Shown here: positions 1 through 64,000 of the stretch, piece by piece
How the letters are laid out: each line of letters opens with the position of its first letter
Position numbering within the stretch: the first letter of the stretch is position 1
NCBI GenBank assembly: GCA_023014335.1
Contig: JAECYW010000009.1
Coordinates: 1,240,001 to 1,304,000, forward strand
Direction: 5' to 3'
DNA: 64,000 nucleotides
From: Galerina marginata
Lineage: Eukaryota; Basidiomycota; Agaricomycetes; Agaricales; Galerinaceae
The notes under the pieces: model-generated
Database searches by the model: none
What the model was told of the DNA's origin: nothing
The model's input: only the letters and a program-made list of their open reading frames with translations
Translations under genes and position numbers: made by a program

Positions 1-1740
1 TCCCAAAGTTGTCTTGCTTCCAGAACTGGCTGCGAGGTCAAGAAGCCACACGATATATGCTGGATGGGCGGCGATGCTCTGTAAGTTAGGAAAGATGGGC
101 TCGCGGCAGTCAAAAGCGGACACGGTGATGGGAGTCCTGGATCCCATGGAAGGCAGCCCAACAAGGTTCAAAGTGACTTCCTGCAACTGCTCGTGATGAG
201 TTTTCAAAAATGCGGCTATAGCCTCGAATTCTGCAGACTGACTTCCCAGATCATCAAAATTTGTCATACAGAAATATTGGATCTCGAATTCGACCAAGTT
301 GGGGAGGTCGAGCGATGCTAGGAGGGGCGATGGTATGGGCTCCGTTTGGGGCCTGAACGAGAGGCTGACAAGTGTGTCTGCGCAAGCCGACGAGGTGAGA
401 AGAGATAGGGTCCAGTCATAGAAGGGGGGCACCAAGAGTATGTCTGAATGAATGCTCAGTGTCTCCAGCTTGAGATGTTTGTGTGTTGTGTTTGTCGGTG
501 ACACCGAATGCTGGGCGGAAAGCAATCTTTTCAACTCCTTTCCGCCGCTAACCAGCAATGTGGTGCATCCTTTGTCCAAAATCTTGTCCAGGAGACCGAC
601 AAACGCCCTCTCCAACACTTCAATGTTCACCTTCTCGTTCCAAAGGCTAGGATGTGTCCGGCGGAGGACCGAGCGTAACCACGTGTCCACAGACGTGAAA
701 TCGAGATTAACATATCGAACCTCTGGCACGCGAGAAATGATGGCCTGGAGGTTGGCTATTTCGTCGAGCGTTTGCCAGAGAGGGCCAGTCCTGGAGACTG
801 TGCTTGCGATGTCCGGAGCAGTCCGGGTCTGGAACAGACACGGGGGATCCACCTGAGGGTAGCCTATTTTGCATTCACATCCCGCATTAGTCCTGTTTTT
901 ACCGCGCCCCTAAAACCGTGTCAGAAAATTGTTATGTAATCTTCGGAGCTTCAATTATCGTCGCGTCGAGTGGACGCGACAATGCAGGTATTTGGCTATT
1001 GCTTAGAGGTAAAGTGTATACAGTTGTTTCAAAGAACCTTCTGTAAATTTTTTGTCATGCGGAGAGCAGTCGTTGTGGTTGCCTTCATTCTGCCCTGCAG
1101 ACCGTGCAAGTGGATTACATAATCGTCCTTTTTTGCTGCCTCCTTTACCTAGCTCATCCAAATCGCCTCCCTGGCCCTTGAAAATTTGCAGCAAGCTCTA
1201 TAGAAGTTATTAAATTGTTTTTATCTCAGAGTTTTGTTCGAAAACGCCCTCATTGTCAAGAAAAACGCGCGCGGCTGTATTTTCAAAGTCCGAAGATTAC
1301 ATAACAACTTTCTGACACGGTTTTGGGGGCGCGGTAAAAAACAGACTTCATATATCGTGATCCGAAGGGCACATCACATATATCGCAGTCTGGCTAGGAG
1401 AGACTAATCCCGCATTAAAAACCCAATTCACTGAATGTATCCGTTTCACGAATAGCGCCGTCCTGGTGGCATCCAGGATCTCCATAGGGGCCCGATTTGA
1501 TGAGAGGAAGCCCTTGGCCGGATTTCTGAAGGCTCTCCGTTTAAAGAAAGCCTGCGAAGCTATAGCATTAAACATCGTGCACGTCTGTGCCAGTGACACG
1601 AGCATGGCATTTGAGCACGACGAAAGGATGAGATAGATGAGTTCGAGAGGAAGTAAGAGAATCCCAGAAGTAGGAACAGGATAATGTATCGTTGTTCCTG
1701 GATTGTCAGTAGGCCGGACGCGTTTCTTTCGCTTCGTCAT
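1..1740 (-). pseudogene. F-box family protein, split by a transposon insertion; 3' end beyond the window
   Basis: Reading on the minus strand from 1740, the first ~108 codons match the start of the neighbouring intact paralogue: a basic N-terminus (MTKRKKR), then an F-box (LLLPLELIYLILSSCSNAM). The match breaks at 'FNAG' and resumes at about 889 with 'NAGCECKIG'. From there the frame is open without stops to position 1, through the shared 'LWQTLDEIANL' block and the leucine-rich region. The only visible lesion is the 528-bp insertion plus target duplication at 879-1417, which adds an in-frame stop at 1348. I tested GT-AG joins that would remove the insert and found none in frame. F-box proteins normally recruit substrates to SCF ubiquitin ligases; the substrate here is unknown. 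The lack of other lesions suggests recent inactivation. Confidence 0.8.
890..1406. mobile_element. Short non-autonomous inverted-repeat transposon inside the F-box gene
   Basis: The 11-bp sequence ATCCCGCATTA occurs at 879-889 and 1407-1417. In the uninterrupted paralogues this site is present once, so it is a target-site duplication. Inside, imperfect 58-bp inverted repeats lie at 890-947 and 1289-1346 (outer part GTCCTGTTTTTACCGCGCCC). A further 60 bp at 1347-1406 separates the right arm from the duplication and can form a hairpin around CGATATATGTGAT / ATCACGATATAT. No transposase is encoded. An 11-bp duplication fits Mutator-like elements (9-11 bp), but the class assignment is inference. 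Confidence 0.8.
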
Positions 1741-2152
1741 TTGAAGTAGTTTAGAACTGGGTGAAATAGGGAGATGTCCTCAATGTTCACAGAAATTCTG
1801 TACGAGTTCGGCGTTGGGCTTACGTTCGAACTTTGGAGCAAAGGGGAGTAGTGATGGCGGGGTTTGAATGCCACGTGGACGGATGAAGAGATCCACCTCA
1901 AAACTATTTATGGGAATCATTACCCTAGATAGAAGGACCTGCTAAAGAAACGCCAACCGTCTCATGAGTTCTAGGCGGAAGTGATCTCATAGTAATACAA
2001 GCCGCGCAAGTCGGGAGAGTTAGTAGAGGAGTCCATGGGAAGGCAACTTTGCATGCATTGGCAGATTCGAGATTTTACCTCTGCCAAATAACAATGAAAA
2101 CGCCAGTGTTCAATACATAGGACAATATCAGCACTGCAAACGCAACTGGGTT
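1741..2152. other. Intergenic gap between two F-box paralogues
   Basis: Promoter side of the broken F-box gene and 3' side of the next one. I see no gene or repeat in it. Confidence 0.5.
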
Positions 2153-4063
2153 CTACTGTTCAGCATTTTCCATACCAGCCCTGGCTCTGAACTCATCCAA
2201 ATTGACCGCTGGGTCACTCCGTAAAAAGCCCGTCCGGACCCATTTTACACCGATACACTTTTCCGCGACACGATCGATAAATTGGTCTTTATCGCCTAAA
2301 AAATCTCCCAGAAATACGAGTTCAACCTTTCGTAATTCGGATGGCGTTCCGGATCCCGTTTTTGGAGGCCTACCGCGTCGTCTTGGACCTGACAGATTCG
2401 ATGAAAAACCAGCATTAGAAATGAGAGCCAGCCAGTCAGGGATAACGTCGATTGCTTCCTCTCGAAGGGTAGCGGGAAATACGGTTGATATGGCGAGATT
2501 TCTAACACAGGTAAGCTGGGTGAGGATGGAAGGCGAAGTTTGTCCTTGAGCGGAAGGGAGATGGCTAGCGAACCACTCGGGTATGCCGTGCGGGCAGACA
2601 AACGTGAGATTAAGATCAATCGTCCTCCCTGGGACAAAGATCTTGTTCTTGGTTCTGGAGCGCGTATTGTATTTCCCCCAACTTCTGTAGCCGTTCTGCC
2701 AGTTAACCAAAGCTTCAAGAGCCTTGTTAAACGACGCATAATCAAAGTGTTGATGCCGGACTGAGGGTAGAGGTAAACAGTCCTCCGACTTGACGTCGAT
2801 TTTTGTCAGACTCCACAAAGTCAACCTGCGCTGTGAATGAGCTGCGAGGTCAAGAAGCCATGCAACGTATGCGGGATGGGCGGCGAAGCTCCCGAGTTTG
2901 GGCAGGATGGGCTTTTTGTGACCAAAAGCAGAAATGGCGGCAGAGTTCATCGGCGTCGAGGGAGGCAGCTCAGCACCATACAAAGAGACTACCTTCAACG
3001 AATCGTTGTGTGTGCCCAAAAATGCAGAGATGTCCTCAAATTTTGCAAAGGTGCTTTCTTGATCATAGGGAAGGGTTGTATGTGCCGCCTCCATCTCGAA
3101 CTCGACCAAGTTGGGAAGGTTGAGCGAGACGAGAAGCGAGGAGGGTAGGGACGTCATTTGCGACCGGATTAAGAGGCGCGTTAGGCTGTTTGCACAGGCT
3201 GAGGAGGTAAGAAGAGACAAAAGCCATTCGGAACATGGGGGCCTCAGGAGTATGTCGGAATGGACGCTCAGACTCTGCAGATTGAGGTATTTCCATTTCG
3301 AAGTTGAGGTCGACACCGAGTTCCTCGAATCCTCGCCAGGGAATAACTTTAGCAGCTGATCGCCGTTGTTAATGACCAACCTATGGCATCCACTATCCAC
3401 AATTTTGTCCAGAAGGTCTACAAATGCCGTCCACACATCCGGATCCAGGGCCGAACCTTTTAGTCCTGGGTGTGTCCAAGGGAGGACCATATTCAACCAC
3501 GAATCCACCCACATGAAGTTAAGGTTAACGTATCCGACGTCCGGAATGCGAGAAAAGATCGTCCGGAGGTTAGCTATTTCGTCGAATGTTCGCCAGAGGA
3601 TGCCACGGCTGGCAACGTTTGCAATGTCCTTGCTTGTCTGAGACGCTGATGGAAGAAACAGACATGCAGGATCCGCCTGAGGACCACCAATTTTGCATTC
3701 GCATCCCGCTTTGAAACTCCATTCTACGGAGCGTAGCTGCTTCACGAACAGCGCTATCCTGGTCGCATCCAGCATCTCAACTGGGGTCCGATCCGAACTC
3801 AGTCTTCCCATTGTGGGTGTACTGAACTCTCGCCCTCGCGTGAAGAAGGCCTGCAAAGCAATAGTGTTGAATGCCTTGCATGTCTGTGCCAGCGCCAGAA
3901 GCATAGCGTTCGAGCAGGACGCGAAGATGAGGAAGATGAGTTCCGGCGGAAGCAAGAGAACCCATGAGTCCTGTACTGGGAGCTTTGTTACTTTTCCTAC
4001 GTCGTTTTTACGCCGACCGGGTTTTCTTCGCTTCGTCATTTGAAGTAGAGCTGAGAGTGACAA
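2153..4063 (-). CDS. F-box and leucine-rich protein, intact, 636 aa
   Basis: Single uninterrupted exon. The protein starts with a basic stretch (KRRKPGRRK), then an F-box at about residues 34-75 with the family core LLPPELIFLIFASCSNAM and LAQTCKAFNTIALQ. The remaining ~550 residues carry irregular leucine-rich segments and two blocks shared by all paralogues here: GCECKI followed by LWRTFDEIANLRTIFSRI, and a C-terminal KDQFIDRVAEKCIGVKWV. It is probably a substrate adaptor of an SCF ubiquitin ligase. The upstream ATG at 4063 was kept because the paralogue at 16539 has a similar SALLQM leader; the internal M at the KRRK stretch is an alternative. The substrate cannot be inferred. Confidence 0.85.
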   Translation of the reverse strand: MSLSALLQMTKRRKPGRRKNDVGKVTKLPVQDSWVLLLPPELIFLIFASCSNAMLLALAQTCKAFNTIALQAFFTRGREFSTPTMGRLSSDRTPVEMLDATRIALFVKQLRSVEWSFKAGCECKIGGPQADPACLFLPSASQTSKDIANVASRGILWRTFDEIANLRTIFSRIPDVGYVNLNFMWVDSWLNMVLPWTHPGLKGSALDPDVWTAFVDLLDKIVDSGCHRLVINNGDQLLKLFPGEDSRNSVSTSTSKWKYLNLQSLSVHSDILLRPPCSEWLLSLLTSSACANSLTRLLIRSQMTSLPSSLLVSLNLPNLVEFEMEAAHTTLPYDQESTFAKFEDISAFLGTHNDSLKVVSLYGAELPPSTPMNSAAISAFGHKKPILPKLGSFAAHPAYVAWLLDLAAHSQRRLTLWSLTKIDVKSEDCLPLPSVRHQHFDYASFNKALEALVNWQNGYRSWGKYNTRSRTKNKIFVPGRTIDLNLTFVCPHGIPEWFASHLPSAQGQTSPSILTQLTCVRNLAISTVFPATLREEAIDVIPDWLALISNAGFSSNLSGPRRRGRPPKTGSGTPSELRKVELVFLGDFLGDKDQFIDRVAEKCIGVKWVRTGFLRSDPAVNLDEFRARAGMENAEQ

Positions 4064-4783
4064 GTTGACTGGTGAAGGTGAGAGTCAAAGAAAGAAATGT
4101 CTCAAAAGTCAAGACAGACAAACCATGCATAGTCGGCCCGCCCTTCCGTCGGCTCTTCCAGCAAACTGGTCAAACCGTTTTCTCCTCTCGTCCACCGAAT
4201 GCACGGGAGCATGTGCAGGCTTGTGCGCGTCAGTGTATCAGATACGAGTGTCGTAGAAGGCGGGTAGCACTACGAGACCTCGTCTATAAGTAGTAAATAC
4301 ATTGGAATCATAAATATTGGGATATTGGTTCACCGGCAACCTTTGCTCGACCATCAGCCAGCACACCTTCAAGGGAGAGAGGGCTTGGTGTAACAATTAA
4401 CCTTGACGCTGAGTAACCATCTGGATCCTCTGCAGAGAAATAAAAGAGGGACTTCGGGAGACTGCCAACAGATGTGACCGTCCGCGTGGAAGTGGCTAAA
4501 GAAACGCTGTTGAAGTAATAGTGCTAGGAACCTCTTCAATTACTGAAGGTATGAGTTGTCGGCAGACCGTCACGGTGAGTTTACGACACAGGTGCAATAA
4601 AAACAGCGAAGACTCTTCAACATTCATCTGAGGTCGAGGATTTTCTGTGTTCAATTGTTTGTCGGTCTCTTTAGCTGGTACAGACAGAACAGTAAGAAAA
4701 ATCTTGGTACAAGTAGAAGAAATTTACTACGCAAAAATCCGCCACCTTCCTCCATTTATTCAATTAGCCTTAGCAGCGCTTAT
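4064..4783. other. Intergenic region
   Basis: Promoter of the F-box gene on the left and 3' flank of the WW-domain gene on the right, both transcribed leftward. No other coding or repeat signal seen. Confidence 0.5.
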
Positions 4784-5844
4784 TTATGTACGCAACCAAG
4801 CCGTTTTCGCGATCTTCTTTTGCTTCTTCTGCTCCTTAAAGCGCTCCTACACAATAAAGTCAATAAAACGCAAAACAGCCGAAAAATAAACAAAAAAAAA
4901 ACCAACAATATCCTTCTTCGTGGGCCTCTTCCTCTTCTTCCCAGCTTCCTCGCCCGCTTCTCCTTCCTCACCCATAAGTCTCCCCCCGCGCCTCGCCAGA
5001 TCCTCCTCCCATTTTCCGACGTCAAAGTAGAATTCGCTCATGCGTTTTGCTCGCTCGTGCTCGGACAGGTGTCCGGGGGTGCGTGAGTTGGCAGGAGCGA
5101 ATTGGCCAGTGCGGGCGTTGAATTTGGCGGTAAATGTTGGAAGGTCTGGTGGATAAGAAGAGAAGTCAGTAACGGTGAATAGCAAGGGAAAATAGATGAG
5201 AAGTTCAAGCGAAGAACAGATTGAAAAGAGGCCGGAGGGGAATAACAAAGCCCCGGGAAACCGAACGGAAAGAAGTACGTACCGCCTGGACCAACCGTGC
5301 TGCCTGGGACAGAAGATGCGAGGAGAGAGGGGTCAAGATGCGCAAGGAGGGGGTCGATGCCTTGTGCGAGTGCCGCAGCCTGAAGTGCCGCGTGATGCGC
5401 TGCTGCAGCCGACATCGTCGGTTGTACCATCCCAGAGCTCGAGCCGGGGTCTCCGCCAGCTTCAGCCGCTACTGTATCATATGCTAAGCCTGAAGAAGCC
5501 GCGTCGGTGGTGGCAGTGGAAGGCGTGGTCGACGAGGAAGCTTCAGGTTGCAGGGGATTTGTCCATGTCGTTTCCTGGGTGGTTGGGTTGTAGAAGTAGT
5601 AAGCGTTGTATTGTGGTGCCCAGATCGCTTGCCATTGAGATGGAGCAGCTGCAGCTGCTGCAGCAGGCAATTCAGAGGCTCCCGGCGTCACGGACGAAGA
5701 AGAGGAGGGTTCAGGAGACTTTGAGGCAGAAGTAGATCCTGAGGCCGCTTCTTGCTGGTCTTCCTTATCTTGTCCGTCGACGTTCTCCTGTTTTTCCTTC
5801 TCAGGAGCCTCCACTATGTCCTCTGCTGTAGTTGCAGGCGCCAT
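4784..5844 (-). CDS. WW-domain nuclear protein, 287 aa, 3 exons
   Basis: Exons 5283-5844, 4907-5145 and 4784-4846; the introns begin GTACGT and GTTGGT, and all phases agree. Order: an acidic, Ser/Glu-rich N-terminus, an alanine run, one WW domain (WQAIWAPQYNAYYFYNP then TTWTNP; two signature Trp plus the aromatic YYFY), an Ala-rich middle, and a basic C-terminus with SEHERAKRMSEFYFD and a final ERFKEQKKQKKIAKTAW motif. WW domains bind proline-rich ligands. The lysine-rich tail suggests a nuclear, possibly RNA-processing role, but that is inference. The third exon (21 codons) follows a T-rich intron and would be missed by simple ORF reading. Confidence 0.8.
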
Positions 5845-6240
5845 TGATATGCTTTCAATGTTTCAACGATTGTAAAGATAGGTGGCGGCGGAGTCGGGGG
5901 TTGTCGCAGTGTGCAAGCCGAAAACGACGTGCCCGACTCTCCGGTTCAATCCAGATTCAAACTCCGCGTAATTTACCCACGAGCTCGGAGGACCGTCAAA
6001 TATGCACCACCTGCCCCAGCCGCCAGCCGCCCTTCAATAAACGTAACTACGCGATTTACTTTTCTTAATTCTCATTAGGGCACAAAAAATGCGAGGCTTT
6101 CTGCCTCTGATTGACTTTTCACCATGTACATAACTTGTCCTTTTTTGTTGATCTGTAGGCACTCACACTTTTAAACGCAGTTCCCTCCTTCATCTCTTAC
6201 CACCATTCGTGGTACGTTTGTGCGATACCCGCCATTTCAT
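5845..6240. other. Upstream region of the WW-domain gene
   Basis: 5' flank of the WW-domain gene. No gene seen before the tandem-repeat field begins. Confidence 0.4.
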
Positions 6241-7400
6241 ACTCCAACAAGCCCTACCGACGCAAACAAGTTGGAAGAAGTTCCCCTCAAGGACTCAAAT
6301 GAAATGGCCGGACGAATTTAACAGGCGAGCAACAGGCGAAAGCGCGAAGTGGTGGTTAGTATAGGGGTTAATATTGCAGCGCCCTCGTCGCCAGTGTTAC
6401 AGATGGGTCGAAGTCAACTTCTGCCCCTCGAACATCTAGGCCCTATACTGCTTTATTCCACGCCGACCAAAAAATGAAAGCTCGATGGCTTCGTTGTGCT
6501 CTCAGAAGTTGACTCGATGAAATGACCCAAATTATGGGAACGGCTGAAAATTACAGGGAAAGGAATAGCAGTCAGCAGAAAGGCCCACCGACACAAACTT
6601 GGAAAAAAATTCCCCTCAACCTCAAAGACCCAAATGAAATGGCCGGACGAATTTAACAGGCGAGCAACAGGCGAGGGAAGTTAAAGGCGCAATAGGGGTA
6701 ATCATTGGAGCGTCCTCGCCGCCTGTGCTACAGACGGGTCGGAGTCGACTTCTGCTCTTCGAACATCTAGGCCCTATACTGCTTTATTCCACGCCGACCA
6801 AGAAATGAAAGCTCGATGGCTTCGTTGTGCTCCTAGAAGTTGTCCCCATGAAACTACCTAAATTACGGGAACGGCTGAAATTTACAGGGCAAGCGATAGC
6901 AGTCAACAGAAGGGCCCACCGACACAAACTTGGAAAGAAGTTTCCCTCAAGGACTCGAATAAAATGGCCGGACGAATTTAACAGGTGAGCGACATGCAAA
7001 GGCGCGATAGGGATCATCATTGGAGGGCGCTCGCCGCCTGTGTTACAGACGGGTCGAAGTCAACTTCTGCCCTTCGAACATCTAGGCCCTATACTGCTTT
7101 ATTACAGGGAAAGCAATAGCAGCCAGCAGGAAGGCCCACCGAAACAAACTTGGAAAGAAGTTCCCGTCAAGGACTCAAATGAAATGGCCGGACAAATTTA
7201 ACAGGCGAGCAGCAGGTGAGAGAAGTTGAAGGCGCGAAGCGGTTATAGGGGTTATCATTCGAGCGAGCTCGCCGCCAGTGTTACAGATGGGTGGAAGTCA
7301 ATTTACGCCCTTCGAACATCTATACTGCTTTACTTCATGCCAACGAAGAAATGAAAGCTCGACGGATTCGCCTTACTCCTGGAAGTTGTCTTGTCTGGAG
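6241..7400. repeat. Tandem repeat field, about four ~330-bp units
   Basis: A unit beginning near 'ACAAACTTGGAAAGAAGTTCCC' recurs at about 6257, 6588, 6919 and 7140. Each contains ATGAAATGGCCGGACGAATT and ACATCTAGGCCCTATACTGC. The first two periods are both 331 bp. The third is about 221 bp because the segment from CCACGCCGACC to GGCTGAAATT is missing from it. Units differ at scattered positions. Short open frames inside are not conserved between units, so I read it as non-coding. Confidence 0.8.
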
Positions 7401-7573
7401 TCCGGAAGGTCGGCGGAGAAAGCTGCGCGAGTGCCATTTCTCTACTGAGAGATATACGCACAGGAATTGTATAAAATCCCTCAGGCCTCCTGCTTCGTCT
7501 CAGCAGGAACGTCCCCGTCTCTTCCTTCCAAATCATCACACAAAACTTGTTCTCTTACCAACTCGATAGTAGC

Positions 7574-8579
7574 ATGGCGTCCACTGGCACCACCACCACT
7601 CGTCCGGTATGTGACATTCCTCAGATTGTCCAAACCGCACTGATTTTAATCGTACCCAACAGCCCTCGGACGACGGGAGTCCACCTTTAGAGCCACCAGG
7701 CGCTGGTAAGGTTGCGGAGCTTGTAAGACCTTTTCTGACATCAAACGCCGTTGAAAAATTAATTTTCGCTTTCGCTCCATGCAGCCCAAGAAGCTCGGAG
7801 ACGACCCGAACGAATGCGGACCTTCGGAGGACGCCAGTCCACCTCTGGAGCCACCTGCCGTGGGCGCATTTTTGGCGAGCGTAAGAGTTTTATGCCAACA
7901 TTAATTCGCTGTTGAAATCTGATTTATAAATTGTAGTGCACGGAGCTTGGAGATGAGCAGAATGTGAGTTTTTCACTGTCAGCAGTTTTGGAGATAGGCT
8001 AATAACCAGATGTGATATCAGCTCGCGTACCTGGTATATATTATTTATTTCCTCTTCATGTCTTGCGTTGTCGCTAATATTTCGCTTCTTAGGACATCTT
8101 GCGACAGAACGCTGGAGCTCGTGGCGGTAACCCAATTTCTCATATCCACTGGGAGCAAGAAGCTGCGGTGATGGCCAGAGTTGGCGTCAGATTCATCCAG
8201 CCCTCCGGAGCGATGTCAAACATCGTTTATATAGGGACCCATGAAGCGAGGCCAAGAAACTGGACCCTTAACCTCAACCGTTTCAACGTTCCCGTTGGGA
8301 GTTCTGTATGTCGGTTTTATAATTATCGTTTGTCAACTTGGTTATACTCATACCTCATTTTTTTAGGTTCAGATTGTAACTGACGTCATGTGGATGGGTA
8401 TCTGTGAGTGCCAGATTAATTTTTTTTTCTATTTGAGTCGTTTATTGACCATTTTGCAGATACCGTTAACAACATGTGGCACGTTTACGATCCATCGGTG
8501 CCGGCCAATGGGAGGGCGGCCCACTATAGTCTGTAAGTGCTCTCTTATTTCTTCTCTCCGTCGCAGGGTCGAATTCTGA
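7574..8579 (+). CDS. Unrecognised 181-aa protein, 8 exons, with a duplicated proline-rich exon
   Basis: Exons 7574-7606, 7663-7722, 7785-7880, 7937-7963, 8093-8305, 8367-8397, 8460-8532 and 8567-8579. All introns are GT-AG, 34-129 bp, and all phases agree. Exons 2 and 3 encode similar acidic/proline stretches (DDGSPPLEPPGAGK and EDASPPLEPPAVGA), as if one exon had been copied. The C-terminal ~110 residues look like a compact beta-rich domain (ISHIHWEQEA, NIVYIGTHEARPRNWTLNL, VMWMDTVNNMWHVYD). There is no signal peptide or membrane segment. I do not recognise the family. The terminal exon encodes only the last four residues and stop. Confidence 0.65.
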
Positions 8580-9326
8580 TTGGCGGATGATATTATAGTA
8601 AGGGTTCCGCCTTCCACCTGTGGTACGAGTTCCGGGGTTACAGGTAGAAAACTGGTCACGCCGGGAGGCGGTAAACAAATCCACAAATGTTCTTTGAAAT
8701 TGTACCACTATTCTCGAAATGATCATCGTCAATTGCGCAGTCTTAGCGACCTTAATTTTCCTGGTCCTCTTGTCTCCTTCAGCTTGCCTTCAGCACTAGG
8801 TTGGTTCAAATCATTCGGCCGCCAAATAATTCTCCAGCCAACTGATAGCAGTTCAATGGATAATAGTGTAGCGTAATATACAGATCAGTTTCTCCAGTTT
8901 TCCCCGGTGTTGCTGGCCCAGTTACACTGGGAGTGCAACTGGGGAAAAATAACCCGGCCTTGGAGGCATCGTGGTCGGATAGCCTCAGCACTTGGGTGGT
9001 TGATGCTGCAGATACGCGCCTTATGAATACGAATTGAGATTTTTGACTTTAAAAGAAAAACCAACAAGACAGCAGGCGAAAAGGAACAAGTCACTGAGAT
9101 TTTGAGGGCTCGTGTAAGCCAAACTATCATAGATTCCAATAAGTAATTGACAAGGTATGAAGGAACGATGAGAAATACAGATACAAGCATCCGGTTCTTA
9201 GCCCACCAAGGTTGAAGTATCAATAAGGTAATCAAAACAGTCAATAAATAACTATTAAACGTACGTATTCCTGTTGCGCCTTCCGCGCCAGTCGACTGAT
9301 CGTCAGTGCCAAGCACCACTCCTACT
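8580..9326. other. Intergenic region
   Basis: 3' flanks of two convergent genes. A short imperfect palindrome (CCCAGTTACACTGGGAGTGCAACTGGGG) lies near 8918. No supported gene. Confidence 0.4.
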
Positions 9327-10383
9327 CTACTCAAAATGTCTCCCCCTCTTCGGATCCGCCCTCCGCTTCTCAACAGCCTTGCGCAGCTTCCTCCCAGGCC
9401 TCACAACAATAACCGGCACTGGCGAATGCGACAAGCAATACTTGCTCACGCTCCCAATGCTCACCCCCGAGCCAACACCCAAACCCTGCACAAGGCCAGC
9501 GCCGATGCCCTGCACCAGCCCGACGCCAAAGCGCCGCCCGCGGGTGCCGACGACGAGGGAGTCGGGGCGGTAGAGTGCGATGAGGCGGTCGATCGTGTCT
9601 GTGATTTTTCCTGGGATGAACTCGAGGATGAGGGAGAGCTTGCGGTCTGCGTCGTATTCGACGGATTTGGCTTGGATGGAGAGCATTAGGGCACGGGCTT
9701 CGGCGCGAAGGGTGTCGTGCGGTTTGTCTGTGGGTGAGATAGATTAGATTAGACTGAAAACCCGACGGGAAGAGGTGCGCACCTAGAACGTCCTCATCCA
9801 AGCCCCTAAACACGATCAGCTCGTCCCCATCCTGGACGAGAGCCTCGAGACACCAATCCAACGCCTCACGACCACTCTCGTCGGGGCTCGACGCGCAGAG
9901 GAAGACGCGGGTGTTGCGCGTGCGGCGGTACCCCGCGGATTTCACCTGCAGCGTGAAGCTGAACATGCTCGCGACGGGGTTCTCGAACGTGTCGAAGGAC
10001 ACCTTCGGCGTATAGCTCGGCGACGCGAGCGGGTTGTGCGGGTGGTGGTGGTGTCCGTGCGACATGGACGACGGTAGAGGGAGGGTCTGCGACAGGGACT
10101 GCGACTGGGAACCGGAGGCGGAGACGGGCGAGCTGGACTGTGTACTGCTTAGCGACTCTGAGGTGGACTGCGAGAATGGGAACTGGGTTTGCGTTGGGGT
10201 GGGCGTGGATATGCCCTCGGGACTCAATGCGAGTGGGCTGGAGGACATGGATGTCGGCGAGCTGGATGGGAGTGGGACGCGCGTGATCTGGGGCGAGATG
10301 ATCCCGGGGCTGACCGGCGAGCTGGGCCGGGAGGACTGCTTGAGCGCACTGCGTAGGGGAGGGGAGAGTGAGCCAGACATCAT
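9327..10383 (-). CDS. Universal stress protein family protein with Ser/Pro-rich N-terminus, 333 aa
   Basis: Exons 9783-10383 and 9327-9727, intron 55 bp, phase 1. Residues ~1-125 are low complexity (Ser/Pro/Gln, then a short His run). The USP alpha/beta fold follows: a first strand RVFLCASSPDESGREALDW, the helix LRAEARALMLSIQ, and the C-terminal ATP-loop region VVGTRGRRFGVG followed by GSVSKYCLSHSPVPVIVV. This gives the Gly-rich G-x2-G-x(n)-G-S pattern of ATP-binding USPs, with an extra Gly-rich insertion (GLVQGIGAGLVQGLGVGSG) inside the loop. Such fungal proteins are thought to act in cytosolic stress responses; the exact role is unknown. Confidence 0.85.
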
Positions 10384-11350
10384 GAAAGAGGGAGGAGAGC
10401 AACGGCGCCGGATCTGAACATCGGCGGGGTTTCAATCATCTGGCTTGGCAGAGGACAAAATTGACAAGCTCAGATGACAGAAACGCTGCAGCAAATGAAA
10501 TAAAATATTACGGTGAATGTACAAGACAATGAAGAGTCGCTGAGAAGCAGAAACAGGAGACAGTAGACGAAAGATCAGCAAGAAGAGGCCTCAGGATCTA
10601 TTTTTGCCTCAATCCGCCTCTTCGTTTGCGATGGCACCAACTAGTAATACGCATTGAAGAAGAAAAATGGCGCTAAACGCAAATTTAAATCGACGACGAA
10701 TGTTAAGGCTATTTTATGGTGGACGCGTCGCGTTGACAAGATCATGGGTTGAATCAATGGGCTGCGCCCAGCAGATTCCAAGACACGAAATACACTCCAA
10801 TGTCCCATCATTTGCAACTGGAGTCCTGGACAGGGTCTCCTACTGTATGTATATAGGAAGGAGACTCCTGGAACCGCTCGGCAAACGCGCGCTCAACCGT
10901 GGACGCGCCAAAAACGCGCCGTTCTCTGCGACCCTCTCTTACCATTGCATACAGCGCAATTGGTATATTTCTGAGGGTTACAAATATACTGCCATTTTCT
11001 CAAGTATCTAATCCATCCTGACACTCAGACGAGCTTGTCTTTCTACTGATTTTGGCCGCATTGTGAACGGCTCAAGAACAGCTGAGGTATACATCCACGC
11101 AACATCCACGCGATGATAAAGTTACCCTTTGCATTTTCTTAGACAAAATACAAACACTGGTATGCCAACTTGCATGTAACCTACGTTCCTGCAATTCAAG
11201 GATATTGAACCGGCAGTCGCTCGTCAAGTGTCGATCCCGAGCGGTTCCACGAGTCTCCTTCCTCATATACTATGCTTTAGGAGACCCTGACCAGTGACAC
11301 TCCCCTTGGGCTGAATATGGGAATTCCCACACCGTGAGTGATTTCAGCGG
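10384..11350. other. Divergent promoter region between the USP gene and a truncated F-box gene
   Basis: The two ends (10384-10590 and 11318-11350) match a second, shorter copy at 16255-16538. About 730 bp in the middle are absent from that copy. No coding sequence is supported. Confidence 0.5.
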
Positions 11351-11918
11351 ATGATTCTCGCCTCCTCCTGCTCTCACCCCTTCATTGTGAGCTCTACTTC
11401 AATGACGAAACGAAGGAAGGTCGCCCGACATGAAAATGGCTTAGAAAAAGTAGCAAAACTCCCAGTACATGTCCCATTCCTTTTGCTTCCAACGGAACTC
11501 ATTTTCCTCATCCTCGCGTCCTGCTCAAATGCCACGCTCGTGGTACTGGCACAGACATGCAAGATGTTCAACACCATCGCTTTGCAGTTCTTCTTCAAGC
11601 AAAGGCGAGGGAAGTTCAGTTCACTCACAAAGGGAAGACTGAGTTCGGATTGGGCCCCAGTTCAGATGCTAGATGCGACCAGGATAGCGCTCTTCGTGAA
11701 GAAGCTACGCTCCGTAGGTTGGAATTTTCAAGAGGGATGCGAGTGCAAAATCAATAGTCCTCAGGCGGATCCCGCATGTCTGTTTCTTCCATCAGTGACC
11801 CAGAGAAGCACAACTATTGCAAACTTCGCCAGGACCGGCCCCCTCTGGCGAACATTTGACGAAATAGCTAACCTCCGGACGATCTTTTCTCGCATTTCAA
11901 ATGTCGAAGACGTTCACC
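11351..11918 (+). pseudogene. F-box paralogue truncated after ~189 codons
   Basis: Codons 1-189 align with the intact paralogue at 16539: basic leader KRRKVARHE, F-box LLLPTELIFLILASCSNATL, GCECKI, and LWRTFDEIANLRTIFSRI. Homology stops at 'VEDVHL' at about 11918, where a 24-bp inverted repeat begins. The reading frame then runs on into unrelated sequence and stops at 12064. About 450 C-terminal residues of the family are missing and I did not find them downstream of 13910. The F-box itself is complete, so a short 237-aa product is possible but unlikely to be functional. Confidence 0.75.
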
Positions 11919-13910
11919 TTACAGCTCTTTTCAAAGCTTTACCTGGACACTTTAGTGGGAAGGTCTTAATTCATGGTGTTTTGACATGTTTTCTGGAGAC
12001 GGCATTGGCACAGCCTTTGCACTTTGTAAGCACCCCAACCGGAACCCGGTTCCGAGTCCTATAGGACTGGTTATTTTTAGTTCGTCCGCATTCTTTCAAC
12101 GTTGACGCGCACTTGTTAACGTTGTTTTCACCCCCGCCCCATGTACTCGAGTATGGCTGGTTCCTTCCTGACAGGTCGACGTTGCGTAACAGTGCCGATA
12201 GATAAAGGCGAAGACTGATGGTGGGTACGAAACGGTTAGCAGAGGCGCGAATACGAACATACCTTTGTTCTCGAGTCTCGACTCGCCTTCTTCCTCTTTT
12301 TGGCTTGGTTTTACCTGTAGACCGGCGAAGAGGATTGCTGCAGTAGCAAGGTAGGTTAACATTTAATTTATTCTTTTGCTTAGGTTGCAGTACGCGTGAT
12401 GGGCTGGTCACTGTCAACCGAGAAATCATAGAACAAGCAGGCGACTTACGACACCAAAACCATATCTGCAGCGCAGACACGGTCACCAGGTGTTTTGGTC
12501 TCTGCGAGGATCTTCTTTCCGACAAGCCCTCGCCGCCGCAACGTCCAACGTTTCCGCTTGAGAGTTTGTCTACGTTCACGACTAAGTTCCTGCTTTATCT
12601 TCCGTCAGGGTACCTTGGCTCTCTCACCCCCCAACAAATTCTGACATGTCGTATCGTCCCGTGTTTGCGACAAGTACAGTCTCCTTATGTTATGTTTGTT
12701 GTATCGACTTCTGAGTTCCTCCTGCTACGAGTACGTAGGTGGCACATAGGGCTTGCCTGGGGCGCTCCGCTCGCCCCAGGAGGCAAAGATAGCACCCAAA
12801 CTCAGACTTGGGTTAAAAAAATTCTGGTGATATGTTGCCTGAGGTTCTTCATATAAGTGGGTAAAATTAATTGGAAATTAAACCTCCTCAGTGATTGTGG
12901 ATTAATGTGGCTGAGCAATTTTTCTAAGCGAACCTTTTCTTCTGAAGTACTCAAGTTCTTATTATTCTAAGTGTCCAGGCACTGCCCGCAGGGCCATTGA
13001 AAAGGAATACGGAATCGCGAAAAAAAATAAATCGCAGGTTGGTTTTGTTTGCCTTAAGCCTTGAGATCACGTGGTTAGCGGCATCACGGCATTCCTGCCT
13101 TCCCTCACCACTCATCATCGTCGTATTGTGTTCTCAAGTCGCCTCCCGTTGCCTCAGTCTCCTAATAAATATTTTCCTTGTCATTTCCTACTGTATGCTG
13201 CTTATTTACACTTCTCAGTCCCCGAGAACCTCAACTTCTATAACAATCGGTTACTTCAGTCTTGAGAATAGCTCCAAACAGCCGCCACTCATGTCGCTTC
13301 TCAACCTCAGCAACATGCCTAGCTACGTATACGGTGAGATAGGGTACGTTTTTGCTATTCTAAGAGTGTTTTGCCTAGCCTTCACCAGATCAGACACGCG
13401 CGTCGCAACTGCAGTTCCACCTGCATGGCCTGCGCCCAACCTGCCCCCAACGCGGCGACGCTGGCCTGTCCTGCACCCTCGCTTGCCCTGCGCCTAGTCC
13501 TCATTCAAGCACCTCAGAAACGGCGCTACTGCCTTGTCGCACCGCGCTCTGCTGCGCAGCTCAAACTCACCTTGACCATCTCCAGCAGTGCCGCATTGCG
13601 TTGTAGTAACTCGATGAACATTCTTGCAACGTTGATGGCTTCAAGTGGCCCTTGCAGTCGAAGTGGGGTGCATCAAGAGTCTGACTTAGTCTCATATGTA
13701 TATTTACTGAAACCCAGTTTTTCGTATTCAAATTGCCAGCCTCATGCTTGGGCGACACCGAGTTCGCGTTCCAGAGCTTCGCAGGCAAGATTTGTGCCGA
13801 AGTTTGCCGGATGCCGGCTTTGTTCCGATGACTTATGTCATGACATCACACAGCCACATGACGCAAAAAAAAAAAATCGCGATTCCGTAAAGCTTTGAAA
13901 AGAGCTGTAA
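11919..13910. mobile_element. ~2-kb segment bounded by a perfect 24-bp inverted repeat; insertion or rearrangement
   Basis: TTACAGCTCTTTTCAAAGCT plus TTAC at 11919-11942 is exactly reverse-complemented at 13887-13910. The left copy begins where the F-box homology ends. The segment holds no recognisable transposase. It includes a GC hairpin (CCTGGGGCGCTCCGCTCGCCCCAGG near 12757) and a weak multi-exon frame near 13291-13610. A second inner pair (CGGAATCGCG near 13010 and CGCGATTCCG near 13877) is also inverted. The flanks show no clear target duplication, so this may be an inversion breakpoint rather than a simple insertion. Confidence 0.5.
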
Positions 13911-14313
13911 ATTACTTCTCTCCTGAACCTCCTTTTCCACCGGCGGCTTCTGAAATGCCTGCAGCAGCAGATGACCACCCTGAAAACGATATGTACCAAT
14001 CCCCTCAACCTGAAGCTTCGTCGTAGGCCACTCCTATCAAGGCCGCCACCGCTTCTTCGAGCTTAGCATCTGACATACATAAGTAGTAGCGGCCAAACTA
14101 GAGAGCGAAAATACACCAAGTCAGCTATGTACGTCGGGACTGCATGCCTCAGTTTTAATCGGCCACAGATACCATCTTAATAGTGCACGAAAGCCGTCGG
14201 TTAACTGGCCGCGGAAAATCCCAGAACTCTATATCCGTGTCCGAATCCTCATCCTCGTCACTGCTAGGCAGATAATTTAATCTGCAGCCATCACCGAGGG
14301 TGAAAACAATGGC
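13911..14313. other. Short open region and kinase 3' flank
   Basis: Immediately after the right inverted repeat a frame stays open for about 40 codons (NYFSPEPPFPPAASEM...) before a stop near 14024. It is too short and isolated to call a gene. The rest is the 3' flank of the kinase gene. Confidence 0.35.
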
Positions 14314-16207
14314 TCACCCAGATTCCCCATTTTCCAAGGTCCTCACTTCCTCTGTGCTTATCATTTCGGGAATCCACCCGTTGATACCGCTGAAGTCAGA
14401 CGCTGTCCCACCTGCAAGATCGGCTGCGCTACACGGTCGCATGTCCATGACGTAGGTATACCCAGGCCATATCCCAGGTAACCGCTGTCGGATTGTGCGT
14501 GTAACATCGTCGTCAGAGTCGTATACAAGTGAGTACGGAACCGGAACTTTTGTCAGGGCAGTTTCGAGCCTTACGAGGATGCCTTCTGGGACAGACAACT
14601 GGGAAGTAGTTGCCTACAATGCGTTTAGAGAGCCATCTTGGTTGCTATTTGAATGAATAGTCTTACCAGATTGTATTCGATCTTGAACCTGCCCAACAAG
14701 GTGGTTTGATACACGTATATATCGTCGCAGGGTACTGTGATCTGGGAGGCAGATTCAACAAGGGTTTCCAACTGTTGGAAACATTTTCGGCGGCGGGTAG
14801 AAATTCCCTCAAGGCCGCTGCGCCTGGTAAGAGAGTACACTTTCACATTGAAGTACGTAGGATCATCTTCCTCCGAGGTAGCGCTGAGAACTACCGCGGG
14901 GCGGTAGGGAGGCTGCGAATCGACCCCTGGAGGAACTTGATGCGGAAAGAAACTTGGGTCAACTAAACGTGGGGGGGGCTCATAGTCGAGGCTCTTTTCT
15001 GGATTAATTTTTAAAAGAATGACATCACCTCGCTTGATGCAAGGCGGAGGCGCTTGTTTCGGTGACGGAATTGAACGACTCGGTACCTCGGACGCTGTAT
15101 AGCTCACATCCAGGAGGGAGTATATGAATAATGCGATGTAGCACTCACCTACCCAACCTGGCTCCTCCCATTCGAATTTGGAATCCGCATCCCATCCCTC
15201 CGCGATGGCGAGGGAGGTCAGCTTATCACGCAAAAAATGATAGTCAGGTTCTTCTTCGATGCCAAGATCTAAGCAATAGCTGGAAAAAGCTTTCAGTTCG
15301 TCTGGGAGGTCCTGACAGAGTCGTGTCACAGTCCATGACCGTTTCTTTTCGAGAATCCGTCGTGCGATGTGGTCCCGCGTTCCCCTTCGAATATCGCCCC
15401 ATGGCAAACAACCACGAGCAAATAGAAGAATTGTATAGGTCAAGGCTTGAAGGTCGTCACGACGGGTCTGAGCTAAATGCGGTTCAGCTGGTATACAGGG
15501 ACAGAATAGAAGAAAACTTGAAGACACACCTCCCCCGAGATGAGCGCCTATCGAGGCGAAAGGTAGAGTCCCAATGACACCCTTTACTCCTTCAACAGTT
15601 GAAGAGGGTGTCGGATTTCTCCAGCGCCGTGCGAGCCCAAAATCAATCGGATGTACAATTTGGGATTTAATTCCCTGTCCGAGAAGAAAGTTTTCCGGTT
15701 TGATGTCACGATGAATAAACCCTCGAGAGTGCATGTACTCTATGGCACTGAGCTGCACCCGATCGTCTCAGTAATTCTTAAAGCAACGAGGAAACAATGA
15801 ACTTCACCATTCCGAGCCCCAGACGTACGGTTGTCCTCAGACTGAATCGGTTCGCACACTGGCGGAAACGGTCACCTAAACTCGGCCCAAGGAGTTCCAT
15901 GACCATGACATGAAACTCGTCCTGACGACCGTAAGCTATTATGTCGGGGATACAGTCGTGACCGGCTAGAATTTTGTAGATGTGGTATTCGTGCTCCAAA
16001 ATTGGCCGGGTGACTTTTTCGGACGAGAGCTCCTTTTTTATGGCTACCGGTTCGTCGTTGGGACCGGCACCCTCATCTACGATACCTGAGTATTCGATAT
16101 CAGGATCAAGATAATTTTCTGTGCTGAAGTTGAATGTACACACCAAATCCACCCACTGCTATCCGCTTCACAACACGAAAGGACTTAAGTGACGGCCCGT
16201 CGCTCAT
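14314..16207 (-). CDS. Casein kinase 1-like protein kinase with long C-terminal extension, 538 aa, 6 exons
   Basis: Exons 16144-16207, 15808-16085, 15530-15752, 15149-15472, 14667-15094 and 14314-14613; introns 52-58 bp, all in phase. Kinase features: a Gly loop (RIAVGGFG, first Gly replaced), VAIKKE with Lys38, HRDIKPENF at ~128-136, IDFGLARRW at ~150, and the CK1-specific block GTLPFASIGAHLGG...TRRDDLQAL. Those features place it in the CK1 group (Ser/Thr kinases). Residues ~290-538 form an extension I do not recognise, containing KRGDVILLKINPEKSLDYEPPPR and YRPAVVLSATSEEDDPTYFNVKV. The first exon (21 codons) restores the Gly loop that a later ATG would lose. Confidence 0.85.
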
Positions 16208-16254
16208 ATTAGGGATATGGGTGTCGATGTTGCAGGATAGAAGGCAGCCGAGAC

Positions 16255-16500
16255 GACTGCTTCAGCGCACAGCGTAGTAGAGGAGAGAGCAAGTCAGACA
16301 TATTGGGAGACGGAGGAGAGCAACGACTCCCGATCCTACCATCGGCGGGGTTTCAATTTCGCTGACTCTTGGCACTACGCAGCGAGGACAAGATTGTTTC
16401 GGACAAGCTGGGGCAAATGAAATAAAATATATTACGGTGAAGAGTCTCCTGAGAAGCAGAAAAAAGAGAGAGTAAACGAACAAGATAAGGAAGACAACGC
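16255..16500. repeat. Diverged copy of the USP gene's 5' end and promoter
   Basis: This stretch aligns with 10343-10590. Shared words include GCGCACAGCGTAGTAGAGG/GCGCACTGCGTAGGGGAGG, ATCGGCGGGGTTTCAAT, and CAAATGAAATAAAATAT(AT)TACGGTGAA. It lies just upstream of the F-box gene at 16539, as the full USP gene lies upstream of the truncated F-box at 11351. The USP coding part is only a short, decayed remnant. Confidence 0.7.
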
Positions 16501-16538
16501 GGAATTCCAATTTCCCACAACCTTGGTGATTTCAGTGG

Positions 16539-18506
16539 ATGCTCGGATTCTCACCCCATACTCTCACTTCACCCTTAGCTTTACTGCAAATGAAGAAGCG
16601 AAGGATCCTCGCCCGACGTAAAGATGGTGTAGAAAACGTAACAAAACAACTAGTACATGTCTCATGGGTCCTCTTGCTTCCTCCGGAGCTCATCCTCCTC
16701 ATCCTCGCGTCCTGCTCAAACGCTATGCTCGTGGCATTAGCACAGACATGCAAGAAGTTAAACACCATCGCTTTGCACGTCTTCTTCGAGCGAGAGAGGC
16801 GAGGGAAGTTCCGTACACCGATAGAGGGTTCGCTGACATCAAGTTGGACCCCAGTTGAGATGCTGGATGCTACCAGAATAGCGCTCTTCGTGAAAGGGCT
16901 ATACTCCTTGAATTGGTCCTTTGAGGCGGGATGTGAATGCAAAATCTTTGATGCTCAGACAGATCCCGCGTGTCTGTTTCTACCTTCAGAGAGCCAGACA
17001 AGCACGAACATCGCAAATACAGTCGGTAGAACTGGCCCTCTCTGGCGAACATTCGACGAAATAGCCAACCTCAGGGCGATCGTTTCTCGCATTCAAGGAG
17101 TCGAATCCGTTAACCTCGACTTCTCGGGGGTGGATAGATGGTTGAATTCAACCCTCCCTGAGGCACATCCAGAGGTTTGGAGCTCGGCCGTGGACCCGGA
17201 TTTGTGGATGGTGTTGGTCGACCTTTTGGACAAAATTGTGGATGGTGGGTGCCGTAAATTGGCCGTTAGAAGTGGCGAGGAGTTACTAAGGCTGCTTCCT
17301 GGCAATGATTCAAGGGATCCGGCTCTAACTATAACTTCGAAATGGAAATACCTCCAGTTGGAGACCTTGAGGATCCATTCTGACATACTCCTACAGCCCC
17401 CGTTTTCCAATTGGATTTTGTCTCTTCTTACCTCCTCAGCCTGTGCGAGCAGCCTAACCCATCTCTCGATCCAACCCGAAGCGACGTCTCTACCCTCTTC
17501 ACTCCTCGTTTCTCTCAACCTTCACAACTTGGCTAGGTTCGAGTTCCATGCCAAGCTTACGATCACCCCCGGTAATCAAAGAAGTACATTTGCAACATTT
17601 GAGGACATGTCTGCATTTTTGGAAACGCACAGTGATTCGTTGACATTCGTTTCTTTGGATGGCGCCCCTCTCCCAACACTGACGAACACTACCACTGTTT
17701 CGTCTTTTGATTTCAGCAAGCCTGTCTTTCCCCAACTGGAGAGCTTCACCGCTCATCCCACGTACGTTGCGTGGGTTTTTGAATTTGCAGTCCGTTCGCA
17801 GAGCAAAATGACTTTGGGGAGTCTGACAACAATCAAGATAAAATCGGATGACTGTCCATCTATAAACCCCTCTCAAGGGCAACATTTCGACTATGCGTTG
17901 TTTAACAAGGCCTTTGAAGCACTGGTTGCTTGGCAAAATTGCTTTAGAAATGGGGAGAAGGCATACGAGACTCGCTCTAGAACCAAGAAAAAGAAGTTCA
18001 CACCTACAGCGATTGACCTCAATCTCAAGTTTGACTGCCCGCATGGCGTAGACAAGTGGTTCGCCAGTCATCTTCCTCCTGCTCAAGCGCGAGCTCCGAA
18101 TTTCGGCCGGAACTCCTACTCACTTGCACCTTCCATCCTCACTCAGCTTACCTGTATCAGAACTCTCATCATATCCGACCTCTTTTCTAATAGCCTCTCA
18201 GAGGAAACAGCCAATTTATTCCCCGACTGGCTGGCTCTTATCTCAAATGCCAGTAATTCGTCGGGACCAAGCCAACGTGGTGGGAAGCATCCAGAAATGG
18301 TATCTGGCACACCTTCCGGATTACAAAAGTTCGAATTCTTAGATTTTGAAGGTGATAAGGACCAGTTTATCAATCGGGTCGCAGAGAAGTGTATCGGTCT
18401 AAAATGGGTCCAGGTGGGCCTTCTACGGAACAACACAACAGTCAATTTGGATGAGTTCAGAGCTAGGGCTAGTATGGAGAATGCCAATAACCCGAACGCA
18501 GTGTAA
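16539..18506 (+). CDS. F-box and leucine-rich protein, intact, 655 aa
   Basis: Single exon. A basic leader KKRRILARRKD precedes an F-box at ~45-88 (LLLPPELILLILASCSNAML, LAQTCKKLNTIALH). The shared family blocks follow: GCECKI, LWRTFDEIANLRAIVSRI, LLTSSACASSLTHLSI, and the C-terminal GDKDQFINRVAEKCIGLKWV. It resembles the gene at 2153-4063 over its whole length and is probably an SCF substrate adaptor with unknown target. The upstream region carries the USP-promoter copy, which suggests it arose by duplication of a divergent F-box/USP pair. Confidence 0.85.
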   Translation: MLGFSPHTLTSPLALLQMKKRRILARRKDGVENVTKQLVHVSWVLLLPPELILLILASCSNAMLVALAQTCKKLNTIALHVFFERERRGKFRTPIEGSLTSSWTPVEMLDATRIALFVKGLYSLNWSFEAGCECKIFDAQTDPACLFLPSESQTSTNIANTVGRTGPLWRTFDEIANLRAIVSRIQGVESVNLDFSGVDRWLNSTLPEAHPEVWSSAVDPDLWMVLVDLLDKIVDGGCRKLAVRSGEELLRLLPGNDSRDPALTITSKWKYLQLETLRIHSDILLQPPFSNWILSLLTSSACASSLTHLSIQPEATSLPSSLLVSLNLHNLARFEFHAKLTITPGNQRSTFATFEDMSAFLETHSDSLTFVSLDGAPLPTLTNTTTVSSFDFSKPVFPQLESFTAHPTYVAWVFEFAVRSQSKMTLGSLTTIKIKSDDCPSINPSQGQHFDYALFNKAFEALVAWQNCFRNGEKAYETRSRTKKKKFTPTAIDLNLKFDCPHGVDKWFASHLPPAQARAPNFGRNSYSLAPSILTQLTCIRTLIISDLFSNSLSEETANLFPDWLALISNASNSSGPSQRGGKHPEMVSGTPSGLQKFEFLDFEGDKDQFINRVAEKCIGLKWVQVGLLRNNTTVNLDEFRARASMENANNPNAV

Positions 18507-18644
18507 TTTTTTCGCCTATACAGTATTGATATTGTCCTGTGTATTGCACACTGTTTTTTAGTCGCTATTCGGCAACAGCAAGGTGCGAACCCAAATATGT
18601 AAAAGCATGTCAAGTTGCCTTCCTACTGGCAGGTGTAAGTACCC

Positions 18645-20165
18645 GTTGACCAAATATCCTGACTTGCGCTGCTTGTCTTGCTCTCATCTGTGACGGTGTT
18701 ACCTAGCTGAGCACTGCGAAGCGACGATACGGAAGACAAGATCGTCTCGGAAACGTTGGAGCGAAACGAAATCAAATGTACCACATAACATGAATATACA
18801 GAACAGTCACTGCCAGCGTAGCGCTAAACACCGGCGTCGAAGACAGGTACTTTTGCAATCTGATTCGCAATTGACAACCTCCACTTAAAGAGCCTCGCCC
18901 GGCAATAAGAACAGTCTTCAAGCACTTTCTCCTCTCTCCCAACGATGTCGCTGAATTTTTGCACGTTTCTAACATCCGCACGAACTTCGAGAATCACCTT
19001 TCGATGGAAATCGCCCCATTTGTCGCATTCCTCAAATCCGCCACGATGAAGGTTCGTGATAGGCGGAATTTCGTAGATGAATTTTAGAATATCCAACCAA
19101 TGCTCGCGATATTGGACCTAAATTGGAGAGGGATTGAGCTGCAATATAACGTTTATCTGTTATCTAAAATCCTTACCCATCTTAGAATGATATCCGGGCG
19201 ATCCTTCAACGTCTTAGTCACGGAACTCAGGGAGATGGGCAGTGTAAGTGGTGCAGCCGCTTTGCTTAATTCGGGGTATCCGTGCTTGACAGCGTATGCA
19301 AGAACCTCCAACGGATGATTAGGTATAGCTTCCCTAGGAAAACGTCAGTACAGCCAAAATATAAGGCTGAGCACGAACTGCATGCGAATCTTGCAAACTT
19401 CCATCGCAGAAAACACCATGTACTTCTCCACCGCCTCCGACAATGGGGCCAACACCTCGAATTCAATCTTGCTCGAGTCGGGTTGGCGCTCGTTGTGCAT
19501 GTATTGCAACAGCAAACTTAAAACGGACGATTTTTCCTGCATACGAACGGCTTCCTCGCCGATGTCAGTTGACGCAGCAATCGGGAACCCACCGCTGTAG
19601 GTCTCCAAATTCACGGTGTGGGTCCCGTAGCGGACGCCATCGCAGGATTCTAGCACGATGTCAATCGGGAGCTGGCAGTTGATTACTAGTTATAGACGAA
19701 CCCACGTTAACCCGTAGCTCGCTGCGCTCTCGATAGTGGAGGACTTACCGCAACAAGGTCGAATTTCGGCAGAGCCATTATCCTCTGGGATATCACCAAA
19801 GATACTGGAAGCCATAGTCGTGGAATGATTTGTATCGATTGTGGGAGTCAGATCAGATAAGAATATCAACGTGGGTAAGGTGAGCGCACATTATTAGAAC
19901 AACGGTTAAGGTTAAAGTTACAATAGTTTGTCAATGTTTACATACTGTTGCTCTCAAATCCTTTTCCCAACCTTTTCCTTCTGCGGCTGTAATAGAAGCG
20001 ATGTACTTTTTAAAATCAGCTACTGGAATTTTCACCTTTCCGAGCAGGAGCTCAGAGCAATCACGGGCGCTTATCCTATTTTAGGAACGAGTCATGTTAT
20101 GACAGCTCCGACTGCCGACAAACTGCCGACATCCGCGTTTGAAGCGACGAACGGACAAAAAACCA
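18645..20165. repeat. Segmental duplication, copy 1 (BTB gene and flanks)
   Basis: About 1.5 kb, highly similar by eye to 24988-26515 from CCCGTTGACCAA on the left to AGGAACGAGTCATGTTATGACAG on the right. It includes the whole BTB gene, its introns, and both flanks. Confidence 0.85.
18824..19778 (-). CDS. BTB/POZ domain protein, 257 aa, 4 exons, intact
   Basis: Exons 19749-19778, 19379-19671, 19177-19333 and 18824-19117, all phases matching. The start MALPKFDLVA was chosen because only this ATG keeps frame into exon 2; an ATG 28 bp upstream leads to a stop. The BTB fold shows as LPIDIVLESCDGVRYGTHTVNLE, then SSVLSLLLQYMHNERQPD, LAPLSEAVEKYMVFSAMEV and EVLAYAVKHGYPEL. The C-terminus has a conserved GGFEECDKWGDFHRKV and a CSYCRARLFKWRLSIANQI motif with paired Cys. 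This architecture is common among uncharacterised Agaricomycete BTB proteins; a Cullin-3 adaptor role is possible but not shown. Confidence 0.85.
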
Positions 20166-20172
20166 GGTGCGA

Positions 20173-20345
20173 AAACGAAGCATCCCATTCGAACTCCTGA
20201 GATTGTCTTTCACCTCCTTCACGTTTTCATCTTGCTCAAATGACACCCTCATCCTAGCCACGCTGTCTCAAACTTGTTCACATTGGACATTGGCCGTCAC
20301 CGTCGTTCGGGACGCGTTCTTGAGTCACTTTCGTCGCGTGTTATG
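20173..20345 (+). pseudogene. F-box gene fragment
   Basis: A short frame encodes IPFELLRLSFTSFTFSSCSN followed by DTLILATLSQTCSHWTLAVT, recalling the F-box core of the paralogues (LPxELLxLI, ATLSQTC). It lies just beyond the right edge of BTB segment copy 1 and has no family C-terminus downstream. It is probably a remnant. Confidence 0.4.
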
Positions 20346-20569
20346 GAATACTACTACTGATCCTAAATTACTAATCCGAATAAGTTATTTCCAGGTTCCA
20401 AAAGTTCAACTTCACATAATGCAGGTCGAAAATGATTCGAAAAATCCGGCTTTCAAACGCAAATAACAATGCAAAATTTCAAGTTTGTTGAATAGCTTAT
20501 TGTCTGCCTGCGCGAGTACTCGAGGGATAGTCAGTCGGTGACTAGGGAAGTATTTACGGAAGGCGGTAC

Positions 20570-23500
20570 TTAGATAGGAGAAGGCCAAACGTGGAATGAC
20601 CTAACAGAGGTGGGACTTGCAACTGGTGAAGCCGGTGAAGGTGGATCATCGTCAATCTTCGCGAACTTATCGCGGGCGGTCTCCACCAGATCTTGACGAC
20701 CTAAGAAACAGTACTGAGAAGAGTATTTTATTCTAGATTGGGTTCAATAGTCACCACAAAGCTCGAAGATTTTCTTGGCTGCTTCCTTGGCGTCGGAAGG
20801 TCCACGGGCCAATACTCTCCAAACACTGTTTGAAAGGGTCTCAGGAGAAACAATCTTTTTCTTAAGATCCTCTGTGCGTTGTCAGTGATAACCACATCAG
20901 CTTAAGGAGAAGCCCACCTAGAGATGCCGCAGCTCTAAAGAAATCCGTTACCTTATTTGTGCCTATTTCGTCCTTTGTTTGGGCCAGCATTTTCCAAATC
21001 GCGGAAATTGTCCTGGTATCAAAGATCTTATCTCTTAGGGTTTCTGCAAGATCATGAGCCCAGACACGCGCAGAAGTGGTGCTACAAACCCTGAGACACA
21101 GCAACCGTGAAGAACATGACCAAGTCGATAGTCCAGTATTTGAAGACGAGTGTAAACACGACGAGCTTCCATGTAAGGTAGGGCTCATGCACGACCTCAC
21201 TACGTCACGTGATAATTGGCCGAAAAACGGACATTTCCAACGAGAAAGCTAATAGCACATGCACCAACGTTAAATTCAAAATTCTGGCCGCAGCAAGTTG
21301 TTTCTATGCTTATTTGAAACAACTTGCTGCGGCCAGATTTTTTATTCTTGCGATGTGGCAAGCGCTATTAGCTTTGCAAAATGGTCACTTGCACGAAATT
21401 CTCATCAATTTGCCTGCCAAATCACCTCACGTGATGTGGTGAAGCCGTGCATGAGCCCTACCTTAGGTTGGGATGGTCGTGGGGACTTGAGATTACCAGC
21501 ACGAACGGCAAGCTGCTGAAGTAAAAAAATTGTTCTGTCATTGAGTACCTTGTCTCGTAAATCGGATCGGGAGGCCTCTACATCAATTTTAAGTATATTG
21601 GTCAGCCCTCTTGGTAAATTTACCCAAAAACGAGAACTCACCCCAGGCTATCACATTTGTTAGGAACTGGAGCACTACCTCTCTATTGCGACTACAATCC
21701 AGGTCCTCCTTGTCCAGGGCCTGATGCAGTGAAGAGATTGTGTCGTCGTCAAATATCTTATCCATTGGCGCGATTTCACGACCACCCACGTCTGCATCAT
21801 CACGCCAAGTTAGTATCTACTTAACGGAGTGGGAATGCGACATACCTAGACGACTGAGCATCAAAGTTTCAAATACTTCCAACACCATCTCTAGCCCTTG
21901 ATGCTCGTTTTGGGAGTGGGTTCGTGTTTGCAGTAGTTGACCTATCTGCCCTGTTAGCATTCAATCGAAGGTTCCAAAGATTCTCTAGCCTTACAAAGAA
22001 ATGAAGGTTGACTATGTGCGAGAATCTTAATTGCCAATTTTTTCACGGTAGGTTGTTGATCTTCACGAGCAATTAGGAACAAGTCACCAACCCCTCCTCG
22101 TGAGTCTCCTTTGTATAAATTCAGCAGAACGGCGACAACACACTGCTGAATTACAGGATTTCCAGAGTTGAATATCTGAACAAGGTCCGGCATGGCCGTA
22201 GGAGTTGTTGAAAGAGTTTTTCGCCCCATTTCTGCTCATCGCATTCATTAAGACATCTGCGATGATTCTAACATGGTATGACAAACTCTACCTGATGAAG
22301 TTGCGACCGCAAGTCGGTATGTCCACATTCTCTCTTCATGGGGCTTTAGTCCATCCTTCGATTTGAACTTTTCAATAGCCAACGGGATGCCGTGAACATC
22401 AAAAATATCCATTTCGATAACAAACTCCCAATCAGGTGGGCAATTCCATCCGAGTTTCAAAAGGTCACCGTTGGGTTCTCGGGCATGGCCTATAATTTCG
22501 CCCCATTCTCTTTCGCCTTGGGGTAACTTGGCTTTCGGGGAATAGTTATCTTTGCAGAAGGCGACAGAGGAGTGAATCTTCTGACCAGGTTGGATTTTTC
22601 GGCCGTGTCCGCGATGAAGGCTTACATGTTTGTTAAGTTGCGCTTCACTGAACCTCGACAACGAGAAAAACCTACCGCCTGGTTGTCGTCACGCCGTCCT
22701 TGTACGTAAGCCTTTTGATAGGCACCCATTCGAGAAGGCGCCAATACCACTTCATCGACTCCTTGACTTTACCTAAAGTGTCCCAAGGCCACTCTACCTT
22801 GGCACTTTCGAGCTGCAGTCCACTAGTGATGGCCTCAAAGGACATCCAAAGGAATGGTATGTTGCTTAAGTCAAGCCTGACATTCTTTATGTTTCCTCCT
22901 CCACTATGACTCGCTTTCAGCGCTTACTGTCGAGGTATCAAAAGGACTGACTTACATGTCGGAGTGGGTTCCAGGGAACCAAACTTCTTTAATATGAGGC
23001 TCCGGCGGGTTTGAAGTCAATTTCTCAACTTGAATACGACGTCCTTTAGGATCATCGGCGGCGGGGTTAGGGCCACCGCCCTGAGTCCCTGTTTGAAGCT
23101 CGACTATGGGCTTGGACTGCTCGGCAATTGGTTCAGTTAATGGCCACTTCACAAATTCAGGTAGGAATTTGACTCGGCGCTCGTCAAGTGCGAGAGCATG
23201 GCGGAAGAAGCAGACATGGTCGGCAGTATCTGTCAAAGGAAGAATTTTTCCCCGAAAGGGTCCAACTGAGGAAACAGTATCCCTACCCCTTTTAAGACGG
23301 CCATACTCAAATTATCTAGGGCGAATCAAAGACTCACCACACGCCGACAAAGTGGATGCCTACATCTTTCCGTGAAAATGCCATTTTGAAGCGGGTAGCA
23401 GAGTCCTCTGAATTGTCAGTGTCAGCATTTAGTGGCCGTTCCTAATAGGAGGTTAAACTGCATTCAAAGGTCTCAAGAAAATTAATATTACCGATCCCCC

Positions 23501-24332
23501 TCTCTTCCACGATGCGGTATTCAAAAAGGCGTTGGATCTTGAAGGTTCCTAACGGGAGATATATCAAATCGCGACTCCGATGTCGGAAGTGACAGTAGCC
23601 ACATGAGATATTCACCTCCGATTTTTGTCCTTGCTTTACGTATATTTCGTACGCACTGCAGGGAGTTTCAATCTGTTTCCAGATAGTGCAGCGATCTACT
23701 CACAAAGGGATTTGCTCTTCGTTTCCCCTGTGGATCAACCCAACCTAACGTGAAAGTTAACAATAGCCATATAAGAAAACAGTGATCGCAATTACTCTTT
23801 GAATCATGCCAGCGAGGACACGAACTTGATAGGCCCCTCGGGAGAAACCTTCATCAGGAAATCAGTCTGCGACAGCCGACACTGAACAGATTTCAAGCTC
23901 ACCAAATAGGTAGATTTTGTCTTTCTCCCGGTAGTTTTCCGATAGCCAGCGATACGCTGCAAGGACGATTCTCTCAATATGCCTGACCACGTCTGATTAA
24001 AATTGTCGTCATGAAAAAGAAGAGGATGTCCGCCTGACAATGCCCATGTAAGTTCCAGAGCGGTGCTCAACCAGGATTTCCGGGATGATTCGGCATAAGT
24101 TCCAACCCCGCTGTTGTAGTACGTGAGCTGCTGTGAGTCTGTAGTTTTCACAATTTTGCTATAGAATTCGACGATGTTCGTGTTCTAGAGAGGGGCAGGG
24201 TCAGTTTTGTGGGGATGAAAACGCAAGACGATGAACATAGTCGCCAAATTTGTTAGAAGTGCCGTCGATACAGACGACTAGATTGCGACCTTCATGAGAA
24301 CACTTGCAATGTCCCGCGTTTGTAGCCTTCAT
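20570..24332 (-). CDS. DUF2235 (Tle1-like) alpha/beta hydrolase with C-terminal HEAT/ARM-like repeats, many exons
   Basis: The first exons fit exactly: 24237-24332, 24039-24184, 23903-23982, 23796-23848, 23704-23744 and 23616-23655. Domain landmarks: GRNLVVCIDGTSNKFGD, YYNSGVGTYA, ERIVLAAYRWLSENYRE, the nucleophile elbow LFGFSRGAYQVRVLAGM, GLIHRGNEEQIPFAYEIY, FVGVWDTVSSVG, ADHVCFFRHALALDERRVKF and KEVWFPGTHSD. These match the DUF2235 serine-hydrolase family related to bacterial Tle1 phospholipases. After a ...RGRKIQPGQKIHSSV block come repeated units like RDKIFDTRTISAIWKML, suggesting a helical-repeat tail to ~20570 (WPSPI end). Exons downstream of 23616 are approximate. A fold-back element interrupts the repeat region at 21174-21465. 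Confidence 0.75.
21174..21465. mobile_element. 292-bp fold-back element with TA target duplication
   Basis: The ends TAAGGTAGGGCTCATGCACG and its reverse complement lie at 21174 and 21465; the inverted match extends ~40 bp with a few mismatches. The centre is a perfect 22-bp hairpin (TCTGGCCGCAGCAAGTTGTT plus TC at 21283-21304; partner 21316-21337; 11-nt loop). An inner pair (AGCTAATAGC / GCTATTAGCT) extends the palindrome. Removing the element and one TA restores an open minus-strand exon. TA duplication and long palindrome fit a Tc1/mariner-derived miniature element (inference). Confidence 0.8.
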
Positions 24333-24586
24333 CACGATCACGATTCAAAGTGCAGGCAATTAGAATGGACGAGGACGCTTGAGCAGGTTAAGGATCTCCT
24401 GCGGACGGTGAGTTTGGGGGTGTTTATAATGAGGGCTGGCTTAGGTAAATTCACTCAACAAAACCATGAGGCAGGTACGAAATGCTACCAAACAAAGAAG
24501 ACGATTGGAGAGCCTGCCTGCCAAATTGACGGCCGACAGTCACGCTCAAGAGGTTCGAAGGATGGTCTCGGATGCTGCGTCTGAAT
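24294..24586 (+). CDS. Possible small two-exon gene, coiled-coil-like C-terminus
   Basis: A frame from 24294 reads ...CRQLEWTRTLEQVKDLLRT. It then meets a GTGAGT donor at about 24411, and a GGCAG acceptor continues in phase as VRNATKQRRRLESLPAKL...REVRRMVSDAASE and stop near 24586. The product would be helical and charged. It overlaps the first exon of the DUF2235 gene on the other strand, so it may be chance or a remnant of a longer gene. Confidence 0.25.
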
Positions 24587-24987
24587 AGATCTTTGTTGGA
24601 AGATGGTCAGGATATTGAGGCAGGAAACTGAAGAGCACTCCTTCGGTCATATTGCATACCCACTGCAGACAATTAACAATCACCGTCGTCGATTCACCGA
24701 GGCAAGACCAGGCTGTCTGTTAGCCTCACAAGAACCAAGGTCCGACAGGCAGTCGGCAAATCGGCGCAGATTATCCCATGTCATGGCATGCTGAATGATA
24801 ACGCAAGAAGAAGCAAGGGCTATTCATGAAAGGGGCAGTGGTGATACCTCTTCTAGTTCAAGAAAACCACGACAGGAGGAGGGCAAGAAGAAGCAGCTTT
24901 GTAATGCACAATCCAGAGTTTTCTCTCACGGAATCTCTGTCCGGTGTGAAAAAATTATTTAATGAAGGCTGTTCTATTAATATTATA
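24587..24987. other. Intergenic region
   Basis: No supported gene between the DUF2235 upstream region and BTB segment copy 2. Confidence 0.4.
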
Positions 24988-26515
24988 GGTCCCGTTGACC
25001 AACTCTCCAGACTTGCGCTGCTTGTCTTGCTCTCATCTGTAACGGTGTAATCTAGCTGAGCACTGCGAAGCGACGATACGGAAGACAAGATCATCTCAGA
25101 AACGCCGGAGCGAAACGAAATCAAATGTATTACATAACATGAATATACAGAACAGTCACTGCCAGTGCCAGCGCTGCAGCGTAGCGCTAAACACCGGCGT
25201 CGAAGACAGGTACTTTTGCAATCTGATTCGCGATTGACAAGCTCCACTTAAAGAGTCTCGCCCTGCAATAAGAACAGTCTTCAAGAGCTTTCTCCTCTCT
25301 CCCAACGATGTCGCTGAATTTTTGTACATTTCTAACATCCGCACGAACTTCGAGAATCACCTTTCGATGGAAATCGCCCCATTTGTCGCATTCCTCAAAT
25401 CCGCCACGATGAAGGTTCGTGATAGGCGGAATTTCGTAGATGAATTTTAGAATATCCAACCAATGCTCGCGATATTGGACCTAAATTGGAGAGGGATTTA
25501 GCTGCAATATAATGTTTATCTGTTATCGAAAATCCTTACCCGTCTTAGAATGATATCCGGGCGATCTTGCAACGTCTTAGTCACGGAACTCAGGGAGATG
25601 GGCAGTGTAAGTGGTGCAGCCGCTTTGCTTAATTCAGGGTATCCGTGCTTGACAGCATATGCAAGGACCTCCAAAGGATAATTAGGTATAGCTTCCCTAT
25701 AAGAAATTAATACGGCCAACAAATATGAGGCTTGGCACGAACTGCATGCGAATCTTGCAAACTTCCATCGCGGAAAACACCATATACTTCTCCACCGTCT
25801 CCGACAAAGGGGCCTGCACCTCGAATGCAATCTTGCTCGAGTCGGGTTGGCGCTTGTTGTGCACGTACTGCAACAGCAAACTCAAAACGGACGATTTTTC
25901 CTGCATACGAACGGCTTCCTCGCCAATGTCAGTTGACGCAGCAATTGGGAATCCACCGCTTTAGGTCTCCAAATTCACGGTGTGGGTCCCGTAGCGGACG
26001 CCATCGCAGGATTCGAGCACGATGTCAATCGGGAGCTGGCAGTTACTTACTAGTTATAAACGAACCTACGTTAACCCGTAGCTCGCTGCGCTCTCGATAG
26101 TTGAGGACATACCGGAACAAGGTCGAATTTCGGCAGAGCCATTATCCTCTGGGATATCACGAAAGATACTGGAATTCATAGTGGTAGAATAAGTTGTATC
26201 GATCGTGGGAGCCAGATCAGATAAGAATAACAACGTGGGCAAGGTGAGCGCACATTATTAGAACAACAGTTAAATTTACAATAATGGTTTTCATACTGTT
26301 GCTCTCGAATCCTACATCACGTTTCCTTCTGCAGCTGGAAATGGGAGCGATGTACTTCTTAAAATCAGTCACTGCAATCTTCACCTTTCCGATCAGGATC
26401 ATGGGCGCTTAACCTATTTTAGGAACGAGTCATGTGATGACAGCCTAATCCGACTCCCGACATCCGCGCTTTAGATCAAACGACAAGACGAAGGGCCAAA
26501 AAACGAGGCACGGCC
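24988..26515. repeat. Segmental duplication, copy 2 (BTB pseudogene and flanks)
   Basis: Partner of 18645-20165. Differences are mainly scattered substitutions, plus short indels such as an extra GCCAGTGCCAGCGCT near 25160. Confidence 0.85.
25187..26142 (-). pseudogene. BTB/POZ gene copy with premature stop
   Basis: Same four-exon layout as the intact copy (start 26142; exon 1 26113-26142; exon 2 from 26035). In exon 2 the codon for Tyr in 'NLETYSGG' has become TAA (25961-25963), about 34 codons into the protein. Downstream exons keep their frame and splice sites (TKTLQDRPDIILRR, GGFEECDKWGDFHRKV, CSYCRARLFKWSLSIANQI). A shorter product from an internal ATG (MQEKSSV...) would lack the start of the BTB fold. 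The single-base lesion suggests recent loss. Confidence 0.8.
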
Positions 26516-26732
26516 GTGAGAGGCGCGCGGCACTGGGTTTAAGCTCAGACGGACCCGCTGCATATCAAACTTAAAGTGTTAACGTGAACTGTCATCACCC
26601 TATGGGACTCTCCAAACGTTTGTTCGCTTCCTTCACCCGTTGCCACTCGACTGACGAGCTTGAGTTTTGAGCCCGTGGTGTTCGACGTTGGCGCTTCATT
26701 CCTCCCAGATTTGTACCTTAAAGCTGCACTCG

Positions 26733-28068
26733 ATGCCACAAACTCATGAAGAGCTTCTCACACAAGCCAGCACCGACGAATTTTCTCGCAAATGTGCCTG
26801 CAGTACGTGTTGGATTGGATTTTGTACTTTGCTGACTCTCTTATAGTATCTGGTCTGGTGTTTCTTATATGGGACACCCTCTCTGCCTTCGATAAAGAAT
26901 GTGCATTTATCCTCAAGTAAGCTTCGAAATTCACTTGACTTATCTTCTCTCAGCCCTTTTTTTCTGTCAGGACTCCTCTGACGCGAGTGAAGTTTCTGTA
27001 TCTTTTCGCGCGTTACTTTGGCATCGCCAGTCAAATGTGTAGTCGCGTTGTTGTTTAACCTCCCATATGTCACCTAATTCGGTTCTCCCTTATAGCCTTT
27101 CCGTTGTCTATGTAACTGGGCCGTTATCGATAACACCGGTTTCTTCAGAAACTTGTCGCAAGTGGTGGTACTTCCAAATCCTTACTTTAGTGGCCCTTCA
27201 AGCGTCAATCCAAACGGTTCTTGTCCTCCGAGGTACGAAGTCCATTTCATTGCTCATGTGCTCGAATCGCTGATATATTAACAGTCTATGCATTGTACAA
27301 AAAGAACGGCTTAGTTGGATGTATATTAGCAGCTGCAATCCTGACTGGAATGGGGTTGTTTCTATGCTTCGGAATCGGCGCGTTCGATGATTTGGAATAC
27401 AGCGCTGCTTGCATCGTCACCATTCCACCTAGACAAATGGTGCGCTTAGGGTATGTTCAAAATTTCGAACCTGGTTTTAAAAATTCAAACGTTTTGTCGT
27501 CCCTGGCCTAGAGGATGTCTTATTACCACACATTCCATTATCCTGGGATTCGCTTTATACAAATACTGGCACGGCTTGCGAGAGGGGTGGGCAGATATCC
27601 CAGTTGTCTCAATCGTAATGCGAGATGGAAGTTCAACGTTTATCGCAATAGTTGGTGCGTCTTTAAATTCCTTATTCCGTTACTCTCGACTTACTCGTCT
27701 ACCAAGCAATGCTCATTGCTTTCATGAACTTTTCTTTTCGTGTCAAAAATATTTTCCATATTGTTGCCCCGTAAGCAAATTCTTCGTTTGAAATTCATTT
27801 GACAAATGCCCTCCCTTCATCGTAGCCTTGTAGCCTCTTCCCTTTCCGTACGGGTTCGTCTGCATTTCTATCATCTTTCTGCCTAGAATACTAACGGCAT
27901 TCATAGGCATGCAGGCTTATAATCAACATGCACTCTTTAGGGCAATCAAGATCTTCCTCGGAGGCCGCTGACATTGAATTAACCCGTACCTCGGCTCTGG
28001 ATATGTCATTCGTGGAATCGCGACGTTCCTTGGAAACAGTTTTTGGAGCCACTCCGGATATTCCATGA
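26733..28068 (+). CDS. DUF6533-type multi-pass membrane protein, copy 1, 301 aa, 9 exons
   Basis: Exons 26733-26802, 26847-26916, 26971-27036, 27096-27232, 27285-27450, 27512-27654, 27707-27770, 27826-27853 and 27907-28068; every phase agrees. The N-terminal DUF6533 domain shows as ISGLVFLIWDTLSAFDKECA and TRVKFLYLFARYFGIASQ. Later segments are hydrophobic helices (WWYFQILTLVALQASIQTVL, CILAAAILTGMGLFLCFGIG, MLIAFMNFSF), followed by a hydrophilic Ser/Glu-rich cytosolic tail (EAADIELT, SFVESRRSLE). Seven helices are plausible. The family is abundant and uncharacterised in Agaricomycetes. A second copy with identical exon structure lies at 30377. Confidence 0.85.
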
Positions 28069-28074
28069 CGCTAA

Positions 28075-28335
28075 CGGCGATCAATTATAGTGACGGACGC
28101 CACCACAATCTCTTCAAGATTTACATAACGCCTTTCCAACTTGAGGAGGGCCTGAGGGCGGCAGTTTAACAGCGCCGTGATGTTCAAGAAACGAAACGAT
28201 CCTGTCTCACCAGCTCTCAAATCCGACGCTCCAATTGCTGTGCTCACCAGAACTTGCACGTCGAAACATGTTGGGAATCCGATGCCTAGCCTAACGGAGG
28301 TCCATAGTCCAGCTCAATTTCTACACTGTAGTCTT
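28075..28335 (-). pseudogene. C-terminal fragment of an unrecognised gene, copy 1
   Basis: Read leftward, the frame gives VRLGIGFPTCFDVQVLVSTA... then RFLNITALLNCRPQALLKL and EEIVVASVTII, ending near 28071. It parallels the 3' end of the gene at 31725-32300 (GFPTCPACKFF, KKFVASVTII), with the same position relative to the DUF6533 gene. The upstream part is replaced by a BTB remnant. Confidence 0.35.
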
Positions 28336-28384
28336 TGATTGATAGAGCCAATCCTTAGAAAGTTACTGGCCTACCATGTACTAC

Positions 28385-28540
28385 GTATAGCTTCCCCAGA
28401 GAAAATCAGTACGGCCGCAAGAATAAAACTGAGCACGAACTGCATGCGAATCTTGCGGACTTCCACTACAGAAAACACCATATACTTTCTACCACCTCCG
28501 ACAAAGGAGCCAGTACCTCGGATGTGATATTTCTGACGGC
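28385..28540 (-). pseudogene. BTB/POZ gene remnant
   Basis: About 155 bp resembles the exon 2 to exon 3 junction of the BTB genes (ATAGCTTCCC, CACGAACTGCATGCGAATCT, GAAAACACCATATACTT, CTCCGACAAAGGAGCCAGTACC). The rest of the gene is absent. Confidence 0.65.
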
Positions 28541-29026
28541 GTTGTCAGTCGGCAAAATTAGGAATGGGGTGATGGTGGATCCGGAAACACGCCATGTTCT
28601 TGCGGCCGTCAAGGTACTCGATCGAAGCACTGGAAGTACTGCAGAGGAATGCATAGATGCTGGGTGAAGACAAGGGAAGACGAGGGAAGATGATAGCAAC
28701 TTGAAGCTCTGATTATTTGATTTGCGGGGTATACAACGGTCGGTTATTGGCCGGAGATTATCATACTGTGGGACATAGAATAGCGACCAGCAGGTGGACT
28801 CGGATAAGTAGAGGATGTGCTAAGCATCGAAGCTTAAAGTGCAACTCAGCGCTAGATGCCATACATCTCACTCTCTCCGTCCTGGCTAATAAATAAACGC
28901 GCCAATGTCGCATACGCAATATACATGGGCCGCATTTCCTGACCAATCATTGAATAATCCCGATTCGGGTCGGGGATATGTGATCGTCTGTCTTGAGCTG
29001 GTGAATCGATGTGAGACGATAATATT
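28541..29026. other. Intergenic region
   Basis: No supported gene; 3' flank of the membrane-protein gene to the right. Confidence 0.3.
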
Positions 29027-30090
29027 TCACGGTTGGAAGCCCAAGTGAGCAAGGGAAGAGAGCTGACAACAAAGGACAGGGTAAAATAAATATATGTCAT
29101 AGTGGGGGAGGAAGGAGACCCCATCGACGACTGCAAGGGCATCCGGTAGGAAGCATGTTAGGGAGGCAAAGGCCACTCCGAGTAAAAAAGGGCGTGCAAT
29201 GGCGCACATGGGAAGGCAAAATAGGACAACCGTGAGTAGATAGATCAGGATATTAAGGATTTTTTTCGCCTCAGCCCCAGAATTCGTCATAGAAAAGAGA
29301 AATAAAATGGAAGAGCATGCCGATAGGAATAACTGAATGACGGCAGAGCAAACGCGGCAGAGATCACTAGCTCTGCGTAAGACGGAAAGGCGAAAGGCCG
29401 CCGAGTAGCGTGGCAATGATCCACGAAAAACAAGGTATTATAAGGTCGTTCTGGGGAGTGGTATAGTCACGGCTGGCGTAGAACGTCGAGACTGTCGAAA
29501 CAAAACCTGTGATTTGTACTCGCTTGGGCTCGGAAGTGATGATGTTCCTGACTTTATTGGAAAGAAATTGGAGCTTAGTCTAGGGAGAAATGATGATGAC
29601 CGTTACTATCTTCCGCGAACCTTCGAGCTGGCATACTTACTTAAGTCCCGAGATCCACGATAATACAGAGGCCAGGGTGGTCATCGGTAGACTTATAAGG
29701 GAAAATATCATGTCCCATGGCCGACGAGTTGCTAATATCAATGAGCTTTAGATGGAAAAGAGACAAGGAGTAACTTAAGAGATTTTTTGGGTGTTTTGGA
29801 ACCAAAACGTTCTTCCTCGGGCTTCACTTTATCCAATAAATGGGCTGGTAGTCTGGTTACTGGTACTGAACACCGGACGTCAAGAGGCTTGTTCTGCCAT
29901 AGAAAATATATGATTCCATTCAGAGCGGCGAAAGCCACGGTGGCCAGCTCGAGCTTGGTGGGAACAAGACCTTGGGCCCATTGGGCAATGATCAAACAGC
30001 AATGAACCAAGATGTCTGACCGATGACAATGCAGATCCAAAAGGCCGTCGGACAAGTTTGAAGTCGGCGAGAAAACGTGTAGTGCGCACA
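29027..30090 (-). pseudogene. N-terminally truncated multi-pass membrane protein gene
   Basis: Read leftward the recognisable part begins with LIIAQWAQGLVPTKLELATV then AFAALNGIIYFLWQNKPLDV, the characteristic W-N-KPL-V segment of a common uncharacterised Agaricomycete membrane-protein family. Further exons carry FYASRDYTTPQNDLIIPCFSW, IIATLLGG, and a last exon with ILNILIYLLTVVLFCLPMCA, IARPFLLGVAFASL and DGVSFLPHYD, ending at 29027. The usual N-terminal half is missing. Its place is taken by sequence resembling the start of the formyltransferase gene. Exon borders are approximate. Confidence 0.5.
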
Positions 30091-30200
30091 ATTTAAGAAT
30101 GGATGAAATGGAGCGCTGTCGCGCGAAAGGCTGCCAAAAGCATCGTTGAAGCTTTGAAGGTGGAGGAAGTGGTTCAAAACTAGCACAGCCACTAATCGAG
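30085..30200 (-). repeat. Fragment resembling the 5' end of the FMT gene
   Basis: GCGCTGTCGCGCGAAAGG, AGCATCGTTGAAG and GAGGAAGTGGTT at 30110-30178 align with GCTGTCGCGTGAAGG, CGCATTGTTGAAG and GAGGTGGTTGAAAAC at 34128-34185. In protein terms FARQRSISSILKL matches FTRQRSLSSALRF of the FMT presequence. An 8-bp insertion and frame changes show it is not functional FMT. Confidence 0.55.
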
Positions 30201-30376
30201 TGTTTGTTCATCAACCAAAACGTTGACGTGAACTGTCATTTACCCTACATATGGGACTCTCCAGACAACATTTGTTTGCTTCCTGCGCCTGTTGTCACTT
30301 GACGTCGACTGAAGCTTGAAGCAGGCCGAAGGCTTGAGTCTCGAGCCCACGGCATCCGACGTTGCAGGCGTATTCG

Positions 30377-31712
30377 ATGCCACAAACTCATGAAGAACTC
30401 CTCACACCAGCCAACACTGACGAATTTTCTCGCAAATGTGCCTGCAGTACGTGTTGCGCTGAATTTTGTACTTGGCTGACTCTCTTACAGTTGCTGGTCT
30501 GGTGTTTCTTATATGGGACACCCTCTCTGTCTTCGATAAAGAATGTGCATTTATCCTCAAGTAAGCTTCGAAATTTCCCTTGATTTATTTCTGCTCAGCA
30601 CTTTCCCTCAGGGCTCCTTTGACGAGAGTGAAGTTTTTGTACCTTTTTGCGCGTTACTTTGGCATCGCCAGTCAAATGTGTAGTCGCGTTGTTGCTTAAC
30701 CTCCCATTTGTCACCTAATACGGCTCCCCTTTCCAGCCTCTCCGTTTTCTATGTAACTGGGCCTTTGTCAATGACACCAGTTACCTTGGGGACTTGTCGC
30801 AAGTGGTGGTACATCCAAATCCTTACTTTAGTGGCCCTTCAGGCGTCAATCCAAGCAATTCTTGTTCTCCGAGGTACGAAGTCAACTTAAGTATTTCGTT
30901 TAGTTGCTCATGCGCTCGGATCCCTGATACATGAACAGTCTACGCATTGTACAAGAAAAGCGGCTTAGTCGGAAGCATATTAACATTTGCAGTTCTGACT
31001 GAAATCAGTTTATGTCTATACTTCGGATTCTGCGCGTTCGACGATTTGGAATACAATGCTGCTTGCATTGTTACCGCTCCCCCTAGAAAGATGTTGCGCG
31101 TTGGGTATGTTCAAAAATTCGAACCTGCTTTGAAAGATTCAAAATTTTCGCCACCTATAGAGGATGTCTCATTACCACACATTCCATTATCTTGGGATTC
31201 GCCCTGTACAAATACCGGCACGGCTTGCGAGAAGGGTGGGCAGATATCCCAATAATCTCAAGAGTAATGCGAGATGGAAGTTCAACATTTGTCGCAATAG
31301 TTGGTGCGTCTCTTAGTCGTCTTGTTCCGTTGCTCGTGTCTTATTTGTCTATCAAGCGATGCTCGTTTTTTTCCTGAACTTTTCTTTTCGTGTCAAGATT
31401 ATTGTCCATGTTGTTGTCCCGTAAGCAAATCCTGCGTTTATTTTAAAACGCACTGACGACCACCCTCCTTTCTATCTTAGCCTCGTGGCTTCTATCCTTT
31501 CCGTACTGGTTCGTATGCTTTTTTATGAGTCTTTCTACCTATAATGCTAACGTCTTTCACAGGCATGCAGGCTCATAATCAACATGAACGACTTGAGGCA
31601 ATCTCCCCCGGAGGCCGCTGACATCGAATTAACTTCGGCTCTGAATATGTCGTTTGTGGAATCACGGCGTTCCTTAGAAACTGCTTTTGGTGCTACTTCG
31701 AATATCCCATAA
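30377..31712 (+). CDS. DUF6533-type multi-pass membrane protein, copy 2, 297 aa, 9 exons
   Basis: Exons 30377-30446, 30491-30560, 30612-30677, 30737-30873, 30939-31104, 31161-31303, 31357-31420, 31481-31508 and 31563-31712. Exons 1-8 have exactly the same lengths as in copy 1; only the last is shorter (150 against 162 nt). It starts from the same MPQTHEELLT leader and has IAGLVFLIWDTLSVFDKECA, TRVKFLYLFARYFGIASQ and the same helices, with conservative changes in the tail (NMSFVESRRSLETAFG). Both copies appear functional, so this is a retained local duplicate. The ligand or role is unknown. Confidence 0.85.
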
Positions 31713-31724
31713 CACCAACGGCGA

Positions 31725-32300
31725 TCAAATTATTGTGACGGATGCCACAAATTTCTTCAAGATACATATGTTGGGGACCTGAGGGCGACCCGTAACACAT
31801 ACAGACACCACGGAGCGGCAGCTTGACGCGCTATGATGTTCAACAGACAACCAACCCTCAAAAACCCGACCCTCCACTGTGCTTCTTAAAAGAACTTGCA
31901 CGCTGGACATGTTGGGAATCCAACCCTTGGCCTATCGGAGGTCCATAATCCATCTCCGTTTCTAAAATGTCTTTAGTTGATGGAGTCACTGGTCCTCCAT
32001 ATACGTACTTACGACAAGGGAAGACCGCCGATCTGGCAAAATGACCGAGAACCTTATCTTATCGGCCTCTGGCGGAGCAGAGAAAATAATCCCGTTGTGG
32101 ACTAGGTCAATATTGTCCCTGTAATACGTATTCTCAACGACACTTTCTCCCACTGATCGCGTATCATGGATAAGTAGAGGCATCCCTTCGAATTCCGGAG
32201 AAATCTCCAAACATTTCCCCAGAATCTTAGCAGTTATCCTACCCCGAATATGACAACTGGAACGAAGGGCAATTTTGATCCGACAAACTGAACCTACCAA
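31725..32300 (-). CDS. Unrecognised gene (partial model) convergent with the DUF6533 copy 2
   Basis: An exon ending near 32027 reads CRIKIALRSSCHIRGRITAK, SPEFEGMPLLIHDT and DNIDLVHNGIIFSAPPEADK then IRFSVILPDRRSS. A GTAAGT donor follows, and the next exon would give GLWTSDRP...GFPTCP. The strand pattern (an extracted ligand-like 'LPDR' near the end of a beta domain) loosely recalls arrestin-fold proteins, but this is weak. The start and the last exon are unresolved. A partial copy lies beside DUF6533 copy 1. Confidence 0.3.
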
Positions 32301-32396
32301 TCTGTTGCTATTAGTCGGAAGAAATAAAGAAATTTTCTGCCATGGTTTGCCTTTATTATTACGGCGAGAGACAACTTTTTGGTACTTAGGGTGCGA

Positions 32397-34161
32397 CTAC
32401 TTTTGACCCAATACGACCTCCGTTGCTAAACCATGCTCCTTGACGGCCCTCAGCCCTCTCCAATACTCTCCAGCAGCACGGGCGGCCTTCCCCTCAGGCT
32501 TGACAGTACTCACTCCCAGTATTGTATTTTCGGCGCAGCGAATGAGGAGCACGCTGTTGGGTTTGGACTTAGAGAGCGTCGTTTGCCCAGGGAGGGCGCT
32601 GGGGATTGGTGAGACAGAGGCTGTTGGAGCAATGACGCAGACTGAGAGAAGCTGCAAGGGTTTGCCATCTGGCGCGTATGTGAAGAGTGGTTTCTGTGTG
32701 TTTGGAAAGTGTCAAGACGCGATGTCAATGAATAAAAAGAAGGTTAGACGGAAGAACAGGTTGTGAATCAGACAACATAATCGTAAGGACAGTTTTATCA
32801 TGCACGTACTTGATGACTTATAGCGCGAAATTGCCGATGGATATCCTCTGCAGTCATCGTTGGGAAATCAACAAGTGCGTCTTTCGCTGTGATGAACGGG
32901 GCACGCGGAGGGTCTTTGACCGAGACAGGTTGGGAGACAGATTTAGCCTGGAAAATGACTAAATACTGAGGAGATATACGAATTGCAAGTGACATACCGT
33001 GCCTCGTAAAACCTCTCTCAAAAGGGAGACGAGTAATTTCCCACCAGCAATAGCCAACTCGTCGCGTAATTCAGGAAACGCGACGTCCTTTGGTAGAGCC
33101 TGATTCAAAACGCAATGAATAAAGGAAACTTTGGGAGGAAATAAACCCGAAACACACCATCGTCTGCCGTGCCCAAATACTACCCGCATCAATCCCTTCA
33201 CTTTTCTTCAGCATCTCAATAATACACACGCCTGTTTCCTGTTCGTTGTTAAGTATGGTATGCTGGATTGGCGCAGGTCCACGGTAGGAAGGCAGTATGG
33301 AGGGGTGGATATTCAGTCTTCTTGTAGGTAGGAAAGCAGAGAGCATCTTGCTTGTTAGTATTCGACCGAAGGAGGCCGTCACGAGGAGATGCGTTGAAGG
33401 TGGCGGTTGGTAAGAGGTCGGCTGGGAAGGTGTTGAGAACGAAGGGCTGTCTAACGTGAAAGGTGGTGGTAACTAGATGCAAGTTGGGTAATGACCAAGA
33501 GAACGCTTAGGGATAGACAAACGTGCCTGCCAGGTTTTAAATTCTCGTTTAACTTTGGGTATTGTCCACACCGGAATCTTCAGCTTCTCGCCGAGAGTTT
33601 TGAGAGGAGCTGGCAAAAAAAAAAAGGGCATGAATTCCTCTTGTCATTTGAATAGGAGAGGAGCACATAATATGATTCAAACTTGGTGAGGTTAAAAGCT
33701 CGACAGAAGCTCGAACATCCGAAGCTAAATAAAAATTTGATAAAGAGGACTCACAGATGGACAAAATGGACCCACGCCGCCCAACATGCGCGTCGGGTTG
33801 GGTGGCTATGACAATTTCTCGCCAGACGTCTGCGGTTGTGAACGAAGGCAATTAGGCAGTCTGGACACGTATAAAGCCAAAAAAAGCGCGCACCTTTAGC
33901 CTGATACAACTCCTGCAATACAAGACATGAAAATTCGTCTCGTCCCATGAAGAGAATACGAAACGGGTCTGATTTCGAGCCCGGTTCACTTTCTTGACGT
34001 CCATAACTGGTTGTTCTTGAAGGTTCGGTCTGCGATGCAGTTTCAAGAGGCAGCACTGACAGTGGTGAGGAGGGCGTGGGCGTGTAATGTATATTTCTGT
34101 TGTAGAACCTTAGTGCGGAGGAGAGGGAACGCTGTCGCGTGAAGGATGTTGCGAAACGCAT
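32397..34161 (-). CDS. FMT1: Mitochondrial methionyl-tRNA formyltransferase, 419 aa, 7 exons
   Basis: Exons 33894-34161, 33755-33829, 33523-33609, 33158-33450, 32998-33099, 32810-32947 and 32397-32693; all phases agree. The enzyme formylates Met-tRNA for mitochondrial translation initiation, using 10-formyl-tetrahydrofolate. The N-terminus is Arg-rich without acidic residues (MRFATSFTRQRSLSSALRF), as expected for a mitochondrial presequence. FRILFMGRDEFSCLVLQEL starts the Rossmann fold. LVTASFGRIL, then LNIHPSILPSYRGPAPIQH and the GVCIIEMLKKSEGIDAG region, is the catalytic core with the Asn and His typical of the family. The C-terminal domain includes DFPTMTAEDIHRQFRAISHQ and NTILGVSTVKPEGKA. 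An upstream ATG at 34248 was rejected because it overlaps the divergent promoter. Confidence 0.92.
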
Positions 34162-34325
34162 TGTTGAAGGAGGTGGTTGAAAACGGTAACCCAAATCGGA
34201 TAATGCGGGCCGAATTGTTCCGGAACTATTTCTGGCGCTCTCGAACACCCAAGGGCACAGCCTACTTTGCTTTTACCTCTCTTGTCCCCAAGTACTTGCA
34301 AAACCTAGCTTGCCTCGCGTTAATC
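34162..34325. promoter_or_regulatory. Compact divergent promoter, FMT1 and F-box gene
   Basis: Only 164 bp separate the start codons of two divergent genes, so it must serve both. No TATA box stands out. If the upstream ATG at 34146 were used by the F-box gene the two coding sequences would overlap by 16 bp. Confidence 0.5.
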
Positions 34326-36110
34326 ATGTCCATTTTATCCCTCCCTAATGAATTGCTGGAGCTCATCTTCTCTTTTTGCCCAAATGCCACCCTCGTCAAC
34401 TTGGCGCAGACATCTAAAGACCTGAACACTACGGCCTTGCAATCTTTCTTCAGGCGGTCAGAGAATTCTCTGAATCAAATAACGAACGGTCTCCTTCTTT
34501 CATGGGCAACGCCGAGAGAAACGTCAGACGCCATTCGTGTGGCGTTTTTCTTGAAGAATTTACACACAGTAACCTGGAGTTTCAATCCTGGGTGGGAATG
34601 CACTATTTGCAGTCCCAGCGCGCTCGGCTTGTGCCCTGGTTGTCGAAGGGACCCGGGGCTAAGGATGGGGCCCCTCAAGCGGACATTCGACGAAATTGCC
34701 AACCTACGCGCCATCTTTTCCCGCCTTCCAAGTGCCCGATCAGTCAAGTTCGACTTCCACAAGGTGGAGGAGTTCCCCACCTCCTCTGGAGGATGGATAG
34801 GGATGCGGCGCCACACGGTAAGTAGAGATTTATGGAGAAACGCTCTTGTTGGGCTATTGGACGAGGCGCTGGAGAATGGTTGTCGGTCTTTGGAAGTCGA
34901 AAACGGCAACGGAATGGAGAGGATGTATACACTTTGGAACGGATTATGGACAGCACCGTACACGCCGCCGACTCGGAAAAACTTCATGCTGAGTACACTG
35001 AAAGTTCACTCAGACATGCTCCTGCAGCCTCCGTTTGTCGATTGGACCACCACTCTTCTTACCTCATCGGCATGTGCAGCTACCTTGACCACTCTTTCGA
35101 TCCAAACACTCAAAATCAACCTCCCACCGCTTCTCCTCGGGTTGCTTAACCTTCCCAACCTGGCCGAGCTCGAGATTAAGTCAAGATCCCGCCAACTACC
35201 TATCGACCGAGCAAGCAATGGAATCGCAAGATTTAGGGACATCGCCTCTTTGTTGGGGCGACATAGCAGTCAGCTCAGGAAGGTTCACTTGTACGGTGTG
35301 GGGTTGCCAGGCCTTCGCGGTGGCGATAAGACCGTGTTTTTCGACTCTAACAGAGACATTCTCCCCAACCTCGAGAGCTTCATAGCACATCCTTCAATCG
35401 TCATGTGGTTGCTGAACCTTTCTATTTCCTGCCCGAAAGCCCTCTGGCGTACCAACACGTCCTTGGAAAGTCTACAACTGATAGGCATCTCCTCCGAGTA
35501 CAATGAATTGCATTCGTCATTTTACTATGGGCAATTTGATACGGCGTTGAGGGCGGTGGTCGGGTTTTGTGGGTGGCGGAACGGCGAGAAGAGGACAAGC
35601 CTACGGTGGGGATACGACAAGCTATCCTGGAGACTAAAGGATAAATCGCAAGAAAAACCGCTCGAGCTCATGCTCAGATTTGTCTCAGAAAAGCATGTCC
35701 ACGCGTGGTTCGCCAGCCACCTCATCTCTCCCCTCGCGAATGAACAACCAAGGGCTTCCATACTCACCCAGCTCACGCACATCTCAACCCTTACCATCTC
35801 CTCAGCCTATTCCACCCAGTTCTCTGACGAAACCATCGAAATGCTTCCTGATTGGCTCGCTCTTATCTCAAATTCAGGCGCTTCTTCGACTTCGTCGCCT
35901 TCCGAGCACAGAGCCGCGGGCGCAAGACTACAAAGAGTCACATTCATAGACCATCCGTCGTCAGGTTTTTTCGGTGCCAGTGATTATGACCAGGACCAGT
36001 TCGTGAAGGAGGTCGCGGAGAAGTGTATCGGGTTAAAGTGGTTGCAGATGGATTGGAATGCGTACAAGGCGATTGACTTGGACGCCGTCAGAGCTACAGT
36101 AGCCACTTAA
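34326..36110 (+). CDS. F-box and leucine-rich protein, divergent paralogue, 594 aa
   Basis: Single exon. The start at 34326 places the F-box at the very N-terminus (MSILSLPNELLELIFSFCPN, LVNLAQTSKDLNTTALQ). An in-frame ATG at 34146 would add 60 residues and overlap FMT1. Family blocks are present: WECTIC, LKRTFDEIANLRAIFSRL, LLTSSACAATLTTLSI, and C-terminal DQDQFVKEVAEKCIGLKWL. It lacks the basic leader seen in the three paralogues at 1-18.5 kb, so it is a more distant member. Probably an SCF adaptor; substrate unknown. Confidence 0.85.
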   Translation: MSILSLPNELLELIFSFCPNATLVNLAQTSKDLNTTALQSFFRRSENSLNQITNGLLLSWATPRETSDAIRVAFFLKNLHTVTWSFNPGWECTICSPSALGLCPGCRRDPGLRMGPLKRTFDEIANLRAIFSRLPSARSVKFDFHKVEEFPTSSGGWIGMRRHTVSRDLWRNALVGLLDEALENGCRSLEVENGNGMERMYTLWNGLWTAPYTPPTRKNFMLSTLKVHSDMLLQPPFVDWTTTLLTSSACAATLTTLSIQTLKINLPPLLLGLLNLPNLAELEIKSRSRQLPIDRASNGIARFRDIASLLGRHSSQLRKVHLYGVGLPGLRGGDKTVFFDSNRDILPNLESFIAHPSIVMWLLNLSISCPKALWRTNTSLESLQLIGISSEYNELHSSFYYGQFDTALRAVVGFCGWRNGEKRTSLRWGYDKLSWRLKDKSQEKPLELMLRFVSEKHVHAWFASHLISPLANEQPRASILTQLTHISTLTISSAYSTQFSDETIEMLPDWLALISNSGASSTSSPSEHRAAGARLQRVTFIDHPSSGFFGASDYDQDQFVKEVAEKCIGLKWLQMDWNAYKAIDLDAVRATVAT

Positions 36111-36441
36111 AAACTATTATTCAGTGCGAAAGGCGGGCTCTATGGCGTTTGTCTATTTACAGTAACATGTTGTACGACTAGTTCTTTTACAGAGATCACC
36201 CTATATATATATAAATGGGATATTGCCATACTCTCATTCAAGAATTGAATCTGGCAATACAGTCCTTCCAATATTCCTTCTACGGCCGATTATCCTCGCG
36301 CGCCAAGCTCGCGTAATTTTCTGTTAGTTAGCTTTCCACCTAGACAGGTTATCCGAAGGCTGGCGCAGACCGCAAAGAGCACTCAATTGTTGTCCAAAAT
36401 AAATAATGTCATATTCGTTAAACCGTGCGTACAACTCTTAT
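36111..36441. other. Convergent 3' flanks
   Basis: Between the stop codons of the F-box and CBM1 genes; contains a short (TA)n run near 36202. No gene. Confidence 0.5.
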
Positions 36442-37374
36442 CTAGGCGGTAGCAGTGGCTCCTGTATATGCGTGGATGGTCTCGTCTGCACAACCAGCTG
36501 GGGTCATATAATCATAAGCGCCGAGGTTGACGAAGAGGAGCCTGTTTCCTGCTGCGTCGGGGCATACCAACCAAGCCTAGGGAGAAGAAACGTCAAAATC
36601 TCAGACGGTCTTGAACACTGATCAAAATACGACTTACATTATTCTGAGGCCTGGTGATAGAAGGGGTGCTCCACTCGACTGTGTCGCCGCTGAACACGAA
36701 GGTGCCGCTGGTGGCAGGGGTTTTCGACCACGAGACCTGCAGTTTAACAACAGTGGAGTTGGCACGAGGCTCAACGATGGCGTAGAGAGGTGTTCCGTTC
36801 GCGTTTTGAATAAGCTGCCCGCCCGTTATCTGGAATTGTGCAGCGGTAGTCGGCGAGCCTAGGACGGCATTTGATACTGAATTGAGGGTCTCAGACTGCA
36901 GGTACTGGTGGAAATTAGGATCTTCCTGCAACAATATGTCAAACACATCTGCAATGAATTTTCTACGTCTCAACACGTACAACGGCGCGGATGAATGAAT
37001 ATCCTGCTTGAAGAGTGCTGGATCCTCCGGTGGCGGTCGATGTAGTAGATGGGACGCTTGTCGTACCAGGCTTAGTAGTGGTGCCGACAGGACTGGTAGT
37101 GACAGGATTGGTAGTAGCAGGACCTGTTGTTGCTGCGCCTGGAAGGCACTGTGAGTAGTATGGGTTTGAATATGTGCATGTCCAGCCTGCGGTGCAGGTT
37201 GTCGCTCCTGCCCAACCCTGTCCACCACACTGTATATTACAGCAAATGGTCGTCAGAACTCATGGATCAGAATGGCAATACGCCTTCCGTTACCTGACCG
37301 TACTGAGGGGATTGAGCAGCAACATTGCCGGCCAAGGTGCAAGCCAAGGCAAGAATCAGAGCCGACTTCGTCAT
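36442..37374 (-). CDS. Secreted CBM1 protein with unassigned C-terminal domain, 250 aa, 4 exons
   Basis: Exons 37294-37374, 36981-37229, 36638-36925 and 36442-36576, phases all 0. A signal peptide ([20 protein letters not shown]) is followed by a fungal cellulose-binding module ([18 protein letters not shown] then [10 protein letters not shown]) with four Cys and the surface aromatics W, Y, Y. A Thr/Pro-rich linker of ~45 residues follows, then a ~130-residue domain ([71 protein letters not shown]). No known glycoside-hydrolase motif is visible. The C-terminal part looks beta-rich and may bind carbohydrate. Likely secreted during lignocellulose growth. Confidence 0.85.
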
Positions 37375-38365
37375 TGCGATGGAGAGCGCTTTTGAAATGC
37401 TGTGATAACCTCCTTCGACAGAGTCTCTTATACCCTCCCAGAAGTTCTATTGTTAGAGTTCTTCGAGTACTCGGGAGACTGAGAGACCGACCAAACGCCC
37501 TTACTTCGGATTGGCAAAAGTACGGAAGGCCTAAAACCTGGAAACTATAGGCCATTAGGTCAACAGAAGTGGTTTCTCCTACACCTGATCGTCATCATGA
37601 GCAATGAGTTTATTTTTGGACGTCCATAAAGGTCCTATAGTTAAAAAAATGCGAGTAGTCGGAAAAATGCTCGTTGGACCTCGTGAAATTCTATCACTCA
37701 CTGTGCGCTTATCTCAAGACGCGTAACCGCCAATCCGAAAAAAAGCGAAAACGAGGTCTCTAGTTCGTCTCGCAAGGAGAGCGACATCTGGCAGAAGTGG
37801 GGTACGACACGCCGAACAAAGACAATCGGTGCTCTGAGGGCAGATTCGCGTAAATGTTGGAGGTATACCACCGCAAAATCATCGGATTCGACAAGTTTCT
37901 GCCACTACCCACGTGCATGTCAGTGCAAAAAGTAATGAACGCCGTTAAAAATATACTTACGCTATGGTAAGGTAAAAATATGTTTTTTCTTTTTATAGAT
38001 TTGACGAATGGGCGAACCGTACTGATCGCAATTGAGATGTGTGCGGAATTGAGGTTATACCAGACAATCGACCAGCCTGCCTGCCTGCCTGCCTGGATGG
38101 TTGGTTGGATGAGTTTTATCCGGCGCGGACACTATAAGGTAACTGCCGGCTTGGTGTATCACAGCGGGGCTTTGGTCAAGGCTGGGTCAAAGTCCATTCG
38201 GTCCACAAATGGCTGGCAAGGCATGATACTATCTCACTGTCTCACAAAAACCGCGAAAGTTTGACATTTGAGGTGGAAGGTCGGAGGTCGGCCTATCTTG
38301 TAATATCAATAGTAAAACGAACGAGGGTTTATTCGAAGACCAGAACCCCTCCTCGTTTGAACAGG
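37375..38365. other. Intergenic region without supported genes
   Basis: Contains the CBM1 promoter and a short (CCTG)n run near 38072 (CTGCCTGCCTGCCTGCCTGG). No conserved frame seen. Confidence 0.4.
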
Positions 38366-38700
38366 TTACATCTTTGCAAAGATACGATGAGCGGGTTTTT
38401 TTTACTGAACTTGACCAATTCAATTACCTCGAATTTTCTGGGAACAGCTCTAATGGCAACTGTCGTTGCCTTTGAGTCGTCGCCGTTGCCTGAGGCTTCT
38501 GCATCTCCGAGGGATAAGCCACTCCATACTGTTCCGAGTACAAGACCAAGTATCGTCAGCCTGGTGCCAGTCACCAAGGGAAAAAAAAATCCTACTTACC
38601 ACTTTTTGGCTACAAAGCCCCAGGATAACAAGGGGTATGTAGACCATAGGAAGCAAAAAAGAAGTCCGTTAAGATAGCGATAAAGGCGATTTGTATCCAG
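38366..38700 (-). CDS. 3' exons of a possible membrane protein gene
   Basis: Read leftward, LDTNRLYRYLNGLLFCFLWS then TYPLLSWGFVAKK joins through a 33-bp intron (38561-38599) to LTILGLVLGTVWSGLSLGD and AEASGNGDDSKATT, then through a second intron to a terminal Met-stop exon at 38366. Two hydrophobic helices and a polar tail are visible. The 5' exons could not be found with confidence to the right, and the first intron is very short, so this may be a remnant. Confidence 0.3.
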
Positions 38701-38929
38701 GACACCCACGGACCCGAGTGACACTGACAGTAAATTTCTCTCCCAGCTCGTTCGTGCGAGGGAAGATCATGATCGACAGCCCACGTTTTGTGGATCAGAA
38801 ACCTCTAATGCCAATCAAAGGACTGGAATTCGACTTGCTGTGTGGAATCGAAACAAAGTGGGTGTGAGACTTTAAGAGACCATGCTGGCTGGCGAGCTTC
38901 GAGAGGGTTGTCAGATTCCACCTGAGCCA

Positions 38930-39450
38930 ACAGGGCGCCAGGCGCAACCATAGGCAATCATCCTGATGTGCGCTTGCGTACTCTCGTAGATTCCGTTGCA
39001 TGGTATACGGAAAAATGTCTGTAGGGAAGGGCATTTGCTGGTTGCAATTTGTACCATCTACATGAAACATCTTTCCGATTGCCAGCGTGATGCAATTCAG
39101 AGTCTAGGAGTTGCACGCAATGAGAGGCACAGAATCGAAAGGATGGAAGCAAAAGAACGGGCTTTCGAATTCGCTCCAGAGACATTGGCGGGCTTCAAGA
39201 GAGCTACCAGGACTAGGACTTAGCTAGCAGGACGCAACCGGTTGAGCATAGGCAATCATCCTGGTGTACGATTCCGTACTCTCGTAGACTCTGAAACCCT
39301 TCAAACTCGGTTAGAAAAAATGTCTGTAGAGTAGGGCATTTTCTAGCCCCGTCTACACGAAACATCTTTTCGATTGGCTGCTTGAAGTCAGTCAGAGCCT
39401 AGGAATTTGTACGCAATGCGACGCGCAGAATTGACAGGAAGAACGAGCTT
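38930..39450. repeat. ~290-bp direct tandem duplication
   Basis: ATAGGCAATCATCCTG(A/G)TGT...TACTCTCGTAGA, AAAAATGTCTGTAG and GAAACATCTTT(C/T)CGATTG occur at 38950-39090 and again at 39247-39378 in the same order. The copies differ by substitutions and short indels. Open frames inside are not shared, so it is probably non-coding. Confidence 0.65.
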
Positions 39451-40571
39451 TGCACAAGAGACTTTTCCATTTCCGATGTCAGCATTCATTGGAGCTGTCC
39501 GTGAGGGAGCACTATAGGGGAGCAAACACTTGAGCCGAAAGAGAGAAAGGGGCCTTGGGGTGTCAGCATTGCACACCATCGGATAGCATGGCGGGGCTCA
39601 CCTTGACGTCCTTGAGAGACGTAAATTTCGCTGAGCACGCCCAGATGATTGCGATTTGAATTTAGAAGGAGCCTGACCAAAGACAGGAGAAAAGCAGGCG
39701 GACTTGGCAGGAAATAGTCAGGAGGTGACGAAAGGGAGGAGGCCCCTATGCTTGTGATATCGAGTACTTGACGACTGAGTGGTATATTGAACGCGATGGG
39801 GCGATCGAAGGCGATCGTCGTATTACAACCATCGGCCGAGCGCCATAAAGAAGGCGCGCCACTGTCGCGTTCTAGAGATAAATCAAGAAGAAGGGAAGAA
39901 ACAAAGAGCGCCATTCCACCGACTCGGGACTCGGAGATTCCGAACCCCTACAAAAGCGGAGCAGCCAAGGAGAAATTTAAACCTATAATTAGAATCTTGT
40001 CAGACGTCTTGGAAAAAGAAATTGAGACGCGTGAGGAAGCGCGTGCGCCTGGCATCTGCGTGAACGAGGGTGTCAAATGACCCGATCTTTGTGTTTGTGG
40101 GTTATGCCCTGATATGGGTTATCCGACGGAAAACTTCCAGAATCCAATTTGAAATTCCATGGTCGCTGTGGAGTAATTTGTTTCCCGATTATGGGGCCCC
40201 GGCGGGTACGCGTCGCGAAGGTGGATGAAGTAGTGGGGAAGTCACTGTTGTATGCGAATAGATGCGAATCCATGTGGTGTGGGTACCGATTCAATAGGGT
40301 ACGGCTCAGCGAAGGGAGGCATTCTTCTTGGTATCTCAGAAACGAACCGAAAAGCGTGTCTGCGATGTTTTATCCCATTGGAAGAAAATACAATACTTGT
40401 TAAGGTTAAATATGTACGTGTGAAGTGTAAGTGCTATGAGAAAGCGTAGGCTACCAATTGCTCGCGATTCCCTGGGTATCAAGAGGAACGGGTAGTCAAG
40501 GGCACGAAAGTACGAAGGGGTGCGAGTACAATGAGTGTACATGGCGTGGGCGTCGTAAGAATGGACCCTGT
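39451..40571. other. Intergenic region without supported genes
   Basis: Long frames exist on both strands (for example 39486-39914 minus), but none shows family features or convincing splice structure. Confidence 0.35.
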
Positions 40572-41179
40572 TTAGAGGGCGAAGGCGACGAGACCAGCGG
40601 CAGCAAGGCCGAGAAGGGTGCTGGCGCCGTTGGCAGAGGCGCCTGAGGCTTTGGTGGTACCGGCAGGGGCAGCCGAGCCGGAGGTAGCTGGGGTGGTGGG
40701 GCTGGGAGAAGCAGCGGGAGGGGTAGAGGCAGCAGGTGATCCTGAGGAAGAACCACTTCCTGTAGCAGCTGGCGCGCTCAAAGTGACACCCTAGTAGAAG
40801 CCATAGTGAGCAAAACAAGCCGTGAAGATATCAAAGGACATCACACGTACAACTTTGAGGCAGAGGCCTTGGGAGAATGCCAGGGCGGAGGCGAGATCCT
40901 TGGGGTCGGTGCAGGCCTTCTCAATGCAAGTAGTGGTGCTGCTAACGAAGGCAGGGTTGGTGCACAAGCAGTGGGTGTCAGAGACAACGCAGCCACCGAG
41001 GTCAGCGCTGGTCGTGCAAGGGACGGCGCAAGCTATGAGAAAAGGAGTTAGAAGTGAATCCACGAAAAATATGGGAGGGGATGCGTACAAGGCAAGGAGT
41101 CCTGACGACCAACGAGAGTGGAGGCGGATGCAGAAGCAGCGGCGCCGAGAAGAGTGAATGCAACGGTGGAGAAACGCAT
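40572..41179 (-). CDS. CFEM-domain GPI-anchored surface protein, 163 aa, 3 exons
   Basis: Exons 41089-41179, 40851-41032 and 40572-40790, all in phase. A signal peptide (MRFSTVAFTLLGAAASASAS) precedes a CFEM domain with all eight Cys in the family spacing (SCAVPC, GGC, HCLC, TTC, KAC, GLC), including the Asp in VVSDTHCLC that in haem-binding CFEM proteins lies near the metal. A Ser/Thr/Pro/Ala-rich stalk and a C-terminal hydrophobic tail (LLGLAAAGLVAFAL) after NGAS, a likely omega site, indicate GPI anchoring. Known relatives act in haem/iron acquisition or cell-wall signalling; which applies here is unknown. Confidence 0.88.
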
Positions 41180-41824
41180 TGTAGTCTTTGTGTGTTAAGT
41201 TGGGTAGAGAGCGAAAATGCGAAGGGCGAGGACTGGTTCGAAAAAGGTCGAAAGTCGAAGAGGGGAAACTCGAGTGAGGAGCTGAAGAAAAAATTCAACT
41301 TGATTTTGACACCCTTTATACAAAGCGGGAACCATGGGATTTCAGGGTTATGCCTTTGAATGGTTCCTGATGAAGGGCTCAGGTGAGAATTCCATTCCAG
41401 CTCGCTCCCAATGCTTCCACATGCACGCGGAAATCTTCTCTGGGTGCACAATGCTTTGTCTTGGCTAATAGTTTATCGACAAAGACTTTGATGAGGGCAT
41501 TGAAAGCGTATAGAACAATGGCTTGAGACGATGGATTTCGTCAGATAATGGGAGTTTCATAGACGGGACAAAGGCACAAGCGATATGCCCAATTTAGACG
41601 CATTGTTTGGCGAATTGATCAGATTTCGATTGTTGTCCCTGATCGTATGCTTGATCTGCTTGCCAGTGCTTGGCACTGTTTGCCATCGCCGGTCAAGCCC
41701 ATGGCCGGGAAAGGCCGACATCACTAGCAAGCCACTGAACCTTATTTTGTTTACACAACACACTTACACCAAACAAACTGTACCATTTCACGACCTTGCT
41801 CATCGACACCGACATCCTCAAGAC
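41180..41824. promoter_or_regulatory. Divergent promoter region, CFEM and eL31
   Basis: 645 bp between two divergent start codons. A T-rich and CT-rich stretch precedes the ribosomal protein start (TTGTTTACACAACACACTTACACC), as is usual for fungal ribosomal protein genes. No gene inside. Confidence 0.45.
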
Positions 41825-42437
41825 ATGGTGCGCCAATCTTTATTTCTTTGCCGAAAATACCGTAGCTAATCGTATTGGAATATGTAGGCACCCACCGCAA
41901 ACAAGAAAAAGGTTCGTTCTCGTGCCCAAGACCCGAACAAAATTAGGACTCATCATTGGCTATCATCCACAGTCAGGCGGCAAGACTCGCTCTGCCCTCC
42001 AGGATGTCGTCACCCGCGAGTACACCATTCACCTCCACAAGCGCGTGCACGGCCGCTCCTTCAAAAAGCGTGCCCCTTGGGCTGTCAAATCCGTGATCGA
42101 CTTTGCTCAAAAGACGATGGGAACCTCTGATGTGCGGCTTGACCCAAAACTTAACCAGGCTGTCTGGGCTCAGGGTATCAAGACCGTTCCCCACAGGCTG
42201 CGGGTCAAGCTCGAGAGTGCGTTATTACCTGCTCGTGTTTGTCTGATCAGCCTGAATCTTACTATCACTCGTGCAGGAAAACGTAACGACGACGAAGGCG
42301 CGAAGGAGAAGCTTTTCACATATGTCTCTCATGTTCCTGTAGCGTCGTTTAAGGTGCGTTTGTGAATTCTTATATTCGTGATGACGTCTCATCTGTCTGT
42401 CCAGGGCCTCCAAACAGTCGTCGTCGATGCGGAGTAA
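41825..42437 (+). CDS. RPL31: 60S ribosomal protein eL31, 126 aa, 5 exons
   Basis: Exons 41825-41827, 41888-41911, 41973-42216, 42277-42353 and 42405-42437, phases consistent. Protein [20 protein letters not shown] then [54 protein letters not shown] and [10 protein letters not shown] matches eL31 along its length. It is a large-subunit protein near the peptide exit tunnel. The coding part of exon 1 is only the ATG, followed directly by a GTGCGC donor, and exon 2 is 24 nt. Both would be missed by ORF scanning. Reading straight on from the ATG gives a false 14-codon peptide. Confidence 0.93.
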
Positions 42438-42549
42438 TTTGTCGGTCACCTTGAGCCTTTCTTATCGTTTTACGCATGCAATTCATATGCTTTCTCATGT
42501 GCAGCCATCATCACATGCCTTGCAAAATTAAAACTTTTTCTATGCTTGT

Positions 42550-43430
42550 AAATTGCTCATCGTTTCGAATGGTTGTGCAGAACCTGTCGTGTCTCTGTCC
42601 GGAACCCTTCTAACCCCAGCCAGGTGATATGCGCCGCGTCCAGCGTCTCTGTGAAGACCTTGCCGCTGAAATGGAACGAGGCACAGCTCAGTGCTATAAC
42701 AAGCGCACCTGTGGCTTTCGACATCATTATCCGGCACCGCTTTTCATCTTGCAGTGAGACTCTTTTCCACTTTCCACGAAAGAGAAGCCAAGAAGGGATG
42801 ACCAAAACATTTGTGGGCCCAGTGCAAACTCAAATGGCTTGCTTTCTTCGTGAAGGCAATAGCGGTGCAAAGAATGTTATCAGGGAGGTCGTGGAGGCGA
42901 TCATACCCGCGGATAGTGGTGAGGTTAGCTGCTAGTCGAGAAAGCATGGAAGAGACAACTTCCGATGTAAGGAAGCCGTTTCCAGCGCAGTCTGAATCGG
43001 TCGCAAAGAGCATTTGGCCATAAGATTCTTCCTTCTTCGACATCTGCCATAAAGTGCACTGGCTCGCGTGGTGAGATATTGAATATTTGTTGTGGATCCA
43101 AGCTGTAAGGGTAGTCAAACGAATGTGGTAGTAGTAGAAAATTAAGTCCAATATGGCTGGACACCGAGTATCCGAGAGTATTGACCAGTGTTGACACACT
43201 AGACCGGTGACCGGTCCCTTCCCAATGAGGAAACAAGAACGCAAAGCGTTTCCTCGATAGAGGGACCGGCATAACTGAGTTTGAATTGGTAGGCAATCCC
43301 TTATGATCGAAATCAAGCACGGCGATCAGGCGGCATCGTTTGTCGTTTCCTAATAGAGGCAAGACCATCATTTCTAATTTTAGTCGATTGTATTTTTGGA
43401 ACGCCTGTGTTTCCGCCCCTCCTACTTGCA
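42550..43430 (-). other. Unrecognised possible gene, minus strand
   Basis: Frames read KRCRLIAVLDFDHKGLPTNS, then QQIFNISPREPVHFMADVEE, and further left LTTIRGYDRLHDLPDNILCT. 'AVLDFDH' recalls the metal-binding D-x-D segment of fungal aminoglycoside-phosphotransferase-like proteins, but catalytic HxD and other blocks are not visible. I could not assemble a full exon chain. Its right end is copied in inverted orientation at 43733-43920. Confidence 0.25.
43222..43404 (-). repeat. Inverted repeat, left arm
   Basis: Near-identical reverse complement of 43733-43920, encoding MMVLPLLGNDKRCRLIAVLD on the minus strand. Spacer ~330 bp. Confidence 0.8.
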
Positions 43431-43732
43431 CTTACTATCGAGTTCCATGGCTTACGAGCCTATTTATTACGTACCAGCTCTGAACAATAGGTTAGATTTC
43501 CTGAGAAAAGCTTCAGACACATCTATTTCTGCTCTTGTCCCCTCAATTTCCGAACTGTCAACCTGCCTGCCGCAAGATTACCTTCGTGCGTCAGGCTGAG
43601 CATGCGGAGGTTTAACGGAGAGCAAGGCAAGTTAAGCCATTTTATTCAAAAGAGAATTTATTCAAACGGGGGCTATGGGAGATAGCAAAGGGCGAACAGT
43701 ATGAACAATTTGACGAGAGCAAAACTTCGCAT

Positions 43733-43920
43733 GTTCCAAAAATACAAGCCGCTAAAATTAGAAATGATGGTCTTGCCTCTATTAGGAAACGACAAACGAT
43801 GCCGCCTGATCGCCGTGCTTGATTTCGATCATAAGGGATTGCCTACTAATTCAAACTCAGTTTCACCAGGCCCTCTATCGAGGAAACCCTCTGGGTTCTT
43901 GCTTTCCTCTTTTAGACGGG
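43733..43920 (+). repeat. Inverted repeat, right arm
   Basis: Encodes the same MMVLPLLGNDKRCRLIAVLD on the plus strand. Similarity decays after CCTCTATCGAGGAAAC. It lies just upstream of the NACHT gene. Confidence 0.8.
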
Positions 43921-44005
43921 ACGGTCACGAGGCTATTGACACACGACCACGAGTCAGTACAGTATAATTGTCCATTTTTGGCCCTTACTCTGTCCTTCCA
44001 GACAG

Positions 44006-46316
44006 ATGAGTACTGGGAGCAACGTTCTTGTTACTGGAGGTTCTTTCACTCACATTGAAGGGGACTACATCTTGCAGTCTGAACGATCAAACGAGCGACA
44101 AAGGAATTGTACGTACAGAACCTTCAAGTCGAAGTGATATCGTCCTCTGTGCTCACCATATGCCTTAACGCAAGTTAACGCACCAGCCTTTGAGAAACTC
44201 AAAGCTCATGTTTCTCCAGGGGCGCTGCACAACTCTGGGGAGGTATCAGACCAACCGAAATGCCATCCGGGAACACGCGTAGCAATCCTAGATCACCTTA
44301 TAGCCTGGGCGACAGCTCTCACATTCGCCTTTCCAATCGTTTGGCTTCATGGACCAGCAGGAGCCGGCAAATCAGCCATCCTACGCACGATCGCTCATGC
44401 TCTATCCGCTAGAAATAATCTTCTGGCGAGTTTCTTTTTCTTTCGGGCGGCACCAGGTCGGAATAGCTCAGATACCCTTATCGCCACAATTGCATACCAA
44501 CTCACAAAAACCATTCCTGCTACTCGCCAACACATTGTTGAGGCCATCGAAAACGACCCGCTAATATTTTCACTCTCTCTTTGGGACCAGGCACAAGCTT
44601 TGATTGTTTCCCCTCTCCTCATTGCTTCCAACGATACGTCCTGGAACCCCGGTCAATTCCCTCGAGTGATCGTCATCGACGGCCTTGACGAGTGTCACTA
44701 TCCCAACAGACAAGCAGACATTCTGAAAGTTATGTGTCGCGTAATACAAAGCCTTCCAATTCCATTCGCCGTACTGATAGCAAGCCGTCCCGAACACCAC
44801 ATCCGTAGCGAATTTAGCTGTGGCGATTTGAACAGAATGTCTTCCCGACTGGCCCTTGACGATTCGTACAATCCAGACGCCGATATTAAGCTCTACCTCA
44901 CGGATAGATTCAGAGCGATCCAGGAAAGCTACCCCTTCAAATCCCACATCCCGAAGTCGCCTCCTTGGCCATCCCCAGAAATCATCGATCAGCTCGTTGC
45001 AAAGGCTTCTGGGCAGTTCATCTATGTATCTACAGTTGACAAATTTGTGAGTTCAAGTAGGCACAATCCGGTGAAGCGGCTGGACATTATTCTTGGCACA
45101 ATCAGTGCCGGGAACCTCAAGCCATTCGAGCAGTTAGACAATCTCTACTCCGTCATTTTTTCCACTGTTGAATCGGAGACTCTGCCAGCCACCTTGCGGA
45201 TCTTGGGAGTCCTCTTGGTCCCACTGACCTGGGGGTCTAGTCGCACACCAGAATTTATTGAACGCCTTCTTATGCTTGAGCCTGGTGATATGCGGAACCT
45301 GCTCTTTGATTTGGAAAGTCTTCTCACAATCGACGACCAGAATAAACCAGTCCGTGTGTTCCACGCTTCACTTGGAGATTATCTTTTCGACCGATCAAGA
45401 TCCGGGCAATTCTACATTGATGCTGGACCAGTTTACGCTGACCTTGCCCAGCACTGTACCATCCATCTACACCAAAAATCTTGGACAGGTAAGTATTCAT
45501 ACCGTAAACACCTGAGCCTTGTGTTTTTGACCTGAATCGATCAGCTCTCAATCAGTTTTTCTATTCAGACGCCTTGCATTTTTTCTCTAAGGCAACCGCA
45601 ACTTCGGGACTCAGAGAAGCCATAGAAAGTTGTGATATCACGAAAGTGGTCGATTTTGGCGGCTTGTGGACGGAGGCCACGGGTCAGTACAAAGCAGATA
45701 TAGCCCCCACACTTCTACAAGCCATTCAGGCTTCAGTAAGACAGTTTATTTCAATACACTACTTCGCAACTCACATATCTTTAAAAGGTATTCCCGGACG
45801 CCGAAGAACTCTATCTAGGACAGCTGCGCTCATATGCTGCGGTCATTTGGCCGAGGATCCACTTCTATTTCCAAAACCCTACTATGAAGCATCTTCTCAT
45901 TGCAGCCTCAATGGACACGGTAGCAAAAAAAAGCTTCAAGACCTGGGAGTATAAAAATTTGCAGTGTATATTCCAGGTCTCCAGACAATTGTCGGAGAGC
46001 GAGTTTGTCCGGGGCTTGAATCTTGAACATTCCAGTCTAGCACTGCTTCAGATCACAAGGGACCTATTCAACGACCCGAACTCAGAGTATTTCATTGATA
46101 GCAATCAATATGCAGCCATTGCACTATATCTTGTTGAATTTATGGCCCGAGACCCAGAGTAAGTCTTTTATGACTTGAATATTATAGATACTGATAAAGA
46201 ACGGCAGAAAAATTCGCTCCCAGTATGTTATTTCCATTTCCCAGAGACTATTTCTTACTCGTGACCCTCAGATATGGTATTACACAACCTGGACAAGTGG
46301 AGAGTTGCGTGTCTAG
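44006..46316 (+). CDS. NACHT-domain STAND ATPase, 683 aa, 5 exons
   Basis: Exons 44006-44108, 44187-45488, 45569-45735, 45788-46158 and 46208-46316, all phases agree. The N-terminus (VTGGSFTHIEGDY; FEKLKAHVSPGALHNSGE; PKCHPGTRVAILDHLIAW) is the leader usual for Agaricomycete NACHT proteins. The NTPase has Walker A GPAGAGKSA (~90-98), Walker B VIVIDGLDEC (~195-204) and sensor-like FAVLIASRPEHHIR. A helical region follows (RVFHASLGDYLFD). There are no WD40, ankyrin or TPR repeats; the C-terminus ends DPQIWYYTTWTSGELRV. Such proteins are fungal NLR-like signal ATPases, often linked to non-self recognition. The role here is inferred only from family. Confidence 0.85.
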
Positions 46317-47650
46317 GATTTTTCCACCTGTACTGTCAAGGGCATCTCTTCGACCAGACCTCCTAGACCGCCTCAAGAACGCAGTGTTACACCAATCTTA
46401 CACAGACTCACGATTTGCTTCAATCACGAATGGAATGGCGGCATACATTTCAGTACGATTTAAACGTTCTTGCATGTCTGCATTTGACCAATTTTGTCTA
46501 TAACTTCCAGAGGTTTGAGGCTCAGTCGATGGGCCCCATTTTGGTATGGTTCCCGCAATAGATTATGCGTGCTTAAATTTGACCCGATTGATCACTAGAC
46601 GCCAGAGGCTAATTCGACTACCTATATATCGGTACAATCTACCCAGGATTAGTGTGTGACTAGATTTGACCAAATTACTAGATGCCCGAGGGTCATTCAA
46701 CAACTTCCACTTCGGTGCGCTTTACCCAAATTGGCCTGCCCGTACGGGCATGGATCTCATCTCATCTCTTGGTTGACAGAAATCCGGGACTCCCCAAGAC
46801 ACTAAATGGCAGTGGAACCCCTTGAGTCTCATCAGAAACTACGAAATTCGCAAGCCGTCGAAGAAAGCAAGGCCTATCACCTCGGATGACACGATATTGT
46901 AAGTTGTCGTCACTGCTGGTGGATGCGAAATATAACACAAAAAAATTTCCAGAGAGGAAGAGTTTGAGATTTTATGAAGAGGTGTCGAAGTCGTTCATGT
47001 GCTGATATTTGACTTGGACTCATTTTTAATAGTAAACTATGTTATGCTGAACTCGTCTTAATTAATGGTCTCTAAAGATACCTCCGTTGGCTCATTAGGG
47101 ATATGAAACAAGAGTAAGGGAAAATTTGAACGGCCAAAGTGAAGGAACGGAGTCTTCATTGTGCGAGGTTCAAAAACCACGAAGGGGGGAACAGAGAGGG
47201 ACGCTGAGCAACAGAATAAACCACAAAAAAACAACGCTGACCATACGAGAGTTTACCAAGTTGAAAATATGCTTTATGTTCGCTTTCTGGTGGAGTCAGA
47301 GGTGAACGGACTACAGGTAAGTTACTTACCTACGGCTCAAAATATTATGACCTACTTTCCCTCTTTAATAAGTATACGTAACGGCTGATACAGGAACATC
47401 AGCATCCCATAAATAAGAGTATCTGTCTATTAAAAATAAGGTCCTAACTATCATACATACACACCGGTATCGCAAAATCGCAAAAGCACGGTCAATTACT
47501 AGTAGTACCACCAGAGTCCCATCAAGCCCGAAAGCGTAATTTTTAAGTTCATCCTATCAAAAGGATTCTGTCTGGCAAAGCAACAGTCACCCACCCCCAC
47601 GATCCAACCCGCCATCCCAGCCCGGTCCCAACGCCAACGTCGAAACCTCA
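46317..47650. other. Intergenic region without supported genes
   Basis: 1.3 kb between two convergent genes. I see no conserved frame or RNA gene. A small palindrome, GCCCGTACGGGC, lies at 46738. Confidence 0.4.
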
Positions 47651-49566
47651 TCATAGCACGATCGACCGGTCGTGCTTGACCTGCACGATATCAGGCTTGA
47701 CAGTCTTGTTCGGCATGCGCTCCCATATAGGATCCACGTCTGGGCCTTCGAGGTCGCCTGCGCCGTCCCAGCCCCAGCACCATACTGTAGGGTGAAATAT
47801 GAGATAGTTAGCAGAGCGTCGAGCGGGAGAATGGGAAGTGTGAGAAGAGGAAAGAGGGAATAGGAAAGGAAAGGAAAGGAAAGGAAAGGAAAGGAAAGGA
47901 AAGGAAAGGAAAGGAAAGGAAAGGAAAGGAAAGGAAAGGAAAGGAAAGGAAAGGAAAGGAAAGGAAAGGAAAGGAAAGGAAAGGAAAGGAAAGGAAAGGA
48001 AAGGAAAGGAAAGGAAAGGAAAGGAAAGGAAAGGAAAGGAAAGGAAAGAAGTTAAGCTTGAAGAGAACTTACCGTGCGACGGCCCTGGCATGAAGTTGAG
48101 CGGGTCGTTCTCCTCCTCTATGAAGAGCCTATCGTGGGGGCCGAACCAGGTACGGTCCTGCGGGTCTGTACGCGGGTCGTCAGGGAGGCCACCGAGACGG
48201 ACGTAGCCGCGGATGGCGGTGAGGTTCCGCCGCGAGGGGTGGATGATGTCGAATACTTTCTATTAGTCGCAAGTCGGGTCAGAATGGTGTAATACGAGGA
48301 GAAAGGAAAGACTTACACTGTCATAAGCGAGCTTCACTCTAGGGACCATCATGATCCTTCCATACCCCGCCTCCCAATAGTCGTTGCAGATAAGACTGCA
48401 CTCGCTCGCACTACACTCTCCCTCAGTGATTCTCGCCATCCTGAATCTCACATGTGGCGGGGAATAGAATGGAGCGGGGTCGAGCACGGCAATACCATTC
48501 CAGCAGCTCTGCACCTGGATCGGAAGGTGTCGCTGCCACCTCCCCGCCGACTCTGCATGGTGAAAGACCCGCTCGAACGGCGCGTTCTCCAGCGCCGTGC
48601 CGTTGATGTCCCTCGCCACCCAATTATCATAAAACACCGGCGCCCCGATCTCCTCGTGGTACATATAATCCGCCGCACACGTAATCCCCGCGTTGTTCCT
48701 CCTGCTCTGCCAGATAAGCTCCAGCAAATCGTCCACGCAGGGCAGGATGTCGTTCATGAACACGATCGAGTCAAAGTACTCCCCCTCCGCGTCGCGCAGC
48801 TCGTGCAGCGGAACGAACGCCGAGTTGCGCACCTCGGCGAGGTACTCGATGCGGTGGTTGAACGCCCCGCGCGTGCGCATGGAGGTGCGGATGGTGACGC
48901 GCATCCCGACGCTCCGGGTCAGCGCGTCGAATATCCGCAGAAGGGCCTTGGTCTGGTCGGACGAGCCGTTCTCGTAGATCGACACGAACACGTTGTGGTA
49001 CCCCAGTATCGCGGCGACGCGGAAGAGCGTGGCGAACAGGTCTGGGATGACGTCGAAGGAGTTGTATAGGTTGATGGCGAAGAAGTACTTGTGCTCGCTG
49101 CCTTGCAAGTCCCGCCGTACGGTCTGTGCGTGGTCGAGTTCAGGAGACCCGCCGCCGAGGAGCCCGGAGAGCCACGAGTTGGCGGTGGGCGGGTTGTGCC
49201 CGACTAAGGGGGCGTATCGTTCCAAGGCCTGCTGGGCGTAGAGCGGCTGCGAGTTGCGGGTGCACTCTTTCGTGTAGTGCGAGGAGAGTGTGGTGAGCAG
49301 CTCGAGTACCCGCGTGCGCTGCTGCAGGGTGGGCAGCTGGATGGGCTGTCGGCTTTGTTGCCGCGATTTGGAGGGTATGTGGCCGCTGCGCCAGACGGGC
49401 GTCGTTGACTGTAGTGAGAGGTGTTAGTGAGCTGGGAATGCAAGATGAAGATACGCACTGTTGTCCATGGTAGTAGTCTGGCGAAGATGAAGCCAAAGAG
49501 AATGCCGATGGCGAGAGCGACGGGAGTAGGAATTCGGCGCAGCTGCTGCTGCACACCGCCCTTCAT
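47651..49566 (-). CDS. CAP59/CMT1-like alpha-1,3-mannosyltransferase (GT69), 506 aa, 4 exons
   Basis: Exons 49459-49566, 48317-49408, 48073-48259 and 47651-47784, all in phase. A type II membrane anchor (PVALAIGILFGFIFARLLPW, ~14-33) is followed by a stem and the CAP59_mtransfer catalytic domain: YFFAINLYNSFDVIPDLFAT, VFVSIYENGSSDQTK, RIEYLAEVRNSAF, FDSIVFMNDILPCVDDLLEL (with the acidic pair), ITCAADYMYHEE and SCWNGIAVLD, plus the C-terminal Trp-rich VWCWGWDGAGDLEGP. In Cryptococcus relatives act in Golgi glycan synthesis and capsule formation; here a wall or glycolipid mannan role is more likely. The last intron (47785-48072) carries a long GGAAA repeat. Confidence 0.88.
47863..48049. repeat. 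(GGAAA)n microsatellite, ~37 copies
   Basis: Almost pure 5-bp repeat for ~187 bp, ending in GGAAAGAAG. On the gene's own strand it reads (TTTCC)n and lies within the last intron of the CAP59-like gene. Confidence 0.95.
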
Positions 49567-49970
49567 CGTCGTCCACGGTGGTGATGAGGAGGAAGTGATG
49601 GCATGGGAAAATTGAATGATGTGCCAAAAATAGGGTCTAATTATTTTATTCGAAGGCACTACAGTCACGAACAACAAAATTAAATATCGGCAAATCCTTT
49701 TCTATACTGGAGCGCTAGCATACAGGCGATACTATAAATATACAGACTTAACTACCTACGACGGTGTGGATGGGAGGGAGAGTTGCAGGTGGTGAGGTGA
49801 AAGGACGGTGGTGGGATGGGGGATAATTAATTAATTATGCGGGACGGGTACTCTATAAAACTTGGACTTGTGGCAACTGAGTCTGGTATGCATGGCCGAC
49901 CTAACAAATTGTTTCCTTCTTCCCTTTCTTCCTTGGTATTCGATACGTGACCCTACTCTCTTGCAAGCAA

Positions 49971-51805
49971 CTATGTTGAGAAAACACCGATGATCTTGAA
50001 CGACGGTACGCCCTGCCCCTCTTCGCCTTGGAGCTGACACTCCACGTAGTGCGACCCACGAGAAACATAACGGTCTATCACTTGAAGTCTAAAAGAACGC
50101 ACGCATGAGCAACGAATAAAATAAAATAAAACACAGCGAAAAAAACTACTCACGCAGCCGTAGGCTCCCCCACATCCGCCGCATTCTCAATCACCCTCGC
50201 ACCCCCATAATTATCATCCACCCAACACTCAACCGAGCTGCCCTCCCCAACATGCGCCACAGGCTCCCGCAAATAATATATCCCCACATCACCCGCCCCG
50301 ACCTGGATTGGAATCCGCACCTTGCTGGTCGGCAGCGTCGAGTACCAGTAGTGCGCCGCCGTGCTCAGCGCTGCCCCGCCCGCTGAGGGTGGGTGGTATG
50401 AGAACCACCCCGAGCCGTAGAATAGCGATGGCGGTAAGGGATTGATCAGGTCATTCGCGGATGCGCAGAAAGGGGCGACTTCTTCGAAGGCGCGTCCTGA
50501 GTTGGGTCGTGTGTTGATACGCCCTGGGGGTACACTGATGAGCGCCTTGAGGGCGTTGACGTTGTTCGCGGCTGCAGCGGCGTCTTTCATCTTCATCCGG
50601 CTCGCCTCGGACTCGCCGTTCTTCCCGTCTGGCTCAGGCACGCCTTTCCGCTGTCCCACCCCGCCGAACAACCCATGCGCGTCCCCTCCACCGCCCGCCC
50701 CGCCATCGCCGCCATCGCCATTCGGCGTGTGCTGCGGCACGGCGTCGAACGAGTCCCCATGCGCAATCGCCCACGCAGAGCATATCTGCGTCTGCATATA
50801 CGCGACGAGGATGTCCGTGATCAGGTCATGCCCCGCCACGCTCGCCAGAACCGGGTCCACGTAGTACTTGTTGATCGACGCGGGCTCGCGCATGTAGTCC
50901 GGGAACAGCGCCGATTTGATGGAGATGTGTGGCACGTCGTAGAACTGGGCGACGATGCTGTGCCAGTGTTCGGGCCCGGCGAAGCCGTGGGTTTGGTGTA
51001 CCTGCGGGGAGAAGTGCCCGAGGAGGAGGACGGCGGGGTGGTCTGGCCGGATGAGGATGGAGCGGACGAGGATCTCGAAGTTTTCCATCATTTCTTGGCC
51101 TCTGTTTGGTTGTTGGTTAGTAGTAAATGAGATAAGAGCCGAGAGACATACGGCGGGTCGTCGGAGTCGAGCTCGATGATGACGAGGTCAGTTACGTCTG
51201 GGAGATGATGGGAACTGCAGAACCCAAAGTAGCCTGCGTTGGTGCGCCGCATTGCACCGTTCGTCAGCTCTGAAGCAGGATGCGGGAACACCGAGTTCCA
51301 CCACTGGAAGAACTTGGATGGGTAGCCTTTGGGCGAGACGGGATCGTCGCCTGCACCGTGGCAGGCAGATACTGCAACACAAGTCAGTAAATTGTTCGCC
51401 AAAGACGGCGAAGAACTCACTCGACCCGCCAATGATACTAATCGTAACAGGCTGCCCCGCCAGCGCCTGGTTGATCACCCGCTGTATCCTCCCCGCGCTC
51501 CCCACATTCAGTCGGCTCTTCGACAGCACCTGCACGCCATACTTCGCGCCCAGCGAGTCCCCAGGCCCATAGATCGGACAGAAAGCAAACGGGTTCGGGC
51601 CCGCCTCAGTCGCATTCAGGTAGTTCTTCGCCTGCAGATCCGCGTTCGAGTAGTTCTGCTGCGGGGTGGGCACGCCGAGCGACGGCCAGACGAGGTGCGT
51701 GAAGGACACGACGCCGATAAGGAGGAGGAGGACGACCCAGATGCGGTTGGTGACGCCTAGCGAGCGCTGGCTGAGCCGCGGCGCCTTTTCGTTGTCGGAG
51801 CCCAT
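49971..51805 (-). CDS. CAP64-like membrane protein with SGNH-hydrolase-type motif, 556 aa, 4 exons
   Basis: Exons 51421-51805, 51152-51371, 50154-51101 and 49971-50088, phases consistent. An N-terminal anchor (IWVVLLLLIGVVSFTHLVW, ~22-40) is followed by a lumenal domain. The SGNH-like start is PVTISIIGGS joined across an intron to SACHGAGDDPVSPKGYP; later blocks are FFQWWNSVFPHP, NAGYFGFCSSHHLPDVTDLV and IIELDSDDP. A low-complexity Gly/Asp insert (DGGDGGAGGGGD) interrupts the middle. The pattern matches the basidiomycete Cap64-like family, named from a Cryptococcus capsule gene and suspected to modify glycans (acyl or acetyl groups). Activity is inferred. It is in tandem with the CAP59-like gene, 404 bp upstream of it. 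Confidence 0.75.
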
Positions 51806-52968
51806 GGCGAGGTGGTGGTGGTGGTGGTTTGGGTGAGGGTGCGGTTGCTGGGGTGGCAGTGAAATATGTGCCTGCCCACGTCCTGCTCGTCGTTGCATGC
51901 GACGATGGCAGAGGAAAAAACTGTCGGACACGTCGGTGGGCGCCCGAAATGGCGGTGAGCGGAGAGGTACAAGAATTAGTTGCGATCTTATTTTCTAATT
52001 CCGCGTAATTAAAAATTCCCATACCTCGTTTGTTACAAAAATAACTCTATCTACTTCTGCCTATTGGTATTCAGCGGAACTCATTGATCACTGGACAGCT
52101 TGAATGAACAGCACATAAATCGGATATGTCGAAAAGGCTCTACTTGGTTTCGGTGTCGGAAATTCGAACCCCAAGGACTCGACCACGACGGATGAGGGCG
52201 ACTTTCTGTTTTCGTATACGAATCAGTGGGGGTAAATGAAGGGAAATAGAACCGAAATCTTGGTCGTTCGTCTGAACTGGTTGTTCGTCGCAGGCGGCAG
52301 CAGAGATCCAAGGCCGTTCGACCGAGATACAGACGGACCTACTCTCGTCTGCTGAGGAAAGAAGAAACAAAGAAGAAAAACCTTGAAACTTGGCTTTTCT
52401 TTCTGCCTGGCCCAGAGGAGGTCAACAATAACTGCAGCACCATCGGATTAGCGTGAAGTCCAGGTCAGTACTTCACCCTTTTTACAGAGGAGTAGCTAAA
52501 TCGAGACTATTTATTCCTTTTGCTTCTCCACCATTGAACTGTTGGCAAACATTGGATTTCTTGAAGGTTGGAAGGCGAACATCACCGAGCGCCACCAGAA
52601 AAGGTGGTCTCGAGACTACTTACTTGGGTTCAGTGCGTAAAATCCGATAGTTCCCGTCGTGCGGCTAATCCAGTATAATTAAATGCAGGTGTCCTCGAGG
52701 CAACTGTCTGGGATTCAAAGCATTTAACCACTGCCCCTTCCGTCTGTATTTAAGGCGCCTCCAGTCAATGCTTCCGTGGTTCCTTATCTTTTTAATCGAC
52801 CATCCTCTCGTCTTCGTCCCTAGGCCCGTTTTTCTTCCTCGGTTTACGAGCTTCCTTTTGGTACACAGAGTGAATCCTGCCGACTAGTCTATCATGTAAG
52901 TCAATTGCTTGGATTTCCTGCTCAGCCTCGTTGTCTTTTTTACGACGATAACCACAGATAACAAGTAG
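51806..52968. other. Divergent intergenic region
   Basis: Promoters of the CAP64-like gene (left) and a membrane-protein gene (right). A CT-rich tract lies at 52780-52860, near a possible 5'-UTR intron (GTAAGTC at ~52896). No gene supported. Confidence 0.45.
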
Positions 52969-54161
52969 ATGGCCAATCCATCATGCTCCTTCTCCTCCAT
53001 CAACGACGTGCTCGCCCAAGCCGCAAAAGGCCAGCTAAACTTAACCACCACCGTCGCATCCTGTCCTTCAATATGCAGTCTCGCTTGGGGAATCGGCAAC
53101 CCCGACCTCTCAGGTATCGGCGCTAACGCATCCTACATCTTCCAAGCCACCTTAACCTTCATCTTCGGCCCATTATTCTGTTTGTATTATTACAACCGAG
53201 CGAAATTCAGCGAAGAGGCGAACGAGACTTTGGAGGCACTGCATGACACATTTCTCGACGTCTCGGCACAGTTCAGCATACCAGTCGCCATCGCGGCCGT
53301 CATTCGTTTCCGTCAGCATGCACCCTTCTACGAGCTTGCGTTTCTGCGCTCGTTGACCACCATGCAGTTCCTCTCCCTCCTCTCCACGGCCGTCACAGCT
53401 GGCATCTTTGAAAAGCGCAAGAGCCCACCGCGCATTTTCATCATCGTCCTCTACGGTGTAGTTGACTTTGGATTCTACATGGGCCTGATCGGCGGCTTGC
53501 GTACAAGTCAAGCAGTATGGAAAAGACTCACTGAATTAAGCGAGGCTTGCAAGGCATACAGCCACATCTTGCCCTGGTCAGCGTACATCCCAGCGCCAAA
53601 TCCGCATCTTGGGTTGGGGCATATCTCCAAGGCCCAGGATGCGATTGAGAGCTTCTTTGACATTCCCGTCAGCGCCAGCGAGTGGCGCATCATCGGGATC
53701 ATCATTGGAATGGTCATCGCCTTTGTCCTCTCGATTTTTCTCCTCATAGGTCTGTACCGTGCTTTGAAGAGCCGGCAGCTGGTATTTCTGGCCCCGGTTA
53801 GTCTCGCATTTGCTATTGGGACTCTAGTGGTTGCGGCGCAAATGGAACGAACGAGGGATATCATGAGAACTGTTAGCGGGCAGGAGTTTCAGGATGATCA
53901 GTGGGGCTTTGGACAGGTCATCGCGTTGTTCCTTTGGGCGCCGCTTTGTATGCAGATGGTTTATTATGGAGCATGTGAGTTCCTTCTAATCTCTAGCCCT
54001 GTCCCTTCGATTAACAATCCCTGCTAACAGTGATAGGATTATTTGGGCGTCAACCGCGGGCCGCAGCAGACGCTGAAGCCAAACCTCTTGCGGAAAAGTT
54101 AAAACCAGGAAACTCGGACTCAGACCAAACCGGAAGGCTGCTTGCAAACTCAGCTGACTGA
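52969..54161 (+). CDS. Multi-pass membrane protein, 378 aa, 2 exons
   Basis: Exons 52969-53974 and 54031-54161. About seven hydrophobic segments are visible (YIFQATLTFIFGPLFCLYYY, FSIPVAIAAVI, TTMQFLSLLSTAVTAGIF, IFIIVLYGVVDFGFYMGLIG, RIIGIIIGMVIAFVLSIFLL, LVFLAPVSLAFAIGTLVVAA, VIALFLWAPLCMQMVYYGA). There is an extracellular Cys-containing N-terminus (ASCPSICSLAWGIGNPDLSG) and a short charged cytosolic tail. This layout is common among uncharacterised basidiomycete membrane proteins that resemble seven-helix receptors. I do not recognise a specific family or ligand. Confidence 0.8.
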
Positions 54162-54889
54162 TCAGTGATCATTAATGTGAAAGAGTCTCACTGCGTCCTG
54201 TGTATACTAAGTGGTGGTTCCCCATCGTTGTTCACAAGATTTCTTTGAATATGACCAGGTACCACATACAGCGTGCTGCAGACCGATAAATCTGTGCGAA
54301 CATTTGTTGGAGTACGTCAGCCTCTCATGAAGGGGTTTCTCATGATTGTACACACTTATCTACGTCCTCGATAAAGAAGTGTTTACAAGAATATCATAAT
54401 TTTGTCAGTCTCCTATGAAGGACTGCATGTTTGTTATTTTCGAATTCAGTGTACCTGCCCTGTCCTTGATACTCAATCCACTTCCCTTGCAAAACATATA
54501 TGGAGGGCTCATAAGTTATTTTCCAGTGTTTTTTGCTGTCATACGAGTATTATGTTTATGGCAGGTATTCTCTTGGCTATTTTCGCCTTTACTAATTTCT
54601 TTCACAGCTCTCCTATTTATTTACAGCAGGATTCTTACTACAAAATATTTAATGATTGCTTGAAAACTTGTTAGCTTTTTCATTAAATTATTTCTGGTCA
54701 CAATTTACTGGGGTTGAGGCGCGATGCATAAAAAAAAGTATGCCACAAGAAAAGGTTGGTGAAAGGGCTTGAAAAGGCACCCTCACGGACGCGCATATGT
54801 CACGTTTCTACAGGAAACTTCAATTACGTAAGCCAGCATGGCACTGCGAACATTTTCGTTTCCGTCCCTCAGATTTATCTTCAAACATG
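54162..54889. promoter_or_regulatory. Former NOP53 upstream region, now cut off by a transposon
   Basis: Left of the element and ending in the target copy AAACATG (54883-54889). It includes 3' flank of the membrane-protein gene and, nearest the element, what was presumably the native NOP53 promoter and 5' UTR. The ATG here is followed by element sequence. Confidence 0.6.
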
Positions 54890-55129
54890 GTAGTCTCGGA
54901 TACCCAGCCTCTTTGGGCGCCTTCCCAATTTGGGTCCCTTCCCTTCAGAGTCTGGGAACTGATCAACGGTCTCAAGGGCCTTATGCGTTCGGGCTGTTCG
55001 GGGTTTTTTTCGACTCTTGTTCAACATTTTCGGGACATTTAGTAGACACGTGATCACGCGGGAAACGCGGTGCGCGTCGCGCTGATTATTTCCCCTTCAA
55101 CCATTCACGTCGTTCTCGTCGTATCCCTT
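54890..55129 (+). repeat. Left terminal inverted repeat, 240 bp
   Basis: Exact reverse complement of 60281-60520, including a T7 run. Contains GC-rich CACGTGATCACGCGGGAAACGCG, with nested palindromes GATC and CACGTG(A). It ends 73 bp upstream of the DUF6589 start codon. Confidence 0.95.
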
Positions 55130-55202
55130 GCCTTGATAACTTTGTAGGCCTCCTTTAATTCCTTAATAAAGCTGTTTGCTTTGTCTAAACTCTCTTTGAC
55201 TC

Positions 55203-57969
55203 ATGGATCGTTACACATTTCGCCTCTTTGCACATGGGATACCCGAGGATGAAGATCATGAAGAACCCATTGCCGAAAGCTCTCCTCCTCGTTCACCATC
55301 TCCTATCCCAGCATCTGATGACTTTGAGGAGCCCTCCATCCTCCTTTCTTCAACTGAACTTTCTGATGACTCTGAAGATGATGATTTTTTTTATGTCCAG
55401 GCTCCCTTAAAACGACGGTCTCCGCTATCTGCTACACAGAAAGCCCGATTGGTCTTGCAATTCATGCGCGATACCCTCTCAAGGTTTTCTCTTCGGCAAT
55501 TTTCTCAGGCTGTCTTCACCTCGGACGATGGCGGGATCAAGAATTTTGCAAACATCTTTCTAGCTGACGGCGGACATCTGGAGATAATGGATTTGTGGTG
55601 GGATCTCTGCGGTGGATTGAGGGATCGTGAAATGACGGCGTGGGTAGTCAGGAAGGCAGCTTCTGCATGTGCAAGAGAGGCTAGTTGGCTCTCCAATCGT
55701 GCCTCTGAGGGTCCACATGAGGATGATGCAAAATTCCTTCGTGTGTCTTCGCAAAATGTGGATGTTACGATGCTAAATACATTTCGCATTCATGAGCTAC
55801 TTGAGCGATACGAGCGAGTTACCCCACACCTCCAACGCATTTTGAAGGCTATAATCAACAAGGATGAAAGGCCATTGAATCAGGGCAGTCGAAATCCTGA
55901 CGCAGTACGCAAAATCTTTATCTTTATCTAAAACTTTGGACTATATATTGATTGTTGCATGTTAGGGACGAACCTTAATCACTTCAATGGTTCTAAATCT
56001 GCGAAGCCAACGCCTCAACTATCATGCAGCAATGAACTCCTTGTTGTTCTGGGACAACCGTGTACCTAAGCGACTTGTTCAATTTTGCAATCACCTGGCT
56101 CTCACAACATCCTATCCGTTTCAAACCCGCGCAATAACTGCAATTAGCAAGAGTTCAGCACTTCTCGCAAAACAAGCTGCGAATGACCCAACCAAGATCA
56201 AAATGCTTCCGTATGACAATTTTAACTGGACGGCTCGGGCATGGGAATCAAGTGCACTCCATGGTTCCATCACCCACGATGAAGTGTCTGCCCTCCTCAT
56301 TATACTGCCAATACCTGCTGGTGGTCCTGATGCCATGCAAATAACATCAGTTGGTCGCTTTTCCAAGACTGAAAGGACTCGCCATGACCTCCCACCCGCT
56401 GAATCCCTGTCGGACATTCTTCCAAGTTCTGTAGACCAGCAGGCCTTCCGTGCCAATGCCATTATTCATGTTCAGAATATCTTAGCCCAAGATATCAAGG
56501 CATTTTCAGAGCATGGCCCATTTATCCCAGTCCTGGACGACCAAATGGCAATTAAACCGCAGAAAACAGAAGAGTATTACCTGCCTACATTTGACCAAGA
56601 ACAGGGATCAACCCGAGGAAATATGGTCGTTCTCGAGCATTACTTCGGAAAAATCCTCGACATTCCAAAGGAAACATTCGAGCACACAATGTTTACTGTG
56701 CTTGGTGATCGTTTGACTACTGTTCGCGATCGTGCCGCGCAAGACCAGCGGGCTGTTGATCGCTCCGAGCATCGCTTTGACCACTTATCAAGTTTTTCAA
56801 TGGTTAGCGGTTTAATGCATTTTTGTTTGAACTTCATTGAAGCTGAAGGGAAAAATGCATGGGGAACTTCTGCGACAGCTGATCCCATTAGTCTTTTGAC
56901 TCTTCGCGACATTTTGCCAAACCGGAAATCAAATATTAACCTTCAAAAGGTTGATTATTATGCATGGCTTCGATTCTTTGATGTTATCCTCCGAAGTCTA
57001 ACAATTACGGCTGCGGTAACTGCTCTCAAGGCCCTTTCTCCTGACGATTTATCGAACAAAGTCAAGACACTCACGGATCTACAAGAACTGGCAACAAAAG
57101 TCGTTGATAACTACCTTTTACCCTCACCAACGCGCCTCGAAGCTTTGAACCAGAAAATACTCCCAGGAAACACAAAATGCGGACATGCTGTTCTTCTTAT
57201 GCATGATCTTATGACCCTTCGAGAAATGCAGGACGCGATTAAGCATGGCCATCCTCAGCGTATTCAGCGCATGATCAAATTCTGGATGCCAATGTTTTAT
57301 GCTGCGGGGAGCTACAATTATGCAAACGAGTGCATGGAACTTCTCCACAATGTCATTCATGATTGGCCCAAGGACTATGCTCAGGTTGCGTTCAACGGAA
57401 TGCTCGTTAATCCAAGTGGAAAGCCTGGAGGATTCAAACCTACTGATATCCGGGTGGAACACCTCAACGACAGGATTAAAGAACGTGCTCATGGTTCAAA
57501 TGCAACACCTGACCACCTATCTAAAATTACTCCAGCAATGGGACATGTTTCGCAGTTCACTGACCAATTTTTTGCAGACCTAGATATTGAAAGGCAGAAT
57601 CAGCAACATAGCCACGTCTCACAACACAAGGACATTGAAATTGTTGTCAAGCACCTTCTCAAAGAAAAAATATTTGACTTTAGGTTTGACAAACTCTCCC
57701 AGCATCTATGGGTTGATTTGTATCGCACAGGGTGCATCCGATTAGCAGGAACGAGCAGCGGTGGTCATTACAATCACTTGAAGCGCCATATTCTCCGCCT
57801 TCGAACCCGACATACAACAGAGCAATCAAATGAATATGAGCTGGATCGCGAACTTTCGTCAGGCAGAGATTCACGGCGAACACAATTTACAATCAACGAG
57901 GAGATTGATGAATTTGGCGATATTATTCGTCATTCTACAGGAGAAGACACCGACGATGAAAGCGAATAA
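55203..57969 (+). CDS. DUF6589 protein, candidate transposase, 901 aa, 2 exons
   Basis: Exons 55203-55904 and 55966-57969 (phase 0, 61-bp intron). Residues 1-80 are acidic and Ser/Pro-rich. The DUF6589 region starts around TSMVLNLRSQRLNYHAAM. Typical family landmarks are YDNFNW (Asp318), VLGDRLTTVRDR (Asp482) followed by RSEHRFDHLSSFSMVSGLMH, and AAGSYNYANECMELLHNVI (Glu689). The order Asp-Asp-Glu in conserved settings resembles an RNase H-fold DDE nuclease; this is my inference, as DUF6589 has no assigned function that I know. The C-terminus is acidic (GEDTDDESE). Its location between long TIRs supports a transposase role. Confidence 0.85.
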
Positions 57970-58007
57970 GGTATCAAGAGTTTAAAGGACTGAACCATAA
58001 CCGTAAA

Positions 58008-60220
58008 TTAAAAGATTAGTATTGCCTCGCCATTATAAAGGATTGTCCGTTTACGCTTTTTTGGCCTTGAAACCGCCTGTGGTTCCATATCTCCGGCATG
58101 CTCAGGTTCCATCCACCGAACTTCTTGGTACATGTCGGGTTGATCAGGTGAGATAGAAGGAGTGCTGGTAGTATTGGGTTGAATGGTTTCCTGAGGGGGG
58201 AGCGGACCAAATAAGTCTGATAGAATTTGTTGGAGCGCATTGAAGAGGGGTGATGCAAGTTCTCGTTCATGAGGAATGTGAGTGAAGGAAAGGAGAGTTT
58301 CGAGGTTGGAGATTTGGTGAGCACGCTTGGTTATTTCACGTAAATCGGAGTCGCTAACAAGTGAATCTGGTCCGTAGCTGGGCCAAGTTTGCATCCACTC
58401 GTCTTTCCATATCTTGAAACGCCAATCTGTCAGGGCCTTCAAGATTTTTTCCTTCTCTTTGTCGGTGGTTACTGGACGAGACTGCGGCTTTTCTTGCGGG
58501 TCCTCAATTCCGGGGTTTTCCATAATCCACTCGAGGTCCTGATCAAGGCAAAGGCTGGGGTTGCAGTTTGAACAGCGGGTATGACAGCAGGTTATAAGAT
58601 TGCCCGCGTCATCAAAATGTGGTGGGTTTTCAAGGTGAGTGTCAACCGTGTACTCCAGACATTCTGACGTGTGAATGAGGTCCAGAAGTCCGGGATCCTC
58701 GAAGTTGGGCGATGTGACGGAAAGCTGACCATCATCACCTGTCATAGACTTTTCAACGAGAATAACCCCCACTGCCTTGCTGCCTTTTCGACGAGCTCCT
58801 CTCCCACGACGTTGTTCCCATTTCACGAGCGTAAGATCTCGACAGCGGTACTGCACAACCAACTGTACGTTTGGGAAGTCCATGCCTGCTCCTATTTTGT
58901 CTGAGCCAAGCAGAATTTTGGTCTTTCCGGAGATGAAATCATTGGTGCTTAGCTTTTGGTGTGGTTCTGATAGTCCGGCATGGAGAATGTCGATGAGGTG
59001 CGGAGGAAGCTTCAACGAACCTAAACGAGCGTGAAACCACCAAAACATGTCAGTCAACATATCTAGGTTGTCCGAGTAGATCAAAGTTTGTTTGATTGAA
59101 TCCTCGGACGCGTTCCACGGAAGGGTGAAGGTTAAATCCTGAAAAGAATTTGCGTCGTGTTGCATCTGAGTAATGATTGTCGAAAGTTCTGGGCGAAAGT
59201 TGCCAAGATTAATGAGTCGGTAGTCTGCCTTCAAGCTTGCGTGGATTTCAATGGATTTTCGATATGAAGCTGGAAGGGTGGCAGAAAGCGGAATTAATGG
59301 AATATCATTGCCTATAATTTTTCGCAGTACATGAAGACGGGTGTATCCAGGACGCCACGAGACACTTTCATGAATAGTATGTGCTTCGTCGATATAAATT
59401 GCCGAAAGTTGCGCGCGAAACGATTCCGAGTGCAGAACACAAGCGAATGACGGGGTCTCGAGCATTTCAACACAGGTGTAAACCACGTGCATCGAGCCGC
59501 CTTTTGCGATCTTTTCGAGGTCTGCAGGATCCGAGGCACCTGAATGAATAAACGAGCATTCTATCACAGAGTTACGGTGGCTGATCAGAGAATATTCAGT
59601 AAGAAAGCAAGCAATTATTTTGTAAATTCGCACCGTTCTTCTCCTTGGTATCCCAACGACGTGAAGGGGATGATGACCAAAGATATGCCCGTCTTCTGAG
59701 CAAGCAAAGGCAGAACCCATAAGAGAGACTTCCCAGCACCAGTCGGAGCTATCACACACAAATCTCCTGCCCGAGAAATGGTGAAGTTTGCAGCCTCGAT
59801 CTGATAATCCCTCAATTGCTGTCCTTCCTTCAAAATGCCATGTTTGAGAGCCCGTTGATTCCATTCCTCTGCGGAAAGAGGTTCCATTGAATTGAGTCGC
59901 TTGAACCTTTCGAATGCATAGGCTTTTTGCCTAGGATGGCCGGGGTTGTTGAGAGAATAAGGCTTAAAGGAAGGTGTCTTCGGTTTTACGGCATATCCGT
60001 TCTGGAAGCGGGTGCGGTTCTTCTTGTCAGCAAAAGGTAGTCTCGGCGTAGAGAGAGCGGTTCCAGGGGTAGAAATTAATTGATATGCTGTAGAGTTGGA
60101 GGTTGCTGAAGGAATTGTAGGCCTTGTGGGTGCGGGTGTCACTGGGGATGAAGTCCGATTTTCATCATTGAGCCTTCGTCGCTTATGAGGTGAAAAAGGT
60201 GTGGGAGTTGACTGAGACAT
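58008..60220 (-). CDS. RecQ-like DEAH helicase carried by the transposon, 719 aa, 2 exons
   Basis: Exons 59634-60220 and 58008-59580, 53-bp intron, phase 2. After a basic Ser/Thr/Pro-rich N-terminus (~1-110) come LRDYQIEA, Walker A CVIAPTGAGKSLLWVLPLL (~156-174), a DEAH box IYIDEAHTIHE (~257-267), motif III LSATLPA, and the second RecA lobe with LLGSDKIGAGMDFPNVQLVV and RRGRGARRKG (motifs V-VI). A Cys cluster (CCHTRCSNCNPSLC) near residue ~580 resembles the zinc region of RecQ enzymes. No HRDC domain is seen. It is likely a 3'-5' DNA helicase that assists transposition or repair of the donor site (inference). Confidence 0.88.
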
Positions 60221-60280
60221 AGATTAACATCGATAGAATGGGTTGTAGATAATTATAAGAAATATAGCATTGAAAAAATG

Positions 60281-60520
60281 AAGGGATACGACGAGAACGA
60301 CGTGAATGGTTGAAGGGGAAATAATCAGCGCGACGCGCACCGCGTTTCCCGCGTGATCACGTGTCTACTAAATGTCCCGAAAATGTTGAACAAGAGTCGA
60401 AAAAAACCCCGAACAGCCCGAACGCATAAGGCCCTTGAGACCGTTGATCAGTTCCCAGACTCTGAAGGGAAGGGACCCAAATTGGGAAGGCGCCCAAAGA
60501 GGCTGGGTATCCGAGACTAC
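60281..60520 (-). repeat. Right terminal inverted repeat, 240 bp
   Basis: Exact partner of 54890-55129. Its outer end is 4 bp from the NOP53 ATG. It lies 60 bp upstream of the helicase start and so faces two genes. Confidence 0.95.
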
Positions 60521-60527
60521 AAACATG
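60521..60527. repeat. Target-site duplication, right copy, containing the NOP53 start codon
   Basis: AAACATG, identical to 54883-54889. The last three bases are the NOP53 ATG. Confidence 0.85.
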
Positions 60528-62288
60528 GCTGCGTCAAAAAGCAGTAAATCGAGTTCGATCGTTTCGAGAAAGGCTTCCAGTTCATCTAATACCGGCGTAA
60601 AATCCAAGCCAACCCGGTCCGCAATAGGTGCTCCTTCGCAGCTCAACCAATCAAGCAGGAAAGGAAAACGTGCTTGGAGGAAAAATGTTGATCTTGGAGA
60701 CGTTGAGGAGACGTTGGAAGAGATAAGGGCAGAGGAGAGGGTTACCGGGTACATTTCTTTCTATTCCTTGCGTTTCTATTACCTGATTTCAACCAATGAA
60801 GCACGGCGCTACACAAGATGCAAGACACCGATTTGTTCCAGATCGACACCAAAGGCGATGATAAAAGTGTGTTGCCTCTTTTTTGATACTTTTGAATTTT
60901 TTTCTGAACAATGTCTCCTACCTACAACCTCTAGTTAGACATACCCTGCCAAGATACTCAGCGGCTCAGTTAACTTCCACCAAAATCCTTGCGCAACGCT
61001 CAGCCGTGCCTGCCGTGTTCTCTCGCATCACGTCAAGCAGTAGTTTGAACAAACGAAAAGCCTCGTTGAGCCGTGAGGAGAAAGAACGCTTGATGCGAAT
61101 TGCCAAGCGGCCACGGAAAGGACCGTTTAACAGCATTTTGGACCCGTCGGAATACGCTGCTGGGAGTGGAACTGTGGAACTTAGCGATGCTGTGAAGCAG
61201 AGTGGGACGTACGACCCTTGGGCGGAGGAGGAAGCCGTAGTGGAAGTCAAGGATGGTATGGAAACTGTTAGCAAGAAGACGATCAAGGTCAGCTTCTTTT
61301 GCGACTGTCTTTTACTGCCTTCTGCGACGTCAGCTGATGATATATTCAGCCTCCAGCACTGAAACGAACAAGAGATCTGATAGAAATACCTGCAATCGTC
61401 GAACCTCATCAAGGAACATCATACAATCCTGCAGTTGAGGCGCATCAGGAACTCCTAGAAAAAGCGGCCTTAATAGAGGCAAAACGGATGAGAGATGCTG
61501 AGAAGCTCGCGGAGGTAAAAACGAAGATGGAGGGCGCGAGGTTGACGCAAGAGGAGTACGATATCGCCGTTGCTGCTGGGATGAGCGTGCAATCAGTACA
61601 GGATGACAAGGACGATGAGAATGCTGCCAGTGAGGGGGAAGAGGAGCATGTACCCTCTGTTAAAAAAGTTCCTGAGAGGAAGACGAAAGCGCAACGGAAT
61701 AGAGCTACACGTGTGCTCGCTGAGGTTAGCTGGTCCTATTTCGTATTTGTGACGGGTTGTTAACGTCGTGATTCCAACAGAAACGGGCTCTCGCTGAAAA
61801 AGCACATCGAAAACGTTTGCTGGCCTCAATAAGCGATGTCAAGACGCTTCGGCGGACAACAGCGCAGGCTATGTCGACACAGGAACAAGAACGCGAGGAG
61901 AGGCGTATCGCTCTTGTGGAAAAACTCAAAAAGCATGGGGTGGCTGGACAGAAGCTTGGGAAACATAAAGTCCCTGAAGGTCGTGTGGATGTTCAGATCG
62001 GTGAAGATCTCAGTGAGAGCTTGAGAGGATTGAAGGTATGAAGAAGCAAATATTTCGTCTTTAAACACTACTCGAACTACTTTTCTTTCATAGCCCGAAG
62101 GCAGCCTCTTCCACGACCGATTCCAGAGTTTGCAGCAACGAGCGCTGATCGAACCTAGAGTCCGCGTATTGTACGTTCCAGTTTTCTGTTCTCGTGTTTC
62201 ACTTTTTAATCGTCCTTTCTGCAGGCCTAAGAAACGAAGGAACAGGATGATCGAGTATGAGAAGCACGCTTGGAAGCGATTCGAGTAG
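60525..62288 (+). CDS. NOP53: Ribosome biogenesis protein NOP53, 470 aa, 7 exons
   Basis: Exons 60525-60748, 60802-60866, 60935-61287, 61350-61724, 61781-62035, 62094-62170 and 62225-62288, all phases agree. Family features: SSRKGKRAWRKNVDLGDVEE, RAEERVTG, LHKMQDTDLFQIDTKGDD near the N-terminus; a lysine/glutamate-rich coiled middle (RKTKAQRNRATRVLAE); and the C-terminal PKKRRNRMIEYEKHAWKRFE signature of Nop53/GLTSCR2. It acts in the nucleolus in 60S assembly and recruits the exosome helicase Mtr4 for 7S rRNA processing. The coding sequence is intact, but its start codon abuts a transposon, so its promoter has changed. Confidence 0.93.
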
Positions 62289-62752
62289 GCGTGTATTCGA
62301 CATTTCTATTCATGACTGGGATAATATATCGCGCATGGCATGCTGTTCTGTCTTCGAGTTTCTCGTTCCGTGCTTTGAAGCAAACACGTCCGTGTTGTTT
62401 TGTGTTCAGTGCTTATACTTGAAGTGGCTCCCACGCGATACAAATATCATTGGGTGCCATCATTCCGCATCTGCCACCCACCTTCATGTCATGACAAATA
62501 CAGCGGTACAAGTGGGATATATCAAGCGATGGCTCAAGCATTGCTATTGTTCCCAAACTCACCAAGGTACCACGATAATCATAGGCGAGCTCTTACTGAC
62601 GCTGATTTTGCTTCAGCTAGGTATTGCATACCACAACCTAGTGTGATCATAATTCCTGCTCCTGATTTTTCTTGAGCACGGTTTGCCCCCCGACTATCGC
62701 CCTCACTCGAGTCGTCGGTGCTTGTAGATTCCCTACGACTGGGACAATTGTA
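62289..62752. other. Intergenic region
   Basis: 3' flank of NOP53 and 5' flank of the last F-box gene; nothing else supported. Confidence 0.45.
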
Positions 62753-64000
62753 ATGTATCCAAAGGAAAGCCCGACTCTTGAGGCTCAAAACCTCAGCCAC
62801 GTTTATTCTGACAATGCTCCTGCATCCATCGTCACCCTGCCCACGGAGCTTCTCTCTTTAGTACGTGTACCCGCCTAAATACCGTCGCTCTTCACCTTTT
62901 CTTCGCACGGAACACTATCAAGCAGCCAGGAGGCAAGCTGTTGGGACAACACACTATGCCAAGAGGGACGCTCGATGCGCTTCGAATGGCGTTATTCGTG
63001 AAGCAGCTATCGCATATCCGCTGGTACTTCACACCTGGATGGAAAACGGACGAAGATAAGATAGAGAGTTGGCGCTCAGCTGATGAAGCAAACTGCATGT
63101 CAGGCTCGGGTAGAGACATGACTCAGGGTGCATTGATCCCTGGCACGGGTCCGCTTAGGCGAACGTTCGACGAGGTGGCTAACCTCCATGTTATTATCTC
63201 CCGACTCACCTCGGTTAAGTCGGTCAGGCTGGATTTTGGGCTTGTCGACGACTGGACGGTTTCTCGAAAGCGTAATAAAGACCAACAGGAGAAACAACTA
63301 GACATGCAGTTATGGAGGAGGCAGGTTGGCGCACTGCTTGATGGAATTTTGGATAAAGGATGTGAAGTACTGCAAGTTATTGGAGGAGTGTACGTGAATG
63401 ATTTGTTTCTCGACCAAGAGATGGGGCAAGAGGCAGAGCCTTTACAAGGTATCTACGTTTATTTGCTCATTTCATTGTCATAATTAAACCTCCTGTTCTT
63501 CAAGATGAGGATGAAGACGAAGAGGATAATTACCGAAGTCAAAGGCGACTCTCGCATGTCTCGAAAGCCTTGATTGGTCTCGTCCGCCATGCCTTCAAAC
63601 CGTCAATTAAACGTCCTCGTATCCCAATCCCCATTAGAGATATCCGTACGAACGAAACTCAAGGGCTCAACCCCATCTTACCACACACAGAGAGAAAACG
63701 TCTGAAATTAAAAGCAATGCACATCGAATCGGCGATGATCCTTCTGCCTCCGTTCCTCGACTGGACCTTATCCCTTCTGACTTCTCCCGCCTGTGGATCC
63801 ACGCTAACACACCTTTCCTTCGAGTTCTCTTCAGCTCGTAGCCCAGTCATACCCAGTCATCTCCTTGCGTCCATTAACCTGCCTAACTTGACCAGGTTCG
63901 AGATCGCTTCTTCATTTCTAAGTCCAAGAGAGGGACCGACGACCAAATTCAAGGACATCTCTCAGTTTTTGGCTAGGCATAGCAGGGGGCTGAAAAGAAT
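62753..64000 (+). CDS. F-box family paralogue with damaged F-box; 3' end beyond the window
   Basis: Model: exons 62753-62860, 62926-63448 and from 63505 on. It begins MYPKESPTLEAQNLSHVYSD and reaches the F-box start LPTELLSL. About 47 nt of the family's F-box core are missing and the frame is shifted. The shifted remnant (TCTRLNTVALHLFFA in another frame) can be removed by a GTACGT...GCAG intron of 65 bp that restores frame at PGGKLLGQHTMPRGTLDALR. Later parts match the family (LRRTFDEVANLHVIISRL, a 56-bp intron, then DEDEDEEDN, LLPPFLDWTLSLLTSPACGS). It may be functional without an F-box, or a pseudogene. Confidence 0.6.

Follow-up and report, generated by a model that had tools for sequence, protein, structure and literature searches.

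Among the described DNA transposons, the closest to the element reported here belong to AcademH, the helicase-encoding lineage of Academ (Kojima 2020, Mob DNA 11:15), whose target-site duplications are given in papers citing that work as 9 or 10 bp, alongside 3-4 bp for the nuclease-bearing AcademX (PMC10045372). Later papers further describe the AcademH helicase as a combination of DEAD and Helicase_C domains in elements of low copy number in Basidiomycota, Ascomycota and Mucoromycota (PMC10799480), and putative non-autonomous Academ insertions as widespread in Marasmius oreades (PMC8290104). Academ itself has been published as encoding a DDD/E transposase, and the title of Kojima 2020 indicates that it occurs in animals too. 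A RecQ helicase is also carried by KolobokH, described as confined to fungi, where the transposase domain comes first and the helicase downstream of it; Kolobok elements are characterized by TTAA-specific 4-bp duplications and termini of the form 5'-RR...YY-3' (PMC9587614). A sequence-only reading of the present locus had called RecQ helicases unusual in such transposons, a view that the KolobokH description contradicts.

The locus examined here lies in a 64,000-nucleotide stretch of the Galerina marginata genome (the window). Taken as a whole, it is very probably a young autonomous transposon of the AcademH kind bounded by terminal inverted repeats (TIRs), with a DUF6589 protein as its DDE transposase and a RecQ-like SF2 helicase as accessory. 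Its features, in window positions, are:

54882..54890, plus strand: target-site duplication, left copy, CAAACATGG, 9 bp
54891..60519, no strand assigned: complete autonomous DNA transposon, 5629 bp
54891..55129, plus strand: left TIR, 239 bp, begins TAGTCTCGG
55203..55904, plus strand: DUF6589 gene, exon 1, N-terminal 234 aa
55905-55965, plus strand: DUF6589 gene intron, GT...TAG, predicted, picked from open frames
55966..57969, plus strand: DUF6589 gene, exon 2, holding the entire PF20231 match; spliced protein 901 aa
56215..56217, plus strand: candidate first catalytic acid, D83 of exon 2 (D318 spliced), at the end of strand 1
56707..56709, plus strand: candidate second catalytic acid, D247 (D482), immediately past a strand (GD)
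57457..57459, plus strand: candidate third catalytic acid, E497 (E732), in a helix beyond the helical insertion
58008..59580, minus strand: RecQ-like helicase gene, exon 2, with DEAH, SATLP and Helicase_C; spliced protein 719 aa
59581-59633, minus strand: helicase gene intron, predicted, picked from open frames
59634..60220, minus strand: RecQ-like helicase gene, exon 1, with Walker A APTGAGKS
60281..60519, minus strand: right TIR, 239 bp, identical to the left TIR
60520..60528, plus strand: target-site duplication, right copy, CAAACATGG, including the ATG of the NOP53 gene

The arms at 54890-55129 and 60281-60520 are 100% complementary over 240 nt, one base of which belongs to the duplication. 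Because a second copy of the element, on contig C2, aligns with bases 2-5630 only of the interval enclosed by these arms, the boundaries were set at 54891-60519 and the TIRs at 239 bp; the termini are TAGTCTCGG...CCGAGACTA and the TIRs are perfect. The 240-bp identical TIRs of the sequence-only reading therefore kept their identity and lost one base in length. The 7-bp duplication that it reported was rejected: it was a misreading by 2 bp, which arose because the extra base had been counted as TIR, and the true duplication is the 9-bp CAAACATGG.

A search of the genome (69.3 Mb in 43 contigs) revealed two more full copies, at C2:824548-830176 and C16:559847-565476, and the three are identical over all 5629 bp. 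Since these identical copies sit at three sites with three different duplications, a chance inverted repeat or a segmental duplication could be rejected, and the identification of the locus as a DNA transposon was borne out. Also found were a 1017-bp deletion derivative (C12:2716618), in which both ends are kept and the middle is gone, and three miniatures (L018, L019 and L020, at C34:3319004, C23:3619710 and C12:3946009) of 63, 74 and 56 bp, which hold little beyond both termini; two of these are bordered by clean 9-bp duplications and one by a duplication with 4 extra bases. Across the seven complete insertions, the duplications are 9 bp in CAAACATGG, CATCCCAGC, GAAGAAAGG, CTGCCCGCA and CCTTATCGC, 8 bp in ACAGGCAC, and 9 bp in CTCCTCGAG, where four extra bases stand ahead of the left terminus; a repeat of at least 8 bp turned up in 10 of 200,000 random pairs of window positions. 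Movement has been recent, as judged from the existence of two difference-free copies, the 1-kb deletion derivative and the three miniatures. Like the boundaries, TIRs, duplications and open frames, this recent copying was read directly from the sequence, as was the deep linkage of the two genes considered below. No empty site was found within this assembly, in which the 1-kb flanks match once each. Non-autonomous copies of very small size are one possible reading of the 56-74-bp miniatures, and abortive excision or repair products are another. By eye, the 56-bp miniature is a palindrome. In addition, a TIR end was located at the start of contig C1.

In the window, the transposon has inserted at the start codon of NOP53, a ribosome biogenesis gene (PF07767; window 60520-62035), and a NOP53 search of the assembly gave matches at this locus only. 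The right copy of CAAACATGG preserves the NOP53 ATG and open frame, and the former upstream region is now 5.6 kb away. Expression of NOP53 may now start from a promoter within the TIR; alternatively, a partner nucleus may cover for the gene, or it may be impaired.

Inside the transposon lie two intact tail-to-tail genes, as had been claimed from the sequence, with 38 nt separating their stop codons; the splice sites of both are predictions selected among open frames. Exon 2 of the first gene matches PF20231 (DUF6589) with 323.1 bits against a gathering cut-off of 27 (E 2.9e-96), and the exon 1 product matched nothing in Pfam up to E 1. PDB sequences searched with a profile of 60 DUF6589 proteins gave 0 matches up to E 1. 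The predicted structure of the protein has an RNase-H-type fold, for which the best solved matches are Hermes, P element, ISCth4, Transib and RAG1. The hAT (Hermes) and P element transposases show 8-10% identity to the DUF6589 protein; Hermes and the P element are not known to carry a helicase and make 8-bp duplications.

The three candidate catalytic acids were placed on this predicted fold and on two alignments. In the alignment of 60 rows, D occupies position 83 in 57 rows and position 247 in 59, and in the alignment of 27 rows it occupies each of these positions in 26; all other rows have gaps there. E497 is E in 59/60 rows (1 gap) and 27/27. The position of E497 agrees with the ranges over which Hermes, P element and RAG1 align in the structure comparison, given the catalytic residues that we assume for these three proteins. 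E419 (exon-2 numbering) is as invariant, at 60/60 and 27/27 rows, and is an alternative third acid; E497 is preferred for its place in the predicted fold, which is a judgement. E457 was rejected for this role, with 22 E, 4 D and one gap in 27 rows versus 27/27 E for E497. On the predicted fold, the DDE enzymes among the best matches and the conserved D, D and E candidates, DUF6589 is most likely a DDE/RNase-H-fold nuclease and transposase, in line with the earlier suggestion that it serves as the nuclease.

The second gene encodes, once spliced, an SF2 helicase with matches to DEAD (E 1.8e-14) and to Helicase_C (E 9.8e-11). In NCBIfam it scores best against two RecQ models (E 1.7e-22 and 2.2e-21) and falls far short of the cut-off in both cases; for recQ_fam (TIGR00614), the score was 76.2 bits versus a curated cut-off of 219.8. 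RecQ_Zn_bind, RQC and HRDC had no match in the window helicase up to E 1, and the closest PDB relatives, with the frame holding exon 2 as query, were helicase Q5 chains (E 6e-9). By these profile scores the protein is RecQ-like and no orthodox RecQ.

Throughout the genome, 45 PF20231 matches merged into 30 loci and 49 RecQ-like matches into 34. A RecQ-like match lies no more than 6 kb away at 15 of the 30 DUF6589 loci, with the genes tail-to-tail in 15/15. Random placement over 2000 trials gave a mean of 0.2 linked DUF6589 loci and a maximum of 3. Among the 15 are the three copies without a difference and what looks like a pair of twins, which this control counts as independent. Every one of the 13 DUF6589 loci whose merged matches span 1089 bp or more is helicase-linked, as are 2 of the 17 shorter ones, the threshold having been chosen afterwards; 19 of the 34 RecQ-like loci are without DUF6589 linkage. 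The idea that DUF6589 and the helicase form one transposition module gained support from this linkage and its uniformly convergent layout. RecQ-like matches without DUF6589 were also observed close to contig starts (C38:10295, C39:9035 and C39:19612); as a guess, these are possibly telomere-linked RecQ helicases.

Five of the linked loci (L031-L035) were scanned for inverted termini bordered by exact 8-10-bp repeats. L031 has termini TAGTCTCGG and a 9-bp duplication (scan score 54), and L032 and L033 both have termini TAGTCTCGT, with duplications of 9 bp (score 18) and 8 bp (score 12), whereas neither 100 shuffles nor 11 window tiles gave a score above 8. For L035, a laxer scan gave termini TAGACCGGT/TAGGCTCGT with a 9-bp duplication and a score of 13, in a row ranked fourth once three higher-scoring palindromes had been set aside; here 300 shuffles reached at most 8, and 24 unrelated tiles at most 5. 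The search with the TIR and both proteins that the sequence-only reading had proposed returned further copies and linked loci, four of the latter diverged and provided with TIRs and 8-9-bp duplications. Counting the insertions of the window element together with the related loci, and leaving out L034, L036 and L037, eight of 11 have 9-bp duplications, two 8-bp duplications and one a 9-bp repeat with 4 extra nt.

The scan of L034 yielded just palindromic repeats within longer inverted repeats, which were not counted as a duplication; this locus (C43:2280000-2288500) holds DUF6589 and helicase with nested subterminal inverted repeats, and C43:2293830, 11.6 kb apart, looks like its tandem twin. 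At L036 (C18:330500-338500), the DUF6589 gene belongs to a second subfamily, with aligned members 16-20% identical to the window protein, and faces a diverged DEVH helicase (E 3.1e-9 for DEAD and, slightly short of cut-off, E 7.6e-5 for Helicase_C) in the convergent layout of the window. No helicase was seen in the four frames of at least 120 aa at L037, a DUF6589 fragment, and the scan found neither TIRs nor a duplication at L036 and L037.

Outside this genome, a search with the 666-aa exon-2 protein yielded 155 relatives at E<=0.001, with PF20231 in all of the best 120 of 155, and the second subfamily has 286 matches, of which 120 are listed; the two subfamilies amount to at least 155 and at least 286 related clusters, in sets that may overlap. 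Among the matches listed, the names of DUF6589 relatives are hypothetical, uncharacterized, predicted or DUF6589 proteins only, the named organisms are, as we take them to be, Agaricomycetes, and none is an animal (120 of 155; 120 of 286). The helicase has 316 relatives at E<=0.001. Within the best 120 of these, a close group of 73 (E up to 6.7e-84) stands out, beyond which E drops to 6.1e-15 for other RecQ rows; cellular and telomere-linked RecQ helicases have the SF2 RecQ-type motor in common with the window helicase, which forms with its 73 close relatives a group apart. Contigs equal in size to DUF6589-bearing contigs, taken as a proxy for one shared contig, carry 37 of the 73 close relatives and 0 of the 47 other rows. 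Neighbouring locus numbers for DUF6589 and helicase in Arthromyces matolae (H0H93_015956/015957) and Candolleomyces aberdarensis (EST38_g13408/13409) support this proxy.

In the proposed mechanism, the DUF6589 DDE transposase, with its predicted RNase-H core and large helical insertion, would bind and pair both TIRs, excise the element by cut-and-paste chemistry and join it to target DNA cut with a 9-bp stagger (8 bp for some insertions), and host repair would convert the staggered gaps into the target-site duplication. The helicase, travelling as an accessory factor, would most likely unwind transposon ends or strand-transfer products, or aid gap filling and repair; PMC10045372 suggests that the helicase may set the long duplication.

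How much of this chemistry needs the helicase bears on another reading, compatible with the best explanation and in our view rather unlikely, in which DUF6589 suffices for transposition and the helicase rides along as a passenger, protecting or regulating the element. There are many DDE transposons that manage without a helicase, and 15 of the 30 DUF6589 loci have no helicase match; however, those 15 are shorter pieces, all 13 loci of at least 1089 bp are linked and always convergent, and the deep second subfamily retains a helicase at L036. The conservation of the helicase argues that it does something for the element, though not necessarily as part of the chemistry.

As to classification, the element resembles AcademH, on the published properties available, in carrying a DEAD plus Helicase_C helicase, in its 9-bp duplications (9 bp in the window copy; published 9 or 10), in its basidiomycete host and in low copy number. 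Its predicted DDE transposase and 239-bp, 100% identical TIRs are as the superfamily would predict, and Academ elements possess TIRs. The 8-bp duplications of 2/11 insertions lie outside the published 9-10 bp; otherwise the features compared show no clear difference. The sequence-only reading had proposed a possibly undescribed family; on published anatomy, AcademH very probably supplies the described superfamily, and the transposon is most likely an AcademH member and not an undescribed kind, a label that rests on anatomy and not on transposase homology. It is distinctly improbable that DUF6589 elements form a separate DDE superfamily in which helicase carriage and 9-bp duplications have converged. 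In its favour, the comparison of DUF6589 with Academ is one of anatomy, the literature searched yielded no publication on DUF6589, PF20231 or IPR046496, and the named relatives among the matches listed are Agaricomycetes, whereas Academ occurs in animals too; yet helicase, duplication and Basidiomycota all match the AcademH properties published, and a second lineage with the identical unusual feature set in the same fungi is unlikely. The stronger form, an Agaricomycetes DDE superfamily apart from Academ whose obligatory RecQ-like helicase, always encoded tail-to-tail with the transposase, acts within the transposition reaction, is held at the same low level. A KolobokH transposon, with Kolobok transposase and RecQ helicase, would account for a RecQ-like helicase (here under RecQ cut-offs) beside a DDE transposase in a fungus-restricted lineage (PMC9587614). 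It has next to no chance of being correct and was rejected, since the duplications here (CAAACATGG, CATCCCAGC, ACAGGCAC and the rest) are 8-9 bp and none is TTAA, the termini are TA...TA versus RR...YY, and the helicase is on the opposite strand instead of downstream of the transposase domain.

With the AcademH reading preferred, what is new within the literature searched is apparently only the link of Pfam DUF6589 to this transposase. It provides a likely function for PF20231, and if DUF6589 is a transposase, gene counts and claims of an 'expanded family' in mushroom genomes can be corrected. With its three identical copies, this helicase-encoding transposon is intact and probably active, and could serve to test the role of the helicase in laboratory yeast or in a mushroom.
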